From positions 124,001 through 188,000 of the forward strand of contig NZ_JABXKF010000145.1 of the NCBI RefSeq assembly GCF_017115165.1: DNA of 64,000 nucleotides, written 5' to 3'. Below the pieces are notes generated by a model that saw nothing but the letters and a program-made list of their open reading frames with translations, did not search any database and had not been told where the DNA came from. The number at the start of each line of letters is the position of its first letter. The stretch's first letter is position 1. The translations under genes and the position numbers were made by a program. The stretch is from Nostoc sp. LPT (GTDB lineage: Bacteria > Cyanobacteriota > Cyanobacteriia > Cyanobacteriales > Nostocaceae). This document shows positions 1-64,000 of this stretch, in pieces.

Positions 1-175
1 ATTTTATCGCTTGGATTAAATTTTCCATAATCAACAGTCGCAGTTTTATTCAGCACTACAACTAAAAATTATGTGTTATAAATAACAGAAAGGTTAAGGG
101 TAATATTCCTTAAACAATATTGCTTTAATTGAATATAGAGAGTCTGTATTTTTAACTAGCTTTTATCCAGAAAAA

Positions 176-556
176 CACTTAGGTAGGAGCATCACATTAG
201 ATTGCCTCCAGCTTTAATGTACTAACACGATCGCACCTTTCCTCAACCCTCCCCAGTCAATCCATTAAACGCCATATTTTCCATAAAAGTATCGCGTTTT
301 GTCTTGGGTTGTAAATCAACTTTTGAACTCGTAAACTAACTTTTGTGACTTGTAAAGCAGCTTTTGCGACTCGTAAACTAGCTTTTGCGACTCGTAAACT
401 AACTTTTGAACTCGTAAACTAACTTTTGCGACTTGTAAACTAACTTTTGAACTCGTAAACTAGCTTTTGCGACTTGTAAACTAACTTTTGAACTCGTAAA
501 CTAACTTTTGAACTCGTAAACCTGTTATTGTCAACGAATTTCAGCAAATTTATACT
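176..556. repeat. Long direct repeat D1, left copy
   Basis: This stretch and 4011-4433 share the same order of parts: CACTTAGGT, then a degenerate copy of the 3' end of the transketolase-like gene (CTTTAATGnACTAAC ... CCATTAAACGCCAT), then a 20/21-bp tandem array, then CCTGTTATTGTCAACGAA. Copies of this kind flank the accessory patch that holds the integron relic and the kinase. The sequence carries no convincing coding potential. The similarity is seen directly; descent from the 3' end of the gene at 4555-6768 is inferred. Confidence 0.75.
301..521. repeat. 20/21-bp tandem repeat array
   Basis: Around ten contiguous units built on AACTAACTTTTGAACTCGTA (20 bp) or AACTAGCTTTTGCGACTCGTA-like 21-bp variants follow one another without spacers. 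It lies inside repeat D1 and has a sister array at 4156-4404. The absence of spacers rules out CRISPR. Confidence 0.9.
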
Positions 557-561
557 AATTT

Positions 562-811
562 GAAAAAAGAATGCAACGATAGAATTTACGTCTTTGCACA
601 AGCGACCGTGATATTGACCTATTGGCAGGCGAATGCACTTGGTAATATCGCTGGAAGTCCAGTGCTTGGATGGCTTGCTACAATAGCTTCCCTGCGAACG
701 GCGCTGAGTGCGGGAACGCTGGTGTACATTACGACGATACCGATCTTACTCATCGCCCAGCGACGGTGGAAGCGCGCGCAGCAGATGCCTATGGTTACGG
801 AAGAACAGTAG
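562..811 (+). pseudogene. C-terminal fragment of an MFS-type transporter
   Basis: The reading frame encodes a hydrophobic stretch (GNIAGSPVLGWLATIAS, then TLVYITTIPILLIAQRR) ending in a basic tail. This is typical of the last two transmembrane helices of a major-facilitator transporter. The 5' part is missing: the frame runs directly out of repeat D1 near position 557, so only about 80 residues remain and no proper start or ribosome site is visible. Base composition is GC-richer than the host flanks. The fragment sits next to the attC-like site at 872-931 and is antisense to the cassette gene. It may be the remnant of a second cassette or of co-transferred DNA. The family call is by eye and moderate. 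Confidence 0.5.
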
Positions 812-871
812 CCTTTATGTAGCACAGGAGCAGACATCTGGGTTCGAGGTGAGAAGGCGCTTATTTCTGCC

Positions 872-931
872 GCCGAACGCCTGCGTCAGCCGCGCCCACT
901 GACGGACGTCGGCTGCACGCAATGGTTGGGC
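872..931 (-). mobile_element. attC-like integron recombination site
   Basis: Read on the minus strand this 60-bp imperfect palindrome starts with GCCCAAC (R'' type, consensus RYYYAAC) and ends with GTTCGGC (R' type, consensus GTTRRRY with one mismatch). Between them TGCGTGCAGCCG pairs with CGGCTGACGCA except for one unpaired G, the extrahelical base expected in attC L boxes. The central part is unpaired. It starts 4 nt after the stop of the monooxygenase gene, the normal place for attC in a gene cassette. Motifs and pairing are seen; recombination activity is inferred. Confidence 0.85.
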
Positions 932-2116
932 TATCCATCAGACTGAAAATGCCTTACCGTCAGTTTGACTTTTTGGTGTCGTCCCATGCGCGGCCCGATC
1001 GATCCGGGGCCAGACCTCGTTCGCCATCAGCTCCATAGAGCGTCGGGCGAGCGCTGGATTGGTCCAGTCGTGGCCCGTGTAGAGCAGTGTGCCGAACGCG
1101 CCGACCTCGTTGCGGAATGCAAGAATCTGATCTGCGACGCTCTGGGGGGTTCCCGCGATTACGAGACGCTCAATGCACCGCTTCGTAGAGAGCTCGGAAT
1201 CCGGCTGGTCGGGAAAGTCGCGCATGACGTCCAGCGCGCCGGCCTTCGCGAGCTTGGTCTTCATGACGTGGAAGTAGAAGTCGTGCGCGCCGTCCTCGCG
1301 ATGCACGTAGCGATGTGCCGTGGCCTCGTCATCGGCCACGAAAACGCTGCGCGCCACGCGCCACCCGGAAGCATCGGCACAGAGGCCCGCCGATCGCCGG
1401 CCTTCCAGGTAGTTCTTAATGTGGGCCCGGACGACATACGCACCCAGGTAGGTCGCCGAGATTCCGAACCAGCCGCGCGCTCCCGCGGCGTGCGGTCCCT
1501 GAGCGTCCGGTCGGATCGAGGTGATGGCGATGGGCGGATGGGGCTCTTGCAGCGGTCGGACAGCGACACCCACTCCGATGTTCCGATCAAGCGAGCGCTC
1601 GGTGGTGGTTCGGTAGAACTTGCCTTCGATCCGGTACGGCGGCTCTTCGCTCCAGATCCGGCATATATGTTCGAGCGCCTCCTGGGTCTTGCGTTTTCGG
1701 TCCGAGCCGAAATCTCCGAGGGCTTCTGCGTCGCCGGGAACGCCGGGTCCGACTCCCAGAATCAATCGACCCTGCACCAGGTGGTCCACCATCGCGACCT
1801 GCGCCGCCACCATCGCCGGGTGGTAGTTGGCGAGCGGAAGCACGCCGGTACCGAAGGTGATCGACGGGCACGCATCGGCAAGATTCGCAATGAAAGCGAG
1901 GCTCGAGGTGATCGTCTCGGCCGAGTCGACGAGATGCTCGCCGATGAAGGCCTCGCGGTAGCCGAGCCGGTCGGCGAGCACGACCGCTTCGCGATCCTCG
2001 CAAAGAACGTCCCCATAGGAACGAGACGGCGGGTGGACAGGCTGGATGAAGAATCCGAGCTTCAGGGAGTTCTGCATTGAGTCTTTATAGTCGTTCATTC
2101 GTTCCGTGCCGCCCAA
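878..2116 (-). mobile_element. Integron gene cassette carrying the LLM monooxygenase
   Basis: The cassette as it would be excised: its 5' boundary is G^TTGGGC on the minus strand (G at 2117, cassette from 2116) and its 3' boundary is the G of GTTCGGC in attC (878). Circularised, the cassette would have an R' box GTTGGGC, the exact complement of its own R'' box GCCCAAC at 925-931. This is expected only if the two ends belong to one cassette. The leader before the ATG is 18 nt and the attC follows the stop within 4 nt. The compact GC-rich unit contrasts with AT-rich DNA from 2118 on. Confidence 0.8.
938..2098 (-). CDS. Luciferase-like (LLM class) flavin-dependent monooxygenase
   Basis: The product of 386 residues fits the bacterial luciferase-like monooxygenase family, TIM-barrel enzymes that use reduced FMN and oxygen. 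Typical stretches are LKLGFFIQPVHPP near the N-terminus, EHLVDSAETI, GTGVLPLANYHPAMVAAQVA, and GRLILGVGPGVPGDAEALG in the phosphate-binding part. C-terminal GTPQSVADQILAFR matches family members that end with a substrate/flavin lid. The substrate is unknown. The gene is intact and visibly GC-rich with GC-rich third codon positions, unlike its neighbours. The start is placed at the ATG (2098) preceded by GGAAC; an in-frame TTG at 2116 coincides with the cassette boundary. It is the gene of the proposed integron cassette at 878-2116 and was most likely acquired from a GC-rich bacterium. Confidence 0.85.
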   Translation of the reverse strand: MNDYKDSMQNSLKLGFFIQPVHPPSRSYGDVLCEDREAVVLADRLGYREAFIGEHLVDSAETITSSLAFIANLADACPSITFGTGVLPLANYHPAMVAAQVAMVDHLVQGRLILGVGPGVPGDAEALGDFGSDRKRKTQEALEHICRIWSEEPPYRIEGKFYRTTTERSLDRNIGVGVAVRPLQEPHPPIAITSIRPDAQGPHAAGARGWFGISATYLGAYVVRAHIKNYLEGRRSAGLCADASGWRVARSVFVADDEATAHRYVHREDGAHDFYFHVMKTKLAKAGALDVMRDFPDQPDSELSTKRCIERLVIAGTPQSVADQILAFRNEVGAFGTLLYTGHDWTNPALARRSMELMANEVWPRIDRAAHGTTPKSQTDGKAFSV

Positions 2117-2123
2117 CTATTTA

Positions 2124-2370
2124 TTATACGGAAACTTTACGTATAATCTTTTTTTAATCCTGATATATCAGGCATTCTAAGGAAATCCTGTTTGAATATA
2201 CGGAAAACTTCTTTTTTACCCCCTTTTTTGGGTATTATACAGAATTTTTCCGTATAACCACCCTTCACAGGAGGATTATATGGAATTTTTCCTTATATCC
2301 CTTGGTGTTATCAAGAACTTTTCCGTATAACATCCTGATTTAGAGTATTAAACGGAATTTTTCTGTATAA
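2124..2370. repeat. Array of 23-bp palindromes between cassette and integrase relic (attI-position region)
   Basis: Imperfect palindromes of the form TTATACGG-AATTTTT-CCGTATAA occur at 2124-2146, 2196-2218 (right arm decayed), 2235-2257, 2276-2298, 2308-2330 and 2348-2370. The first is 7 bp from the cassette boundary and the last 5 bp before the integrase start codon. This is where an integron keeps attI, the cassette promoter and the integrase promoter. They could be integrase-binding sites, operators or an unrelated interspersed palindrome family; the sequence alone does not decide. Confidence 0.8.
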
Positions 2371-2375
2371 CACCG

Positions 2376-2691
2376 ATGGAACAACGCCCAAAGAAACTGC
2401 TTGAACAAGTACAAGATGTTATCCGGCTTAAAGACTATTCTTACCAAACAGAGAAGACTTACATTTACTAGATTCGACGCTATATCCTTTTTCATAATAA
2501 ACGCCATCCTTTCATACATGGGAAGTACCGAAATAGAAACGTTTTTAACGCATCTTGCGGTTAATGAAAATGTGGCTGCATCAACGCAAAATCAAGCACT
2601 TCATGCTGTTATTATAAGGAAACGATCGCCTTCTGATTTTAATTTAGCGATCGCATCTCAATACTGCTTAATTCTTAACCGAGAAGTATTG
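2376..2691 (+). pseudogene. Integron-type tyrosine recombinase (IntI-like), 5' relic
   Basis: From the ATG at 2376 the frame reads PKKLLEQVQDVIRLKDYSYQ then TEKTYIY followed by TAG at 2469-2471, then IRRYILFHNKRHP. After a frameshift near 2505-2517 it continues GSTEIETFLTHLAVNENVAA and STQNQALHAV. This is the N-terminal SAM-like DNA-binding domain of integron integrases (compare YSLRTEQAYVHWVR in IntI1). A HIP1-containing insertion separates ALHAVII from REVL. Similarity then stops at the D2 repeat, so the whole catalytic domain (Arg, His, Tyr residues) is gone. It is divergent from the cassette gene, as in working integrons, but cannot be active. Confidence 0.85.
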
Positions 2692-2890
2692 CTATTTATC
2701 CTGTCTGCTAAATTCTTTTAAATAAAAAAACGCAAATATACGCATTGCAACGTTATTTTCAGCGTTTGTATACGTATATTTGCGATAAAATTAAAAACAA
2801 TTCCAGCTTTAATGCACTAACGCGATCGCACGTTTCGTTAACGCTTCAGCAGTTAATCCATTAAACGCCATCAACTCTCCAGCACTGGCT
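2692..2890. repeat. Direct repeat D2, left copy (includes 3' end of transketolase-like gene)
   Basis: About 199 bp closely matching 4439-4636. The match runs from CTATTTATCCTGTCTGC through a hairpin (CGCAAATATACG at 2731-2742 pairing with CGTATATTTGCG at 2773-2784) into a copy of the last roughly 85 bases of the transketolase-like coding region, ending at CAGCACTGGCT. Unrelated sequence follows. Together the two D2 copies bracket the kinase gene. 2891-3081 shows only HIP1 sites and the terminator at 3019. Confidence 0.85.
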
Positions 2891-3018
2891 CGTACAAGTA
2901 CGTCCCATTGGTAAAAAATTGCGCGATCGCGACTGATGAATTAATGTGAACACTGCGATCGCATTTCCTCAACTTGTCTTATTTATCGCTTTATAACTGA
3001 AGTCGTGGCTATCCTAAT

Positions 3019-3040
3019 AAAACCTGCAAAGGCAGGTTTT
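3019..3040 (-). terminator. Hairpin terminator downstream of the kinase gene
   Basis: AAAACCTGC (3019-3027) pairs perfectly with GCAGGTTTT (3032-3040) around a 4-nt loop. On the minus strand the stem is followed by a T-rich run, and the kinase stop lies 40 bases upstream in that direction. Confidence 0.6.
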
Positions 3041-3081
3041 TAAAGGGAAAATATTGCTCAATTTTCCCAATTATTTATTAA

Positions 3082-3954
3082 TTACTGTTTTAATTTGCTT
3101 GCCTGTGATATTTCACGCCAAAAATCGAGGGCTGTTTGGGTTCTGTCAGCAACGTGTCTACGTAGCGCTTTTGCTATCGTGTACTTATATGGTGAAGAGA
3201 GCTTTTTTGCTAATTGGCGTGGCTTTCCTGCCAATATTTCTTCATATGTAAAAGGTGGAATATATCCAATTAATAAACTTAATAATAATAACCCTGTGTG
3301 GTATATATCTACCTGTCGTCCAATCTTTCCATATTCTTTGGGAGCAAGAAATTCCGGAGGCAGCATCCATTCTGCAAGTATAGTATTAAAAATATTAATA
3401 TCATTTTCTAATCTACTTATTCCTAAGTCTCCAATTTTGAACATAAAAACTGGCTCTTTATTTGGAATTAATCTATCGTACATCAATGAGACAAAAACAT
3501 TTCCAGGATGGATATCTTTGTGAACGTAACCAGCGCTGTGCATGAAGTGAATTCCACATAATAGGTCTCGTGCAAGGCATGGTAATAAAATCTCACCTGC
3601 TAAATCTGGTATCTCAAGCAAGTCTTTAAGTGTACAATGACAACGCTCTATAATTAGGTAAAAAGTATTACGATACTCAAAAGCATCATATATATAAGTA
3701 ATATTTGGATGCCGTAGGTGTACTAGCTTATTTAACTCTTCTGACCACTCTTGGTGAACCTGCTCATAAGTACGGTTTTGAGGCACAAGAACTTTAGCTA
3801 CTAGTTCATTTTCCCACTCATCTTGACATTCGTATACCAAGCCAAAGGAACCTTGTCCTAGACTTTCACCAATTAAGTATCTTTGATTAATAATATCTCC
3901 AGGTTGAGGAGGGCGAAACAACTTTGGTAGCTGGAATTTTTGACGATTAATCAT
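3082..3954 (-). CDS. Serine/threonine protein kinase (Hanks type)
   Basis: A compact single-domain kinase of 290 residues. Recognisable subdomains are the glycine loop GESLGQGSFGLVYE, VAKVLV with the ATP-anchoring lysine, HKDIHPGNV as the catalytic loop (HKD instead of HRD, Asp kept), and GDLGISRLE as a DFG variant (DLG). An APE-equivalent PPEF, the VDIYHTGLLLLSLL helix and a closing Arg-rich subdomain follow. There is no transmembrane segment or extra sensor domain, so it is probably cytoplasmic. ATG at 3954 is preferred because residues upstream of it (to 4005) look non-conserved. The gene stands alone between the two D2 repeats, next to the integron relic, so it may be an accessory gene. 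Its substrate is unknown. Confidence 0.85.
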   Translation of the reverse strand: MINRQKFQLPKLFRPPQPGDIINQRYLIGESLGQGSFGLVYECQDEWENELVAKVLVPQNRTYEQVHQEWSEELNKLVHLRHPNITYIYDAFEYRNTFYLIIERCHCTLKDLLEIPDLAGEILLPCLARDLLCGIHFMHSAGYVHKDIHPGNVFVSLMYDRLIPNKEPVFMFKIGDLGISRLENDINIFNTILAEWMLPPEFLAPKEYGKIGRQVDIYHTGLLLLSLLIGYIPPFTYEEILAGKPRQLAKKLSSPYKYTIAKALRRHVADRTQTALDFWREISQASKLKQ

Positions 3955-4010
3955 TGTGGCTTTAGCCTCATTATTAAAACCCCTATAATAGCAAATACTA
4001 CCCAAGAAAT

Positions 4011-4433
4011 CACTTAGGTGGGTGTATCACATCATATTATGTCTATTCAGCTTTAATGCACTAACATGATCGCACCTTTCGTCAAGCCTCCCCAGTCAAT
4101 CCATTAAACGCCATGTTTTCCATAAAAGTATCGCGCTTTGTCCTGGCTTGGAAATCAACTTTTGCGACTCGTAAACTAACTTTTGCGACTCGTAAACTAG
4201 CTTTTGCGACTCGTAAACTAGCTTTTGCGACTCGTAAACTAGCTTTTGCGACTCGTAAACTAGCTTTTGCGACTCGTAAACTAGCTTTTGCGACTCGTAA
4301 ACTAGCTTTTGCGACTCGTAAACTAACTTTTGAACTCGTAAACTAGCTTTTGCGACTCGTAAACTAACTTTTAAACTCGTAAACTAACTTTTAAACTCGT
4401 AAACCTGTTATTGTCAACGAAATTCAGCAAAAT
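4011..4433. repeat. Long direct repeat D1, right copy
   Basis: Same part order as 176-556: CACTTAGGT, degenerate transketolase-like 3' end (about 4049-4125), tandem array, CCTGTTATTGTCAACGAA. The right copy is followed at once by D2, so D1 and D2 abut here. At the left end D1 abuts the transporter fragment. Confidence 0.75.
4156..4404. repeat. 21-bp tandem repeat array
   Basis: About twelve units based on AACTAGCTTTTGCGACTCGTA, several identical in a row, with 20-bp variants at the right end. Because 21 is divisible by three the array gives an open frame of repeated KLAFATR, which is a by-product and not a gene. Confidence 0.9.
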
Positions 4434-4438
4434 TACCC

Positions 4439-4636
4439 CTATTTATCCTGTCTGCTAAATTCTTTTAAATAAAAAACGCAAATATACGCATTGAACGCAA
4501 TTTTTCAGCGTTTCTATACGTATATTTGCGATAAAACGAGAAACTATTCTAACTTTAATGCACTAACGCGATCGCACGTTTCGTCAACGCTTCAGCAGTC
4601 AATCCATTAAACGCCATCAACTCGCCAGCACTGGCT
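4439..4636. repeat. Direct repeat D2, right copy
   Basis: This is the parental-looking copy: it runs without a break into the coding region of the transketolase-like gene. It covers the hairpin behind that gene and its last roughly 80 coding bases. The left copy is at 2692-2890. Confidence 0.85.
4477..4530 (-). terminator. Hairpin terminator of the transketolase-like gene
   Basis: CGCAAATATACG (4477-4488) pairs perfectly with CGTATATTTGCG (4519-4530), with a further inner pairing of GAACGC and GCGTTT. It lies just after the stop codon of the minus-strand gene and is followed on that strand by TTTTTTATTT. A second copy sits in D2 left. Confidence 0.65.
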
Positions 4637-6768
4637 GTAGTTTCGCCACGCTTCCACGCAAAAGTGTCGCGCTTCACTGTACTCCGTAACAAAATTGGTT
4701 CGAGTACCGCCGCCGCACCACCCGTCACAGCAATTAACGCATCGCCATCAAATAATTCGGCAAATTTCGCATCATCTAAGAAACCGCCTTCGGGTTGGGA
4801 ACAGATATCCCACGCTGTATCATGGCTACGGTACAATTGCCGAGGATTGATAACAGAAACTATCTTCGCACCAATACCTTCAGTTTCCAAGAAAGCAGCA
4901 GCTTCAAATACTGGCATTAATGTCATATCACCAATTACAGCAAATACAACTTGTTTATCGCCAGCGACTTCGTGTAATAGCACTGCACCATCGCGCAACC
5001 CTTGACGAGTTTGTTCTAAAGTGGTGCGAATTTGCAACGGCGATTTACTTGCAGTAATTACAATTCCCTTATTCTTACTTTTCAATGCCCAGTCATAACA
5101 GACTTGAATACTGTTAGCATCAGGGGGAAATAATGGAAAAACATTTCCATTTCGCATCAAGGAAGCAAAGTAAGCCTCAATTTCAGGACGTTGGTGAGTC
5201 CAACCGTTGCGTCCTTGCTCTAATGCGCCAGCTGTGAATAAAGTAATAGTCGAGGGAGTTGGACGGCGCAATTCTGCCATTGCTTGAGTCACAGTTTGCC
5301 AAATTGGTACTCCGTTGATGGCAAAAGATTCGTAGGAACACCACAAAGTTCTCGCACCCATTAACGCCAAACCCGCAGCTAAACCGGCACAAGCATCTTC
5401 ACTCAATGGTTCATAAACTTGTCCGTTTGGCGCTTGATAATATAAGTCGTCGGTTGTGGGGTGGATAATCTTTAATGCTTGGTTGATGTTAGCAATTCCA
5501 GATGCTTCATTACCATCGGCGTTGGTGACAAGGAAATTCTCATCTTTATTTCCAACTATTCCTACCAATCGTCCCATCGCAGTTGTGGAAACTTTTGGTT
5601 CGCCACCGACTGCATATTCTTCTAAAGGTAATTCGCCTAATTCTGGCAATGGGAATTCAAATTCTGTCACCACAGTTTTGGCTGCTGGGCCACCACCAGC
5701 ACGTTCTGCATTTGTTCTAACCAATTGCCAAGCTTGGGCAGACAAAGCACGGGTTTGCAATGCACTAATAATATGAGGAGCATTTAGCGTATCTTTGGGA
5801 TAGAGATTGTGAGATTTTGCCCCCCGCGCGTGGACTCCTGCACCTTTGAGTTGTTTAATGATGAAGACGGTAAGTTTACCACCAAGGGCCGATCGCGCTG
5901 CTTTATCTACGCCGGAAAGTACTGCTTGAGTAAATTCTAGCCGCTTCTCAAAGGAAAAGGCGGTACTATCAACGTAATCCCCTGGTTGGTCTTGATCGTC
6001 GAAATCTTTGGCATCAACTAATACAACTTCATCAAAACCGTTACCTTGCCAATATGCTTGCATCTCTGGGTTGGTTTTTAGGGAAACCATGCTGTGATGT
6101 TCTTGGCTGTAACCGTTCCACACCAACACCGGTAAAAAGTTGGTGACATCAGGATAAGCAGTATGAAAGTGAGCGATCGCACTGACAATATAAGGCTCAC
6201 CCAATCCCCCATCCCCAACTGTAAAGGGGAATAATTTATCTTTGTGCAATAGTGCAGCCGCCATTGCAAAGTGTTGCCCTTGTCCCAAAGGCCCAGCAGG
6301 TGCGAGAATACCGGGAATGAAACCAGAAAGATGTCCTAATAATCCGTGCTTTTCTCGGAAGCGATCGCGCAATTGTTGGACTGTAAAAATTCCCATGTCC
6401 TCTAGGGAACGATCCAAGAACATAGCACAATAAAATCCAGGGGCGTGGTGTCCCACTTCGGTAATAATGTTCTTGTATCCCAGCATGACAAGAGATGCGT
6501 AAGCTTCTGCTTGGCTGGCGAATCCGCCGGGATGCCCAGAAGCTTTACTAGCTGTAACTTGCAAAATCAGGTAGCGTAAGGCATCGGCAGCCAGTAAAGT
6601 TTGATATACAGCTGCTTTGTCTGTGGGATCTGCGATCGCTATTTTGCCCGACTCAATAGCAGGAGTTGCACCATAAGTTTCAAAATCTGGTAAGGCTTCA
6701 CCAAAATATTGAATCCCTTCAGAAAAACCGGGAAGCGCTGAAGATGCCTTTGGGGAGATTGCAGTCAT
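4555..6768 (-). CDS. Transketolase/phosphoketolase-superfamily TPP-dependent enzyme
   Basis: A 737-residue thiamine-diphosphate enzyme. SGHPGG (about residue 78), GPLGQGQ (about 158) and VGDGGLGEP (about 183, the Mg/TPP-binding GDG) place it in the transketolase superfamily. A pyrimidine-binding region (EDACAGLAAGLALMGARTLW) and a transketolase-C-like end follow. It is longer than usual transketolases (about 670) and shorter than phosphoketolases (about 790). I do not see the phosphoketolase signature GDGEAETG, so sugar-phosphate metabolism is likely but the exact reaction is open. It is divergent from the P450 at 6955 across a 186-bp promoter region. The 3' end has been copied three times in the first 4.2 kb (near 211, 2804 and 4049). 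Confidence 0.7.
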   Translation of the reverse strand: MTAISPKASSALPGFSEGIQYFGEALPDFETYGATPAIESGKIAIADPTDKAAVYQTLLAADALRYLILQVTASKASGHPGGFASQAEAYASLVMLGYKNIITEVGHHAPGFYCAMFLDRSLEDMGIFTVQQLRDRFREKHGLLGHLSGFIPGILAPAGPLGQGQHFAMAAALLHKDKLFPFTVGDGGLGEPYIVSAIAHFHTAYPDVTNFLPVLVWNGYSQEHHSMVSLKTNPEMQAYWQGNGFDEVVLVDAKDFDDQDQPGDYVDSTAFSFEKRLEFTQAVLSGVDKAARSALGGKLTVFIIKQLKGAGVHARGAKSHNLYPKDTLNAPHIISALQTRALSAQAWQLVRTNAERAGGGPAAKTVVTEFEFPLPELGELPLEEYAVGGEPKVSTTAMGRLVGIVGNKDENFLVTNADGNEASGIANINQALKIIHPTTDDLYYQAPNGQVYEPLSEDACAGLAAGLALMGARTLWCSYESFAINGVPIWQTVTQAMAELRRPTPSTITLFTAGALEQGRNGWTHQRPEIEAYFASLMRNGNVFPLFPPDANSIQVCYDWALKSKNKGIVITASKSPLQIRTTLEQTRQGLRDGAVLLHEVAGDKQVVFAVIGDMTLMPVFEAAAFLETEGIGAKIVSVINPRQLYRSHDTAWDICSQPEGGFLDDAKFAELFDGDALIAVTGGAAAVLEPILLRSTVKRDTFAWKRGETTASAGELMAFNGLTAEALTKRAIALVH

Positions 6769-6954
6769 GCTGAGTACCTTTTGACGATGAGGTGAAACTG
6801 TAGATGCTTGTTGAATTTAACAAAAATTTTACATCTTCGAGGTTGTAACAGTTTATTGCTTTTTTGCAACGTTAGAATAAGTACTTTAAATGGTTACGCA
6901 ACCAAAATTTCAGTTAGTTGAAGTAGCAAAAAAATATTAAGCAGCAAAAAATTT

Positions 6955-8337
6955 ATGAAATTCCCAAATGGGCCGCAAACTCCAGCAGTTTCACAGATGC
7001 TACGCTGGATTGCTAATCCGATGTCATTTATGGAGGCTTGTGCCAAAACCTATGGCGAGATTTTTACTCTCAGATTAGACAAAAATCTGCCTCCTATGGT
7101 AGTTGTCAGCAACCCCCAAGCGCAACAGCAAATTTTGACAACTGATACCAAGGAATTGGAAGCGCCTGGCGATGTGAATCAGCTGTTTGAACCTTTACTG
7201 GGTAAGCATTCTGTGATTACGATCAGCGGCGCAGAACACCAGCGTCAGCGCCAGTTATTAATGCCTCCCTTTCACGGCGAAAGAATGCGGAATTATAGTC
7301 AGGTGATTACCGATGTCACCAAGCAAGTCATTAGCCAATACCAGATAGGCAAACCCTTCAATATTCGGTCTGCTACTCAAGCTATTACCTTGCGGGTGAT
7401 TATGCAAGCTGTATTTGGGCTATATGAAGGGCCTCGCGCCGAAAAACTACAGAATTTTTTGAGCGAACTTTTAGAAAAAGCCAGTTCTCGGTTAAATGTG
7501 GCTTTGCTTTATTTTCCAGCTTTGCAAAGAGATTTTGGCCCGATTAACTTCTGGGGAAAACAGATGCGCCTCCAGCAAGAAGCTGACGAACTTATCTACG
7601 AGGAAATTCGGGAACGTCGAGAACAACCAGATTCATCACGCACGGATATTCTTAGTTTACTCATGGCTGCTAGAGATGAAGCCGGTCAACCGATGACTGA
7701 TGAAGAGTTGCGCGATGAATTGATGACTCTGTTAGTCGCTGGTCACGAAACCACAGCAACAGCCTTAGCATGGGCATTATACTGGATTCACAAAATACCA
7801 TCAGTGCGCCAAAAGCTACTACAAGAATTAGATAGCTTGGGCGATAACCCAGACCCCAGCACTGTTTTCAAATTACCTTATCTCAACGCTGTTTGTTCCG
7901 AGACATTGCGGATTTATCCAGTAGCGATACTAACTTTTCCCAGGGTAGTAAGAACATCGATATCGCTAGGCGGTTACGAACTAGAACCCGGTACAGTCCT
8001 ACTTGGTTCTATTTATCTGACCCATCAACGGGAAGATATTTATCCAGAACCTAAGCAGTTTAAGCCAGAACGCTTTTTAGAACGGCAATTTTCTGCCTAT
8101 GAATTTTTGCCCTTTGGGGGTGGTGTTAGGCGCTGTATTGGGCTAGCGTTTGCCCAGTTGGAAATGAAGCTAGCACTTGCTCAAATTCTTTCTAGTAAGG
8201 CATTAGAACTAGTTAATAAAGGTGAAGTGCGACCTAAGCGCCGTGGTTTGGTGACAGGCCTAGATCGTCCGATTGAGATGGTTGTCACGAGTCAACGTCA
8301 CATGAAGTCTCCCATTCTACAAACAACCACTGTTTGA
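6955..8337 (+). CDS. Cytochrome P450 (CYP110-like), first copy
   Basis: A soluble class-I type P450 of 460 residues. The I-helix oxygen-activation motif AGHETT is near residue 263, ETLRIYP gives the K-helix ExxR, and FLPFGGGVRRCIGLAFAQLE holds the heme-thiolate cysteine. Sequence style and a start lacking a membrane anchor fit the cyanobacterial CYP110 family, whose known members oxidise fatty acids or terpenoids; the substrate here is unknown. It is divergent from the transketolase-like gene and followed by a strong hairpin, so it is probably transcribed alone. A close paralogue lies 560 bp downstream. Confidence 0.9.
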   Translation: MKFPNGPQTPAVSQMLRWIANPMSFMEACAKTYGEIFTLRLDKNLPPMVVVSNPQAQQQILTTDTKELEAPGDVNQLFEPLLGKHSVITISGAEHQRQRQLLMPPFHGERMRNYSQVITDVTKQVISQYQIGKPFNIRSATQAITLRVIMQAVFGLYEGPRAEKLQNFLSELLEKASSRLNVALLYFPALQRDFGPINFWGKQMRLQQEADELIYEEIRERREQPDSSRTDILSLLMAARDEAGQPMTDEELRDELMTLLVAGHETTATALAWALYWIHKIPSVRQKLLQELDSLGDNPDPSTVFKLPYLNAVCSETLRIYPVAILTFPRVVRTSISLGGYELEPGTVLLGSIYLTHQREDIYPEPKQFKPERFLERQFSAYEFLPFGGGVRRCIGLAFAQLEMKLALAQILSSKALELVNKGEVRPKRRGLVTGLDRPIEMVVTSQRHMKSPILQTTTV

Positions 8338-8418
8338 TGCTGGGGGGTTTGATGGTTGCGTTCAACAAACTTACAACATTCATCTATATATTTAGATAGA
8401 TTTTCAATGCTTTTAAAT

Positions 8419-8456
8419 AATCCCTATAGTCCTCTTAAAAGAGGACTATGGGGATT
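8419..8456 (+). terminator. Strong hairpin terminator after the first P450
   Basis: AATCCCTATAGTCCTCTT pairs with AAGAGGACTATGGGGATT over 18 positions (one G-T pair), followed by TTTTAA. It stands 80 bases after the P450 stop. The rest of 8338-8897 is AT-rich and I see no gene in it; it should contain the promoter of the second P450. Confidence 0.8.
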
Positions 8457-8897
8457 TTAATATACTACAAGTGTAGACAAAATGGATTTCAAAGCTGATT
8501 AAATACACCAATACAATAAATTTTAATATCACCAAAAGACGTAATTTTAGAAAGTGTATTCCAATATACTTAAGTAAGTTTTTTCTATAAATACCTCTAC
8601 AAATCAGAAAAAATATTATTAGGGAACTCCAAAAAATAAATTATCCAATTTGTCTACTCAACTAGACTTCTTTCTTCCTTGTCCCTCTGCGATTGAATAT
8701 TTTTTTACTTGGAAGTCCTTTATCCTTGTAAACTTAATAGTAATGATTTACCAGAATAGTTAACTTAGTAGTACATTAAATTCCAAATATACCGCCAACC
8801 TATTAAAAAGGCTTGCGATAATTACCTCTTTAATAAGAAAGTTAAGGAGAATTGGATTATTTGCAACTTATTAAATTATAAAGGTATGAAATAAACA

Positions 8898-10274
8898 ATG
8901 AAAACACTTAATAGTCTAAGCACACCAGCGTTGCTGCAAACTCTGCAATTAATTGCTAAACCCACAAAAACTTTAGAAAATTATGCTGCCAAGTATGGTG
9001 AAGTTTTCACAGTGCGGGTAATGGGTTTAAAGTCGCCACCAATAGTATTTTTTAGCCATCCCCAAGCAATTAGCGATTGTTTTGCCATCCCTGGACAAAA
9101 GTTAGATTTTAAAAAAGCAACCCATGTATTTAAACCTTTGTTTGGAGAGAATTCTATTGTATTTCAAGAAGCGCGATCGCACCAACAACAACGGCAGCTA
9201 TTACTCCCAGCATTTCATGGCGATAATTTAAAGTCTTATGGACAAACAATTTGCCAAATTACTGAAGAGCTTACACAAACTTGGACATCAGGTACAGATA
9301 TTTGTATACACAAATCAATGTCAAATATCACTTTAGAAATTATCTTACAAGTGGTATTTGGGATTACTCATGGTGTGCGTTACCAACAATTAAAATCACA
9401 ATTGAGTTCTTTATTAGAAGACGTAACTAAACCTTGGTATTCCAGCTTGTTTTTCTTTCCTTTGCTGCAAAAAGATTTAGGTGCATGGAGTCCTTGGGGA
9501 ATTTTCTTAAAAAGACGAGAGCAAATTGACAAACTCATCTATGCAGAAATTTCTGAAAGACGTTGCCAAAAAGATGCTGCGCGTACAGATATTCTCACTC
9601 TGCTGATGTCAGCGCATGACATAAATGGGCAACAGATGACAGATGAGGAATTACGCGATCAACTAGTTTCTTTATTGCTATTAGGTTACGAAACTACATC
9701 TGGTGTATTAGCCTGGATATTTTATTTAATTCACTCTCACCCAGAGGTTAAACATCGGCTAATGCAAGAACTAAATACCTTGGACAATCTCACAAATCCT
9801 GAAAAAATTACACAATTACCTTACCTCACCGCTGTCTGTCAAGAAACACTGCGAATTCATCCTATTGCTTTAATTTGCACACCGCGAATGGTAAAAGATA
9901 GAGTAGAAATTATGGGGCATAAATTTACATCAGAAACAGTTTTAGTTCCCTGTATTTATTTAGCACATCGCCGAACAGATACTTACCCAGAACCAGAAAA
10001 GTTTCGTCCAGGAAGATTCCTCAACCAAAAATTTTCACCTTACGAATATTTACCCTTTGGTGGAGGTTATCGTGGTTGTATTGGTGGAGCCTTTTCTATG
10101 TATGAATTAAAATTAGTAACAGCCATAATCTTATCGCATTTTCAACTAACCCTTAGAGATAAACGTCCAGTACATCCAGTCCGTCGTGGTATTACCATTG
10201 TCCCTAGCGGCGGTGTAAAAATGCTTGTTACCAAAAAGGCAAAAGTTAAAAGAGAAACAATATCCTTTACTTGA
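8898..10274 (+). CDS. Cytochrome P450 (CYP110-like), second copy
   Basis: A 458-residue paralogue of the preceding P450. It has ETLRIHP as ExxR and YLPFGGGYRGCIGGAF as the heme-binding loop with the axial cysteine. The I-helix reads LLLGYETTSG: the usual acidic residue is kept as Glu and the Thr is present, but His is replaced by Tyr compared with AGHETT in the first copy, which may change substrate choice. The gene has lower GC than its paralogue. It is followed within 100 bp by the DUF2993 gene and then crtO, all on the same strand, so the three may form an operon. Confidence 0.9.
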   Translation: MKTLNSLSTPALLQTLQLIAKPTKTLENYAAKYGEVFTVRVMGLKSPPIVFFSHPQAISDCFAIPGQKLDFKKATHVFKPLFGENSIVFQEARSHQQQRQLLLPAFHGDNLKSYGQTICQITEELTQTWTSGTDICIHKSMSNITLEIILQVVFGITHGVRYQQLKSQLSSLLEDVTKPWYSSLFFFPLLQKDLGAWSPWGIFLKRREQIDKLIYAEISERRCQKDAARTDILTLLMSAHDINGQQMTDEELRDQLVSLLLLGYETTSGVLAWIFYLIHSHPEVKHRLMQELNTLDNLTNPEKITQLPYLTAVCQETLRIHPIALICTPRMVKDRVEIMGHKFTSETVLVPCIYLAHRRTDTYPEPEKFRPGRFLNQKFSPYEYLPFGGGYRGCIGGAFSMYELKLVTAIILSHFQLTLRDKRPVHPVRRGITIVPSGGVKMLVTKKAKVKRETISFT

Positions 10275-10372
10275 TTACTCAATTCTCCGACTATATACCG
10301 GAATGTAGATTCGCTCTTTAGTATCTAGCCTTTACAGTAAGTAGTAAGAGGATATTTAGGAGATACTAATCC

Positions 10373-11131
10373 ATGCAAGACGAACATAATTTGGAAGAAA
10401 AAGTTCTATCTCAGGGCGCTGAAATGATAGTATCCCAAGGGTTAGATGAAGTAGAAAAAATAGACATAAATGTACAAACTGATTTATTAAAAATACTTCA
10501 GGGACAGGCGGATGGAGTTTCCTTTGCAGGTGAAGGATTAGTTATACAAAAAGACATCCGCGTGCAAGAAATTAAACTACAAACAGATAGCATTGACATC
10601 AATCCGTTAACTGCTCTTTTTGGTAAAATAGAACTCAATGAGTCAGTAAATGCTATAGGTCACATTGTAGTTACTGAAGTAGATATTAACCGCGCCTTGA
10701 CCTCAGACTTGATTCGCACCCAGATGCAAAAATTGGAGTTAAATGTAGATGGTGAAATTGTAAGTTTTGAGCCGCAAAAAATTCAGGTATTTTTACCTGA
10801 TGAAGGCAAAATAGAATGTAGAGGAAGAGTGTTGTTAAAGGAAATGGGAAATACTCGTCCTTTTGCTTACACTGCGCTGATTCGCCCACGGACTCATTCA
10901 CAACCTGCGATGGTGGAGAGTTTTAACTGCACTGAGGGAGAGGGTATTTCAATAGAATTAATTACAGCATTAATGCACAAAGCCAAAGAATTGATGAATA
11001 TACCATCTTTTAAATGGGAGGATATAGAGTTTTCTATTAAAGATATAAAAGTAGGAATCGGTAGTTTGACACTTATGGTAGAAGCTAATGTAAAGCAAAT
11101 ACCCTCATCAATAACCGAACTATCTCTTTAG
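10373..11131 (+). CDS. DUF2993 family protein (putative lipid-binding)
   Basis: A 252-residue protein of the DUF2993 (LmeA-like) type. An N-terminal helical stretch is followed by long amphipathic beta strands with the pattern INVQTDLLKILQGQADGVSF, LVIQKDIRVQEIKLQTDSID and INRALTSDLIRTQM. Actinobacterial LmeA, the studied relative, binds phospholipids at the envelope. Cyanobacterial copies are uncharacterised, and this one has no clear signal peptide, so its location is uncertain. A ribosome site (TTAGGAG) lies 11 bases before the ATG. It sits between a P450 and the carotenoid ketolase, which suggests, as inference only, a role with lipophilic substrates or membranes. Confidence 0.75.
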   Translation: MQDEHNLEEKVLSQGAEMIVSQGLDEVEKIDINVQTDLLKILQGQADGVSFAGEGLVIQKDIRVQEIKLQTDSIDINPLTALFGKIELNESVNAIGHIVVTEVDINRALTSDLIRTQMQKLELNVDGEIVSFEPQKIQVFLPDEGKIECRGRVLLKEMGNTRPFAYTALIRPRTHSQPAMVESFNCTEGEGISIELITALMHKAKELMNIPSFKWEDIEFSIKDIKVGIGSLTLMVEANVKQIPSSITELSL

Positions 11132-11235
11132 TAGTATTGACAGTAGTTAAAGATGATTTTTGTAACTCAAGAGTGATGTAAATTTTTGAAAAGTTTTATA
11201 GGCTTTTGAAAGCTATTTATTTCTAAATTCCAACT

Positions 11236-12930
11236 ATGCAAGAGTATGATGTTGTCTTAATCGGTGCTGGACATAATGGGCTAGTTTGTGCAGCGTATTT
11301 GTTAAAAGCTGGTTATAGCGTTCTGTTACTAGAAAAGCGTTCTGTTATCGGTGGTGCAGCAACAACTGAAGAATGTTTACCCCAAGAAGCTCCTGGATTT
11401 AAATTCAATTTGTGTGCTATTGACCATGAATTTATTCACTTAGGGCCAGTTGTTGAAGAATTAGAATTAGAAAAATACGGCTTGCATTATCTGGAGTGCG
11501 ATCCGGTTGTTTTCTGTCCTCATCCTGATGGGAAGTATTTCTTAGGACATAAGTCAGTGGAAAAAACTTGTGTAGAAATTGCTCGTTACAGTGAACGTGA
11601 TGCCAAAAAATACGCAGAATTTGTAGATTTTTGGCAGCGAGCGCTAGGTGCAATGATTCCCATGTTTAATGCACCGCCGAAATCAGTTATAGATATCCTT
11701 GGTAACTACGACATCACTAAAATAAAAGATTTAGTTTCAGTTATTGGTTCCCCTAACAAAACGCTGGATTTCATTCGCACGATGTTAACCAGCGCTGAAG
11801 ATTTACTTAACGAGTGGTTTGATGAAGAATTTCTAAAAGCACCACTAGCCAGACTATCAGCAGAACTTGGTGCGCCACCATCGCAAAAAACCCTTGCTAT
11901 TGGTGCAATTATGATGGCAATGCGTCACAATCCTGGAATGGCCAGACCTCGCGGCGGAACTGGCGCACTTGTACAAGCTTTGGTGAATTTAGTCACAAGT
12001 AAAGGTGGCGTTATTCTCACAGATCAGCATGTTGAAAAAGTTTTAATTGATGATGGCAAAGCTGTGGGTGTGCGGGTTGCTGGTGGTAAAGAATATCGCG
12101 CAAAACACGGGGTTATTTCTAATATTGATGCCAAGCGGTTATTTTTGCAAATGACTGATAAAAGCGATGTTGATGGAGCCGACCCAAATTTATGGGAAAG
12201 ATTAGAACGCCGCATCGTTAACAATAACGAAACCATTCTCAAGATAGATTTGGCTTTAGACGAATCACTGCACTTTCCACACCACGCCCATAAAGACGAA
12301 TATCTCGTTGGATCTATCTTAATTGCAGATTCCGTAACTCATGTAGAACAGGCTCATAGTAAATGTACCTTGGGAGAGATTCCTGATGCTGACCCATCAA
12401 TGTATTTGGTGATGCCTAGCTATTTAGACCCCACATTAGCACCACCAGGTAAGCACACTGTATGGATTGAGTTTTTTGCCCCTTACCAAATTGCTGGTGC
12501 AGAAGGCACTGGTTTAAAAGGTACTGGTTGGACAGATGAATTGAAAAACAAAGTTGCAGATAAGGTGATTGATAAATTAGCAGACTATGCACCTAATGTC
12601 AAAAATGCAACTATCGCCCGTCGGGTAGAAAGTCCAGCCGAACTAGGAGAAAGATTAGGTGCGTACAAAGGGAATTATTACCATGTTGACATGACCCTAG
12701 ATCAGATGATATTTTTCCGTCCCTTGCCAGAAATAGCCAATTACAAAACACCAATAGATAATCTATTTTTGACTGGTGCAGGGACTCATCCAGGTGGTTC
12801 AATTTCGGGAATGCCAGGACGCAATTGTGCGCGGGCATTTTTGCAGGCGAAACATCCCATTAGCCAAACTTTGAAAGATGCACGGGATTCGATTAAGTCA
12901 ACTGTCGAATCAGTGTTTGGCATTAGTTAA
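11236..12930 (+). CDS. crtO: CrtO-type beta-carotene ketolase
   Basis: A 564-residue FAD enzyme of the phytoene-desaturase superfamily. The N-terminal dinucleotide fold reads VVLIGAGHNGLVCAAYLLKA followed by EKRSVIGGAATTEE. The C-terminal FAD motif is NLFLTGAGTHPGGSISGMPG. Internal stretches such as AIDHEFIHLGP, KTLDFIRTMLTSAEDLLNEW and VNNNETILKIDLAL agree closely, from memory, with the characterised Synechocystis CrtO, which introduces 4-keto groups to give echinenone. It should act at the membrane on beta-carotene, making photoprotective ketocarotenoids. It lies 104 bp after the DUF2993 gene and is followed by a long hairpin at 12961. Confidence 0.88.
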   Translation: MQEYDVVLIGAGHNGLVCAAYLLKAGYSVLLLEKRSVIGGAATTEECLPQEAPGFKFNLCAIDHEFIHLGPVVEELELEKYGLHYLECDPVVFCPHPDGKYFLGHKSVEKTCVEIARYSERDAKKYAEFVDFWQRALGAMIPMFNAPPKSVIDILGNYDITKIKDLVSVIGSPNKTLDFIRTMLTSAEDLLNEWFDEEFLKAPLARLSAELGAPPSQKTLAIGAIMMAMRHNPGMARPRGGTGALVQALVNLVTSKGGVILTDQHVEKVLIDDGKAVGVRVAGGKEYRAKHGVISNIDAKRLFLQMTDKSDVDGADPNLWERLERRIVNNNETILKIDLALDESLHFPHHAHKDEYLVGSILIADSVTHVEQAHSKCTLGEIPDADPSMYLVMPSYLDPTLAPPGKHTVWIEFFAPYQIAGAEGTGLKGTGWTDELKNKVADKVIDKLADYAPNVKNATIARRVESPAELGERLGAYKGNYYHVDMTLDQMIFFRPLPEIANYKTPIDNLFLTGAGTHPGGSISGMPGRNCARAFLQAKHPISQTLKDARDSIKSTVESVFGIS

Positions 12931-12960
12931 GCGTTCTACAGACAGAGTATATTATTACCA

Positions 12961-13012
12961 AGGCATACAGATGTTTTTGGCTTTTGCAAAAGTCAAAAGC
13001 ATCTGTATGCCT
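12961..13012 (+). terminator. 52-bp palindrome downstream of crtO
   Basis: The arm starting AGGCATACAGATG is followed after the centre TTTTGCAAAA by its complement ending CATCTGTATGCCT, with only two G-T type mismatches over 26 positions. It may terminate crtO, although no clear T-run follows, or be a small palindromic repeat element. Confidence 0.6.
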
Positions 13013-13038
13013 AATTCAAGTGTACATTAAAGATTTAT

Positions 13039-13125
13039 TGTCCAATTTAAAGAGTTAGTGTCATTGACTGAAATCCTTTCTCGAATAGGATTTGAGAGGT
13101 AGGCATTAATTATTTAAATTGGACA
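13039..13125. repeat. Small structured element with inverted ends
   Basis: TGTCCAATTTAAA (13039) and its complement TTTAAATTGGACA (ending 13125) bracket an inner hairpin AAATCC ... GGATTT. The outer arms stay similar for about 24 bp. It has the size and form of a MITE-like or folded-repeat element between crtO and the protease gene. Confidence 0.5.
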
Positions 13126-13172
13126 TTAATTATTTAACCCACACTAAACTCCAGGTATAAGTTTTGGATTAT

Positions 13173-14936
13173 TTAGGCAATCACGAAAATATCTGTATTA
13201 GTCATAGCTAGACCTATTGCTAGTTGAGCAACTTGGATTTGACCGGATGAGCCGATACCATCAGCATCAAAGAAGAAACCCCCTGTATTATTGTTGTAGA
13301 TAAAGCGATCGCTGCTATCTTGTGCTGCTGAACCGATAAAAAATTGCGTGGCTTGAAGTATACCCTCACTAAGTCCACCTCCAAACCCTATTTTAGAAAC
13401 ATAAATTGTGTCATCTAAGGACGAAAAATCTGCAATGTTATCAATACCCTCAGAAGGGGTATTAATAATAAAAATATCAGATCCAGTTCCTCCGGTTAGG
13501 GTATCGTTACCTAAACCTCCAACTAAAGTATCGTTACTACTTCCTCCGATAAGGATGTCATTGTTATTTCCACCATTTAGCTCGTTATTACCACTATTAC
13601 CAGTAATAACATTATTAAGAGAGCTACCAATCTCATTAATATTATCTGTACCTGTTAAAGTGAGATTTTCTTCATTGGCTGATAAAGGAGAGCTAACGGT
13701 TGATGAAACGTTCAGAGGTGCTGAACTAGGCGTACTATCGGTAACAGTGAGTAAAGTTCTAAATACCTTTTGGTTGCTGGTTAGACTCTCATCAAACTCT
13801 TGGATTGAATTAGTTGGATCTAGAAATGAAATAACGTAGTAATTTCCAATTGGGATATTAGGAAATGCACCACTCCAAGCCGCTGTTCCCGAATTGAATG
13901 GATTAATCGAAGAAATAGTTGTATTAGCAATTAAGTAATGAGAACCAATACTATTAGTGATATTGGCATCAGTAGAAGCGTAAAAAGAAACCGAGAAAGT
14001 GCCTGTTGCGGCTGTACCATTGTTGCGAGGATAGACTGTGATGCTGAAATTTTCCCCATATTTGATATTGTTATTACTAAAACTTCCAAGAGTTGTGTTA
14101 AACCAGACGTCAGAATCTACTAAATCAGCTTTGTCAGTGGGTTTGCGGGCGGTAGTATCTTCGTCGATCCAGTTTTGAATCTCGTTATATCGAGTGCTTG
14201 TAATTCGAGCGAACTCGTTATAAAGCGGAGTGTTGTTGCTGGTTGTCTCATTTGAAGCTACTCCATAAATAGTCAGTTTATTTGTATTGGAATTATCAAG
14301 CCAGAGAGGGCCTCCACTATTTCCAGGTAGAATATCTAGCTCATTACTACGTAAAATCGAGTCAGTTGTACTTGTGATTTTTCCACTCTGAGTCCACATA
14401 TCATAGTTGTCCGATTTTCCATCGCTGTTGGAATCAAACTTATCAGAAGGGTATCCAGTAACATTCATTAAAGTTCCACTGCTGAGATTATCGTCATATC
14501 CATAGTTAAACCAGCCAGTGAAGTTTCCAATATTGCGGTCAAGAGTAACCAATCCTATATCGTATTGAAAAGTTTCGCTTTTAGTCTGATCTCCTTGAGT
14601 CCATCCTTCAAAAGAACGTGTATGAACAGATTTGGCTTCACTATAGTATTCATAGTCAGCCCGGTTTGTACCAGCAATGATATTTCCTTTAGAACCAAGC
14701 ATCACCTCAATTTTATCTGCCCAACCCCCGTATCTCGTGTCATACACACAGTGTCCTGCTGTTAAAAAATGGTAGGGGTCAATCATAGCACCAGAACCGT
14801 TGACGATAATATCATCAGCAGTATCAATAACCCCATCTGGCCCTTTCCAATGTATTCTCATCTTTCCTATAGCACTAAACGGGAAAGTTGTCGTGTTGCT
14901 AACTTTTGTCCGACCATCAGGAGAGAAAACAGACAT
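13173..14936 (-). CDS. Secreted trypsin-like serine protease with CARDB and RTX-type repeats
   Basis: Residues about 1-260 are a chymotrypsin-fold protease: TAGHCVYD (His), YDIGLVTLD (Asp) and GNSGGPLW (Ser) form the triad. Residues about 270-400 look like a CARDB/Ig-like adhesion module (NNNIKYGENFSITVYPRNNG). Residues about 440-490 carry calcium-binding glycine/aspartate repeats (NNELNGGNNNDILIGGSSND). The end (GSDIFIINTPSEGIDNIADF) resembles the C-terminal part of type I-secreted proteases. There is no Sec signal, which fits type I export through a C-terminal signal. It is probably extracellular. No transporter genes are adjacent. The gene stands alone; 14937-15577 upstream is AT-rich with no gene recognised. 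Confidence 0.85.
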   Translation of the reverse strand: MSVFSPDGRTKVSNTTTFPFSAIGKMRIHWKGPDGVIDTADDIIVNGSGAMIDPYHFLTAGHCVYDTRYGGWADKIEVMLGSKGNIIAGTNRADYEYYSEAKSVHTRSFEGWTQGDQTKSETFQYDIGLVTLDRNIGNFTGWFNYGYDDNLSSGTLMNVTGYPSDKFDSNSDGKSDNYDMWTQSGKITSTTDSILRSNELDILPGNSGGPLWLDNSNTNKLTIYGVASNETTSNNTPLYNEFARITSTRYNEIQNWIDEDTTARKPTDKADLVDSDVWFNTTLGSFSNNNIKYGENFSITVYPRNNGTAATGTFSVSFYASTDANITNSIGSHYLIANTTISSINPFNSGTAAWSGAFPNIPIGNYYVISFLDPTNSIQEFDESLTSNQKVFRTLLTVTDSTPSSAPLNVSSTVSSPLSANEENLTLTGTDNINEIGSSLNNVITGNSGNNELNGGNNNDILIGGSSNDTLVGGLGNDTLTGGTGSDIFIINTPSEGIDNIADFSSLDDTIYVSKIGFGGGLSEGILQATQFFIGSAAQDSSDRFIYNNNTGGFFFDADGIGSSGQIQVAQLAIGLAMTNTDIFVIA

Positions 14937-15577
14937 ACTTTTAGATCCTTAATAGAAAATAATGAATACAAAACATACAAAATTAATGCCAAAAGTTATC
15001 TCATGGCATTAGCAATTCGCTAGCAATTTTTATGAACAATGTTTCCTATTACTAAAAGCTTAACTAATATTAAAACTATGGATTGCCATATATTTAATAT
15101 AAATTATTTCTACGATTTAGTAATAATATAGAATGAATTTTAATTTTATTTTTAAGCAAAAAATAAAACTAATTAATAAAGATAAAAGTTAGAAAAACTA
15201 GCGATTCTGAGATTACTTCTGTCCTCAACTCTGTGATCCTGGCTGATTTATACCGTCGGTATTAGCGGATTAAAGAAGCTTTTCATCAGGGTGAATTACT
15301 ATACAAGTGCAATGTTTACGATGGGTAACAGCTACGCAATATATATAGCAACACAAATAATTATTTTTTAAGTAAAGTAGGTTCTAAGCGATTGCTTTAT
15401 GTGTATTTAATATGATATATTATACACGCTTGATTTTAATAAAGTTTTATGCATCGTCAACAAGACTCTTTCTGAAAAAAAATATAAATAAATTAATGGG
15501 TAAAAACTAGTGTATTTTAATAATACTCAAAAAACTAACAAATTTTAATACCATCTAATAATTTTTGTAGGTACAGC

Positions 15578-16321
15578 ATGGTTTTTCGGCACTGCTTCCT
15601 TGCATCTGGCTTAATAGCTTTCTTGGCATTTGGCTGTAGTGGTGGGTCAAACTCATCGGCAGAAAATACTACACAGGTTGTCCAAGAAAGCAATGTAACC
15701 CAACTTTTCATAGAAGCGAAGGCTACGCAAAAAGCAGAAGATTTGTTTCATCAAGGTAATAATTTATTAGATACACAAAATTATGAAGACGCCATAAAAG
15801 CTTATGATAAAGCGATCGCCATCAAAGTTGAGAGTCCTGAAGCTTGGATTAACCGTGGCATCGCCTTAACATCGTTGCAACGCTACAAAGACGCTCTTGC
15901 ATCTTATGATAGAGCGATCGCCATCAAACCCGACAAATATGAAGCTTGGTATAATCGGGGCATCGCCCTAACATCGTTGCAACGCTACCAAGATGCTCTT
16001 GTATCTTATAATAGAGCGATCGCCATCAATCCTGACAAATATGAAGCCTTAATTAACCGAGGCATTGCTCTGACAAAGCTGCACCGCTACCAAGATGGTA
16101 TTGTATCTTATGATAAAGCGATCGCCATCAAGCAAGATTTGCACCAAGTATATTACAACAAAGCTTGCTCCTATGCTTTACAGAGCAATGTAGAATTAGC
16201 AATTGAGAACTTAGATAAAGCAATCAAGCTTGTTCCTGATAAATACAAGAAATTAGCAAAAACTGACCCAGACTTTAGCAAAGTACGTAGTAAAAAGCAG
16301 TTTCAGAAATTACTGCAATAG
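15578..16321 (+). CDS. TPR-repeat lipoprotein
   Basis: The N-terminus has a hydrophobic stretch ending in LAFGC at residue 19, a lipobox, so the mature protein should be a lipid-anchored envelope protein. From about residue 50 to 220 there are consecutive 34-residue TPR units of the pattern EAWINRGIALTSLQRYKDAL and ASYDRAIAIKPDKY. Each encodes AIAI around a HIP1 octamer (GCGATCGCCATC), so the interspersed octamer is fixed in the repeat. A C-terminal DPDFSKVRSKKQFQKLL helix follows, often seen in cyanobacterial TPR proteins. The role is probably protein-protein contact; partners are unknown. Confidence 0.8.
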   Translation: MVFRHCFLASGLIAFLAFGCSGGSNSSAENTTQVVQESNVTQLFIEAKATQKAEDLFHQGNNLLDTQNYEDAIKAYDKAIAIKVESPEAWINRGIALTSLQRYKDALASYDRAIAIKPDKYEAWYNRGIALTSLQRYQDALVSYNRAIAINPDKYEALINRGIALTKLHRYQDGIVSYDKAIAIKQDLHQVYYNKACSYALQSNVELAIENLDKAIKLVPDKYKKLAKTDPDFSKVRSKKQFQKLLQ

Positions 16322-16398
16322 TATTTTATACCACTACTCAGTGTAAAATATAAGCCTGCTGTAGCAAGGATTTTTTCTTGAGCGCTTTCCGATTAAAC

Positions 16399-17265
16399 AT
16401 GAAAAAATTGTTAATCACCGGAGCAAGTGGTTTTTTAGGATGGCATCTTTGCCAGCTTGCCAAACAAGAATGGGAGATTTATGGTACTTATTTATCCCAT
16501 TCTTTAGAGATTCCTGGTATGAAAATATTAAAAGCGAACTTAACAAATTTTCAGGAAATGAAACGCATCTTTAATGATGTCAAACCAGAAGCAGTTATTC
16601 ATACTGCTGCACATTCGCAACCAAATTTTTGTCAAACCCACCCTGAAGAATCGCACGCAATTAATGTCATAGCATCCTGTAATATTGCCGGACTTTGCGC
16701 GGATAGTTCTATTCCTTGTGCTTTTACCTCAACCGACTTAGTTTTTGATGGCTTAAATGCTCCATATCGAGAAACAGATGCCGTGTGTCCTGTCAATCTT
16801 TACGGTGAGCAAAAAGCGATCGCAGAAGCAGATATGCTAGAAAGATATCCTATGACCGCAGTATGTCGAATGCCGTTGATGTTTGGTGCAGCAACACCCA
16901 CGGCGAAAAGCTTTATTCAGCCATTTATTCAAACTTTACAAGCCGAAAAAGAACTAAGTTTATTTATAGATGAATTTCGCACACCAGTAAGTGGAACATC
17001 TGCCGCCAAAGGACTTTTATTAGCATTAGAAAAAGTAAATGGCATTATTCACTTAGGTGGCAAAGAGCGGATTTCTCGTTATGATTTTGGACAGATATTA
17101 GTAGAAGTATTTCAACTTCCCGCCACCAAGCTCAAATCCTGCCGACAACAAGATGTGAAAATGGCAGCACCTAGACCAACAGATGTTTCTTTGGATAGTT
17201 CCAAAGCTTTTGCCTTGGGGTATCAGCCTTTATCTGTAAGGGAAGAATTAGAGACAATACAATAG
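16399..17265 (+). CDS. RmlD-like NAD(P)-dependent sugar-nucleotide reductase/epimerase
   Basis: A 288-residue extended short-chain dehydrogenase. KLLITGASGFLGWHLCQLAK gives the GxxGxxG cofactor motif, AAHSQPNFCQTHPEESHAIN is typical of the RmlD branch, and YGEQKAIAE holds the catalytic YxxxK. Family members reduce dTDP-4-dehydrorhamnose or act on related nucleotide sugars; no other rhamnose genes are nearby, so the substrate is open. The start is placed at ATG 16399; an in-frame TTG at 16378 adds seven unlikely residues. A strong GC-rich hairpin follows the stop. Confidence 0.8.
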   Translation: MKKLLITGASGFLGWHLCQLAKQEWEIYGTYLSHSLEIPGMKILKANLTNFQEMKRIFNDVKPEAVIHTAAHSQPNFCQTHPEESHAINVIASCNIAGLCADSSIPCAFTSTDLVFDGLNAPYRETDAVCPVNLYGEQKAIAEADMLERYPMTAVCRMPLMFGAATPTAKSFIQPFIQTLQAEKELSLFIDEFRTPVSGTSAAKGLLLALEKVNGIIHLGGKERISRYDFGQILVEVFQLPATKLKSCRQQDVKMAAPRPTDVSLDSSKAFALGYQPLSVREELETIQ

Positions 17266-17286
17266 GCCTCTTGTAAAAGTCCCCTA

Positions 17287-17337
17287 ACACCCCACCCCCA
17301 GCCCCTCCCCGCTCTTCGGGAGGGGCTGGGGGTGGGG
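17287..17337 (+). terminator. GC-rich hairpin after the RmlD-like gene
   Basis: CCCCACCCCCAGCCCCTCCC pairs with its complement GGGAGGGGCTGGGGGTGGGG around a short GCTCTTC loop, then TTCTTTTTTTG. It acts as a terminator by form. Similar GC-rich palindromes occur at 47059-47106, so it also belongs to an interspersed repeat family. The remaining part to 17758 shows no gene. Confidence 0.75.
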
Positions 17338-17776
17338 TTCTTTTTTTGATTTATGCAAGAAGTCTAATTCAGTTAAGGCTAAGTGTTAAAACTAAAAACG
17401 GAAATAAGCTATTTTGGGATGCGATTACCTCCGCTACGCTATCGCAACAAAAAAACCTATTTTATTGAGAATTTACTGATGTAATTGATAATTTAACCCC
17501 AATCTCACAAAATCGCGTTGCTCCCTTCTTTGACATTAAATTAAATTTTATTTTTACCTTTGATTAAAGTCTGCTTAAACTCACAATTCTAAAATAGGGT
17601 GTTTCAAAATAATTGGAGATTTGTTTCTTTGTCAAGAGATAGAAACAAATCATTGATGTCATCACTGTTCTAACCAGTTATGAATATCCATTAGGAAAAC
17701 AAGTAAGTTAGAAACAAGTTATTTTTATAGCTTGTAGTTGCATTGCTTAGAGAAGTTTATGGTGAGGAAAACTGAG

Positions 17777-18307
17777 ATGAAATTGGTTCCAAAACTATTG
17801 GTTGCTGCTACTACTCTTACTTTAGGTTTTGCTACCGTAGATGCAAAATCTGCATCTGCTGCAATTCTTAATTACGCTTTCACAGTTGATAGCCCAGTAA
17901 CTAAGGGAAATGGCTTTTTTAGCTTTGATGACTCAACCTTCAGCAATGACTATAATCCCGAAGCTGCCATTAAGTCACTCTCTTTTAAATTTGATGGTGA
18001 CTCTACTGTTTACACACAACAAGATGATGCCAACTACCCAGATTTCCCTCTTATCTTTCCAAGCACATCCTTAACAGGAAAAACATATTTTGCGTTAGAT
18101 TATCAGTTCAATGATAAAGCTAATCCTTCCCGTTCTATCAGTTATGAAATTATTGGTGAGGATTTTACAATTTTCTCTAAAACTTCTCCAGATGCTGAAC
18201 TTATATCAGGTACAGTTTCTTATAGACAAGTACCTGAACCTACACTTTTAGTTGGTGCTATTTTTACTTGTAGCCTTGGCTGGATGATGAAGAGAAAGGT
18301 AGCATAA
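17777..18307 (+). CDS. PEP-CTERM sorted exported protein
   Basis: A 176-residue protein with an N-terminal signal peptide (KLVPKLLVAATTLTLGFATV then SASAA). At the C-terminus it has the PEP-CTERM tripartite signal: VPEP, a hydrophobic helix (TLLVGAIFTCSLGW) and a basic tail MMKRK. Such proteins are exported and processed by an exosortase-type enzyme, often linked with extracellular polysaccharide. The middle part is a beta-rich domain without recognised motif. ATG at 17777 is chosen because it starts a normal signal peptide and GAGG lies upstream; ATG at 17759 is possible. Confidence 0.75.
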   Translation: MKLVPKLLVAATTLTLGFATVDAKSASAAILNYAFTVDSPVTKGNGFFSFDDSTFSNDYNPEAAIKSLSFKFDGDSTVYTQQDDANYPDFPLIFPSTSLTGKTYFALDYQFNDKANPSRSISYEIIGEDFTIFSKTSPDAELISGTVSYRQVPEPTLLVGAIFTCSLGWMMKRKVA

Positions 18308-18308
18308 A

Positions 18309-18343
18309 CTTAAACCTTGGTTAAGGTCTAACCAAGGTTTAAG
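18309..18343 (+). terminator. Perfect 15-bp stem terminator
   Basis: CTTAAACCTTGGTTA (18309-18323) pairs exactly with TAACCAAGGTTTAAG (18329-18343) around AGGTC, directly behind the PEP-CTERM gene. No long T-run follows on the plus strand. Confidence 0.65.
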
Positions 18344-18559
18344 TTGATATTAACGCTTCCTTTGCCAAGGATTAATCTCTTATTAGTAAGCTTTTCTGTA
18401 GGAAAACAATATCTAACACATTGATAGCAGAAGAAAAAATTGGAAATTAAAATCTGATTTTGCTAAGGGAATTATTTACGAAGTTTTCCTAAAATTACCC
18501 TGCCTTCTTTGTGTTAGCTGTTGCTGTACTTTAACTTACCTGTTAGTCAGGAGTAGAGA

Positions 18560-20149
18560 ATGGTAGATTACCGGAATTTTGAGCAGTTCCTGCACAGTCG
18601 GATGAAACGACGCAACTTAATTATGGGGGCAGGAGCATTGTCTGGTTTGGCGATCGCTAACCAATTTTCTCCTCAAAGAGCAATTGCCACAAGCAGATTT
18701 TCCAATTATCCTTTTACTTTGGGTGTAGCGTCTGGTGAACCCTATCCTACCAGCGTAGTGATCTGGACTCGTCTCGCTCCTGAACCCTTAAACGGAGGTG
18801 GAATGCCACCTGTGAATGTACCAATTCGCTGGGAAGTAGCAACTGATCCAGACATGAGGCGTATTGTTTCCAGAGGTACGGTACTGGCAACTCCAGAACT
18901 AGCTCATTCAGTTCGAGTTGTGGTAGAAGGACTGCAATCTGATACTTGGTACTGGTATCGCTTTCTTGTCGGTCAAGACGCTAGCCCCATTGGTCGCACT
19001 CGTACAGCGCCTTTAGCAAATAGCTACTTAAATAAATTTAACTTTGCCCTTGTCTCCTGTCAGCACTATGAGCAGGGGTACTATACTGCCTACAAATATT
19101 TGGCCAAGGACGACCTTAGTCTGGTAGTGCATGTTGGTGACTACATTTACGAGGGAGGAATCTCAAACAATCGCCCTAGACAGCACAACAGTGCAGAAAT
19201 TGTGACTTTAGAAGATTACCGCAACCGTCACGCCCTCTATAAAACCGATACCAATCTGCAAGCAGCTCATGCAGCGTTTCCCTGGATTGTTACTTGGGAT
19301 GACCATGAGGTAGAAAACAACTACGCCAACAACATCTCAGAAGTTGATACTGAACCTGATCAGGATCGGGCAATTTTCCTCCAACGGCGGACTGTTGCTT
19401 ATCAGGCTTACTACGAACACATGCCACTGCGCCCCTTCTCGCGTCCCGTTGGCCCCGATATGCAACTTTACCGTCGGCTCTCTTTTGGTAACTTAGCCAC
19501 CTTCCATGTACTAGATACCCGCCAATATCGCACCGATCAGCCCTGTGGTGATGGCACTAAAGAACGTTGCCCAGAAAACTTAGATCCGAATGCAACGATT
19601 ACCGGTCAAGCGCAGGAGAATTGGTTATTTGATGGTTTAAATAGTTCACAGTCCAAGTGGAATGTTTTGGCGCAGCAGGTTCCGATTGCTCAAAGAGACA
19701 TGAAACCAGGAGAAGGCGGAACTTACAGCATGGATAAATGGGATGGTTATGTGGCTTCGCGCGATCGCCTCATGGCTTTCCTCGGACAGCGCCAGCCCTC
19801 TAATCCAGTATCCTTGGCAGGCGATGTGCATTCCCACTGGGCGATGAACCTGAAGGCTAACTTTGATAACCCAGAATCCGCCACAGTTGGGAGTGAATTC
19901 GTCTGTTCCTCAATTACCTCTGGTGGCGATGGATCAGACACTAGCCCCGCAGTTACAGCTTACTTACCCGATAACCCACACATTAAGTTCTTCAATAATC
20001 AACGGGGGTATGTTCGCTGTGCCCTAACTCCCACAACCTGGAAGTCAGATTATCTAGTTTTATCAAACGTCACAACCCCATTTGGCACGATTAGTAAGCG
20101 GGCTTCATTTGTGGTTGAAGATGGTCGTCCAGAAATACAACAAGCCTAA
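18560..20149 (+). CDS. phoD: PhoD-type alkaline phosphatase, Tat-exported
   Basis: A 529-residue metallophosphatase. A twin-arginine leader (MKRRNLIMGAGALSGLAIAN) starts about residue 15. An N-terminal PhoD Ig-like domain (TLGVASGEPYPTSVVIWTRL) follows. Metal-binding blocks are VSCQHYEQGYYTAY, VHVGDYIYEG, WDDHEVENNY and LAGDVHSHWAMN. PhoD hydrolyses phosphate mono- and diesters outside the cytoplasm and in cyanobacteria is usually induced by phosphate starvation, but I cannot pin down a Pho box here. The ribosome site AGGAG lies 6 bases before the ATG. It stands alone, with an AACTCCT array behind it. Confidence 0.88.
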   Translation: MVDYRNFEQFLHSRMKRRNLIMGAGALSGLAIANQFSPQRAIATSRFSNYPFTLGVASGEPYPTSVVIWTRLAPEPLNGGGMPPVNVPIRWEVATDPDMRRIVSRGTVLATPELAHSVRVVVEGLQSDTWYWYRFLVGQDASPIGRTRTAPLANSYLNKFNFALVSCQHYEQGYYTAYKYLAKDDLSLVVHVGDYIYEGGISNNRPRQHNSAEIVTLEDYRNRHALYKTDTNLQAAHAAFPWIVTWDDHEVENNYANNISEVDTEPDQDRAIFLQRRTVAYQAYYEHMPLRPFSRPVGPDMQLYRRLSFGNLATFHVLDTRQYRTDQPCGDGTKERCPENLDPNATITGQAQENWLFDGLNSSQSKWNVLAQQVPIAQRDMKPGEGGTYSMDKWDGYVASRDRLMAFLGQRQPSNPVSLAGDVHSHWAMNLKANFDNPESATVGSEFVCSSITSGGDGSDTSPAVTAYLPDNPHIKFFNNQRGYVRCALTPTTWKSDYLVLSNVTTPFGTISKRASFVVEDGRPEIQQA

Positions 20150-20197
20150 TCGTTTAATTCCCTGGTATCACAACCAGACAATCATATTTGGAATTAG

Positions 20198-20244
20198 AGG
20201 AGTTAGGAATTAAAACTCCTAACTCCTAACTCCTAACTTCTAAC
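20198..20244. repeat. STRR heptanucleotide array (AACTCCT)
   Basis: Runs of the 7-mer AACTCCT/TAACTCC, partly inverted as AGGAGTTAGGA, lie between phoD and gcvP, which converge here. This is one of the short tandem repeat families known from heterocystous cyanobacteria. Confidence 0.85.
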
Positions 20245-20257
20245 TCTTCACTTCAGT

Positions 20258-23218
20258 TTAATAAGCATCCATTGGCAGACAAGAACAAACAAAATTCCTA
20301 TCCCCAAAAGCTGAGTCAATGCGACCAACAGTAGGCCAGAATTTATACTCACGAGTCCAAGGTACAGGGTAGGCAGCTTGTTCGCGAGAATAGGGATGCT
20401 GCCATTCTCCGGCGATCAGACTTTCGGCGGTGTGGGGTGCGTTCTTCAAAACATTATCTTGGGCATCCACCTTGCCTAATTCTATTTCGGCAATTTCTTG
20501 GCGAATAGAAATCAACGCATCACAGAAACGATCCAACTCTTGTTTAGATTCACTTTCTGTAGGTTCCACCATGATTGTACCCCCAACAGGCCAGGAGACA
20601 GTCGGCGCATGGAAGCCATAATCGATCAGACGCTTGGCAACATCATCGATTTCGATCGCAGCCAATTTTTTGAGCGATCGCAAATCTAAAATACACTCAT
20701 GGGCAACTAGACCATTTTTCCCCTGATATAAAACTGGATAGTACGATTCTAGTTTCTTGGCAATATAGTTAGCGTTGAGAATTGCCACCTTCGTTGCATG
20801 GGTTAAACCCCCTGCACCCATCATGGCAATGTACATCCAAGAAATCACCAAGATACTCGCACTACCCCAAGGTGCAGCTGCCACAGCACCAATATGCTGG
20901 GTACTGGATATTGGGTATTGGGTATTGGGAATTTCCTCTTTCCTATTCCCCAGTCCCCAGTCCCCAGTCCCTACCACAGGATGTCCGGGCAGAAAAGGCA
21001 CAAGATGGGATGCAACACCAATGGGGCCCATACCAGGGCCACCGCCACCATGAGGAATACAGAAGGTTTTGTGCAAATTTAAATGGCAGACATCCGCGCC
21101 AATATCTCCAGGACGGCAAATTCCTACTTGGGCGTTCATATTTGCCCCATCCATGTAAACTTGTCCACCATGACTATGGACAACAGCGCAGATTTCCTGA
21201 ATTGGCTCCTCAAAGACACCGTGAGTTGAGGGATATGTCACCATTAAGGCAGCTAATTTATTGCTGTGTTTTTCTGCCTTAGCCTTCAAGTCATCAACGT
21301 CAATATTACCTTGTGAGTCACAGGCAACAGCTACCACCTTCATCCCACACATCACCGCACTTGCTGGGTTTGTCCCGTGTGCGGAAGTGGGAATCAAACA
21401 GACGTTACGGTGTGCTTCACCCCGATTTTCGTGATATTGACGAATTACTAAAAGTCCAGCATATTCACCCTGAGAACCAGCATTTGGTTGTAGAGAAATT
21501 CCCGCAAAACCAGTAATTTCAGCTAACCATGCCTCAAGTTGCTTAAACAGGATTTGATAACCTTGTGTTTGCGACGCAGGGGCAAATGGATGAATTTTGC
21601 CAAATTCCTCCCAACTTACCGGAATCATCTCAGCAGTAGCATTCAACTTCATTGTGCAAGAACCCAAAGGAATCATCGATGTCGTTAGCGACAAGTCCTT
21701 GCTTTCTAGCCTGTGCAGATAGCGCAACAACTCAGTTTCTGAGTGATAGCGGTTAAAAACTGGGTGGGTGAGATATGTACTTGTACGCGAGAGAGGAAGA
21801 TAAGAGGATGAGTCAGAAGTTAATTCTTCTAAAGTGAAGGGTAAATCATCTGTACCAGCAAAAATCTGCCAGAGGTCGATTAAATCTTCTGGCGTAGTTG
21901 TTTCATCCAGCGAAATACCAACAGTAGTTGCATCAAAAACCCGTAGGTTAATTTGAAGTTGTTCGCTAACTGCCAGAATATCTTTTAAATTGCGTCTTCC
22001 CAGTTCTACTCGCAGCGTATCAAAGAAATCTTTGGAACTGATGCTGTAACCCAAACGCTTCAGTCCTTCTGCCAATAACACCGTCAAAGAATGGATATTT
22101 TCGGCAATTTGCTTCAGTCCAGTAGGTCCATGATATACGGCGTACATACTCGCCATCACCGCCAACAATACCTGTGCAGTACAGATATTACTAGTAGCTT
22201 TTTCGCGGCGGATATGCTGTTCGCGGGTTTGCAATGCGAGACGTAATGCAGGCTTACCTTGGGCATCTTTTGATACACCCACAATTCGCCCTGGAACCAG
22301 CCGTTTATACTCTTCCTTCGTAGCAAAGTATGCCGCATGAGGCCCCCCAAACCCCAAAGGAATACCGAATCGCTGAGTGCTTCCGACAGCAATATCAGCG
22401 CCAAATTCCCCAGGCGGGGTCAGCAAAGTTAAACTTAAAGGATCTGCTGCTACCGTCACCAATGCACCCTTAGCATGGGCTTTTTCTATAAAAGCGCGGT
22501 AGTCGTAAATAGTGCCATCACTTGCAGGGTATTGCAGAACAGCCCCAAAAATTGGTCGATCAAAATCAAATGTTTGATGATCGCCGACAATAATCTTAAT
22601 CCCTAATGGTTGAGCGCGTGTTTGCAACACGTCAATGGTTTGGGGATGGCACTCACTAGAGACAAAATAGGCATTTGCCTGATTTTTACAAACACCATAG
22701 CTTAGGCTCATCGCTTCAGCGGCGGCTGTAGCTTCATCAAGTAACGAAGCATTGGCAATTTCTAAACCTGTGAGGTCAATAATCAGGGTTTGGAAATTCA
22801 GCAGCGCTTCTAGTCGCCCTTGGGCAATTTCTGGCTGATAAGGAGTGTAGGCAGTATACCAACCGGGGTTTTCTAGGATGTTACGCCCAATCACAGGTGG
22901 GGTAATACTGTCGTAATAGCCCATACCGATGAATGAACGGAAAACCTGATTTTTGGCAGCAACTTTTTTTAACGATGCCAGTGCTGCATACTCACTTTCG
23001 GCTTTTGGTAACTTTAGCGGTTGCTTCAGCCGAATTGCCTGTGGAACTGTTTGGTCAATTAGGGCATCCAGGCTGGGAAACCCCAAAACCTTAAGCATAA
23101 GCTGGATGTCATCGGAGTTAGGGCCAATGTGTCTTGGCACAAAACTACTTAACTTTTGACTTTTTTTGTCCAGCACTTGCTGCTCATTAGACTTGAGAAT
23201 AGGGGCGTTTAATACCAC
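20258..23218 (-). CDS. gcvP: Glycine dehydrogenase (aminomethyl-transferring), P protein
   Basis: A full-length (986 residues) PLP enzyme of the glycine cleavage system. It decarboxylates glycine and passes the aminomethyl group to lipoyl-GcvH; in photosynthetic cells this recovers photorespiratory glycine. Motifs are FVPRHIGP near the start, [13 protein letters not shown], the glycine-rich [10 protein letters not shown] and the PLP-lysine block [19 protein letters not shown]. Start is GTG at 23218. Between [12 protein letters not shown] and [13 protein letters not shown] there is an extra linker encoded by STRR-type sequence (20897-20986). gcvH and gcvT lie upstream on the same strand but are separated by a glycine-rich protein gene, so co-transcription is doubtful. 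Confidence 0.95.
20897..20986. repeat. STRR sequence inside the gcvP coding frame
   Basis: On the plus strand this reads as repeats of TATTGGG followed by three CCCCAGT heptads, the same sequence type found between genes elsewhere in the window. On the minus strand it is read in frame as the stretch from [14 protein letters not shown] to [12 protein letters not shown], about residues 745-773 of GcvP. Confidence 0.85.
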
Positions 23219-23472
23219 AAATTACTCTCCAGATGGTACTATTTCATATTTTGCAATAAATACTGATGAGAAGTAAGTGTAACTTTTCAATTTATCTAAA
23301 TTTCATGACTTATAGCGGTTCTCGTTTACGTGAGGTACACCCGTAGGGGCACGGCACTGCCCATACGTGTCAACTTAAGCTAAAACTCCTTTAAAACCAC
23401 CTCGTTCCCAGTCACAGACTAGAAACGAGACAATCTGCTAAAAACTTGTTCTTGACTGGTTCTCACCCTAAA

Positions 23473-23505
23473 TTGACACCAATGGGCACTGCCCATTGGT
23501 GTCAA
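23473..23505. repeat. Perfect 16-bp-arm palindrome upstream of gcvP
   Basis: TTGACACCAATGGGCA (23473-23488) and TGCCCATTGGTGTCAA (23490-23505) are exact complements around a single C. A related degenerate copy is at about 23340-23375 (GCACTGCCCATACGTGTCAA). Both lie in the 493-bp gap between gcvP and the glycine-rich gene. They could form a terminator or cruciform; otherwise this gap shows no gene. Confidence 0.75.
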
Positions 23506-23711
23506 CTTAATTTGAGCAGATCATGGCTGTACTAGTGTGGCACGATTAGCTCCGAAAGTATTAAATTTGAACGAGAGCGATCGCTTTAAGTGGTCATATA
23601 AGGGTAAAGTATTGGCTATCTAATAGCTGTAAACCAACAGCAAGATAGAAAGACTGCCTTGTACGCAGAGTTCTCCCTTGTATCGCCTTGCTCCCGTTGT
23701 TAACAAACTTA

Positions 23712-25568
23712 TTATGCACCGTTTGCCAGAGTGCTGTAGGAGAAAGAGCTATCTGCAAAGAGAAATTTCTCAAAGCCAGTCGTAGAGAAGCTAATGGAGT
23801 TTCCATTGTTGTTGAAACTGATGTTGGCAGAATTAAGGGTATTGCCAGAAGTAACACCAGATACGATGAGTTCAGAGCGCTTGAAAGCGCCCAGATCGAG
23901 GGTGTCAAAACCTTTACCACCATCAACATTTGCAGCACCGAATCCTTTTAAGTAGTCATCCCCAGTGCCCAGATCAATCTTGATGCCACCACCAATAGAG
24001 ACTTTTTGTTGAACCTTGTCTAGGATACTGGTGGCAATAATTTCGTCATTGCCATCACCAGTCTTAATGATTCCTTGTCCGTAAATACCATAAGCAATAC
24101 CACCAATTGTGGTTGTTGCCTGTCCGGTAAGTTTGTCAAAATCATAGCCGGTATCAATCACTCCATCATTGAAGATCCCATAAGCTGTGGTATTCGTTCC
24201 TAAGGTATTTCCATAACCGATAATCGTGTCTTTGCCTGACCCTGTAGTAATGGTGGCGTCTTTAATGTTCTGGATGCCAGTCCCGCCCTTGCCGCCGTTA
24301 CCGTCGTTGCCGCCGTAGCCACCCTTGCCGCCGTTGCCGCCCTTCCCTGTGCCGATGATCGTGTCTTCTCCGTCTCCGGTATTCAACTTGCCACTATTAG
24401 TAATGCCTGTGCCACTACCGCCGTTGCCGCCGTAACCGCTGTTACCGATGTCGCCGCCGTTGCCGCCCTTCCCTGTGCCGTTGATAGTATCATTTCCGTT
24501 ACCAGTATTCAAATTGCTACTGTTAACAATGCCTGTGCCAGTACCGCCATCGCCGCCTTCGCCCTCGTAGCCGCCCTTGCCGCCGTTGCCGCCAGTACCG
24601 ATGCCGTTGATAGTGTCTTTTCCGTCCCTAGTATTAAAATTGCTACTGTTAGTAATGCCTGTGCCAGTCTCGCCGTAAGCGCCCTCGGCGTAGTAGCCGG
24701 TACCGTTGCCGCCATTGCCGCCAGTACCGGTGCTGTTGATAGTGTCTTCTTGGTCTCCGGTATTCAAATTGCCACTGTTAGCAATACCAATGCCACTACC
24801 GCCGTAGGTACGATCGGTGCCGTAGATGTAGCCGATACCGTCACCGCTGTTGCCGCCCTTCCCTGTACCGATGATTGTATTATTTCCGTTCCCTGCATTC
24901 AGACTGCCAGTGTTAGCAATGCCAGTGCCACTACCGCCGTCGCCGCCGAGATTGCTGTACTTCTCCCCGTAGCCGCCGTCGCCACCCTTGCCGCCAGTAC
25001 CGATGCTAGAAATAGTGTCTTCTTGGTTTCCTGCATTCAGACTGCCAGTGTTAGCAATGCCAGTACCACTACCGCCGTCCTCACCCTCGCCGCCATCGCC
25101 GCTGTCGTCACCACCGTTGCCACCCTTACCGCCAGTACCGATGCCATTGATAGTGTCTTTTTGATCTCCGGCATTGAGACTGCCATTGTTAGCAATGCCA
25201 GTGCCGTTGCCACCTTTGCCACCCTTGCCACCCTGGTTATCAGTGTAGGAGGTGTAGCTGTAGCCGTTGCCGCCGTCGCCGCCCTTCCCTGTGCCAGAAA
25301 TAGTGTCTTCTTGGTCTTTGGTATTCAAATTGCCACTGTTAGCAATGCCAGTGCCAGTACCGCCGTTGCCGCCGTTGCCACCAGTACTGCTGCTGCCGAT
25401 ATTGCCAACACCCGTGCCTTCAATGGTGTCCTTTCCTGAGCCTGTATCAATTAAACCTTTACTTAAAATATCTATTCCAATTGCTACAGATGCATTTAAC
25501 TCTTCCCCGACTATTTTATCCGCATTGCCCGCGCGGATTAAATTGGGTGGAATGCTTAGTCTAGCCAT
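23712..25568 (-). CDS. Glycine-rich tandem-repeat protein, RTX-like
   Basis: A 618-residue very low-complexity protein. After about 70 residues a repeat of roughly 30-50 residues runs to about residue 400: GTGIANSGNLNTGDGEDTIN followed by a glycine run such as GTGKGGNGGNGG of varying length. The C-terminal 200 residues are more ordered and contain RTX-like pieces (GDGNDEII, LGTGDDYLKGFG, GGKGFDTLDLG). The end (NSISFSTTGFEKFLFADSSF) resembles ends of cyanobacterial type I-exported proteins. It is probably extracellular and calcium-binding; this is inference. ATG 25568 is chosen (GAGAGGA 9 bases upstream) over TTG 25574. It splits gcvP from gcvH. Repeat number may vary by recombination. Confidence 0.7.
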   Translation of the reverse strand: MARLSIPPNLIRAGNADKIVGEELNASVAIGIDILSKGLIDTGSGKDTIEGTGVGNIGSSSTGGNGGNGGTGTGIANSGNLNTKDQEDTISGTGKGGDGGNGYSYTSYTDNQGGKGGKGGNGTGIANNGSLNAGDQKDTINGIGTGGKGGNGGDDSGDGGEGEDGGSGTGIANTGSLNAGNQEDTISSIGTGGKGGDGGYGEKYSNLGGDGGSGTGIANTGSLNAGNGNNTIIGTGKGGNSGDGIGYIYGTDRTYGGSGIGIANSGNLNTGDQEDTINSTGTGGNGGNGTGYYAEGAYGETGTGITNSSNFNTRDGKDTINGIGTGGNGGKGGYEGEGGDGGTGTGIVNSSNLNTGNGNDTINGTGKGGNGGDIGNSGYGGNGGSGTGITNSGKLNTGDGEDTIIGTGKGGNGGKGGYGGNDGNGGKGGTGIQNIKDATITTGSGKDTIIGYGNTLGTNTTAYGIFNDGVIDTGYDFDKLTGQATTTIGGIAYGIYGQGIIKTGDGNDEIIATSILDKVQQKVSIGGGIKIDLGTGDDYLKGFGAANVDGGKGFDTLDLGAFKRSELIVSGVTSGNTLNSANISFNNNGNSISFSTTGFEKFLFADSSFSYSTLANGA

Positions 25569-25801
25569 GATCAAAATCCTCTCAATTAGGTTACTACGGT
25601 CGGTTTGCTGATTTAAAGTTCACAGAAATAAAATGCACATTAAGCTGTAAGGTGCATTCTTGCTATATGTTTATTTATCTAAGTAATGGTTTTCTCAATA
25701 ACTCAGTATGTGTTATTGATCACAGATTTCAAAAAAATGAGGTATTTGATAATGTCCAGAGAATATCTGCAAACACATCTTTTTTATCCATCTAAATTTG
25801 C

Positions 25802-25910
25802 TATAGCAGTCCTAAATCATTCGTGAGAATTTGAGATTGTTCTAACCCCACTGTTGTCCCCCAAAGCATCGGGGGGTAAATTTTCTTACAAATCATTTAG
25901 GATTGCTATA
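25802..25910. mobile_element. MITE-like element with 28-bp inverted ends
   Basis: The ends TATAGCAGTCCTAAATCATT (25802) and the complement of the right end (TATAGCAATCCTAAATGATT, ending 25910) match at most positions over 28 bp. The interior holds a CCCCC/GGGGG hairpin. The element is 109 bp and non-coding. It lies in the 976-bp gap 25569-26544, where no gene was recognised. Confidence 0.6.
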
Positions 25911-26213
25911 TCTGCTTAGTAACATCTTAAGAAACAGATACAAAAAAAGTCAAAGGCATTTATATGTATAAAAAAACACGTATAAATTAAAACTATATTA
26001 AATTCAGTAAAAAGTTGGTATCGCAGTAAACGTATGTAAAGTCAATAGCTTTTTTTGATAATTTTTGGGGAATTTTTTGAAAGTAGCGATTTGGGTGAAT
26101 TTCTACTTATCATTGATTTGGCATCAAAAAAGATTAGAAGTTTGAATATAAAATCAAAGGTCTTAAAGGATGTTTTAAAAGTTTGTTGATGCCCCCTAAC
26201 CCACCTTTGCAAG

Positions 26214-26421
26214 GCAGGGCTGTTTCATCCGATATCTTGGGGATTTTGTCAAGAGTACGAGTCAGAAATTTGCTTGAGTGGGAAAAACAAAAACTACCAC
26301 CTCAACCAGTAAATTTAAGTGCAATCGTCATTTTCCTGCCCAATCAGATTTTTTAGTCACCTGATTTTTTTGCTTGAAACGCTTGTAAATCAGCGCCTTT
26401 TAGAGAATGAATCAGCCCTGC
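26214..26421. mobile_element. Possible insertion-sequence remnant
   Basis: GCAGGGCTGTTTCAT (26214-26228) and the inverted ATGAATCAGCCCTGC (26407-26421) differ at one position and bracket 178 bp without an open frame. The ends resemble terminal repeats of cyanobacterial IS elements from memory, but no transposase sequence is left, and target duplications were not found. Confidence 0.4.
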
Positions 26422-26544
26422 TTTAAAAAGGGGGGAACAGGAATCTAAATGCGAACCGTTATATCTTTAAGTGGAGTTGGAGATAAAACAGATGGGGCAG
26501 ATAAGGGAGAAAGTTTTATCTCATCCCCCTCATCCCCCTATTCC

Positions 26545-26934
26545 TTACTCCCCTTCTACTTGGGCGCGATACTCATCCGCTGTCAAGGCATCCTCAACTT
26601 CACCAGGGTCATTGACACGCACTTTCAAAAACCACCCTTCCCCGTAGGGGTCTTCTGACACTTCTTCAGGAGAACTAATTAAGGCTTCATTGCGTTCTAT
26701 AACTGTGCCTGTTACTGGTGAATTCAGTTCTTCAACGGCTTTCACTGATTCAATTGTGCCAAAGTTTTCTCCTCTGGTAAGAGCGTCGCCAATTTCTGGC
26801 AGTTCCAAAAAGACGATATCACCCAATTCATGTACGGCAAACTCAGTAATGCCAATGGTGGCAATTTCACCATCAATTCGCACGTATTCATGAGAATCAA
26901 GGTATCTGAAATCTTGAGGATATTCAAAAGACAT
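26545..26934 (-). CDS. gcvH: Glycine cleavage system H protein
   Basis: A 129-residue lipoyl carrier. The swinging-arm lysine is in [18 protein letters not shown] (Lys about residue 64), preceded by the typical [20 protein letters not shown] and [13 protein letters not shown]. It shuttles the aminomethyl intermediate from GcvP to GcvT and electrons to the L protein. Length and motifs are complete. The ribosome site GAGAGGAAG is close to the ATG. It lies 125 bp after gcvT on the same strand, so gcvT-gcvH is probably one transcript. Confidence 0.95.
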
Positions 26935-27059
26935 ATCACTTCCTCTCCCTTATCAAAAAAATTATTTCCCTAACAGTCATCCAAGCCATATCTGGTTATG
27001 AACCTTAGTGTAGATTGAATAACTCACAACACATTATTCCTCAAAAACCTCGGCGCTTA

Positions 27060-28196
27060 TCAGTTGGCAACACGATTTTTTGACCGATAAAAGGGACGTT
27101 TAACTACAACTGCTGGATAAGCTTTGCCGCGAATTTCAACTTCTAGCTGCTGACCGACAGTTGCTAGCTGGGTGGAAATGTAAGCTAAGGCAATGGGATA
27201 ACCAAGTGTAAGTGACAGGGTGCCACTAGTAACTTCTCCCACAACTTTACCTGCGGATAACACTTGATAACCATGACGGGCTATGTTGCGTCCTTGGGTT
27301 TGCAAACCTACTAATCGGCGCTGCACTCCAGTGGCTTTTTGTTGTGCTAAAACTTCCCGACCAATAAAATCACCTTTAGTATCTAAGTGAACTAGCCACC
27401 CCAAACCTGCTTCTAAGGGTGTGGTGATGTCATCGATATCTTGTCCGTAAAGTGCCATCGCTGCTTCTAAGCGTAGAGTGTCTCTCGCACCCAGTCCACA
27501 GGAGATAACACCATTTTTATGGAGAGTTTGCCACAATTCTACTCCCACATTCGGGTCTACCATCACCTCAAAGCCATCTTCTCCGGTGTAACCTGTGCGG
27601 GCCAAAAAGGCAGGTTTACCTAGTAGGGTTGCTTCTAAATGTCCGAAGGCTTTAATTGGTTGTAAGTCTTCTTGCACTAATGGCTGGAGATATTTAATCG
27701 CTTTTGGCCCTTGGACGGCAATTAAGACTTTATCTGGTGAAAGGTCTTGGAATTGCAACTTATCTAGGTCAAGGTGTTGCAATAGCCATGCTTTATCTTT
27801 ACTGGAGGTTGCCGCATTGACTATGATGAATACCTTCTGTGTACCAGTGGCGTCTTCACCTTGATAATAAACAATGATGTCGTCAATAATTCCCGCTTGG
27901 GGATTTAACAATACGGTGTATTGTGCTTGACCAGTTTGTAAACGACTCAAATCGGAAGGCACTAGTGGCTGGAGTTGGGAAATCAGGTTTTTACCTTGGA
28001 GGGTAAATTTGCCCATGTGGGAAATATCGAACATTCCGGCTGTATTTCTTACAGCCTCGTGTTCGCGGCTAATTCCACTAAATTGCACAGGCATTTCCCA
28101 GCCGCCAAAGCTAGTAAGGCGTGCTTTGAGTTCTACACCCAGTTGATATAAATGGGTTCGCGCCAGAGATTGGGCGTTGTCTTCTTGATTAGCCAC
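27060..28196 (-). CDS. gcvT: Glycine cleavage system T protein (aminomethyltransferase)
   Basis: A 378-residue folate-dependent enzyme that releases ammonia and transfers the methylene group to tetrahydrofolate. Family blocks are FGGWEMPVQFSGISREHEAV, FDISHMGKF, ARTGYTGEDGFEVMV, GLGARDTLRLEAAMALYGQD and a C-terminal beta-barrel with GEVTSGTLSLTLG. The start is GTG at 28196; no better ATG precedes the conserved region. It is the first gene of the minus-strand gcvT-gcvH unit. I looked for a glycine riboswitch upstream (28197-28490) and saw none. Confidence 0.95.
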   Translation of the reverse strand: MANQEDNAQSLARTHLYQLGVELKARLTSFGGWEMPVQFSGISREHEAVRNTAGMFDISHMGKFTLQGKNLISQLQPLVPSDLSRLQTGQAQYTVLLNPQAGIIDDIIVYYQGEDATGTQKVFIIVNAATSSKDKAWLLQHLDLDKLQFQDLSPDKVLIAVQGPKAIKYLQPLVQEDLQPIKAFGHLEATLLGKPAFLARTGYTGEDGFEVMVDPNVGVELWQTLHKNGVISCGLGARDTLRLEAAMALYGQDIDDITTPLEAGLGWLVHLDTKGDFIGREVLAQQKATGVQRRLVGLQTQGRNIARHGYQVLSAGKVVGEVTSGTLSLTLGYPIALAYISTQLATVGQQLEVEIRGKAYPAVVVKRPFYRSKNRVAN

Positions 28197-28279
28197 AGGT
28201 AATTATTGCGATCGCACCTCAACATCTATCATCCTACGAGATGCTTTCTAGTTTTACAGTCTTTATGTATTGAATTGGT

Positions 28280-28440
28280 TATGGAGCATAGGGCATAGGG
28301 CATGGAGAAGAGATGAGGGAGACAAGGAAGAGGGGGGAGATAAGGGAGAAATTTATTCAATAATTCCCCCTTATCCCCCTACTCTCCTGCTCCCCTGCCC
28401 CTCTGCTCCCCACTCCTTCTTCTCCCTTGTCCCCTTCTGT
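28280..28440. repeat. Purine/pyrimidine-skewed inverted repeat
   Basis: A purine-rich half (GAGATGAGGGAGACAAGG, AGGGGGGAGATAAGGGAG) faces a pyrimidine-rich half (CCCCCTTATCCCCCTACTCT onward) across AATTTATTCAATAATT, giving a long imperfect hairpin between gcvT and the pentapeptide gene. Shorter related stretches occur at 26490-26560 and 59860-59925. Confidence 0.6.
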
Positions 28441-28490
28441 AAGGTTTAATAGTTAATGGTGAAAGTGTTGAGATTTATTAAGAAGAGATT

Positions 28491-28988
28491 ATGAAATATT
28501 GGCGACTGTTAGCTAGCTTTGTCTTAGCTATGGTTCTTTTTTTGTTTCCCCTATCGGCACAAGCTGCAAGTTCTTCCAGTATTACCCGTTCTGTGGGTAA
28601 TGATGAACTTAAGGGCAAGGATTACTCTGGTCAAAGTTTAATTGGTACTGAGTTTACCAATCTCAAATTAGAGAATGCTAATTTTAGCAATGCTGACTTA
28701 CGTGGTGGCGTATTTAACAGTAGCGTATTGGAGGGAGTAAATCTGCATGGTGCTGATTTTAGTGAAGGCATAGCCTATTTAACAAGGTTTAAGGATGCTG
28801 ATTTAAGTGATGCTGTGTTGACTGATGCAATGATGTTGCGTTCTACTTTTGATGGCGTGGATATCACAGGTACTGATTTTACGAATGCAATTTTAGACGG
28901 GATACAAGTGAAAAAGCTTTGTGTTAAGGCAAGTGGTGTGAATTCTAAAACTGGTGTGGATACTCGTAAATCTTTAGGATGTAAGTAG
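28491..28988 (+). CDS. Exported pentapeptide-repeat protein (probably thylakoid lumen)
   Basis: A 165-residue protein with a clear signal peptide ([20 protein letters not shown]). About fifteen pentapeptide units of the A(D/N)LXX kind follow ([38 protein letters not shown]). The C-terminal [12 protein letters not shown] ... LGCK carries two cysteines. This layout is that of the lumenal pentapeptide proteins shared by cyanobacteria and chloroplasts; their function is not settled. The ATG follows AGAAGAGATT. It stands alone. Confidence 0.8.
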
Positions 28989-29062
28989 ACTCTTACCCCT
29001 CTTCATTAGCGAAGAAGAGGGGGATATTATTTTAAACCATTCGAGGAGACACAGAGCGATCG

Positions 29063-30829
29063 CTAGTGATATGCTTCTCTTAAAAAGCTGGCATAATTTG
29101 CCCGAACCGTCATAGTTGTCGGATGACTTATACCTAAAGTCCGTTCGCAAATTTTCAAAGCTTTCTCAAATAAGGGTTTGGCTTTTCTGTAGCGTCTTGT
29201 ATAACGGTAAAGTGCTGCTAGATTGTTCAGGCTAATGGCGACATCGGGATGGTTATTTCCCAGCAGGCGTTTACTCAGTTCTAAAGCTTGCTCATACAAA
29301 GGTTCGGCTTGCTTGTAACTTCCTGTAGATTCGTAAAGTTGTGCTAAATTGTTCAGGCTGGTGGCAACATCGGGATGGTTATCTCCCAGCAGGCGTTTTC
29401 TCAATTTTAATGCTTGCTTGAGCAAGGGTTCGGCTTCCCTGTAGCGTCTTGTATAACAGTACAATGCTCCTAAATTGTTCAGACTCGTGGCAACATGGGG
29501 ATGTTCTTCTCCCACTAGGCGTTTCCACAGTTCTAAAGCTTGCTGATACAAAGGTTCGGCTTCGCTATAGCGTCCTGTAGATTCGTAGATTAATCCTAAA
29601 TAGCTTAGGCTAGTGGCGACATCGCTATGTTCTTCTCCTAGCAGGCGCTTTCTCAGTGCTAAAGCTTTCTCAAGCAAGGGTTCGGCTTCGCTGTAGCGTC
29701 CTGTAGATTCGTAGAGTAATGCTAAATTGTTCAGACTAGTGGCGACATCGCTATGTTCTAAACCAAGACGATTTTGAGTTAGTTCTACACACCATTGCAA
29801 CCAAGATTCTGCTTGCTGATAAAGTCCTTGACTTTGATAAAACCAGGCTAATTTGGTGAACAGAGTGATTAGATTTTCATCGCCTATATATTCGGATAGG
29901 TGGGTTGCAACTTCTGTAATGTGCGGGATATGTGGAGTAAGGTTGAGAATGTCTTCAGAGTTAAGCTGTTGCGGAATTAGCTTTGCTACCTCTAACATCA
30001 TGGCTGCAAATTTAGTTTTTGCTTCATCCGCTTCACTTGACTTATCCAACTTCATTCGGAAAAGTTGTCGAATCTGTGGATTTAGACGATAAATTTCTTT
30101 ACTTTTCTGTTGTAGCAAATGCAATTCTAGTAAATCGGCTATGGCTTTCTCGTTGAGTTCTTGTTTTTTGTCATCTTCTATTGTCTCAACAGATAGGGGA
30201 ATGTCAGCTAAAGCACATAAACTTAGCAAACAGCCAAAGCTTTGGGCGTTTTCATCCAACTGTTCCCAAGTCAATTCAAAAGCTTCAAATATACCGTATT
30301 CATCAGGCATCAATGAGTTAGCATTGACTACTGGTTCATGTTCTACTCGTTTCTTCTCTAGCCACTTCAGCAGTGTTTCCAGAGACAAATCTGGCATCTT
30401 ATCCAAATATCGTCCCACTAACTTTAACGCTAAAGGTAAATATCCCAAAAACTTACAAATTCTTCTGGCAACCCAAGCTTCTTGTTGCAGTCGTTCCCGA
30501 ACCACTAGCGATTTTAATAATTTCATCGCCGCCAATGGTTTGAGGACATCCAATTCGCTATTATATTTTACGCTTAGGTAAGCTTGTAACTTTTCTAGTT
30601 TGTCTCGATTGTTGAAAGTAGCTAACTCAGGATTATTCTGGGCAAACTTGTCATATACCTCACCCACCCACTTTGTGAAAGCAGCAATATCAACGTTTAA
30701 TTCCCTGGAAAGTTTAGCTTTACTTTTACCTAAGTCTTCTGTCTGAAAATATTTTGCAAAAGCTGCCGTTTGCTCTAGAGATAAGCCATTCGTAGCAGCT
30801 TCTTCGGCTAGAAAATTAGCCCATTGCAT
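29063..30829 (-). CDS. TPR protein, STAND paralogue lacking the NTPase core
   Basis: A 588-residue paralogue of the protein at 31866-34634. Residues 1-95 (MQWANFLAEEAATNGLSLEQ onward) match the partner's N-terminal helical domain. Then KYNSELD joins straight to VLKPLAAMKLLKSLV, so the segment with Walker A and B (about 170 residues in the partner) is missing without loss of frame. The helical region with CKFLGYLPLALKLVGRYLDK, the winged-helix-like part and about five 42-residue kinesin-light-chain-type TPR units (HPDVATSLNNLAQLYESTG) follow. It cannot bind ATP like its paralogue and may be a regulator, a decoy or a decaying copy. Confidence 0.8.
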   Translation of the reverse strand: MQWANFLAEEAATNGLSLEQTAAFAKYFQTEDLGKSKAKLSRELNVDIAAFTKWVGEVYDKFAQNNPELATFNNRDKLEKLQAYLSVKYNSELDVLKPLAAMKLLKSLVVRERLQQEAWVARRICKFLGYLPLALKLVGRYLDKMPDLSLETLLKWLEKKRVEHEPVVNANSLMPDEYGIFEAFELTWEQLDENAQSFGCLLSLCALADIPLSVETIEDDKKQELNEKAIADLLELHLLQQKSKEIYRLNPQIRQLFRMKLDKSSEADEAKTKFAAMMLEVAKLIPQQLNSEDILNLTPHIPHITEVATHLSEYIGDENLITLFTKLAWFYQSQGLYQQAESWLQWCVELTQNRLGLEHSDVATSLNNLALLYESTGRYSEAEPLLEKALALRKRLLGEEHSDVATSLSYLGLIYESTGRYSEAEPLYQQALELWKRLVGEEHPHVATSLNNLGALYCYTRRYREAEPLLKQALKLRKRLLGDNHPDVATSLNNLAQLYESTGSYKQAEPLYEQALELSKRLLGNNHPDVAISLNNLAALYRYTRRYRKAKPLFEKALKICERTLGISHPTTMTVRANYASFLREAYH

Positions 30830-31127
30830 AAACAGCTTGTAAAGTTTATTTTTATTCTAGCTTTGTCTCATGGGGAAATCTTCTCTGTTTGAGGTAAAAA
30901 TACCATTTGTATATAAATATTTAAAAGCAGTGGCTTGCCTTTAGATATAGCCATTTGAGCTTTTGAAGTTCAAGTTTCGAGTTTTGTACTCAAAATGGAT
31001 AGGCGATATTTACGACGGGCTACGTCTAAGCACTTTGTTACTTAGATGAGAATCAAACCGCAGAGGCGCAGAGGGCACGGAGCAAGAGAGAGCAAAAGCT
31101 GTTTGAAGTTATAATTGATAGCGATCG

Positions 31128-31370
31128 CTATTCCCCTGCTTGTTGTTTGAGTAAATTGACCAAACTATCGGATAACCACAAACCAGCGTCACGCAAAGCT
31201 TGAATTCCAGGAGCAATAGTATTAACTTCTACTGTTTGTATCCAATAAATATTGGGCAATTATGTTGATGCGATATCATCTTTTGTTGTGACTTCTTCAA
31301 AAACACAGAATGGAACTAAAACTTCTGTGAATAATTGTGGAATTAATTTTGCTTGCTGACTTTTCATTCA
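31128..31370 (-). pseudogene. Relic of a PIN-domain toxin (DUF3368-like)
   Basis: On the minus strand the frame reads KLIPQLFTEVLVPFCVFEEV, an internal stop (TAA), WIQTVEVNTIAPG, then directly QALRDAGLWLSDSLVNLLKQ and QAGE before TAG at 31128. Start and end resemble DUF3368 PIN toxins, which normally have about 150 residues; the N-terminus and the acidic catalytic centre are missing. It lies behind the UPF0175 gene, the usual partner. The stop codon overlaps a HIP1 octamer. Confidence 0.6.
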
Positions 31371-31405
31371 TAACAATCAAAGGTGAAGAGTTAATAATTA
31401 CACGA

Positions 31406-31660
31406 TTAATCAACATTTGCCAGTTCCTGGGCTAACTCTTGGGCAGTATATTGCATAAAATCTACTTGGTAGCGTGATAAGGCATTAATAAATTCAGCAC
31501 GAGTTAGCCCAGCAATCTCTGCTGCTTTGGCTTGTGAAATGTCGCCTAATTCATACCATTTAACTGCTGCGGCAACTCGCATTTCTTGGATAAATTCTTC
31601 TGGATTTTTACGAAGTGCTGAAAATACTGTTTCTGGTAATTGGATTGGTACTGTTCGCAT
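31406..31660 (-). CDS. UPF0175 family protein (antitoxin-like)
   Basis: An 84-residue small protein with RTVPIQLPETVFSALRKNPE followed by the helix-turn-helix-like AAAVKWYELGDISQAKAAEI and AGLTRAEFINALSRY, the UPF0175 pattern. Members usually precede DUF3368 PIN toxins and are thought to be antitoxins. Here the toxin behind it is broken, so this is a solitary antitoxin. ATG 31660 is chosen because GAGGA lies just upstream; the longer frame to 31723 adds unrelated residues. It sits between the two STAND/TPR paralogues. Confidence 0.75.
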   Translation of the reverse strand: MRTVPIQLPETVFSALRKNPEEFIQEMRVAAAVKWYELGDISQAKAAEIAGLTRAEFINALSRYQVDFMQYTAQELAQELANVD

Positions 31661-31865
31661 AATTTTATCCTCAAATTTGGCGTTTGGAATTTGAAACCGC
31701 AAAGCGATGTCTACGATGGTCACTGAGCTTGTCGAAGTGCGGGCTACGCCTACGCTCTATTCTTTACTGTACTTTGGTTATGAGGGGAAGATCGTTGCTA
31801 AAATTTGAACTACAACTGTTGTGTGGCATCAATTTTGTGTGATTTTGTGAGAAAGGGTGCGATCG

Positions 31866-34634
31866 TTAGGGATATGCTTCTCTTAAAAATCTTGCATAAT
31901 TTCCCCGAACCGTGATTGTATGGGGATGACCTACACCTAAAGTTTGCTTATAAATTGCCAAAGCTTGCTGATACAGAGTTTCGGCTTCGCTGTAGCGTCC
32001 TGTAGCATGGTAAACTAATGCGAGATTGTTCATGCTTTGGGCGACATGGGGATGGTTGTCTCCCAGTAAGCATTTATACAGTTCCAAAGCTTGCAGATGC
32101 AGGGGTTCGGCTTCGCTGTAGCGTCCTGTAGAACGGTAGAGTCCTGCGAGATTGTTCAGGCTTTGGGCGACATGGGGATGGTTGTCTCCCAGTAAGCGTT
32201 TGCACAGTTCCAAAGCTTGCAGATACAGGGGTTCAGCTTCGCTGTAGCGTCCTGTAGAACGGTAGAGTTCTCCGAGATTGTTCAGACTTTGGGCGACATG
32301 AGGATGGTTGTCTCCCAGTAAGCGTTTGTACAGTTCCAAAGCTTGCAGATACAGGGGTTCAGCTTCGCTGTAGCTTCCTGTAGAATGGTAGAGTAATGCG
32401 AGATTGTTCAGGCTTTGGGCGACATCGGGATGGTTGTCTCCCAGTAAGCGTTTTCTCAGTTCCAAAGCTTGCTGCAACAGGGGTTCAGCTTCGCTGTAGC
32501 GTCCTTTAGAAAAGTAGAGTAATGCGAGATTGTTCAAGCTAGTGAGGACATGGGGATGGTTGTCTCCCAGTAAGCGTTTGCACAGTTCCAAAGCTTGCTG
32601 CAACAGGGGTTCGGCTTCGCTGTAGCGTCCTGTAGAACGGTAGAGTTCTCCGAGATTGTTCAGGCTTTGGGCGACATGGGGATGGTTGTCTCCCAGTAAG
32701 CGTTTGTACAGTTCCAAAGCTTGCTGCAACAGGGGTTCAGCTTCGCTGTAGCGTCCTGTAGAAAAGTAGAGTAATGCGAGATTGTTCAGGCTAGTGAGGA
32801 CATGGGGATGGTTGTCTCCCAGTAAGCGTTTTCTCAGTTCCAAAGCTTGCAGATGCAAGGATTCGGCTTCTCTGTAGCGTCCTGTAGATTCGTAGAGTCC
32901 TGCAAGATTGTTCAAGCTGTTGGCGACATTGGGATGGTTGTCTCCCAGTAAGCGTTTGCACAGTTCCAAAGCTTGCTGCAACAGGGGTTCGGCTTCGCTG
33001 TAGCGTCCTGTAGAAAAGTAGAGTTCTGCGAGATTGTTCAGGCTAGTGGCGACATCAGGATGTTCTAAACCAAGACGATTTTCAGCTACCTCTACACATA
33101 GTTTGTACCAAGGTTCTGCTTGCTGATAAAGTCCTTGACCTTGATAGAACCAGCCTAAGCCTGTAAAAGGCCAAGTTAAATCCTCGTCGCTGAGATATTG
33201 GGATAGGTAAGTTGCAACTTCTCCAAGGTGGAGGATATGTGGAGTGAGGTTGAAAATATCTTCACGGTTAGGCTGTTGAGGAATTTGCTTTGCCACCTCT
33301 ACCATCTGTGCTGCAAAAGCGGTTTTTACTTCATCCGCCTCAGTTGACTCATCCAATTTCATTTGGAAAAATTGCCGAATCAGTGGATGTAGACGATATA
33401 TTCCTTTACTTTGCCATTGTATTAAATGCAGTTTCCGCAACTCTGCTATAGCTTTCTCCCAGAGTTCTTGTTCATCGTCATCTTCTATCGCCTCAATAGA
33501 AAAAAGAATATCAGCCAAGGCATACAAACTCAGCCAATAGCCTAAGCGTTGTGCATTTTCATCCAACTGTTCCCAACTTAATGCAAAAGCTTCAGCTACA
33601 CCGTATTCATAACGCATCAATGCGTTAGCCTTGGCTATTGCTTCATGTTCCAGTCGCTTTTTCTCTAGCCGCTTCAGCAGTTTATCCAGAGACAAATCTG
33701 GCATTGTATCGAGATATCGCCCCACTAACTCTAACGCTAAAGGCAAATATCCCAAGAATTTACAAATTTTTCTCGCAACCCAAGGTTCGCTTTTCAGTCG
33801 TTCTCTATCAACCAGCGATTTTAATAATTTCATCGCCGCCAAAGGTTTGAGAACACCCAAAGGTAATTGCGGCAAAGTTCTATCAAATCCCAGGCGCGTT
33901 GTCAGCAGTGCTTTAAACTTGAGTAATTCCGGGGGTAGATAAGGCTGAACCTGTTTTTTATAGTCGGTGACATCATCAAACACCAGCAGCACTTCACCTT
34001 GTTGCCAATTTTGCCAGCAGTATTTCAGCCTATCTACTAATTCCCAATCGTCCGGTGCAATGAGTTTAAATTTCAATTCAGCAAATCTGAGAATCTGAAT
34101 TCCGACATCAATTCCCTGTGCAGATAACCAGCAAACCCCACCTTGATAATTCCGCAAGTGCTGTTTAGCGTATTGGGTAGCCAGTTCAGTTTTGCCTACT
34201 CCACCCATACCCGCCACAGCTACAATGGCAACTTGCTGAGATGTTTGTAATGAGGAGTGCAGGTTTTGTAGTTCCGTCTCACGTCCCACAAATTTTTCAA
34301 ATGGCACAGCAGGGGGAATGTTGTGATGAATTTCTTTACTTGTGGGTTGGGCATCTTGCCCGCCATTATATTTTGCTGTGAGGCAAGCTCGTAGCTTTTC
34401 TAGCTTACCCCGACCTTTAGAGGTGGATAACTCAGGATAACTCTGGGCAAACTTTTTATAAACGGCAGTCATCCGTTTTGTGAAAGTATCTTCTTCGATA
34501 CCTAATTTGATGGCAAGATTCAATTCACTCTTCCCTGAGTTTTCAGTCTTCAAACGCTCAACAAAAGCTGCCGTTTGCTCTGGGGATAAGCTATTAGTAG
34601 CAGCTTCATTGGCTAGAAAATCAGCCCATTGCAT
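31866..34634 (-). CDS. STAND (NB-ARC-like) NTPase with TPR sensor repeats
   Basis: A 922-residue signal-transduction ATPase. Residues 1-95 form a helical N-terminal domain that resembles an effector-associated or HTH-like module. About 110-280 is the NTPase: FVGRETEL, Walker A AVAGMGGVGKTELATQYA, Walker B GEVLLVFDDV and TTR in the sensor position (KALLTTRLG). A helical/winged-helix part with FLGYLPLALELVGRYLDT follows. From about residue 510 nine nearly identical 42-residue TPR units (GDNHPHVAQSLNNLGELYRS) form the sensor. Such proteins oligomerise on ligand binding; some bacterial STANDs act in phage defence, which is only a possibility here. It is divergent from a small membrane protein gene. 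Confidence 0.85.
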   Translation of the reverse strand: MQWADFLANEAATNSLSPEQTAAFVERLKTENSGKSELNLAIKLGIEEDTFTKRMTAVYKKFAQSYPELSTSKGRGKLEKLRACLTAKYNGGQDAQPTSKEIHHNIPPAVPFEKFVGRETELQNLHSSLQTSQQVAIVAVAGMGGVGKTELATQYAKQHLRNYQGGVCWLSAQGIDVGIQILRFAELKFKLIAPDDWELVDRLKYCWQNWQQGEVLLVFDDVTDYKKQVQPYLPPELLKFKALLTTRLGFDRTLPQLPLGVLKPLAAMKLLKSLVDRERLKSEPWVARKICKFLGYLPLALELVGRYLDTMPDLSLDKLLKRLEKKRLEHEAIAKANALMRYEYGVAEAFALSWEQLDENAQRLGYWLSLYALADILFSIEAIEDDDEQELWEKAIAELRKLHLIQWQSKGIYRLHPLIRQFFQMKLDESTEADEVKTAFAAQMVEVAKQIPQQPNREDIFNLTPHILHLGEVATYLSQYLSDEDLTWPFTGLGWFYQGQGLYQQAEPWYKLCVEVAENRLGLEHPDVATSLNNLAELYFSTGRYSEAEPLLQQALELCKRLLGDNHPNVANSLNNLAGLYESTGRYREAESLHLQALELRKRLLGDNHPHVLTSLNNLALLYFSTGRYSEAEPLLQQALELYKRLLGDNHPHVAQSLNNLGELYRSTGRYSEAEPLLQQALELCKRLLGDNHPHVLTSLNNLALLYFSKGRYSEAEPLLQQALELRKRLLGDNHPDVAQSLNNLALLYHSTGSYSEAEPLYLQALELYKRLLGDNHPHVAQSLNNLGELYRSTGRYSEAEPLYLQALELCKRLLGDNHPHVAQSLNNLAGLYRSTGRYSEAEPLHLQALELYKCLLGDNHPHVAQSMNNLALVYHATGRYSEAETLYQQALAIYKQTLGVGHPHTITVRGNYARFLREAYP

Positions 34635-34768
34635 AGACAGCTTGTGAGATTTCTTCTCGATTCTACTTAATTTCTACTTAATTTCTACTTTGTCTCCATT
34701 TCTAGGGAATCTCCTCTTCTTCTGGCAGAAATATTATTTGCATATAAACATTTAGAAGAGGTTCAGCC

Positions 34769-35029
34769 GTGAAAACTGTCTTAACAACTCCAGTCAACTC
34801 CAATCAAACCACCCAAACTTCGCAATTAATCCCCGCCTCGCCAACATCGGTAGAGAATCCATCTACTTGGATGCGAGATGGATACAGTCCTACTGAAATT
34901 ATTCTGGCGGCGGCAATTTTAACTTCATTGTCTATTGGGGGAGTTGCCTCTGTGATTGTCGCAATTACGCGTTTAGTTAAAACTTTAGTGCCTGTAATGG
35001 TGCAGCCGACAAGGGAAAATAAGAAGTAG
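34769..35029 (+). CDS. Small single-pass membrane protein, unknown function
   Basis: An 86-residue protein starting with GTG (AGAGG 8 bases upstream). A polar Thr/Ser/Pro-rich N-terminal half is followed by GYSPTEIILAAAILTSLSIG and GVASVIVAITRLV, one long hydrophobic helix, and a short basic tail. I do not recognise the family. It is divergent from the STAND gene across 134 bp, so they may share a control region; a role as a membrane partner is speculation. Confidence 0.55.
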   Translation: MKTVLTTPVNSNQTTQTSQLIPASPTSVENPSTWMRDGYSPTEIILAAAILTSLSIGGVASVIVAITRLVKTLVPVMVQPTRENKK

Positions 35030-35245
35030 TCAATTAAGAGCCAGGGCGAATGGAATTCGCGGCTACAACAAACAAAGTCCGCCTGCGCGGACTGAGGAAA
35101 AATTGAAGGGTTGAAACCCACGTAGGTGGGTTTTGCCTGTGTAGACGCAGTTTCTAACCGCCGATTTTATTCACCATATCAGAGAACAAGAATTCTGCGT
35201 AGGCGTAGCCCGTTGTAGACATCGCCACTTGAACCTCTGAACCTC

Positions 35246-35482
35246 GACGTTGCACCTTTTTACCTGAACGTTGAACTTTTTTACCTCAACGTTGAACCTT
35301 TTTACCTCAACGTTGAACTTTTTTACCTCAACGTTGAACCTTTTTACCTCAACGTTGAACTTTTTTACCTCAACGTTGAACCTTTTTACCTCAACGTTGA
35401 ACTTTTTTACCTAAACGTTGAACCTTTTTACCTGAACGTTGAACTTTTTTACCTCAACGTTGAACTTTTTTACCTCAACTTT
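35246..35482. repeat. 21-bp tandem repeat array (ACGTTGAACnTTTTTACCTCA)
   Basis: About eleven contiguous 21-bp units, alternating ACGTTGAACCTTTTTACCTC and ACGTTGAACTTTTTTACCTC, occupy the gap between the small membrane gene and the FHA-flavoprotein gene. The upstream part 35030-35245 holds an interspersed repeat (GCGTAGGCGTAGCCCGTTG). No gene is seen in 35030-35545. Confidence 0.9.
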
Positions 35483-35545
35483 GGAGTTTGGTACTCAAAA
35501 CAGCCAGATAAATACTCTATCCCTCCTGCCCCCTGCCTCCTAATA

Positions 35546-37504
35546 CTAAGGTGACTGATTTAACACCCACTTCAACCACTGCCCAAAGGAACTTACAACA
35601 TTCAACCTTTGAACTCCAGGCGCACGGGCGGCGGCGAGTCCATCAACAGCGACTAATGCGGCGTACTGCAAGCCCAAAAAACTATCAACTGCGGCATAAG
35701 GGCCACCTAAAGTAATCGCCCCAGCAGCATACATTTGACCTCTATCACTACGCATTTCTACCAATTCAAAATTGTTCGCTACAGTCAGTCGCCCCAGGTG
35801 ATTCACTAGGAGGTTGTAATGTTTCACCAAATCTGCTAACAGGGGATTAGCATCTACCTTGGCATCCAGTCCGGTAGCATCAACAATAAAGTCAGCTAAC
35901 AATTTCATTTCGCCAAAGCTTTGCTCTCGGATACGGGTAACAGTTCGGTTTTGGGCATCTCGTTCCACATCCAGCACCTCACCGAAGGTAATTTGATACC
36001 AGCCTTCGCTTAACCCTTGAGCAGTAATTTGCTGCCAGTCTTGGCGGTCGGCGGTGGTAGTTCCACCCCAGTCTGCTAGTAAACGCTTGCGTTCATCGGG
36101 GGTGGCTTTTTCTAACATTGCCCGGAGTTCGCCGCCCCAACAGGCTTTGGGCCAGTTAAAGGGTTGAAATTCGTAATGATTTTTGACTAAGCGTTGGGCA
36201 TTTTGAAATTTGTTACCTTGGGGCTTAGGCGATCGCATTAAATGCAAAACTGCAATATTCCGATTTCGCTTTCTGGCTTCGTAAATGCGCTGCACAATCC
36301 GCGAAGCCACAATTCCCCGCCCCCGAATCAATACCGTACCACCATGTTGCTCTAGTTGCTCATAAACATGATCGTGAGCTTCATAAGCATTGACGACAGA
36401 TTTAAAGTCTTGATATTTTTCCCTATAAGCTTGCAAATCTGGGAGAAACTGAATAGCTGGATACCCAGTAGCTAAATGTAAATAACGACTAACTAAAAAA
36501 GCATAATTTCCTGGGCCGCGAGAATAGGCTACGCAATATCTACCGTCATCAGTTTTGCGAATTACCCTAACTCGCCCATAGCGATAAATTTGATTCCAGC
36601 CTATGCGCTTCGTTTCCCGGTCTATGGAATCAAAGACATTACCCGCACGGGGAGTATAAGTTTCTGCAAATGTTGGTTCAGCAAACACTTGCCATAAATA
36701 CTTGAATGCTGACTTTATCTCTCCCTTGGCTAAGTCTCCCCAAGCTTCACGCAAGGCATAACTAGGCCAACCCCAAATATTATCAGGACAAGAGTCAGAA
36801 TTAGAACGCAATCTTTCATATAAGGGAATCTGTGAATTCAGACAGAGGCGCTTGTAACGAGCATAAGGTTCCGCCTCTAATCCCAAAGCCACAATCTTCT
36901 CAGCACGCACACCACTAATTCGCAGCAAATCAGCCCATAAAAAGCTACCCAATCCCGCCCCGATCGCTAGATAATCAGATTCATCTACTGGTAATCCCGT
37001 AGCATGAAGTGCTTGCACAGAAACCTTTTGTGCCTGAAACGCCAATGGCGGGAAATTACTTACCACGGGCGTTAACGGCTGAACTACAGGTAAGCTGGGG
37101 TCTGGGCGATTAGTCTTTGCGTTGAAGTGAATCGTTGAAGGGGGGGTGGTATCTGGTGCAGAGGCGCTAGCACCAAATGTCACTGCGATCAAATATGGGC
37201 CAATTTGCAACGTATCGCCATTAACCAAAACACTACGCGTTTGTGGTTGACCATTGACATAGACACCGTTAACACTGCCTTGGTCAATCACTACTAAATG
37301 GTCTTGTTCCCAGTCAATTAGGGCATGATACCGAGAGACTTCATTACTGTTAAGTAGCATCCGAGATACGCGTACTCCCCTAAGTTCAGCAGGTAAGCGA
37401 GCAAATTCTCGACCAAAAGCGATCGGCATATTTAACAGTGGTTCTCGCCGTTCACCCGTCGCTGGTTCTTCCCAACTCAATTGGATTTGTAAGTCATTTG
37501 TCAT
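35546..37504 (-). CDS. FHA domain fused to a flavoprotein-like oxidoreductase domain
   Basis: A 652-residue protein. Residues 25-110 are an FHA phosphothreonine-binding domain (FGREFARL, NEVSRYHALIDW, DQGSVNGVYVNGQP). A proline-rich linker follows. From about residue 175 a Rossmann-type domain begins (DYLAIGAGLGSFLWADLLRI), with a second dinucleotide-like motif TVLIRGRGIVASRIVQRIYE and a late FAD-type end MYAAGAITLGGPYAAVDS. This is reminiscent of lysine/ornithine N-monooxygenase or related FAD/NAD(P) enzymes. The reaction is unknown. The start ATG and first codons are made of TTGTCAT-type heptad repeat. The neighbouring minus-strand gene (37644-38195) is also an FHA protein, which suggests a phosphorylation-linked unit. 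Confidence 0.75.
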   Translation of the reverse strand: MTNDLQIQLSWEEPATGERREPLLNMPIAFGREFARLPAELRGVRVSRMLLNSNEVSRYHALIDWEQDHLVVIDQGSVNGVYVNGQPQTRSVLVNGDTLQIGPYLIAVTFGASASAPDTTPPSTIHFNAKTNRPDPSLPVVQPLTPVVSNFPPLAFQAQKVSVQALHATGLPVDESDYLAIGAGLGSFLWADLLRISGVRAEKIVALGLEAEPYARYKRLCLNSQIPLYERLRSNSDSCPDNIWGWPSYALREAWGDLAKGEIKSAFKYLWQVFAEPTFAETYTPRAGNVFDSIDRETKRIGWNQIYRYGRVRVIRKTDDGRYCVAYSRGPGNYAFLVSRYLHLATGYPAIQFLPDLQAYREKYQDFKSVVNAYEAHDHVYEQLEQHGGTVLIRGRGIVASRIVQRIYEARKRNRNIAVLHLMRSPKPQGNKFQNAQRLVKNHYEFQPFNWPKACWGGELRAMLEKATPDERKRLLADWGGTTTADRQDWQQITAQGLSEGWYQITFGEVLDVERDAQNRTVTRIREQSFGEMKLLADFIVDATGLDAKVDANPLLADLVKHYNLLVNHLGRLTVANNFELVEMRSDRGQMYAAGAITLGGPYAAVDSFLGLQYAALVAVDGLAAARAPGVQRLNVVSSFGQWLKWVLNQSP

Positions 37505-37560
37505 TTGTCATTTGTCATTGGTCATTTGTCATTTGTCATTTGTCATTGGGCATTGGACAT
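37499..37560. repeat. STRR heptanucleotide array (TTGTCAT)
   Basis: Consecutive heptads CATTTGT/CATTGGT run across the 5' end of the FHA-flavoprotein gene and upstream, then grow into GGGCATT repeats. The first codons of the gene (ATG ACA AAT GAC) are part of the array. Confidence 0.85.
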
Positions 37561-37643
37561 GGGGCATTGGGCATTGAGTATGGGGATTGAATCTTCAATT
37601 TTGAATTTTGAATTTTGAATTGATTTCTCCCCTGCCCTCCTTC

Positions 37644-38195
37644 TCAACTACCCCGTGCTACCAACACACTCACAGCCGCAGCTAAAGATGTCCCACACCA
37701 ATGACAGCCAATTTGTAGATTCTCTCCTGGGGAAACTTTATGACATTTGGGGCATTCTAAGCCATAAACCCCTGGCGGTGATGCGGGGGGTGTTGGTGGG
37801 TGATGGTGATGTTCGAGATTTATTGCTGGATTGGGTGGTAGCAAAATTGTTGCTGGAATGCTACCCGTGGAAACGTTAGTAACGTTGAGTTTTATTTGTC
37901 CCAAAGAGATACTAGTACCCTCAGTTAAAGGCATTTCACCTTGGACTAATTGCCGTCCATCGACAACGGGAGGATTTTGCGATCGCAAATTCCTGATATA
38001 AAAGCGTTGTTGCTGGTGATGAAAAAATATTTCAACGTGGAGTCCAGATACAGTAGGATGACTCAGAACAATATCGCACCGGAGGGGATCGCGACCGATG
38101 CGGACAGTGCCATGATTTTGACTTGGCTGTTGTTCGTAAATGTTCTGAGTTTTATCTTGACCTGCATCGTGCCACTGTAAAGTTAGTGCGTTCAT
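37644..38195 (-). CDS. FHA domain protein with C-terminal zinc-ribbon-like motif
   Basis: A 183-residue protein. Residues 25-110 form an FHA domain (VRIGRDPLRCDIVLSHPTVS then GLHVEIFFHH and IRNLRSQNPPVVDGRQ). A His/Pro-rich linker (LEHHHHPPTPPASPPG) follows. The end has CPKC ... CHWC spacing typical of a small zinc ribbon. It probably binds phosphothreonine partners of Ser/Thr kinases. It lies 139 bp upstream of the FHA-flavoprotein gene on the same strand, with STRR DNA between. Confidence 0.8.
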   Translation of the reverse strand: MNALTLQWHDAGQDKTQNIYEQQPSQNHGTVRIGRDPLRCDIVLSHPTVSGLHVEIFFHHQQQRFYIRNLRSQNPPVVDGRQLVQGEMPLTEGTSISLGQIKLNVTNVSTGSIPATILLPPNPAINLEHHHHPPTPPASPPGVYGLECPKCHKVSPGENLQIGCHWCGTSLAAAVSVLVARGS

Positions 38196-38302
38196 GGTTC
38201 TAACTTCGTAAATCGTATTTAGCTACTTCAACTTCTTTCTGTGCGATTCCTAACACGATTGAGTCGGTGCAAGCAAGTATTTAGAAAAAACTTCAACAAG
38301 CT

Positions 38303-38968
38303 TTATCTCGCCGACGCTAATTTATCAGCAATGCGTGTAGTTTCTGGCAGCCGATATTTAGGAGTACAGCGTAATACATAGTCAATCGCTGTCGGTAAAC
38401 TAATTCGATGACCACTGGAGATATATAGAGGTTTTACTCCTGTGCGCGATCGCAAAACTGCCCCAATGGTTTTACCGTTATATATCAGTGGTTGTGTGCT
38501 ACCTTTAGTTTCTGCCAATTGTTCATGCTTACCTACCAACCTAGACTTAGCTACACCAATTGTCGGCATATCTATAAGTAACCCTAAATGGCTAGCTATA
38601 CCTAATCTGCGGGGATGAGCAATTCCCTGACCATCACACAAGATAATATTTGGTGTTGTTTTAATCTTTTCTAGGGCATCAAGGACAGCTGGAATTTCCC
38701 GAAATGAGAGGAACCCAGGAACATAAGGAAAGGTTGTAGGACGATGTGCTAGGCTTGTCTCGATTACTTGCAAATCAGGAAAACTCAGGACTACGACAGC
38801 GGCACGGCTAATTGTCCCATCAGCTTCAAAACCCATATCCACTCCAGCAACATACTGGATAGGTTCTTGCAGTTGATCTTCAGTAATTACTTGATTTTGC
38901 AGCGTTTCTTGGATAACTATGGCTTCTTCTAGCGTCGAAGGCCAAGCATGATTTCGATAAAAGTTCAT
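38303..38968 (-). CDS. nfi: Endonuclease V (deoxyinosine 3'-endonuclease)
   Basis: A 221-residue repair nuclease that cuts near deoxyinosine. Motifs: YVAGVDMGFEADGTISRAAV with the first metal Asp, PYVPGFLSFREIPAVLDAL, ILCDGQGIAHPRRLGIASHL with the second Asp, and GVAKSRLVG. TGVKPLYISSGHRISL is also typical of the family. Length is normal. It stands alone on the minus strand; the 241-bp gap to 39209 holds nothing recognised apart from the promoter region shared with the next, divergent gene. Confidence 0.92.
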   Translation of the reverse strand: MNFYRNHAWPSTLEEAIVIQETLQNQVITEDQLQEPIQYVAGVDMGFEADGTISRAAVVVLSFPDLQVIETSLAHRPTTFPYVPGFLSFREIPAVLDALEKIKTTPNIILCDGQGIAHPRRLGIASHLGLLIDMPTIGVAKSRLVGKHEQLAETKGSTQPLIYNGKTIGAVLRSRTGVKPLYISSGHRISLPTAIDYVLRCTPKYRLPETTRIADKLASAR

Positions 38969-39209
38969 ATTTAAAATTGGAATTAATTGATTAATATTAT
39001 TCCTGTTAATTTGACAACCACAAAAACAAGAGTTTTTGATGTTGATGCAGGGAAAATATATTTGTGTAAAAGTCTGTGAAAAACTATCTTTATACTAAAT
39101 ATTTTAGCCCAAGTTAGCTGATATCTTGCATCATCATGTTACTTAAGGCTGTCAAGAGGGAATCCTGAGAATATAAGTTGATTTTTCTAGATTTTCTCTT
39201 TTACTGGTT

Positions 39210-39731
39210 ATGACACAGCCAAATATTCTAAAACTTGCAAAACAGGGAGATGCAGAAGCGATCGCATCTCTGATGAATCGCCACCTACACCCCAAAGCGA
39301 TCGCTGCAAAGGTTACTTTCCAAGATGCTTGCTTGCAGGTAATGCTAGAATCTGCCGAAGTACCAAATCAGCAAATTTTAGTTGCATTTATCCGCAAAGG
39401 GTTAACGGCTTTAGGGGCTGCATCTATTGAAAGAGTGAAAGTTTATGGACAACAAACAGGTAAAGAGTTTCCAGTTTGGAGTCAAGAGTTTGATTTGAGC
39501 ATAGCAGAAGCTGAAGTAGAAGCAGTAGATAATGAACAGTCTGCCGATAATCCTCAAAATCTAACTATTTGTATTAACTTAAGTGGTGCTCCTGCACAGG
39601 GATTAACAAACCAGGATTTTGAATTTATTGCTAATCAAATAAGTACTGATATTTTATCATCTTGTACTGGCGTTTTTATCCAAAAAGTCAATATTAGTAA
39701 CGGTAGTTCTATGATTACAAAGGAACGTTAG
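39210..39731 (+). CDS. Conserved cyanobacterial protein of unknown function
   Basis: 173 residues, soluble. The first 95 (ILKLAKQGDAEAIASLMNRH, then AKVTFQDACLQVMLESAEVP and LTALGAASIERVKVYGQQTG) form a module that I recall at the start of various cyanobacterial proteins, with no known function. The second part (LTICINLSGAPAQGLTNQDF then ISTDILSSCTGVF) is unfamiliar. There is no signal peptide or membrane segment. The ATG follows a TTTTACTGGTT leader without a clear ribosome site. Confidence 0.6.
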   Translation: MTQPNILKLAKQGDAEAIASLMNRHLHPKAIAAKVTFQDACLQVMLESAEVPNQQILVAFIRKGLTALGAASIERVKVYGQQTGKEFPVWSQEFDLSIAEAEVEAVDNEQSADNPQNLTICINLSGAPAQGLTNQDFEFIANQISTDILSSCTGVFIQKVNISNGSSMITKER

Positions 39732-39914
39732 TCTTTAATTTACTTTATGTAATTATTTTGAGAAAATCTCACTTCTGTCTTTTTATAAAAGATACAATAA
39801 ATCCAGCTAAATTTCAAATATATGGCTATAAAATTTCTAAAAATGTTGCTTATAGGTGTAGATGTAGAATCATAAAATAGACAGTAGTTTATCATTTTTT
39901 TGCATTTATTGGTT

Positions 39915-40556
39915 ATGAAGCAGCAAAATAATCAGGAAGTTACTAAGCAAGAACTACAAAAATTTTACTGGCCATTATGGTTTCCTTATCCTAGTTCTTG
40001 GTTAAAAGCATTTATTTTAACTTTATTTTTGAGAGTTATTATATTTGTAATTAAAAATACTGGAAAGGTAGGCTATGACATCGTATATTTTGTACACAGT
40101 CCGGAATTATTTTTTATATTTACAATATTGTTAATTTTATCTCCAATTCCGATAATTTCTTTGACTCATCACTGCTTACACTTGCTTATTAGTCGGTTTG
40201 CATCAGAAACTCAAGCACCCGAAATAGGTAGAACACAAGGATTATTACCAGGAATAATGAGTTGGTGGGAAGGATTGTACGCTTGGCTTATAATTGCAAT
40301 TTCTACACTGATTGTGTTAATTAAAACTGATACATTCCGAGAGGCAGTAAGTAAAGCAATTAATGCAGCTAACCTGACTCAATCAGCAAAATCTCTAGAT
40401 GAGTGGAAAACAGTTGTGAGTCAGTGGGAAGCTGCGATCGCACTTATGAAAGCCGTGCCATCTTCTAGCCCAAATTATGTAGTCGCTCAACAAAAAACCA
40501 AAGAATATCAAAGAAATTTAAACTACGCCCAGAAAAATTCCCTTGGTAATAAGTAA
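39915..40556 (+). CDS. Membrane protein of unknown function
   Basis: 213 residues with three or four hydrophobic segments: AFILTLFLRVIIFVI, LFFIFTILLILSPIPIISLT and GLYAWLIIAISTLIVLI. A soluble C-terminal tail (SAKSLDEWKTVVSQWEAAIA and ALMKAVPSS) resembles the KWQEAIxLMKAVPxxSPNY motif often seen at the ends of cyanobacterial proteins. ATG 39915 is used rather than TTG 39900. Function and partners are unknown. Confidence 0.6.
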   Translation: MKQQNNQEVTKQELQKFYWPLWFPYPSSWLKAFILTLFLRVIIFVIKNTGKVGYDIVYFVHSPELFFIFTILLILSPIPIISLTHHCLHLLISRFASETQAPEIGRTQGLLPGIMSWWEGLYAWLIIAISTLIVLIKTDTFREAVSKAINAANLTQSAKSLDEWKTVVSQWEAAIALMKAVPSSSPNYVVAQQKTKEYQRNLNYAQKNSLGNK

Positions 40557-40656
40557 TGCGATCGCACCTGAAAGCTAAACTAGAAAATAGCAGTGCGTAG
40601 CTTGCCGCCGTGGCATCGCTTGACCGTCCGGATCAAAATAAAACCCTATAAAGACC

Positions 40657-40791
40657 AAAACATTAACTGCCATTCTTCAGGAAGAGGAAGATTTGGATGT
40701 TACTGAATGTCCCGAAATCGGCACAGTTGACCATTTCGGCTCGATCGAGTTGAAAAAAGATATTATTCAATATCTCGTTTGTTTTGCTTGA
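40657..40791 (+). pseudogene. HicB-like antitoxin relic
   Basis: The frame reads KTLTAILQEEEDLDVTECPE then IGTVDHFGSIE, very like the start of HicB antitoxins (TAIIHEEEGGYVAECPEVGT). It then diverges and stops at 40789-40791. The start codon appears lost (CCAAAACATTA where ATGAAA is expected), and the DNA-binding C-terminus and the HicA partner are absent. It lies in the 279-bp gap before the TonB-like gene. Confidence 0.5.
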
Positions 40792-40871
40792 ATCAGATAC
40801 GATATCCTCTAAATTAGAAGACAGTAAATAGACTGTTGAGGCTGTTATCTATCACGCAAAAGCACAATAAC

Positions 40872-42473
40872 ATGGCTTTTTCTCATGAATTTCAGCGCTA
40901 TCGGAGCGTGGTCCCCCTCGATATCCTCCCAGGTCTAGTTAGTTCCATCCTTTTACACTCTATTTTACTGATGGGGAGCAAATATTGGTTCACAGCTTTT
41001 ATGCCTGAGCCTAAGCAAGAGATTCCAATTGAGGTAGTTGAAGTTTATCCCAATGAAACACACATACCCCAAAAAACCTCATTCCGTGCTACTAAAAATT
41101 CAATTGCAGGTGGTAAAGCTTTACCGAAAAAACCTGTTTCTGCGGTGAACTCAGCTAATTCAGATGCACATAAAGCCTCTAGCAAGAGTCCTTTGGACTC
41201 AACAACCTTATCTTCAGCAGAAGTATTCCGGCCAGAACAAAGGGAGCAGAAAGCGGAATCACCAAATTTATCTCCTCAACAACCCAAAGTTGAGCCAACT
41301 GCGATCGCAAGACCAACAATACCATTAGCAGCTAAACCACAACCAACAGCAATCGCAAGACCAACTATACCACCAGCACCCAAAGTTGAGCCAACTGCGA
41401 TCGCAAAAGCAACTATACCACCAGTACCCAAAGTTGAGCCAACTGCGATCGCAAGACCAACTATACCACCAGCAGCCAAACCACAACCAACAGCGATCGC
41501 AAAAGCAACTATACCACCAGCAGCTAAACCACAACCAACAGCGATCGCAAGACCAACAATACCACTAGCAGCCAAACCACAACCAACAGCGATCACAAGA
41601 CCAACAATACCACTAGCAGCCAAACCACAACCAACAGCGATTGCAAGACCAACAATACCACTAGCAGCCAAACCACAATCAACTGCGATCGCAAGACCAA
41701 CAATACCATTAGTAGCTAAACCACAATCAACTGCGATCGCAAGACCAACAATACCATTAGTAGCTAAACCACAATCAACTGCGATCGCAAGACCAACAAT
41801 ACCATTAGTAGCTAAACCACAATCAACTGCGATCGCAAAAGCAACTATACCATCAGCACCCAAACCTAAAAAAATAGCAGTAGCACCTAATACTACACCA
41901 TCGTCAGCCCTACCCCGAAAAACAGCGCTTGCACCTGCTATTAAATCACCAGTACCCAATCCTAAGAACTTAAGTCAGTCGGGAAGACTCCTAAGTAGGC
42001 GAACACCTATAGCTCAGTCATCTCTGAAAACAGGTGCAGCAAGCTTGCTGGGTGGTACTCAAAGTGTATCTAGTCGGAATTTTAGCGGTAATTATCTGGC
42101 AGCCTTACCTAATTCCAACCGAGATAATCAAGCTCCTTCTGGTATTGATGCCAGCAGTCAAGATATAGCTATCACCTATTACTTAAACCAACTACAGCAA
42201 CAAGTCAAGCAGCAGTGGCTACCAGAAGTAACCGAGTCTTCCCGGCGAACAGTACTTAACTTCACTATTAACCGTTTTGGGCAACTAAGCAATCTCCAGT
42301 TCGCACAAACCTCTGGATTCAGCGTCACTGATCAAGCGGCACTCAAAGCTATACAGCGATCTGCACCCTTTGCACCTTTGCCTACAGGATATACCAGTAA
42401 CCACATCAATATTCAATTTACATTTGATATCAATGTCTATGGGCAGCTAAATTTATCGGGGGACGGTGGCTAA
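40872..42473 (+). CDS. TonB-like energy-transducer protein with 16-residue repeats
   Basis: 533 residues. An N-terminal membrane anchor (DILPGLVSSILLHSILLMGS) is followed by a Pro-rich periplasm-spanning region. Twelve 16-residue repeats of PTAIARPTIPLAAKPQ type (41295-41870) follow. The C-terminal TonB domain (QVKQQWLPEVTESSRRTVLN, GQLSNLQFAQTSGFSVTDQA, ALKAIQRSAPFAPLP) is complete. It should link an inner-membrane motor (ExbBD) to outer-membrane receptors; no exbB/exbD or receptor genes are in the window. The start is ATG 40872. Most repeats contain a HIP1 octamer within ACTGCGATCGCAAGACC. Confidence 0.8.
   Translation: MAFSHEFQRYRSVVPLDILPGLVSSILLHSILLMGSKYWFTAFMPEPKQEIPIEVVEVYPNETHIPQKTSFRATKNSIAGGKALPKKPVSAVNSANSDAHKASSKSPLDSTTLSSAEVFRPEQREQKAESPNLSPQQPKVEPTAIARPTIPLAAKPQPTAIARPTIPPAPKVEPTAIAKATIPPVPKVEPTAIARPTIPPAAKPQPTAIAKATIPPAAKPQPTAIARPTIPLAAKPQPTAITRPTIPLAAKPQPTAIARPTIPLAAKPQSTAIARPTIPLVAKPQSTAIARPTIPLVAKPQSTAIARPTIPLVAKPQSTAIAKATIPSAPKPKKIAVAPNTTPSSALPRKTALAPAIKSPVPNPKNLSQSGRLLSRRTPIAQSSLKTGAASLLGGTQSVSSRNFSGNYLAALPNSNRDNQAPSGIDASSQDIAITYYLNQLQQQVKQQWLPEVTESSRRTVLNFTINRFGQLSNLQFAQTSGFSVTDQAALKAIQRSAPFAPLPTGYTSNHINIQFTFDINVYGQLNLSGDGG
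41295..41870. repeat. 48-bp coding tandem repeats carrying HIP1
   Basis: Twelve units of 48 bp encode P(T)AIA(R/K)xTIPxxxKxx. The octamer GCGATCGC is intact in about nine; in the others it is mutated by one base (for example GCGATCAC, GCGATTGC). Confidence 0.9.
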
Positions 42474-42810
42474 CAACAGGTAAGCAATTAATTCAATTAT
42501 GTATTATACCGACTTAACCTTAACGTTAAATAGCGACCTGAATCGAAATTTTTAGTTTCAAACAGGCTATTATTTGGGCATTAATTTGAGCAGATTTAAG
42601 CAAAGACAGAAGGAGAGTAGCAATACTCTCCTAACTTAATATGAGTGAAAATTTACTTTCTTAATAATTAAAGCAGACTTGAGTTCAGGTAATGAAAGAG
42701 CATGTCGTTCATGAGTAAGGCATCAATCGCTTTACCTGCCGCGCTTTCTCAGATTAATTTTCCCTAGCTAAGATATTAGAATAAAAGTAATTTTGCACCC
42801 AAAGCCAATC

Positions 42811-43776
42811 ATGACAGAAGCAAAGACGCGGCGTAATTTCCTAATTACCAGCATTGCTGTGACAGGAGGTATTGTGGCAACTAATACCTTACAGCAAAAT
42901 ACTATCAACACCGCAACACCGCCAGCAACTATACCAGAACGGTTACTCGGACGCACGGAAGTAAAACTCCCTATCTTCGGGTTAGGAGGAGCAGGACAAA
43001 CACCGCTATCCTGGGAAGGAAAAGAGAGTGATGCTACGGCAATTATTCAAAGAGCGCTGGAACTTGGCATTCGCTACTTTGATACAGCACCTAGTTATGG
43101 GCCGAGTGAAGATTATTTAGGCAAAGTGCTACCACCTCATCGCTCAAAGCTGTTTCTAGCAAGCAAGACCGATAAAAGAGATCGGGATAGTGCATGGCGA
43201 GAATTGGAGCGATCGCTTAAACGTCTGAATACAGATTATCTCGATTTATGGCAGTTGCATCACGTCTCTTTTTCCGAAGAACTCGACACTATCTTTAGTC
43301 CATCTGGTGCAATTAAAGCTTTAGAAGAAGCCATACAACAAAAATTGGTGCGCTTTGCTGGTATTACCGGACATCACGACCCTCAAGTAATTGCCGAAGG
43401 GTTGCGTCGCTATCCTTTCCACACTACACTGATTCCTGTGAATGCTGCCGACAAACACCACCCACATCCATTTATTCCGGTAGTTTTACCAGTTGCTCGA
43501 GAAAAAAATGTCGGTGTGATTGCGATGAAAGTCCCGGCTTATGGTCGGCTGTTTAAATCAGGTGGGTTGACAGGTATGGAGGAAGCTTTAGGTTACACAC
43601 TGTCTCAGCCTGGAGTTCATTGTTGTGTGATTGCAGCAGAGACTATTGCACAATTAGAGAATAATGTCAAGATAGCGCGGGCTTTTGTACCCCTGAAGGA
43701 GCAAGAATTGACAGCGATCGCACTGGCAGCTGCTAATATCTGGGAAGATAGTACATTCTTCCGTGCTTGGACTTAG
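42811..43776 (+). CDS. Aldo/keto reductase with Tat-like leader
   Basis: 321 residues. The start TKTRRNFLITS-like segment (TRRNFLITSIAVTGGIVATN) looks like a twin-arginine signal, so export to periplasm or lumen is possible. The barrel shows the AKR features FDTAPSYGPSEDYLGKVL (catalytic Asp and Tyr), LFLASKTDKRD (Lys) and YLDLWQLHH (His). The cofactor is presumably NADPH; the substrate is unknown. ATG 42811 is chosen over TTG 42793. The gap 42474-42810 shows no gene. Confidence 0.82.
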   Translation: MTEAKTRRNFLITSIAVTGGIVATNTLQQNTINTATPPATIPERLLGRTEVKLPIFGLGGAGQTPLSWEGKESDATAIIQRALELGIRYFDTAPSYGPSEDYLGKVLPPHRSKLFLASKTDKRDRDSAWRELERSLKRLNTDYLDLWQLHHVSFSEELDTIFSPSGAIKALEEAIQQKLVRFAGITGHHDPQVIAEGLRRYPFHTTLIPVNAADKHHPHPFIPVVLPVAREKNVGVIAMKVPAYGRLFKSGGLTGMEEALGYTLSQPGVHCCVIAAETIAQLENNVKIARAFVPLKEQELTAIALAAANIWEDSTFFRAWT

Positions 43777-43938
43777 TACAGCTCACCATAAAAAATGCCC
43801 AAATAAAGCCGCAAACCATCAAATCAAGCCAAATTGTATGGTGGACATTGCCCAACTTCATGTTAAGTGACTGGATCGGTTTAAATCAGCATCCCTTTTA
43901 CGGTATGGTTTTACTCGCTATCATGTAGATACAATTGT

Positions 43939-44136
43939 ATGCCTACCGCACAACAGGCTCTTGCCTGCGTCAGAGTCTGCCACATGCTCTCAAATGGGTA
44001 TCAACCTATCCATGTATTTCAGTACAATCAAAACACCAACACCGTGTTTATCCTTGCTGGTGTGACTGAGGGACTAGAGATTCTAATTTTTTCCGATGGT
44101 CAATGGGGGTTTAACGATGACGAAGCCCAACTTTAG
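43939..44136 (+). CDS. Small conserved cyanobacterial protein (DUF6888-like)
   Basis: 65 residues: MPTAQQALACVRVCHMLSNG followed by YQPIHVFQYN and a short beta-rich end (ILAGVTEGLEILIF, DGQWGFN). I recall this as one half of a frequent cyanobacterial gene pair (DUF6888 with DUF6887); the family number is from memory. Its end overlaps the start of the next gene by 20 bp, so translation is coupled. The overlapping small-gene layout resembles toxin-antitoxin modules, without proof. Confidence 0.6.
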   Translation: MPTAQQALACVRVCHMLSNGYQPIHVFQYNQNTNTVFILAGVTEGLEILIFSDGQWGFNDDEAQL

Positions 44137-44326
44137 TAAAATGTCCCGACAAGAACTTAGAGCATATATTTTAGCTCATCGTGAAGATGATGAAGCGATT
44201 GAGGCATTGATCAAACGGAGAAGTCCTAATAATCCAACATATCCATTTCCTGAGACTAACGAGGATTTGAGAAAAATGGAAGAGATACTCAAGAAAAAAC
44301 TGGGTAGTAGTGGAGAGGCTGTCTAA
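44117..44326 (+). CDS. Small conserved cyanobacterial protein (DUF6887-like)
   Basis: 69 residues: MTKPNFSKMSRQELRAYILA then HREDDEAIEALIKRRSP and a charged helix EDLRKMEEILKKK. It is the partner of the preceding gene and overlaps its end. The ATG 44117 is chosen over an in-frame upstream start because the conserved MTKPNF start is there. It is soluble, helical and of unknown function. Confidence 0.6.
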   Translation: MTKPNFSKMSRQELRAYILAHREDDEAIEALIKRRSPNNPTYPFPETNEDLRKMEEILKKKLGSSGEAV

Positions 44327-44502
44327 TCAGTTGAAAGGTTTGACGATGAGTTCAGATAGTGAAATCTTGCAGATATTTAGGACTCATATTTGATTTTTGA
44401 AAAAACTCAGTACACCTTTATTCCTTCTTCCCAGTTCCCAGTCCCCAGTCCCCGGTCTTTACGAGTAATTCAGGAATCAAATCGGATTGCTATTACAACT
44501 TA

Positions 44503-45768
44503 CTAATCACACTGGTAATATTGTGCCGCTTGCGACATATTAAATTGTAGTAGCTTCTCCTCTGGCAACTTGTATCCCCAACTCGACTTAAAAGGCGAAA
44601 TATTCAAACTGCGAATAATTTCTGACGCTACAGCCTTTGCTAGTAACGGTGGTACAGAGTTACCAACTTGTCGAAATCCGTGCCATTTGGTTACATGAAA
44701 TCTAAACCAATCGGGGTAAGAATGCAATCTCGCCGCTTCTCTGACGGTAATACAGCGCGGCGTAGATGGATGAATCGGTCTAGGAGATGTGAAAGAGCCC
44801 CTATACTTATCTGTTCCGGCTCTTAAAGTATTACAGACACCACCAGGATGTAGCTTATAAAAACGACTAATTTTTTCTCTCTCGCCTTGTTGAGTCTCCT
44901 GAAAACGCTTAACAGTTTCCGCAGAATGTTTGGTTCTTAAACTTGAAGAAAGTATTCGCAAATCATATTCTCGTTTGTAAGAATAATCATCATTTAAGCA
45001 TTTGATACCGCGAAGTACAAGAGCATAGTTACTAGGCTTTTCGTAGTCTGCAATAACCCAATCTCTTGTTAGTAACTCTGGATATTTTTCTATTTCAGGT
45101 AAATCTCCAATTGCATCCCATACTGTAGGACTCAATGGAATATCAGATATTTTTTGAGAATTTAAATTATTTAGTAACGCTTGTTTAGTAATCGGCTGAG
45201 GATATTTCGGTAACTCTATATCCTCCCTTGCACCTATGAGAAATAATCTCTCACGAGACTGTGGTACTCCGTAATTTGCAGCGTTGAGAATTTGGTAATT
45301 TTCTTCTACTTTATAGCCAGATATTTTAAATTCACTAATTAAGATTTGGAGGATTTGTTTATGTTCGCCAACTGTAATCCCCCGGACATTTTCCATCACA
45401 AAGAATTTTGGTTTTAGCTCAAAAACCAGCCGATGAAAGTGAAACACCAAAGAGTTTCGGGGATCGTTAACAGCCCGTTTACCAATTAGGGAAAATCCTT
45501 GACATGGTGAGCCACAGATTACCACATCAATTTGACGATCGCCAATCTCAGACCGATTCCTAATTTCTTCCCCGGTTGTATCCACAACGCTTTTACATAA
45601 CACTGAGCAATAAGGGAAGTTAAACTCATGTGTTGCACAGTGGATCGGGTCGATTTCTACAGATGCCAGCACATCAAAACCAGCTTGCTCAAAGCCAAGA
45701 GTCATACCGCCCGCACCAGCGAATAAGTCAACTGCGATCGCTCTTTGTTTTTTCATCTCATAAGCCAT
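44503..45768 (-). CDS. DNA (cytosine-5)-methyltransferase
   Basis: A 421-residue C5 cytosine methyltransferase. Motif I is AVDLFAGAGGMTLGFEQAGF, motif IV GSPCQGFSLIGKR with the catalytic cysteine, motif VI ENVRGI, motif VIII-like QVGNSVPPLLAKAVA near the end. The variable target-recognition part lies around residues 230-330. The recognition sequence cannot be read off. No restriction enzyme gene is adjacent, so it appears solitary. Its start overlaps the end of lpxB by 11 bases (ATG 45768; a second ATG at 45756), which points to translational coupling with the lipid A operon. A CCCCAGT array follows at 44428-44455. Confidence 0.9.
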   Translation of the reverse strand: MAYEMKKQRAIAVDLFAGAGGMTLGFEQAGFDVLASVEIDPIHCATHEFNFPYCSVLCKSVVDTTGEEIRNRSEIGDRQIDVVICGSPCQGFSLIGKRAVNDPRNSLVFHFHRLVFELKPKFFVMENVRGITVGEHKQILQILISEFKISGYKVEENYQILNAANYGVPQSRERLFLIGAREDIELPKYPQPITKQALLNNLNSQKISDIPLSPTVWDAIGDLPEIEKYPELLTRDWVIADYEKPSNYALVLRGIKCLNDDYSYKREYDLRILSSSLRTKHSAETVKRFQETQQGEREKISRFYKLHPGGVCNTLRAGTDKYRGSFTSPRPIHPSTPRCITVREAARLHSYPDWFRFHVTKWHGFRQVGNSVPPLLAKAVASEIIRSLNISPFKSSWGYKLPEEKLLQFNMSQAAQYYQCD

Positions 45769-46939
45769 GACACCTCAAGATATTTGGTCGCATTTGCAAA
45801 ATTTCTTGAGCAGCGCGATCGCAAACTCCAACTTCTCCTAAACTTTGCCGCATTTCTTCATAATCTAGCAAAGTTTGCTCTCTGCGGCTGGGATTGAGTA
45901 GCAGTTCCATTGCTGCTTGGATAATATTCTCTGGTGTGGCTTGCTCTTGTAAAAATTCTGGCACAATCGCCTTCATCACTACTAAATTGGGTGGCGATGC
46001 AAAGGTTATAGAACCTTTGAGGATTTTCCGAGCTATCCAAGCAGTCAGACGACTAAGGCGGTAAATTACAACTTGCGGCACATTCAACAGGGCGAGTTCT
46101 AGATTGACAGTACCAGATTTGCTAATAGCTAAATCAGCTGCGGCAAAAACTTCCATTTGTTGACCTGATATAACTGTCGCCCGCAAACCATAACGCTCAA
46201 TAGCCTTTTCAATTGGCTGTCTATAGACTTCCAGCGACAGGGGAATCCAGAAACGAACTTCAGGTAATTTAGCTTGAATAGTTTGGGCCGCTTGAAAAAT
46301 AATTGGTAAAAGATATTTTAGTTCTTGGTGGCGAGAGGCGGGGAGGAGTGCGATCGCAATTTCTTCTGGTGCAATCCCCAGTGTTGCACGAGCTGCTTCC
46401 CTTGTAGGAGCATCTTGCATTCGGTCAACCAAAGGATGTCCTACCCAACTAACTTTTGCGCCTTTTTCGCGAAAGTAACGAGCTTCTTGTGGGAAGATTG
46501 CCAACAGCTTATCTGTAAAACCAACAATCCGCTTAGTTCTACGCAAACTTATTGACCAAGCCCACTCTTGGGGAGCAATGTAATACACCACAGGCACATC
46601 TGGTAGATGCTGTTTCATATAAGTCCCAATTTCCAGATTGGGAGTCATATAATCGATCAATACTACTAAATCCGGTGGATTTTGTTTTAGGGAAGCGATC
46701 GCCCGTCGTTGCACCTGGAGAGTCGGTAAAACATAAGGCAGCCCTTCTTGAATACCCACTGAGCCAATACTACTGGTATTACCCAGCAGAGTTGCCCCAG
46801 CCTCTACCATTTTCTCGCCACCCAGCGCTACAATCTCTAATTCCAACCCAATCGCCACAGCTTGACGCTTCAGCGCTGAAATTAGCAGCGACCCTTGTAA
46901 ATCGCCAGATACTTCGCCAGTGCTGATAAATATCCGCAT
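45758..46939 (-). CDS. lpxB: Lipid-A-disaccharide synthase
   Basis: A 393-residue glycosyltransferase (GT19) joining lipid X and UDP-2,3-diacylglucosamine. Family blocks: MRIFISTGEVSGDLQGSLLI, GIQEGLPYVLPTL, VVYYIAPQEWAW, KLLAIFPQEARYFREKG, WVGHPLVDRM and LLPASRHQELKYLLPIIFQA. AISKSGTVNLELALLNVPQV is also present. It acts at the cytoplasmic face of the inner membrane. It is last of the lpxC-fabZ-lpxA-lpxB row and overlaps the methyltransferase start. Confidence 0.92.
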   Translation of the reverse strand: MRIFISTGEVSGDLQGSLLISALKRQAVAIGLELEIVALGGEKMVEAGATLLGNTSSIGSVGIQEGLPYVLPTLQVQRRAIASLKQNPPDLVVLIDYMTPNLEIGTYMKQHLPDVPVVYYIAPQEWAWSISLRRTKRIVGFTDKLLAIFPQEARYFREKGAKVSWVGHPLVDRMQDAPTREAARATLGIAPEEIAIALLPASRHQELKYLLPIIFQAAQTIQAKLPEVRFWIPLSLEVYRQPIEKAIERYGLRATVISGQQMEVFAAADLAISKSGTVNLELALLNVPQVVIYRLSRLTAWIARKILKGSITFASPPNLVVMKAIVPEFLQEQATPENIIQAAMELLLNPSRREQTLLDYEEMRQSLGEVGVCDRAAQEILQMRPNILRCHGL

Positions 46940-47058
46940 TTGATAATTGGTAATTAGTAAAAATGAGGAGTTAGGAGTTAAAAATTCAATTTATCAACTC
47001 ATAACTCATAAATTATGATGTCTGGAAAATTAACCACAATTCCTCATAATCTCACCCC

Positions 47059-47106
47059 GCCAGTGGCGCTCTTGCTCCCCTCCTCGCTTGCGGGGAGGGG
47101 TTGGGG
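47059..47106. repeat. GC-rich palindrome between lpxA and lpxB
   Basis: CCCCGCCAGTGGCGC and CTCCCCTCC-TCGCTTGC-GGGGAGGGG form hairpins like the element at 17287. It lies in the 206-bp gap between lpxA and lpxB and might reduce read-through into lpxB and the methyltransferase gene. Confidence 0.6.
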
Positions 47107-47145
47107 TGTTGTGGGTAATTCGACAGACATGATATATCTTACATC

Positions 47146-47964
47146 TCACGATTCATCACTTGCGCCCTTTTTCCCTTTACTAGGAATCAAGCCACGTCTT
47201 CCAGGCATCTGAGAAAGTAGAAGGAAGCGTCGCAGATGCTGCAATTCTTCGCTATCTCCTAACAATTCTAACTGTTCCAAAGCATCCTTAAAAGGCAAAT
47301 CAGAACGATAGAGAATGCGGAAGGCTTTTTTCAGCATAAGCAAATCTGCTGAGTCCATACCAGACCGTTTGAGTCCCACAAGATTGAGGGTTCGCACCCG
47401 CGCTGGATTTCCCTCCACCAGCATATATGGGGCCACATCCCGGTCAATACGTGCCATACCTCCTACCATTGCTTGTCTACCAATATGCACAAATTGATGG
47501 ACACCTAAAACCCCACTTAGCCTAGCGCGTGACTCTATATGGACATGACCAGCCAACGCCACAGAGTTAGCAATCACTACTTGGTCTTCAATGACGCAGT
47601 TATGAGCCACATGGACATAAGCCATCAAAAGATTACCGTCGCCAATTATCGTCGCTTCACCAGCACCGGTAGCGCGGTTAATGGTAACGTACTCACGAAT
47701 CAAGTTGTTATCACCAATTTTGACCCAGGTTGGTTCTCCTACAAACTTCAGATCCTGGGGTTCCATGCCGATGGCTGCACCTGTAAAAATCTGATTTTGC
47801 GCCCCAATTTCACAAGGCCCTTCTAGCACTGCATGAGCACCGATTATTGTTTCAGGGCCCACTTTGACATGCGCTCCAATCACAGCATAGGCACCGACTT
47901 GCACTGTATGGTGGAGTTCCGATTTCGGATGAATTACAGCAGTTGGATGAATTAGCGTTTTCAA
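47146..47964 (-). CDS. lpxA: UDP-N-acetylglucosamine acyltransferase
   Basis: A 272-residue left-handed beta-helix enzyme, first step of lipid A synthesis. Hexapeptide repeats run from IHPTAVIHPKSELHHTVQVG through EPQDLKFVGEPTWVKIGDNN and MAYVHVAHNCVIEDQVVIAN (catalytic His in AHNC). The helical C-terminal part (LKRSGMDSADLLMLKKAFRI) matches. The 313-bp gap to fabZ upstream (47965-48277) contains no gene that I can support. Confidence 0.93.
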   Translation of the reverse strand: MKTLIHPTAVIHPKSELHHTVQVGAYAVIGAHVKVGPETIIGAHAVLEGPCEIGAQNQIFTGAAIGMEPQDLKFVGEPTWVKIGDNNLIREYVTINRATGAGEATIIGDGNLLMAYVHVAHNCVIEDQVVIANSVALAGHVHIESRARLSGVLGVHQFVHIGRQAMVGGMARIDRDVAPYMLVEGNPARVRTLNLVGLKRSGMDSADLLMLKKAFRILYRSDLPFKDALEQLELLGDSEELQHLRRFLLLSQMPGRRGLIPSKGKKGASDES

Positions 47965-48277
47965 GGGTGAATCTCCAGAACTGTCTTAATAATCCAGCGC
48001 CAGGCGGGGTTTTTGAGGCAGCGCGTTACTCTGGTTAAGAGAGTTGTACCGACTACCGCCCCATTGAGGCGACTGGCGTTGTTGAGTGTGAAATATTTCA
48101 GTGAACGAAAGTGTCGGGCAAAGCAAGTTAAGTGTGTTTGTGAGTGCGTCTCGTAGAGAGGGCGGCGAAAATCAAGAAATTATCAGATGCTATTGTGGAT
48201 ATCTTTCTAACTGTCATCCTGTTTCAGGATTCAGCAAGGGCATTTCACGGCTATACCCATACCACGAAAGCAAACTT

Positions 48278-48808
48278 TTAGCTAACTAAAGAAAACATTA
48301 ATTCTCCTTCACAAGCAAGTTGACCATCAACTTCGGCACGACCTTGCATCTTACCGAAACGACGTTGTTTTACCCATAACAGTTCCACCGTCATTACTAG
48401 TTGATCCCCCGGCACGACCTGGCGACGAAAGCGGACTTTATCGATACCAGCAAAGACGAAGAGTCCGCCTTCTACCGAAGACATTTGAGTTAGGACAATG
48501 CCGCCAACTTGTGCCATTGCTTCAACAATTAGCACCCCTGGCATCAGTGGACGTTCAGGGAAATGTCCTTGAAAATGAGGTTCGTTGATAGTGACATTTT
48601 TAACCCCAACAGCTTTTTCACCTGGTACATAGTCAATTATTTTGTCTACAAGTAAAAATGGGTAGCGGTGGGGTAGCAATTTCTGAATTTCTTCAGATGT
48701 GAAAGTTGTTTTAATCTCAGAACTGATTGTAATTTCATTTATCGCCTGTGATTCAGTAGATGTAGGTGTAGTCGTATCGATGGTATTCACTTCAGTGAGG
48801 ATTGACAT
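48278..48808 (-). CDS. fabZ: 3-hydroxyacyl-ACP dehydratase
   Basis: 176 residues, hot-dog fold. [20 protein letters not shown] holds the catalytic His, and [20 protein letters not shown] the catalytic Glu. It removes water from beta-hydroxyacyl-ACP in fatty acid synthesis and shares its substrate with lpxA. About 35 residues of low-complexity Thr/Ser/Glu sequence precede the domain, a little longer than usual. ATG 48808 is preferred to TTG 48862. It lies close behind lpxC (20-75 bp). Confidence 0.93.
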
Positions 48809-48882
48809 TGGCCGTGTAGTTGATTTTTTATCTAAAAGTTGAGTAGGCAGGCGTATATCCAAAGCCTTGATAATCCTAGATT

Positions 48883-49743
48883 TTAGGCTTTAGTTCTAAT
48901 CCGATAATCTAAAATTCTTTGAGCCAGCTGAATGTGTAAATTATGACTAGCTTTATACGCTAAAAAATGAGCGCGAGGAAAATTTCCTAGTAAACTCAAA
49001 TCTCCTACTAAATCCAAGATTTTATGACGGACTGGCTCATTTGCAAATCTCAACGGTGGATTTAGCCAGCCTTCTGGGCCACAAACGAGTGCATTATCCA
49101 AACTGCCACCTTTAATTAATCCTGTTTTTTGTAAGTGTTCAATTTGATGCAGTAATCCAAAAGTACGAGCAGGAGCAATTTCTGCAGCAAAGCTAGCAGA
49201 AGTTTTTCCTAGTTCAGCAGTTAGTGACCAACTATACCATTGATTGCCAATGGCAGGCAGGTCAAAATCAATACCGTAACTAAAGCGGGTTTCTGCTGCT
49301 GGGAGGGCACATACAAAGGCATCACCTTGATAGACCCATAAGGGTTCTGTAATAGCCAAGGGAACTTGGTTGTTAACGAGTTGTGAGACTAAGCCAACTT
49401 GGGCAATATTAGCTGTCCACACACTTGCCGAACCATCTAAAAGTGGGACTTCTGGGCCATCAATTTCAATTCGGGCATTATCCACGCCCATACTTGAAAG
49501 TGCTGCTAACAAATGCTCTACCGTCCGAACACATACCTCACCCTTACCCAACTGAGTTGAGAGAACAGTGTGACTAACTGCTGCAACTTGGGCTGGAATA
49601 ATCGGCAAATCCGGTAAATCCACCCGCACAAAGTAGCGTCCACTTCCCGCTTCGGCTGGTAATATCCGCACCTGGGTATTCACACCGCTATGCAGTCCCA
49701 CCCCTGTTTGGGTGATTTGGGCTGCTAGAGTGTGCTGTTGCAT
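48883..49743 (-). CDS. lpxC: UDP-3-O-acyl-N-acetylglucosamine deacetylase
   Basis: A 286-residue zinc deacetylase, the committed step of lipid A synthesis. [18 protein letters not shown] starts the first domain. [20 protein letters not shown] carries the first zinc His, and [19 protein letters not shown] the others. [20 protein letters not shown] ends it with the catalytic His. Usual length is near 300. It is the first lpx gene behind omp85, with a 203-bp gap that contains an AATGACT heptad array (49908-49946). Confidence 0.93.
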
Positions 49744-49907
49744 AGTCGAAAAGTTAATATATTTCCTTTAGTATTGTTCATCGTCTATTTTGGTAAAATC
49801 CCTGATATTCCCCGAAAAATCTCATTAATCCCTTTATCGGAACAGTATTGAGGTAAATGTAAAAATTAGCAAGCTCATTAGGAAAGAGAATTGTCATTAG
49901 TCCTTTG

Positions 49908-49946
49908 TAATTCACTAATGACCAATGACTAATGACTAATGACAAA
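49908..49946. repeat. STRR heptanucleotide array (AATGACT)
   Basis: CACTAATGACCAATGACTAA and following TGACTAATGACAA heptads lie directly behind the omp85 stop codon. Confidence 0.8.
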
Positions 49947-52574
49947 TTAAAATCTTTCGCCAATACCGAAATTAATCCGGCTATCACCATCATCGTTGAT
50001 ACCGTAATCAATCCGAATTGGCCCTAGTGGAGACTGGACGCGAACGCCAAGACCATAACCATAGCCACTGCCATTTTTGTTCAACACTTCAGCAGCCCTA
50101 GTACTAGTTCCCAGGTCACTGCCGAGATCAAAAAATAGTGCGCCACTGACTACTGAAAAAACTGGAAACCGATACTCAACTGATGCTTGCACATAAGAGC
50201 GTCCACTACCTAATGCTCCTTCTTCATAACCCCGGACGGAGTTGCTACCCCCAAGGGTAAAAGCTTCGTAGGGAGGCAAGTCACCGAGAATGGTTCCTGC
50301 TTGCAGGTTAAATGCTAAGGTTTGTGCCCCTTTGCTAAGGCTAATCAACTTTATGGGTAAATATTGGCTGTAGCTACCCCGGAATCTAGTGAGTAAAATG
50401 TTGCCTAGCCCCACAGGGACTGACTGATCGACTCCAAAGCGGAGATAAGAACCACTAGTGGGTTGCAGCGGGTTATTACGGAGATCGCGCTGTGCCCCCA
50501 CTTGCAACAGTAGTAAATCGTCTTGACCGCCGCTAGAGAGAGTCAATGGAATTTCATCACTGATGCGGTTTCCATTATCATCATCAAATACCGCTCCTGT
50601 TTTTCTAAGATTACCATCAGCATCACGGGCGGAAACTCGTTGATACTGTAAACCCGCTGAGGCAGTCCAGACAGAAGTTTTATAAGGATTGGCAGACAAA
50701 GGACGGGTAAAGGTGACACCACCGCCTACACGGAGAATGCGGGGGCGATCCTGAGAATCTACATCGGTGGGATTATCTGGATTAAACGTCCTAATGTCTT
50801 CATCTTGACCATCAAAAATCAACGAAATAGAACTGCGACGGAAAATATTGGTTGTGTAGGAAGTCCGGTAAGGATCTCCTGCGATCCAGGGGTCGGTAAA
50901 CCGCACGTCAAACAGCAGTTCCCGTTCTCCCACCTGTATTTCTGTCCCCAATTTTTGGTTCCTACCGTTCAGGTTTTGCTGTTGATAACTTACTGTTCCA
51001 AAAAGTCCGCTAGCAGAACTAATCCCTGCCCCAGCCGCAATAGAACCGCTGCTGCGTTCAGCCACATTCACTACTACATCCACCTTGCTGGGGTCGGTAC
51101 CAGGATCAAGGGACACATTCACATCTTCAAACAGTCCCAGTCCATACACGCGCTGTAGGTCTTTTTGCACTGTGTTGCGATTGAATACTTGTCCTGGCTT
51201 CAACTCCACTTCTCGTGTAATGATGTAATCTTGTGTCCGTCCCCGAATTGGTTGTCCTTTTTCGTCTGTTTCTTGACCATCTTTGTTGCGGAACCGGACT
51301 CTAATGTTTTCTACTACCCCTTCTGCTACTTGTAAGGTAACAACTCCGCTTTCAGAGACTTGTGGCGCTCCAATCACGTTGGCTAGTACATAACCTTGGT
51401 CTTGATACCGCTTGTTTAACTGCTTGATGCCTTCTTGCAAGTCACGCAAATTGAGGATTTTGCCATACTGCTCCCGAAATACTTCATCCACAGTGTTAGC
51501 TGGTAGTACAGAAGGGACACCAGTGCCAGGATTGGCTTGCACTTCTACTTTGTTGAGGACGGGGTTAGGCTGCACAACAAAGCTCACCCGCACTCCCAAG
51601 GGGGTATCTTCTGGCGCTGCTTGGACGTTGGAGAAGAAGCCAGTACCAAAGATGGCGTTAATATCTTCTTGCAGTTGGCTGCGAGTTGTTGTTTGTCCTG
51701 GTTGGGTACGAATTACTCTGTAAACTTGGCTTTCCAATTCTGGTGATAGTTGCCCAGCCTGGGATCTAACTACTACTTCCGATACTAGTACGCGGGGGTC
51801 ATTGGCTTCTGGGGCTGTGTTGGGTTGAGTATTGCCCGGAGTTGTGGGTGGATTAACATTCTGGGGACTGGGAGTAGCGCCTGGGAATGGAGTATTGCCC
51901 GGAGTTGTCGATGGATTAACATTCTGGGGACTGGGAGTAGCGCCTGGGAATGGAGTACTGCTCGGAGTTGTGGGTGGATTAACATTCTGGGGACTGGGAG
52001 TAGCGCCTGGGAATGGCGCAGGTGTTCTTTGTTGACTACCTGGGGGGGGAATATCTGGAGTAGCTGATGGTTCTGGAGTTATGGGTAATAAAGGTTCTGT
52101 TGTCGGTGGATTTACATTTTCTGGAACTGGAGTGGTCTCAGGAGTTGGGGAAGGCGTTGGTTGTTGAATTTCTGGCGGTGGAATGTCTGGGGCCGGAGAC
52201 GGCTGTTGAGTAGGGTTGGGATTTATTAGGGGGGTTTGTGCAATTGTTGGCGTTGTGGAGGTTGGCACAATTACCTTTGGGGTCGCGTAGGCGTAGCCCG
52301 CCGCAGGCATCGCTGCTGGGTTGGCAGGGTAAATTGCAACGACGCGGGATTGGGGACGCTCTGCCTCTATAGTTGCTGTAGATTTAGGTTGAGATTCTAG
52401 ACTTTTACTAGAGTTAAGCTGACCAGTGTCCTTTTTTGGCTGCTGATTTGTTTCTAGTGTCAAAACTTCTGTTGACTGTTTGGAATTGTTGGCGGTTTCT
52501 GCATTCGCACTCAATGAGCCACCCAAAGGGGCTGCAATTGCTACTGCTGCCAGCAATACGGGAGATAAACGCAT
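49947..52574 (-). CDS. bamA: Omp85/BamA outer-membrane assembly protein
   Basis: 875 residues. Signal peptide (RLSPVLLAAVAIAAPLGGSL, SANA). A long Pro/Thr-rich N-terminal region of about 220 residues follows, then POTRA domains (RVLVSEVVVRSQAGQLSPEL; FVVQPNPVLNKVEVQANPGT; LRDLQEGIKQLNKRYQDQGY; REVELKPGQVFNRNTVQKDL). The C-terminal 16-strand barrel ends in INFGIGERF with the terminal aromatic. It inserts outer-membrane proteins. ATG 52574 is chosen (AGAGGA upstream; the frame extends to 52652). The Pro-rich region holds three 63-bp repeats and an in-frame interspersed repeat. It heads the lpx cluster. Confidence 0.93.
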   Translation of the reverse strand: MRLSPVLLAAVAIAAPLGGSLSANAETANNSKQSTEVLTLETNQQPKKDTGQLNSSKSLESQPKSTATIEAERPQSRVVAIYPANPAAMPAAGYAYATPKVIVPTSTTPTIAQTPLINPNPTQQPSPAPDIPPPEIQQPTPSPTPETTPVPENVNPPTTEPLLPITPEPSATPDIPPPGSQQRTPAPFPGATPSPQNVNPPTTPSSTPFPGATPSPQNVNPSTTPGNTPFPGATPSPQNVNPPTTPGNTQPNTAPEANDPRVLVSEVVVRSQAGQLSPELESQVYRVIRTQPGQTTTRSQLQEDINAIFGTGFFSNVQAAPEDTPLGVRVSFVVQPNPVLNKVEVQANPGTGVPSVLPANTVDEVFREQYGKILNLRDLQEGIKQLNKRYQDQGYVLANVIGAPQVSESGVVTLQVAEGVVENIRVRFRNKDGQETDEKGQPIRGRTQDYIITREVELKPGQVFNRNTVQKDLQRVYGLGLFEDVNVSLDPGTDPSKVDVVVNVAERSSGSIAAGAGISSASGLFGTVSYQQQNLNGRNQKLGTEIQVGERELLFDVRFTDPWIAGDPYRTSYTTNIFRRSSISLIFDGQDEDIRTFNPDNPTDVDSQDRPRILRVGGGVTFTRPLSANPYKTSVWTASAGLQYQRVSARDADGNLRKTGAVFDDDNGNRISDEIPLTLSSGGQDDLLLLQVGAQRDLRNNPLQPTSGSYLRFGVDQSVPVGLGNILLTRFRGSYSQYLPIKLISLSKGAQTLAFNLQAGTILGDLPPYEAFTLGGSNSVRGYEEGALGSGRSYVQASVEYRFPVFSVVSGALFFDLGSDLGTSTRAAEVLNKNGSGYGYGLGVRVQSPLGPIRIDYGINDDGDSRINFGIGERF
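51829..52018. repeat. 63-bp Pro-rich coding repeats in omp85
   Basis: Three units of 21 residues, each PFPGATPSPQNVNPPTTPGN-like, encoded by nearly identical 63-bp DNA. They precede the first POTRA domain. Confidence 0.9.
52283..52312. repeat. Interspersed palindromic repeat inside omp85
   Basis: CGCGTAGGCGTAGCCCGCCG followed by CAGGCATCGC belongs to the same family as intergenic copies at 35198-35226 (GCGTAGGCGTAGCCCGTTG) and 31727-31752. On the minus strand it reads MPAAGYAYAT, about residues 88-97 of the protein. Confidence 0.8.
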
Positions 52575-52749
52575 TTTACTTATATTCCTCTTCACGACCA
52601 CACACACACCATCACAAGGCAATAATGCCCTTATGCCCAAGGTAAAACTCAAAACATAATTTTTTTCTTTTGCTTTTTTACTTTACAAGGCAAAAGGCAA
52701 AAGGCAAAAGTTAAATATAATTCCTTCTCAGCTTTTGGTTTTTACCTGG

Positions 52750-53487
52750 TTAACTTATAGTTTCTACTGCGTTTAGCACTCTTTGTAAAACCTCCTGGTA
52801 GGCATCCTCTACATTTCCTAAGTCTCGGCGAAAGCGATCTTTGTCCATTACTCGCCGATTTGAGTCCTTTTCTGCGGTATCCCACAAACGGCAGGTGTCG
52901 GGGCTAATTTCATCTGCCAAGAGCAACTGCTGTTGTGAGTCCAAACCAAACTCTAGTTTGAAGTCTACTAGGGTAATGCCACACCGCTGCCAAAAGTTAT
53001 TCAGAAATTCATTGATTTGCAATGCTAGATGTGTAATTGCGTCTACTTGTTCCGCAGTCGCTAGTTCTAGCAGGTACAAGCGATCGCGTGTCAACAAAGG
53101 ATCTCCTAATTGATCGTTTTTGTAATAAAATTCAACCAAAGGCTGTTTCAAAATTTTACCCACTGGTAATCCTGTTTGCTGACACAGACTGCCAGCAGCA
53201 ATATTTCTGATCACTACTTCTAAGGGTAAAATCTTTACAGCTCTCACCCGCATTTGATTCGGGGCTGGGCTATCGATAAAGTGAGTCTTTATACCATAAG
53301 CCTCCAACTGTTTAAAAAGCTGGCTAGAAATCCTACAATTAATTTTTCCTTTCTCTTCGATGTTGCCACGCTTTTGGGCGTTAAACGCCGTGGCATCGTC
53401 CTTAAAATCAGCCAACAAGACTTCTGGATCGTCCGTTGTATAAAGAATTTTCGCTTTGCCTTCGTATAACTTGGAATTAACAGACAT
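52750..53487 (-). CDS. purC: Phosphoribosylaminoimidazole-succinocarboxamide synthase
   Basis: A 245-residue SAICAR synthetase of purine synthesis. KLYEGKAKILYTTDDPEVLL, FKDDATAFNAQKRG, EVVIRNIAAGSLCQ, LVDFKLEFGLD and LADEISPDTCRLWD are all family signatures; the length is normal. It lies upstream of omp85 on the same strand, separated by about 175 bp with an AAAAGGC heptad run, so it may or may not be co-transcribed. Confidence 0.95.
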   Translation of the reverse strand: MSVNSKLYEGKAKILYTTDDPEVLLADFKDDATAFNAQKRGNIEEKGKINCRISSQLFKQLEAYGIKTHFIDSPAPNQMRVRAVKILPLEVVIRNIAAGSLCQQTGLPVGKILKQPLVEFYYKNDQLGDPLLTRDRLYLLELATAEQVDAITHLALQINEFLNNFWQRCGITLVDFKLEFGLDSQQQLLLADEISPDTCRLWDTAEKDSNRRVMDKDRFRRDLGNVEDAYQEVLQRVLNAVETIS

Positions 53488-54128
53488 GGTGGCAGGTAAT
53501 GTTTTAGGCGATGGACAACAATTGTCCTTTGAGGCTTCACCATTTTATCTTTAGTTATTAACTATTGGCCATTGGTGATTATTTAAGAGGAAGCAAGGGC
53601 AGGGTAAAATAATTAATAACCAATACCCAGCCCCATTTTCTCTTCTCTATCGCTGCTTAATAGCCAGTTGCCAAATATTTATAACTAAATCTCTAACTTT
53701 TAACAGAAGACAATTGGCTTTTGTATCTAGTATCCTCACCTAAGTAGTTTTACTATCAGGATTTTAATTAGTTTTAAGAGAATAAGTTACTAAGACATAC
53801 TGGTATGTGATAATAATTTGTACCTGAAAGGTTTCGACCGAAGCTAATTACAATTTGAACTTCATAAATTAAGATGAGATAAATTGATAACCGTGAGGAA
53901 AATAAAATGTTCTCTATAGTTACTTTAGCAGAAACTTTTTTTGTAATATTGACAACACAAAATATTTCAAGCTTTATCCTCTAGTCTCAAAATCTGAATC
54001 AACCAATTCTTGCATCAACAATTGGAAAAGGAGTTGGACAATCTGATTTACCCCAATCTGACAAAAAGAAAGATTAGGTTTGCTAGTGATTCAGCTTCAG
54101 AACCCCAAACACAAGGTGAATTGAATAA

Positions 54129-54404
54129 ATGGACAAAAAAATAGTGAACAAGGATGATTTTCTCTACCCTCGCGGTCGCTACTACGGTCAGGTTAAGCCA
54201 GAAAACTTGGTTTTTAATGCAAATCTCCAGGAATTTGCTCAACGGGTAAGTTACATTTGCAACTTAGAAACAGGCGGAAAAGTGCCTCCAGGTGCAGCTT
54301 ACGAACAAATAAAGGATCTGTGGAAACAGTTGAAACGCTCAAAAAAAGAGCTAGGAATTGGCGAAGATCCCTTTCAAGATGACCAGGGAGAGACTCAAGG
54401 TTGA
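54129..54404 (+). CDS. Small conserved cyanobacterial protein, unknown function
   Basis: 91 residues. NKDDFLYPRGRYYGQVKPEN, LVFNANLQEFAQRVSYICNL and ETGGKVPPGAAYEQIKDLWK form a compact soluble protein with an acidic tail. I recall orthologues near cyaB/purC in related cyanobacteria but no function. It converges with the adenylate cyclase gene. The upstream 641-bp gap 53488-54128 is AT-rich, with no gene recognised. Confidence 0.65.
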   Translation: MDKKIVNKDDFLYPRGRYYGQVKPENLVFNANLQEFAQRVSYICNLETGGKVPPGAAYEQIKDLWKQLKRSKKELGIGEDPFQDDQGETQG

Positions 54405-54408
54405 ATGG

Positions 54409-54492
54409 GGAATGGGGAATGGGGAATGGGGAATCGGGCATTGGGCATTGGGCATGGGGAATTGACCAATGACAAATGACCAATGACAAATG
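54409..54492. repeat. STRR heptanucleotide arrays (GGGGAAT, GGGCATT, TGACAAA)
   Basis: Four GGGGAAT heptads, three GGGCATT heptads and a TGACAAATGACCAATGACAA run fill the space between the two convergent genes. Confidence 0.9.
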
Positions 54493-54493
54493 A

Positions 54494-57094
54494 CTACTTA
54501 GTAAGCATTGTCCAGACACCATCCCAGGACTGTGGAGGCGGCGTTTGTTGGTAATTACGCGCACGCTCTAGGTGGATATCAACAGCTTGGTCTTGGGATT
54601 GGATAGATTTGGCGGCCTCGAAACAAGCGATCGCTTGTGAGAAGTTGCGCGATAAATAAGCAGTGCGTCCAGTATGATAGTGAAACAAAAACTCTTCGGT
54701 TTTAGCATCTAGGGGAGTAATGCGATCGCCAATTAACTCGTATATATTAACTGCCTGGTGTTTCCCTTTGACTCGGATTTTATCTAACTGGCGCACCCAA
54801 ATGCGATCGCTGCACAATTGGTAAGTAAATTCACTTAAAAGAATATCACAACCGTAATCTTTAGTTACCGCTTCCAAGCGCGAACTTAAATTTACACCAT
54901 CTCCAATGACGGTGTAATCCATCCGTTTGCGAGAACCAATATTACCCGAAACCACATCCCCAGAACTAATCCCAATGCCAATACGAATTTGCGGCTGCGC
55001 CTGGATAATTCGCCGTTGGTTAAATTCCTCTAAGCGGCGTCTCATATCTAAAGCTGACTGTACAGCCCTCCAAGCATGATTTTCTGTCAATGGTAGCGGC
55101 GCACCAAATACCGCCATTAAGGCATCACCAATAAATTTATCGAGAGTGCCTTCGTGGTTAAAAACCGCCTCCACCATCGTTTCAAAATACTGATTGAGCA
55201 GCAATACCACCTCAGCTGCACCGAGATTTTCTGTAAGTGTTGTGTAGCCCCGGATATCAGAAAATAATATAGTTACTTCCTTCCGTTCGCCTACCATTAA
55301 AGCATCTTCTCCTAGTGCCATAACTTGTTCAGCGACATGGGGCGTCAGGTAACGGGACATGGTAGTTTTCATCCGTTTTTCCTGAGTAATGTCTTCTAAG
55401 ACCACCAAACCACCGCGTACACCGCCTTCTGGGTTAGTCAGGGGATTAACAGTAAGATTGATATTGCGCTCTAATGTTTGTACTTCATTAGAAGTGAGAA
55501 ACTCAGATTGGGGAGTCAGGGGTTGATTCCAGGGAATAAAAATATCGGGGTTCGTGCGATCGCGCACTGCTAAAATTGAGTGCTGATTCCTAAGTCCTGT
55601 TAACGGTAGCGGAGCGTTTAGCCCGTCCTGATTTTCACTCAGCATCTGGTAAAGTCCCAGCATCAAACTTTGCTCTGGCACATAATGTTTAGCTCCAGTT
55701 TTTAGACTATCTTCTAGTCGCATTTGGAGATTTTCAATTGGCACAACTTCCCAAACTAGGCGACCAATCAAATTTTGTTCCCACAAAAGCTTGTTGTTCT
55801 TACTATTAGCGTCTCCTATCGGACAACCCAGCAACTCTAGGGCTGCATCATTAATCGTGACAATCTGTCCTGCCATATCTGTAGAAATCACAGCATCTGA
55901 CAGACTTTGTAAAATATCTTTTTGATACTGTTTTTCTAACAGCACATTTTCAAACAGCCGAGCATTTTCTAAGGCAATTCCTGCCTGATTATTAAAAGCC
56001 CGCATAAACTCTTCATCAGAAGCAGTAAAACTGCTTTGTTGCTTATTAATTAATTGTGTAACGCCAATCAAGTCATTTGCAGAATTAAATACCGGTAAAC
56101 ATAAAATATTACCAGTTATATAACCAGTTTTTTTATCTGTAGTCGGGTCAAAGCGCGGGTCTTTATAAGCATCGGAAATATTTAAAGCTTCACCAGTGGA
56201 AGCGACATATCCAGCAATGCCACGGTTAGCAGGAATGCGAATTTCTATCAAGTTTGTGCCATCTGCTGCCATTGCAACTTTCGTCCAGAGTTCATTCAGC
56301 TCTTTACGATATAAAAATAATGTGCTGCGGTCTGCTTGCATTAAAATTCGAGCTTGTTCCATGACTATCTGCAAAGTTGCTTCTAAATCTAAACTTTGCC
56401 CCAGTGTCTGAGTTGCCCGCAACAAAGCCGTTGCGCCTCTTTGATTACGAGCCGCTACATAAAAAGATTGGCAGCTTTCTAGGATAATACCAATCGAAGC
56501 AGCAAAGTCTCGAAAACGTTCTTCATCATCATGATTAAACGGAACATTCCCAGTTTTATTAGCTAGTTGAACCACCGCTACAGTCTGGTTTTTGCTACTG
56601 ATAACGGGCATACATAAAATATTATGGATTTTGTAGCCCATTTGTTTTTCAAGTTCTGGGCTAAATAAGGGATGAGTATAAGTTTCAGATATATTTAGAT
56701 ATTCACCTGTACTGGCAACATGACCGGGGATACCCACTGTAATGGGAGTACGAATTTCTAAGAATTTTTGAGTATTATCTTGAGGAACTTTTGACCACAG
56801 TTGACCTTTGTCATAATCAACTAAAAAAATGGCTGTATGTTCTGCTTGGAGAATTTGACCAATTTTGAGTGTGATAGCTTCTAATACTTTCTCCAACATA
56901 GTTTCTAGAGCTTCATTATTGATCAGTTCAATAGCTCTCAGAAATTGCTGGAACTCAGCAGTTATAAAGTCGAGTAAGCAAACAAATTCATTAACAGATA
57001 AGTCTTTGACGCGACGCAGTAGAGCGTGAGTACGATTAACTTGAGTTAGTTCAGTTAATGTAGCCAAGACGCTGCCAGGGTTGGGAAGTGTCAT
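54494..57094 (-). CDS. cyaB1: GAF-GAF-PAS class III adenylate cyclase (CyaB1-like)
   Basis: 866 residues. Two tandem GAF domains lie at about 60-215 (AEHTAIFLVDYDKGQLWSKV) and 230-385 (ADRSTLFLYRKELNELWTKV). Both have cyclic-nucleotide-type NKxxxFxxxDE features (NKTGNVPFNHDDEERF; NKQQSSFTASDEEF). A PAS domain follows, then the class III cyclase domain (VTILFSDIRGYTTLTENLGA, FIGDALMAVFGAP, VSGNIGSRKRMDYTVIGDGV) and a TPR-like end. Length and order equal Anabaena CyaB1, whose GAF-B binds cAMP for positive feedback. The PAS part contains an in-frame interspersed repeat. It makes cAMP in the cytoplasm. Confidence 0.9.
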   Translation of the reverse strand: MTLPNPGSVLATLTELTQVNRTHALLRRVKDLSVNEFVCLLDFITAEFQQFLRAIELINNEALETMLEKVLEAITLKIGQILQAEHTAIFLVDYDKGQLWSKVPQDNTQKFLEIRTPITVGIPGHVASTGEYLNISETYTHPLFSPELEKQMGYKIHNILCMPVISSKNQTVAVVQLANKTGNVPFNHDDEERFRDFAASIGIILESCQSFYVAARNQRGATALLRATQTLGQSLDLEATLQIVMEQARILMQADRSTLFLYRKELNELWTKVAMAADGTNLIEIRIPANRGIAGYVASTGEALNISDAYKDPRFDPTTDKKTGYITGNILCLPVFNSANDLIGVTQLINKQQSSFTASDEEFMRAFNNQAGIALENARLFENVLLEKQYQKDILQSLSDAVISTDMAGQIVTINDAALELLGCPIGDANSKNNKLLWEQNLIGRLVWEVVPIENLQMRLEDSLKTGAKHYVPEQSLMLGLYQMLSENQDGLNAPLPLTGLRNQHSILAVRDRTNPDIFIPWNQPLTPQSEFLTSNEVQTLERNINLTVNPLTNPEGGVRGGLVVLEDITQEKRMKTTMSRYLTPHVAEQVMALGEDALMVGERKEVTILFSDIRGYTTLTENLGAAEVVLLLNQYFETMVEAVFNHEGTLDKFIGDALMAVFGAPLPLTENHAWRAVQSALDMRRRLEEFNQRRIIQAQPQIRIGIGISSGDVVSGNIGSRKRMDYTVIGDGVNLSSRLEAVTKDYGCDILLSEFTYQLCSDRIWVRQLDKIRVKGKHQAVNIYELIGDRITPLDAKTEEFLFHYHTGRTAYLSRNFSQAIACFEAAKSIQSQDQAVDIHLERARNYQQTPPPQSWDGVWTMLTK
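55596..55631. repeat. Interspersed repeat inside the cyclase PAS region
   Basis: CCTGTTAACGGTAGCGGAGC followed by GTTTAGCCCGTCCTGA matches intergenic copies at 59965-60002 and 57149-57187 (GCGGGGCGTTTAGCCCGTGC). On the minus strand it encodes DGLNAPLPLTGL, about residues 488-499. Confidence 0.85.
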
Positions 57095-57256
57095 GGTAAT
57101 TTTAGATTTTAGATTTTAGATTTTAGATTTTGGGCATGGGCGTTAGGAGTGCTGTACATGGATAGCGGGGCGTTTAGCCCGTGCTGAGTTAGGAGTTAAG
57201 AGTTAAGAGTTAGGAGTTTTGTTTATCTCCCTCATCTCCCTCATCTCCCTCATGCC

Positions 57257-58387
57257 CTATTTTGCCAATTGTTCAGAAAATATCACCTTTTGATAGTAAT
57301 CTTGTAGCTGCTTAGTGGTAGCTGCCCAACCCCAACTTTCTGCTTCCTGGCGGGCATTTTGACGGATGATATCTCGTTGTTGTTTTTGTTCTAAGAGTCG
57401 AACAGTAGCAGCTAACGCTCCTTGAACATCTGCTGTTGGCTCAAAAAGATATCCATTTACCCCATCTGTCACAATATCAGGAATCCCCCCGGAACGGGCT
57501 GCTACCACGGGACAGCCAGCAGCCATCGCTTCTAGTAGTACTAAGCCTAGTGTTTCTGTACGGGAAGGAAAGATGAAGGCATCAGCACTCGCAAAGGCAG
57601 AACCTAACTCTTGCCCCATAAGATAGCCAACAAAATAAGTGTTTGTGCCAGCAAAGTGTTTTTGCAATGCTTGACGGTGGGGCCCATCCCCAACCAATGC
57701 TAACCGCGCTTCGGGAATGGCTTCTAAAATTGGTTTGATGCGCTCAATTTCTTTTTCAGCAGAAAGCCGTCCTACGTAAAGTAGCAATGGACTTTCTGGA
57801 TGATTTTTTGATAGGCGCGATCGCATTTCTACACTAGCTAAATCGGGGTGAAATAATTCCGTATCCACCCCGCGCTGCCACAAATCTACACGTTCAATAC
57901 CGTGTGCTGTCAGTTCCTCTATCATTGCTGTGGAGGTACACAGATTCAAAGCTGCTTGATTATGAGCGCTTTTGAGCAGTTCCCAAAGAAAACCTTCCAA
58001 CATCCCCAAACCGTAATGCTGGAGATATTGGGGTAAATGGGTATGATAAGACGCGACCAAGGGGATTTTGAGGATTTTGCTATAAAATATGCCAGACAAA
58101 CCCAAAACGGCTGGATTCACGACATGAATAATATCAGGCTTAAACTCTTCTAAGATGTAACCAATGGCTGGGCGGGGTAATGCCATTTTCAATTCTGGAT
58201 ACAATGGCAGAGGAAAGCCAGTAACGCCGTAAACTTTAGCGCCTTTGTGTTCTGTGATGCCTCCATCAGGGGCAATCACCAACACTTGATTCCCACTGCG
58301 CTGGAGATGGTCAACAGTATGGCGCAGGCGCGTTACAATGCCGTCAACCTTGGGTAAAAAGGTTTCGGTAAATAGGGCAATTCTCAT
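57257..58387 (-). CDS. sqdX: Sulfoquinovosyldiacylglycerol synthase
   Basis: A 376-residue GT4-type glycosyltransferase. MRIALFTETFLPKVDGIVTR, YPELKMALPRPAIG, HVVNPAVLGLSGIFYSK, ASYHTHLPQYLQHYGLG and LWQRGVDTELFHP fit SqdX. The C-terminal nucleotide-sugar part is FPSRTETLGLVLLEAMAAG. It transfers sulfoquinovose from UDP-sulfoquinovose to diacylglycerol, giving the thylakoid lipid SQDG. It lies behind sqdB on the same strand, with a gene fragment between them. Confidence 0.92.
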   Translation of the reverse strand: MRIALFTETFLPKVDGIVTRLRHTVDHLQRSGNQVLVIAPDGGITEHKGAKVYGVTGFPLPLYPELKMALPRPAIGYILEEFKPDIIHVVNPAVLGLSGIFYSKILKIPLVASYHTHLPQYLQHYGLGMLEGFLWELLKSAHNQAALNLCTSTAMIEELTAHGIERVDLWQRGVDTELFHPDLASVEMRSRLSKNHPESPLLLYVGRLSAEKEIERIKPILEAIPEARLALVGDGPHRQALQKHFAGTNTYFVGYLMGQELGSAFASADAFIFPSRTETLGLVLLEAMAAGCPVVAARSGGIPDIVTDGVNGYLFEPTADVQGALAATVRLLEQKQQRDIIRQNARQEAESWGWAATTKQLQDYYQKVIFSEQLAK

Positions 58388-58439
58388 AAAAAACTATTCA
58401 GTCCAGGCAGATAATCTCAGCTTTGCTTGCATTTCGGCA

Positions 58440-58595
58440 TCAAACACAGAGTAAACTCTCTTTTGTGGTGTATATCAACTCTCCACAGTCAAAATCACTG
58501 TCGTAAACGGCAAATTTAGTAATAGCTGGACGATACGCCTGATAAATAATAACTATTTGGTCGTCATATTGTGCTAGAATACAACGACCAATTTT
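58440..58595 (-). pseudogene. Fragment of a DUF4291-like protein
   Basis: Between sqdB and sqdX the minus strand reads KIGRCILAQYDDQIVIIYQA, YRPAITKFAVYDSDFDCGEL and ends at TGA after ESLLCV. The IxAQYDxxxIxVYQAYxPxIAxFA pattern is the start of DUF4291 proteins. No start codon and none of the remaining roughly 150 residues are present. The family call is by eye. Confidence 0.5.
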
Positions 58596-58621
58596 AGACC
58601 CACGATTTACTGGGGTTTACA

Positions 58622-59788
<1,167 letters not shown>

Positions 59789-59964
59789 TTACTCGCTGAT
59801 AGCTAAATCTATCAGGTTTCTGTCCCCTCTCAATCATCATTCTGGGAGAGATGTAGATTTTGGGGGAAGTGGGGAGTAGGGAGATGAGGGAGATGAGAGA
59901 GCAGGGGAAGCAGAGGAAGAAGAATTAATAACCAATGCCCCTCAAGAGTGCCCAGTCATGATGA

Positions 59965-60002
59965 GTGCTGTTAGCGGAAGCGGGGCGTTTAGCCCGTGCT
60001 GA
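59965..60002. repeat. Interspersed repeat, GGGGCGTTTAGCCC family
   Basis: GTGCTGTTAGCGGAAGCGGG followed by GCGTTTAGCCCGTGCTGA. Another copy is at 57149-57187 upstream of sqdX's end, and an in-gene copy at 55596-55631. The surrounding 59783-60069 also has a purine-rich stretch and no gene. Confidence 0.85.
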
Positions 60003-60069
60003 GTTGGAAATCTCGCTTCTTTACTCAGGATTGGGAAAAGAGGAACTGTTTTGCCCAATGCCCCATCTT

Positions 60070-60588
60070 TCAAGACTTTGAAATGCGATACTGCTGGGCA
60101 ATGTAATAAAACAAACGATAGTAATCTTGAAAATATTGGCTCTTGCTTCGTCCCTGCCAATAGTATTTAACTTGACTCTGAGTTAGTGTCAGTGTCATTG
60201 AACCTACTAATTGATCAACTTCTACAATCAGCACCCCAGATACTCCTTGAGCGGTCTGAAAGTTGGATTTTATCTTTTTCACGGATTCTCGATCGTTTAG
60301 TAGCTGATGACTTGCCCACCCGCGAATTTCCACTGAGTTATCCTGTGGTGAAATAAACGCAATTCCATCACCATTTTCTGATGCTGCTAATGAAGTCCAG
60401 TTACTCGGATATGGAAATTCAAAGCCATAACGAGAGTTGCTATAAGTTTTCCAGGCGATCGCTCCGGCGTTAAAATCATTTGCAGTACAACCCCACAGCA
60501 TGATTAACAGGGCAATGACTCCGCTAACACTGGCGGCAAACCGATAAATTCTTCGCCCCAAACTAGAGATTTTATTAGCAGTAGCCAT
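60070..60588 (-). CDS. Putative lipoprotein, PsbP/photosystem-associated-like
   Basis: 172 residues. A hydrophobic segment ends with IMLWGC at residue 34, a lipobox, so it should be a lipid-anchored envelope or lumenal protein. TYSNSRYGFEFPYPSNWTSL resembles the start of PsbP-fold domains, and the rest (IAFISPQDNSVEIRGWASHQ) fits a small alpha/beta domain. The family assignment is tentative. The start might also be one of several nearby in-frame codons. Confidence 0.5.
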   Translation of the reverse strand: MATANKISSLGRRIYRFAASVSGVIALLIMLWGCTANDFNAGAIAWKTYSNSRYGFEFPYPSNWTSLAASENGDGIAFISPQDNSVEIRGWASHQLLNDRESVKKIKSNFQTAQGVSGVLIVEVDQLVGSMTLTLTQSQVKYYWQGRSKSQYFQDYYRLFYYIAQQYRISKS

Positions 60589-60848
60589 TTACATCACACA
60601 TTTTGCCAAAGTTACTGATTTTATAGAAATACCAGAAACTCAGATCGATACCTTCACTAATTTATGAGTTATTCACGAATCGGGAAATGCACCAAAAGAG
60701 CACTCATTAAAAATTCAATAAATAATATTCAGGATATTTACCAAGCCCCGTTGGGGCGGGTGTGGGGGTGTGGGGTTGCATGGTGGTAGGGGATATCTAG
60801 CCCCAACCACCCGCATGAGTCTTTAGCCCTGCCTAAAAAGGGCAACCG

Positions 60849-60881
60849 TGAAGTCCTTTGGTCTCAATCCAAAGGACTTCA
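60849..60881. repeat. Perfect 13-bp-stem hairpin
   Basis: TGAAGTCCTTTGG (60849-60861) and CCAAAGGACTTCA (60869-60881) flank TCTCAAT. It lies in the 851-bp non-coding region 60589-61439, together with a GGATGTG/CACATCC hairpin near 61125 and the iterated TATTGAGCGATCA sites at 61236-61311. No gene is supported there. Confidence 0.7.
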
Positions 60882-61235
60882 CCTTACACCCCTAATGAAT
60901 ATTCTCTTTGGTAATATCGGTATAAAAAGCTTAGAAAAAGTGCTTTATCACACAAATATAGACAGTGTATCTCAGACAGATCGGCTAAATTTAGAGCTTT
61001 TTCACTTCCAAACAAACACATATTTGCAATTTCGGCCAAATCTCTCTGTAGTTTGCATCGGTAAGCCAAACGACTAAAATCCCCAGATATTGACATTTCT
61101 TGATATTTCTGGCTTACCAGATTTGGATGTGGTATCTCACATCCACGCGCAAATTTGAATAAATGGGGATGAATACCATATCACCGACTTGGTGACGTTC
61201 CAAAGAATTAAAAAGTAAGCCAAGTTAGACAATCG

Positions 61236-61311
61236 TTTATTGAGCGATCACTAATTCCCATCAAAAATTAATTCTGAGAGCTTTGTATTGAGCGATCAAT
61301 CACTCAATAAA
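61236..61311. promoter_or_regulatory. Iterated/inverted TATTGAGCGATCA sites upstream of the RHH gene
   Basis: TTTATTGAGCGATCA (61236-61250), GTATTGAGCGATCA (61285-61298) and the inverted CTCAATAAA (61303-61311) lie 130-200 bp before the RHH start. Such iteration suits a protein-binding control region, perhaps autoregulation by the RHH protein; this is inference. Confidence 0.35.
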
Positions 61312-61439
61312 CAGCATTTTATCCCCAATATGTAAATAAATGTAACAAAACTAGCGTTAAAACGTTTTACCGTCTTGACAACCAATAAAAGAACCGATAA
61401 CTTGATATACATACCCGGGTAAGACCGTTAAAGAGTTAT

Positions 61440-61793
61440 ATGCAAACGCAAACTAAGCAAAAGGTCACTTTGTATTTATCGCCAGAGTTGCACAGGAAAC
61501 TGAAAATTCGTTCAGCAGTTGATTCCGAGCCAATGTCAGAACTTGCCGAACGTGCCCTTGGTTTTTACCTATGCAATCAAGAATTGTTTGACGAGTTAGA
61601 AGATTCTTCTTATGGGCGGACTCATAGAGTTTATTCATGCCCAACTTGTGATAGCTCGCTAGTCTTACGTGATGGGGAACTGGTTACTTTAGGCAATCAA
61701 CCAGGAGTAATTGGTCAAGAGCATCTTTCTCTGAATGAGATGGATGAAGATGAAACCAATCCCAAGGGTGAGGAAGAGTTAGTTCCTTGCTAA
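61440..61793 (+). CDS. Ribbon-helix-helix type protein upstream of ycf46
   Basis: 117 residues. The first 50 (QKVTLYLSPELHRKLKIRSA, VDSEPMSELAERALGFYL) match a CopG/Arc-type DNA-binding ribbon-helix-helix. A Cys pair CPTC (about residue 69) and an acidic tail follow. It may be a transcriptional regulator. It precedes ycf46 by 82 bp on the same strand and probably forms an operon with it. Confidence 0.7.
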   Translation: MQTQTKQKVTLYLSPELHRKLKIRSAVDSEPMSELAERALGFYLCNQELFDELEDSSYGRTHRVYSCPTCDSSLVLRDGELVTLGNQPGVIGQEHLSLNEMDEDETNPKGEEELVPC

Positions 61794-61875
61794 CTAAATA
61801 GATATTCATGATTCGGTTGTCTTTACCAGAAGCAATGTCTCTACTGTCTCTATAAGGTCTCAAGTAGGTCGAAGT

Positions 61876-63387
61876 ATGAACGAAGAGCTCAAGATCCTAA
61901 TTCAAGCTCAATACCCTTTAATCTACCTTGTTACCTCCGAGGAAGAGCGGGCCGAGCAAGCAATTTCCACAATCGCCCAGTTATTAAAGCCCCAGCGTCG
62001 AGTATTTGTTTGGACAGTAACACACGGGATTGTTGAGTATGGTCAACCCCGGAATGTCACCCAGCATAATACCGTGTCTCCAGAGGCGGCGATTGAGTGG
62101 ATCATCCGGCAGAAAGAACCAAGTATATTTATTCTTAAAGATTTACATCCCTTTATAGATGCGCCTGCAACTAACAGATCGTTACGTGATGCGATCGCTA
62201 GTTTCAAAGGTATGCAAAAGAACATCATTTTGATGTCTCCGATGCAACAAGTACCTATAGAACTGGAAAAAGAAGTTGTTGTTCTCGACTTTACATTGCC
62301 AGATATGGCTGAGTTGAATAAAGTCTTAACTCACCATATAGAGCAAAATCGTGGTCGGCGACTGACAACAGAAGCCAGAGAAAAACTTCTAAGAGCTGCT
62401 TTAGGTCTAACTAAAGATGAAGCTGAGAAAGTCTACCGTAAGGCACAGGTAACTAAAGAGCGTTTAACAGAAGATGAAGTAGACATCGTTTTATCTGAGA
62501 AAAAGCAACTAATTCGGCGCAATGGCATCTTAGAATACATTGAAGAAGATGAAACTATTGATGCTGTAGGTGGCTTAGAAGAGTTAAAAAGATGGCTCAA
62601 GCAACGCTCTAACGCTTTCACAGAAAGAGCGAGAGAGTATGGTTTGCCTCAACCAAAAGGAATGTTAATTTTAGGAGTTCCCGGTTGCGGTAAGTCATTA
62701 ATTGCCAAAACTACTTCCCGGCTGTGGGGTTTACCATTGTTGCGGTTGGATATGGGGCGAGTCTACGACGGCTCAATGGTGGGACGAAGCGAGGCAAATC
62801 TGCGGAACGCCCTGAAAACAGCAGAATCTATTTCCCCAGCGATTTTGTTTATCGATGAATTGGATAAATCCTTTGCTGGTAGTGGAGGTTCTTCTGATTC
62901 TGATGGGGGGACTTCAAGTAGAATCTTCGGCTCTTTCCTCACCTGGATGCAAGATAAGAAATCACCAGTGTTCGTGATGGCAACAGCCAATAGAGTAGAA
63001 CGCTTACCTGGCGAGTTCTTGAGGAAAGGACGCTTTGATGAAATTTTCTTTGTCGATCTGCCAACACCGGAAGAACGGCAGGATATTTTCAATATTCATC
63101 TGACCAAACGCCGTGAAGACATCTCTCGATTCGATCTTGAGCAATTAGCCAAGATGTCTGATGGCTTTTCTGGAGCAGAAATAGAGCAAGCGATCGTTGC
63201 GGCAATGTATGAAGCTTTTGCCCAAGATCGGGAGTTCACCCAACTAGATATTATTGCTGCACTGAAGGCAACTTTGCCGCTGTCTCGAACGATGCAAGAA
63301 CAAGTAACGGCTCTGAGAGATTGGGCCAGACAGCGCGCACGCCCCGCAGCATCCTCCGTAGCTGAATATCAGCGAATGGAGTTTTAA
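61876..63387 (+). CDS. ycf46: AAA+ ATPase Ycf46
   Basis: 503 residues. An N-terminal domain (LKILIQAQYPLIYLVTSEEE, TVTHGIVEYGQ) is followed by a AAA+ domain: Walker A ILGVPGCGKSLIAK, Walker B AILFIDELDK, sensor-1-type VMATANRVERLPG and arginine finger region RKGRFDEIFFVDLP. This is the Ycf46 protein conserved in cyanobacteria and red-algal plastids; it has been linked to control of photosynthesis and inorganic-carbon use, but its client is not established. It is followed after 142 bp by ycf35. Confidence 0.9.
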   Translation: MNEELKILIQAQYPLIYLVTSEEERAEQAISTIAQLLKPQRRVFVWTVTHGIVEYGQPRNVTQHNTVSPEAAIEWIIRQKEPSIFILKDLHPFIDAPATNRSLRDAIASFKGMQKNIILMSPMQQVPIELEKEVVVLDFTLPDMAELNKVLTHHIEQNRGRRLTTEAREKLLRAALGLTKDEAEKVYRKAQVTKERLTEDEVDIVLSEKKQLIRRNGILEYIEEDETIDAVGGLEELKRWLKQRSNAFTERAREYGLPQPKGMLILGVPGCGKSLIAKTTSRLWGLPLLRLDMGRVYDGSMVGRSEANLRNALKTAESISPAILFIDELDKSFAGSGGSSDSDGGTSSRIFGSFLTWMQDKKSPVFVMATANRVERLPGEFLRKGRFDEIFFVDLPTPEERQDIFNIHLTKRREDISRFDLEQLAKMSDGFSGAEIEQAIVAAMYEAFAQDREFTQLDIIAALKATLPLSRTMQEQVTALRDWARQRARPAASSVAEYQRMEF

Positions 63388-63529
63388 AAGCTTTCCTCTG
63401 CCATCCCAGGGGGAAAGGCTAGCTGAAAATGCTAGCAGTTATAAGAAAAGCCGCATCCTGCTTAAGCGCGGCTTCGCCCAAAACAAACCGTTGTCGTCTT
63501 TCTCAATCTTCTCATTGGAGGAAACCCAA

Positions 63530-63880
63530 ATGTCTCACTTTAGCACCCTGCGTACCAAAATCACCGATGCCGAAATCCTCAAGGCTTCCTTGCGCGACCT
63601 CGGTATCAGCGTAAAGACTGAAGCTGATGTCCGTGGTTATAACGGTCAGCGTGTCCGTTCTGACATCGTTGCCGTATTAGAAGGCGAATATGACCTCGGC
63701 TGGTCTCGCAATGGCGATGGTTCTTTTGACCTAATCGCTGACCTGTGGGGCGTTGCTAAGAAGCACAACCAAACCGAGTTGATAAACTCAATCAACCAAA
63801 AGTATGCTGTTAACAAAACTTTGGCTGAAGTGAAACAGCGCGGTCTGCAAAACGCCAATGTGAAGTTGGTATTGCAATAA
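63530..63880 (+). CDS. ycf35: Ycf35 / DUF1257 protein
   Basis: 116 residues: MSHFSTLRTKITDAEILKAS, LRDLGISVKTEADVRGYNGQ, DIVAVLEGEYDLGWSRNGDG and the C-terminal YAVNKTLAEVKQRGL. It is the plastid/cyanobacterial Ycf35 (DUF1257) family of unknown function. ATG 63530 with GGAGG nine bases upstream decides the start; the longer frame is spurious. It lies behind ycf46. Confidence 0.9.
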   Translation: MSHFSTLRTKITDAEILKASLRDLGISVKTEADVRGYNGQRVRSDIVAVLEGEYDLGWSRNGDGSFDLIADLWGVAKKHNQTELINSINQKYAVNKTLAEVKQRGLQNANVKLVLQ

Positions 63881-63909
63881 CAATTTCTCTGCGCGTTCCC
63901 AAAGCTGCA

Positions 63910-63947
63910 CGGGTTAACCATATAAATAGCGGTTAGCCCGCTTTTTT
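63910..63947 (+). terminator. Terminator of the ycf46-ycf35 unit
   Basis: CGGGTTAACC (63910-63919) pairs with GGTTAGCCCG (63931-63940, one G-T) and is followed by CTTTTTT. Confidence 0.85.
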
Positions 63948-63984
63948 ATCGGGACTGAGATGTATTTCTCAGTCCCGATTTTTG
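63948..63984. terminator. Second, perfect-stem terminator
   Basis: ATCGGGACTGAGA (63948-63960) pairs exactly with TCTCAGTCCCGAT (63967-63979) and is followed by TTTTG, with AAAAAAG on the other side. It can act in both directions, so it may also end a gene entering from beyond the window. Confidence 0.85.
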
Positions 63985-64000
63985 ATGAGTCTAGTCAATA

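Follow-up and report, generated by a model that had tools for sequence, protein, structure and literature searches.

The analysed DNA very probably carries a decayed chromosomal integron of a Nostocales family, with one intact cassette for a luciferase-like (LLM) monooxygenase and a broken integrase. The window is the whole 64-kb stretch that was analysed; it lies on contig C142 of an 8.6 Mb draft genome of 190 contigs (G000 below), with a listed contamination of 0.18. An attC site, a minus-strand cassette gene, a cassette boundary and a divergent integrase had been proposed here, in this order, by a sequence-only reading. The arrangement held, as supported by a covariance model of attC, by the complementarity between the cassette start and the R'' box, and by the match to four platforms with an open integrase. 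That reading did not mention the attI core and the palindromes beside it (2115–2371), the remnant of an MFS transporter cassette, or a truncation predating this genome. At the level of sequence, the attI and attC sites, the cassette boundaries, the breakage of the integrase and the selection on the gene can be regarded as established. The features are collected in Table 1.

Table 1. Positions of the integron features within the 64-kb window.
Feature	Position	Strand	Details
Cassette 2 remnant, C-terminal piece of MFS transporter	560..877	+	antisense to array
Approximate insert	562..2691		relative to paralogous flank copy 3999–4636, without integron
attC of cassette 1, 60 nt	872..931	-	R'' GCCCAAC 931–925; R' GTTCGGC 878–872; covariance model R1 and own scan
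Gene cassette 1, 1239 bp	878..2116	-	G↓TT cores at 2117/2116 and 878/877
Intact ORF, 386 aa, LLM monooxygenase family	938..2098	-	PF00296 E 2.6e-40
attI core	2111..2154	-	cassette-side bases 2111–2114, AAC core 2115–2117, adjacent palindrome
Array between attI and intI of five degenerate palindromes, TTATACGGAA-TTTTTCCGTATAA type	2115..2371		family D5, 67–100% to reference copy
intI relic, N-terminal ~79 of 320 residues, one stop and frameshift	2376..2613	+	TIGR02249 E 1.8e-9
Non-intI tail at shared truncation point	2614..2651		ends at GCGATCGC site

Ends and gene content of the intact cassette

Covariance model R1 was built from 20 aligned attC sites of other arrays (72–99 nt), including two from other contigs of this genome and none from an LLM cassette. 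Scoring 872–931 with a covariance model had been proposed as a check, and the result favored the site, which gave the only match with an E of 10 or less in the 64 kb (minus strand, 38 bits, E 2.3e-7). A scan for the R''/L''/L'/R' structure returned the same interval as the sole match in 1–6000 on both strands and, with other filters, across the whole window. Order-1 Markov re-draws of 861–2116 gave an equally good structure in three of 2000 cases, none of which had the R'' heptamer GCCCAAC. The R' box is one base off the consensus. Rfam yielded no attC and no other relevant family on 1–8000.

The heptamer at the cassette start, GTTGGGC (2117–2111), is the exact complement of the cassette's own R'' box, which fits a cassette that has passed through a circular form. 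On the minus strand, the junction reads AATAAATA followed by GTTGGGC, with the start between G2117 and T2116; the other end falls between G878 and T877. Copies of the cassette having attI at the start and the window-type attC at the end were found in G011, G025, G156 and Nostoc sp. 106C. The exact complementarity, together with the occurrence of the same cassette elsewhere, sets the cassette bounds.

The cassette ORF had been described as open over its full length and GC-rich, and both properties were confirmed. The stop lies at 938 and the best start is the ATG at 2098. The TTG start listed at 2116 falls on the recombination core. The GC content is 0.636 in 878–2114, against 0.426 for the window, and the third-position GC is 0.756 in the LLM gene versus 0.364 in the neighboring ORF 4555–6768 (transketolase-like by eye). 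The solved relative nearest by sequence is 3,6-diketocamphane 1,6-monooxygenase (4uwm, E 3.9e-21), from which FMNH2-dependent oxygenation would be our guess; we infer the substrate and cofactor of the enzyme and its expression. The protein was over the cut-off of no NCBIfam family among the 25 of 31 families listed. The search for a cassette promoter Pc gave one promoter-like site, compared with a mean of 1.1 in shuffles.

Comparison of the window copy with eight homologues gave dN/dS values of 0.15–0.34 (Nei–Gojobori). By this measure, purifying selection acts on the monooxygenase gene, which presumably still works. Among 36 gene pairs, the outlier was G011–G025 (dN/dS 0.91, from few changes: 7 synonymous and 19 non-synonymous); the C-terminus of the G025 gene is altered. 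Close relatives of the gene occur in four of the 98 other genomes searched (85–96%), three of them in the window's genus, and the G004 copy (85%) has an internal stop. A scan of genome contigs added copies in Nostoc sp. 106C, Phormidium tenue and a Planctomycetota MAG (82% nucleotide identity), and a further one is present in G156. No plasmid donor of the LLM protein at 60% identity or more was found among the best 10 of 468 matching records.

Presence or absence in related genomes had also been proposed as a check; a close copy is absent from 49 of the 52 other genomes searched in the genus. For an orthologous empty site, the short flanks taken around the relatives' kinase gene gave no match within 562–2691; the kinase gene itself was matched in four other genomes out of 53 (own included), three of them well (76%). 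The competing possibility that the monooxygenase gene is native, without these boundaries, is at odds with the copies bounded by attI and attC in G011, G025, G156 and 106C, although the picture is mixed, as the copies of G058, G004 and the MAG gave no attC match in the stretch searched. The homology of the G058 copy continues into the attI side. In Phormidium tenue, a partial attC match precedes the gene (30.3 bits), while its own attC is a different one (56.1 bits). At 7162–7250 of this locus (L185), the LLM gene is accompanied by a longer, different attC, the switch being located at the R'' box, as if the attC had been swapped.

The claim that there is one cassette stood for the intact one, but a second, degraded cassette with the MFS transporter piece is also present. 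The MFS cassette is longer in G025, where PF07690 is matched with E 4.7e-17, and in G028. G033 has lost part of the MFS gene and differs from G025 beyond the first 375 bp of the cassette.

The truncated integrase and its platform

The integrase had been called dead, and this was borne out. Residues 1–45 and 48–79 remain (tblastn identity to the intact integrase of G150, 91%), covering positions 36–72 of TIGR02249; beyond residue ~79 of 320 the gene is cut, and the remainder contains a stop and a frameshift. With these three lesions, the platform cannot move cassettes unaided, and no complete, functional integrase is found at the window locus. The homology to intI stops at the same point in six genomes (G000, G011, G025, G033, G024 and G028) and gives way to a shared non-intI tail of ~38 bp, near the end of which G024 and G028 deviate. 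Among these six, the stop is confined to the window copy, and the frameshift is common to the window and G025. Judged from the shared end point, the truncation is older than this genome.

The TIGR02249 search covered 198 genomes (own included), with at most the ten best candidates of each. Eleven genomes were over the family cut-off and in eight the integrase was uninterrupted; in the window's genus only G049, which has a stop, was over it. In this genome and the other genomes of the truncated lineage, nothing was over the cut-off among at most the ten best candidates, so that no helper in trans came to light there. Matches below the cut-off are unspecific, as they were obtained at E 0.001 in 179 of the 198 genomes and in all 14 controls. 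Integrons, which had been described as rare in filamentous cyanobacteria, are not new to cyanobacteria: they are reported in the literature (PMC8352920, PMC9668308, PMC2426708, PMC8618304), and eight of the 198 genomes have an uninterrupted integrase. Among the best 10 of 494 phage records matching the intact integrase, the highest identity was 53% (class 1 type), and no cyanobacterial record appeared among the matches listed; one record in the 60–80% band lies outside these.

From 2115 rightwards, ~500 bp are shared with platforms that have an open integrase (G150 89%, G054 87%, G106 86%, G111 82%). The four matches end at or within a few bases of the AAC at 2115–2117, and other cassette DNA follows beyond (by eye). 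Homology ending at the AAC core, with differing DNA beyond it, marks the attI site, which is conserved in relatives, where the cassette side differs. A 39-nt attI pattern (up to three mismatches) matched no fewer than 45 places, distributed over 32 of the 99 genomes examined (own included), and the reversed control pattern gave 0; the count is a lower bound, since the G011:C26 and G025:C8 sites were missed owing to a small length change. Platform DNA was matched in 112 of 198 genomes, a figure that gives no copy numbers, as at most three candidates were scored per genome. Beside attI, 25 of 66 starts fit RYYY at all four positions and 31 at three, in a regex tally that includes false starts.

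The palindrome region is kept in other platforms, including the intact ones. An RNA-type covarying structure was considered for the array and found unsupported, with two-sided changes at three of 73 predicted pairs and a covariation term of 0.18. The array is conserved as sequence, and the palindromes may be binding sites for a regulator or the integrase. The exact palindrome pattern had no match in the genome.

The flanks 164–561 and 2692–2890 directly adjoin each other in a second copy at 3999–4636, which lacks the integron. Aligned with this copy, they represent a duplicated intergenic array of ~21-bp repeats and the end of a transketolase-like gene (named by eye). Host repeats were found on both sides of the integron. 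Repeats aside, the surroundings of the truncated unit differ in G000, G011, G025/G033, G024 and G028. In G025, a 93-bp direct repeat (98.9%; L017, 8816–8908 and 12063–12155) brackets the truncated unit, and G011 has a ~30-bp repeat (by eye) at the equivalent positions.

Cassette content beside one truncated integrase

In a tree of 16 platforms, those of the truncated lineage grouped together with an ultrafast bootstrap of 100. The signature of this lineage marks eight platform sites from seven genomes; the first cassettes there are of six kinds, unrelated over their first 400 bp, and the LLM cassette takes this place in three. The integrase stub is physically present at five of the eight sites (G000, G011, G025, G033 and G024), and these have three different first cassettes. 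In G028, the array contigs C323 and C962 end inside the palindrome array, unjoined to the stub on C692, and in G008 the stub was lost through an internal deletion. Beside the attI of C323 (L088), which has the truncated signature, we noted GNAT-, alpha/beta-hydrolase- and glyoxalase-like ORFs (by eye) with four attC. A search for the attC of the first cassette gave a candidate with a matching R'' at 26 of 58 loci, at least three of which (G033, G113, G008) look spurious by eye, and none at 32 (limit 5 kb, many stretches being shorter).

The same LLM cassette is followed by different DNA in different genomes. In G011 and G025, it stands at attI and the MFS cassette comes next; in G156 and Nostoc sp. 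106C, it also stands at attI and other DNA comes next. The cassette had been described as stranded and fixed: the gene is indeed conserved, but its varying neighbors speak against the remainder of the claim. G025 and G033, which share the truncated integrase, can be compared at an orthologous locus; one flank extends over 9.5 kb (98.3%) and the other over 5.2 kb (98.1%). The DNA next to attI is the LLM cassette in G025 and another sequence in G033; the latter terminates in a different attC (69.7 bits) and meets the MFS cassette at G↓TTCGGC, just as the LLM cassette of G025 does. Cassette exchange at attI is supported in this lineage by comparative evidence. In some relatives, the same broken device lies next to other captured genes, so that gene movement seems to have continued after the death of the enzyme.

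In the mechanism that we propose, the integrase would once have recombined circular cassettes between a folded attC and attI at 2117. The position-1 cassette is now the GC-rich one with the LLM monooxygenase gene, with the MFS-transporter cassette behind it. The cut after residue ~79 would have occurred in an ancestor of this platform lineage; the window copy also has its own stop and the frameshift shared with G025. The swapping of cassettes in the truncated lineage would be due to an integrase acting in trans.

The 39-nt pattern locates five attI sites in this genome, four of them outside the window. The site on C6 (L081) is accompanied by a C-terminal integrase piece (residues 263–320), and its first gene encodes an AIPR/AbiU-like protein. 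The first genes at the other three encode a GNAT acetyltransferase (C17, L168), a protein without a family match (C60, L166) and a TIR-domain protein (C112, L167); no integrase was found at these three in the 12–13 kb taken. The gene contents suggest that some of the cargo is defence-like. Sequence resembling attI is also present on Nostoc plasmids, one example being a plasmid typed as conjugative, where it adjoins a DUF4365 gene, and an integron integrase was found on a Kovacikia plasmid. It is possible, although we lean slightly against it, that the integron of Nostoc has fragmented into numerous attI landing sites that lack a working integrase. These would still trade cassettes, some of them defence-like, by means of an integrase that plasmids or other strains supply in trans. 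This would amount to a gene-capture network without a resident enzyme.

Alternative explanations and known integrons

The attC-like hairpin and the boundary could be chance features of a GC-rich foreign gene that was acquired by another route. GC-rich DNA forms hairpins readily, and there are LLM homologues without an attC match, as in the MAG, G004 and G058. Against this stand the sole match in 64 kb to a model trained on other sites, the 2000 re-draws without a single match having the right R'', and the same cassette ending at the same bases where the neighbors differ, which make a chance origin most improbable. An assembly chimera or contamination, to which the GC step and the 190 contigs of the draft might point, is more improbable still, as G011 and G025 have the same cassette together with the platform, repeats of the host are found to either side and the listed contamination is 0.18. 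We also weighed whether the whole truncated unit (array, attI and stub) is a mobile element hopping between sites. The same two ends appear in different surroundings in G000, G011 and G025, and similarly in G028; the direct repeat brackets the G025 unit; and ~1.5 kb taken to the left of the G011 kinase gene had no match to the window integron. However, neither terminal inverted repeats nor a transposase turned up in the stretches read, the ends vary slightly between genomes, and the dispersed repeats at the ends would permit rearrangement through recombination. On balance, a mobile unit is rather unlikely.

Ordinary homologous recombination between the platforms of different strains, with no integrase in trans, could also account for one dead integrase being found next to different cassettes. 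Several similar attI platforms per genome, five here, would provide substrates. The integrase alleles are uncoupled from the cassette content in the truncated lineage, with G011 (LLM) grouping with G033 and G024 (not LLM). Because the alleles do not track the cassettes, recombination between two truncated platforms probably also occurred. As the entire explanation, it is less convincing. Four aligned truncated platforms have nine fixed differences from nine others, the nearest to attI being column 42, so that an array brought in from another platform type would require a crossover within the first ~40 bp, a demand that is smaller between two truncated platforms. Moreover, the new DNA in the G025/G033 pair meets the MFS cassette exactly at the G↓TT start. 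We therefore consider homologous recombination on its own unlikely, and we favor, with reasonable but not high confidence, an integrase acting in trans that would have made new attI–cassette junctions, which homologous recombination would then have spread.

Trans mobilization of arrays without an integrase has been described (PMC12444791), and intI pseudogenes are common, at about one third, with Cyanobacteria among the hosts and more than one integrase gene in one fifth of the hosts (PMC2426708). The Xanthomonas chromosomal integrons with inactivated intI (PMC12444791) resemble our case, having an ancestral platform, an integrase broken by deletions or stops and retained cassettes, with one truncated copy at another site. 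According to an earlier study cited there, the same intI lesion usually goes with identical arrays, whereas a single lesion lineage has six first cassettes here. In the text available of the 2008 survey of pseudo-integrons (PMC2426708), dispersed integrase-less attI copies within one genus are not described. Among the open-licence literature searched, no title concerned Nostoc integrons or dispersed integrase-less attI sites, which is no proof of absence.

A covariance model for cyanobacterial attC has already been published (PMC8352920). The 20 sites that we aligned may belong to this class. By comparison with the class, the window attC is short and GC-rich, which suggests a foreign origin of the cassette. 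CALIN elements (PMC9024848) likewise have attC without a working integrase, but attI and an integrase stub remain here, and the window has one attC, while the IntegronFinder 2 default for CALIN is at least two attC with the integrase absent. It also differs from In0, an integrase without attC, as the attC is present.

A foreign-looking enzyme gene of a cyanobacterium can here be traced to a precise capture event. The G025/G033 pair is a natural comparison for the question of whether an integron with a dead integrase can still change its cargo. If it can, the decay of the integrase need not end the evolution of an integron.
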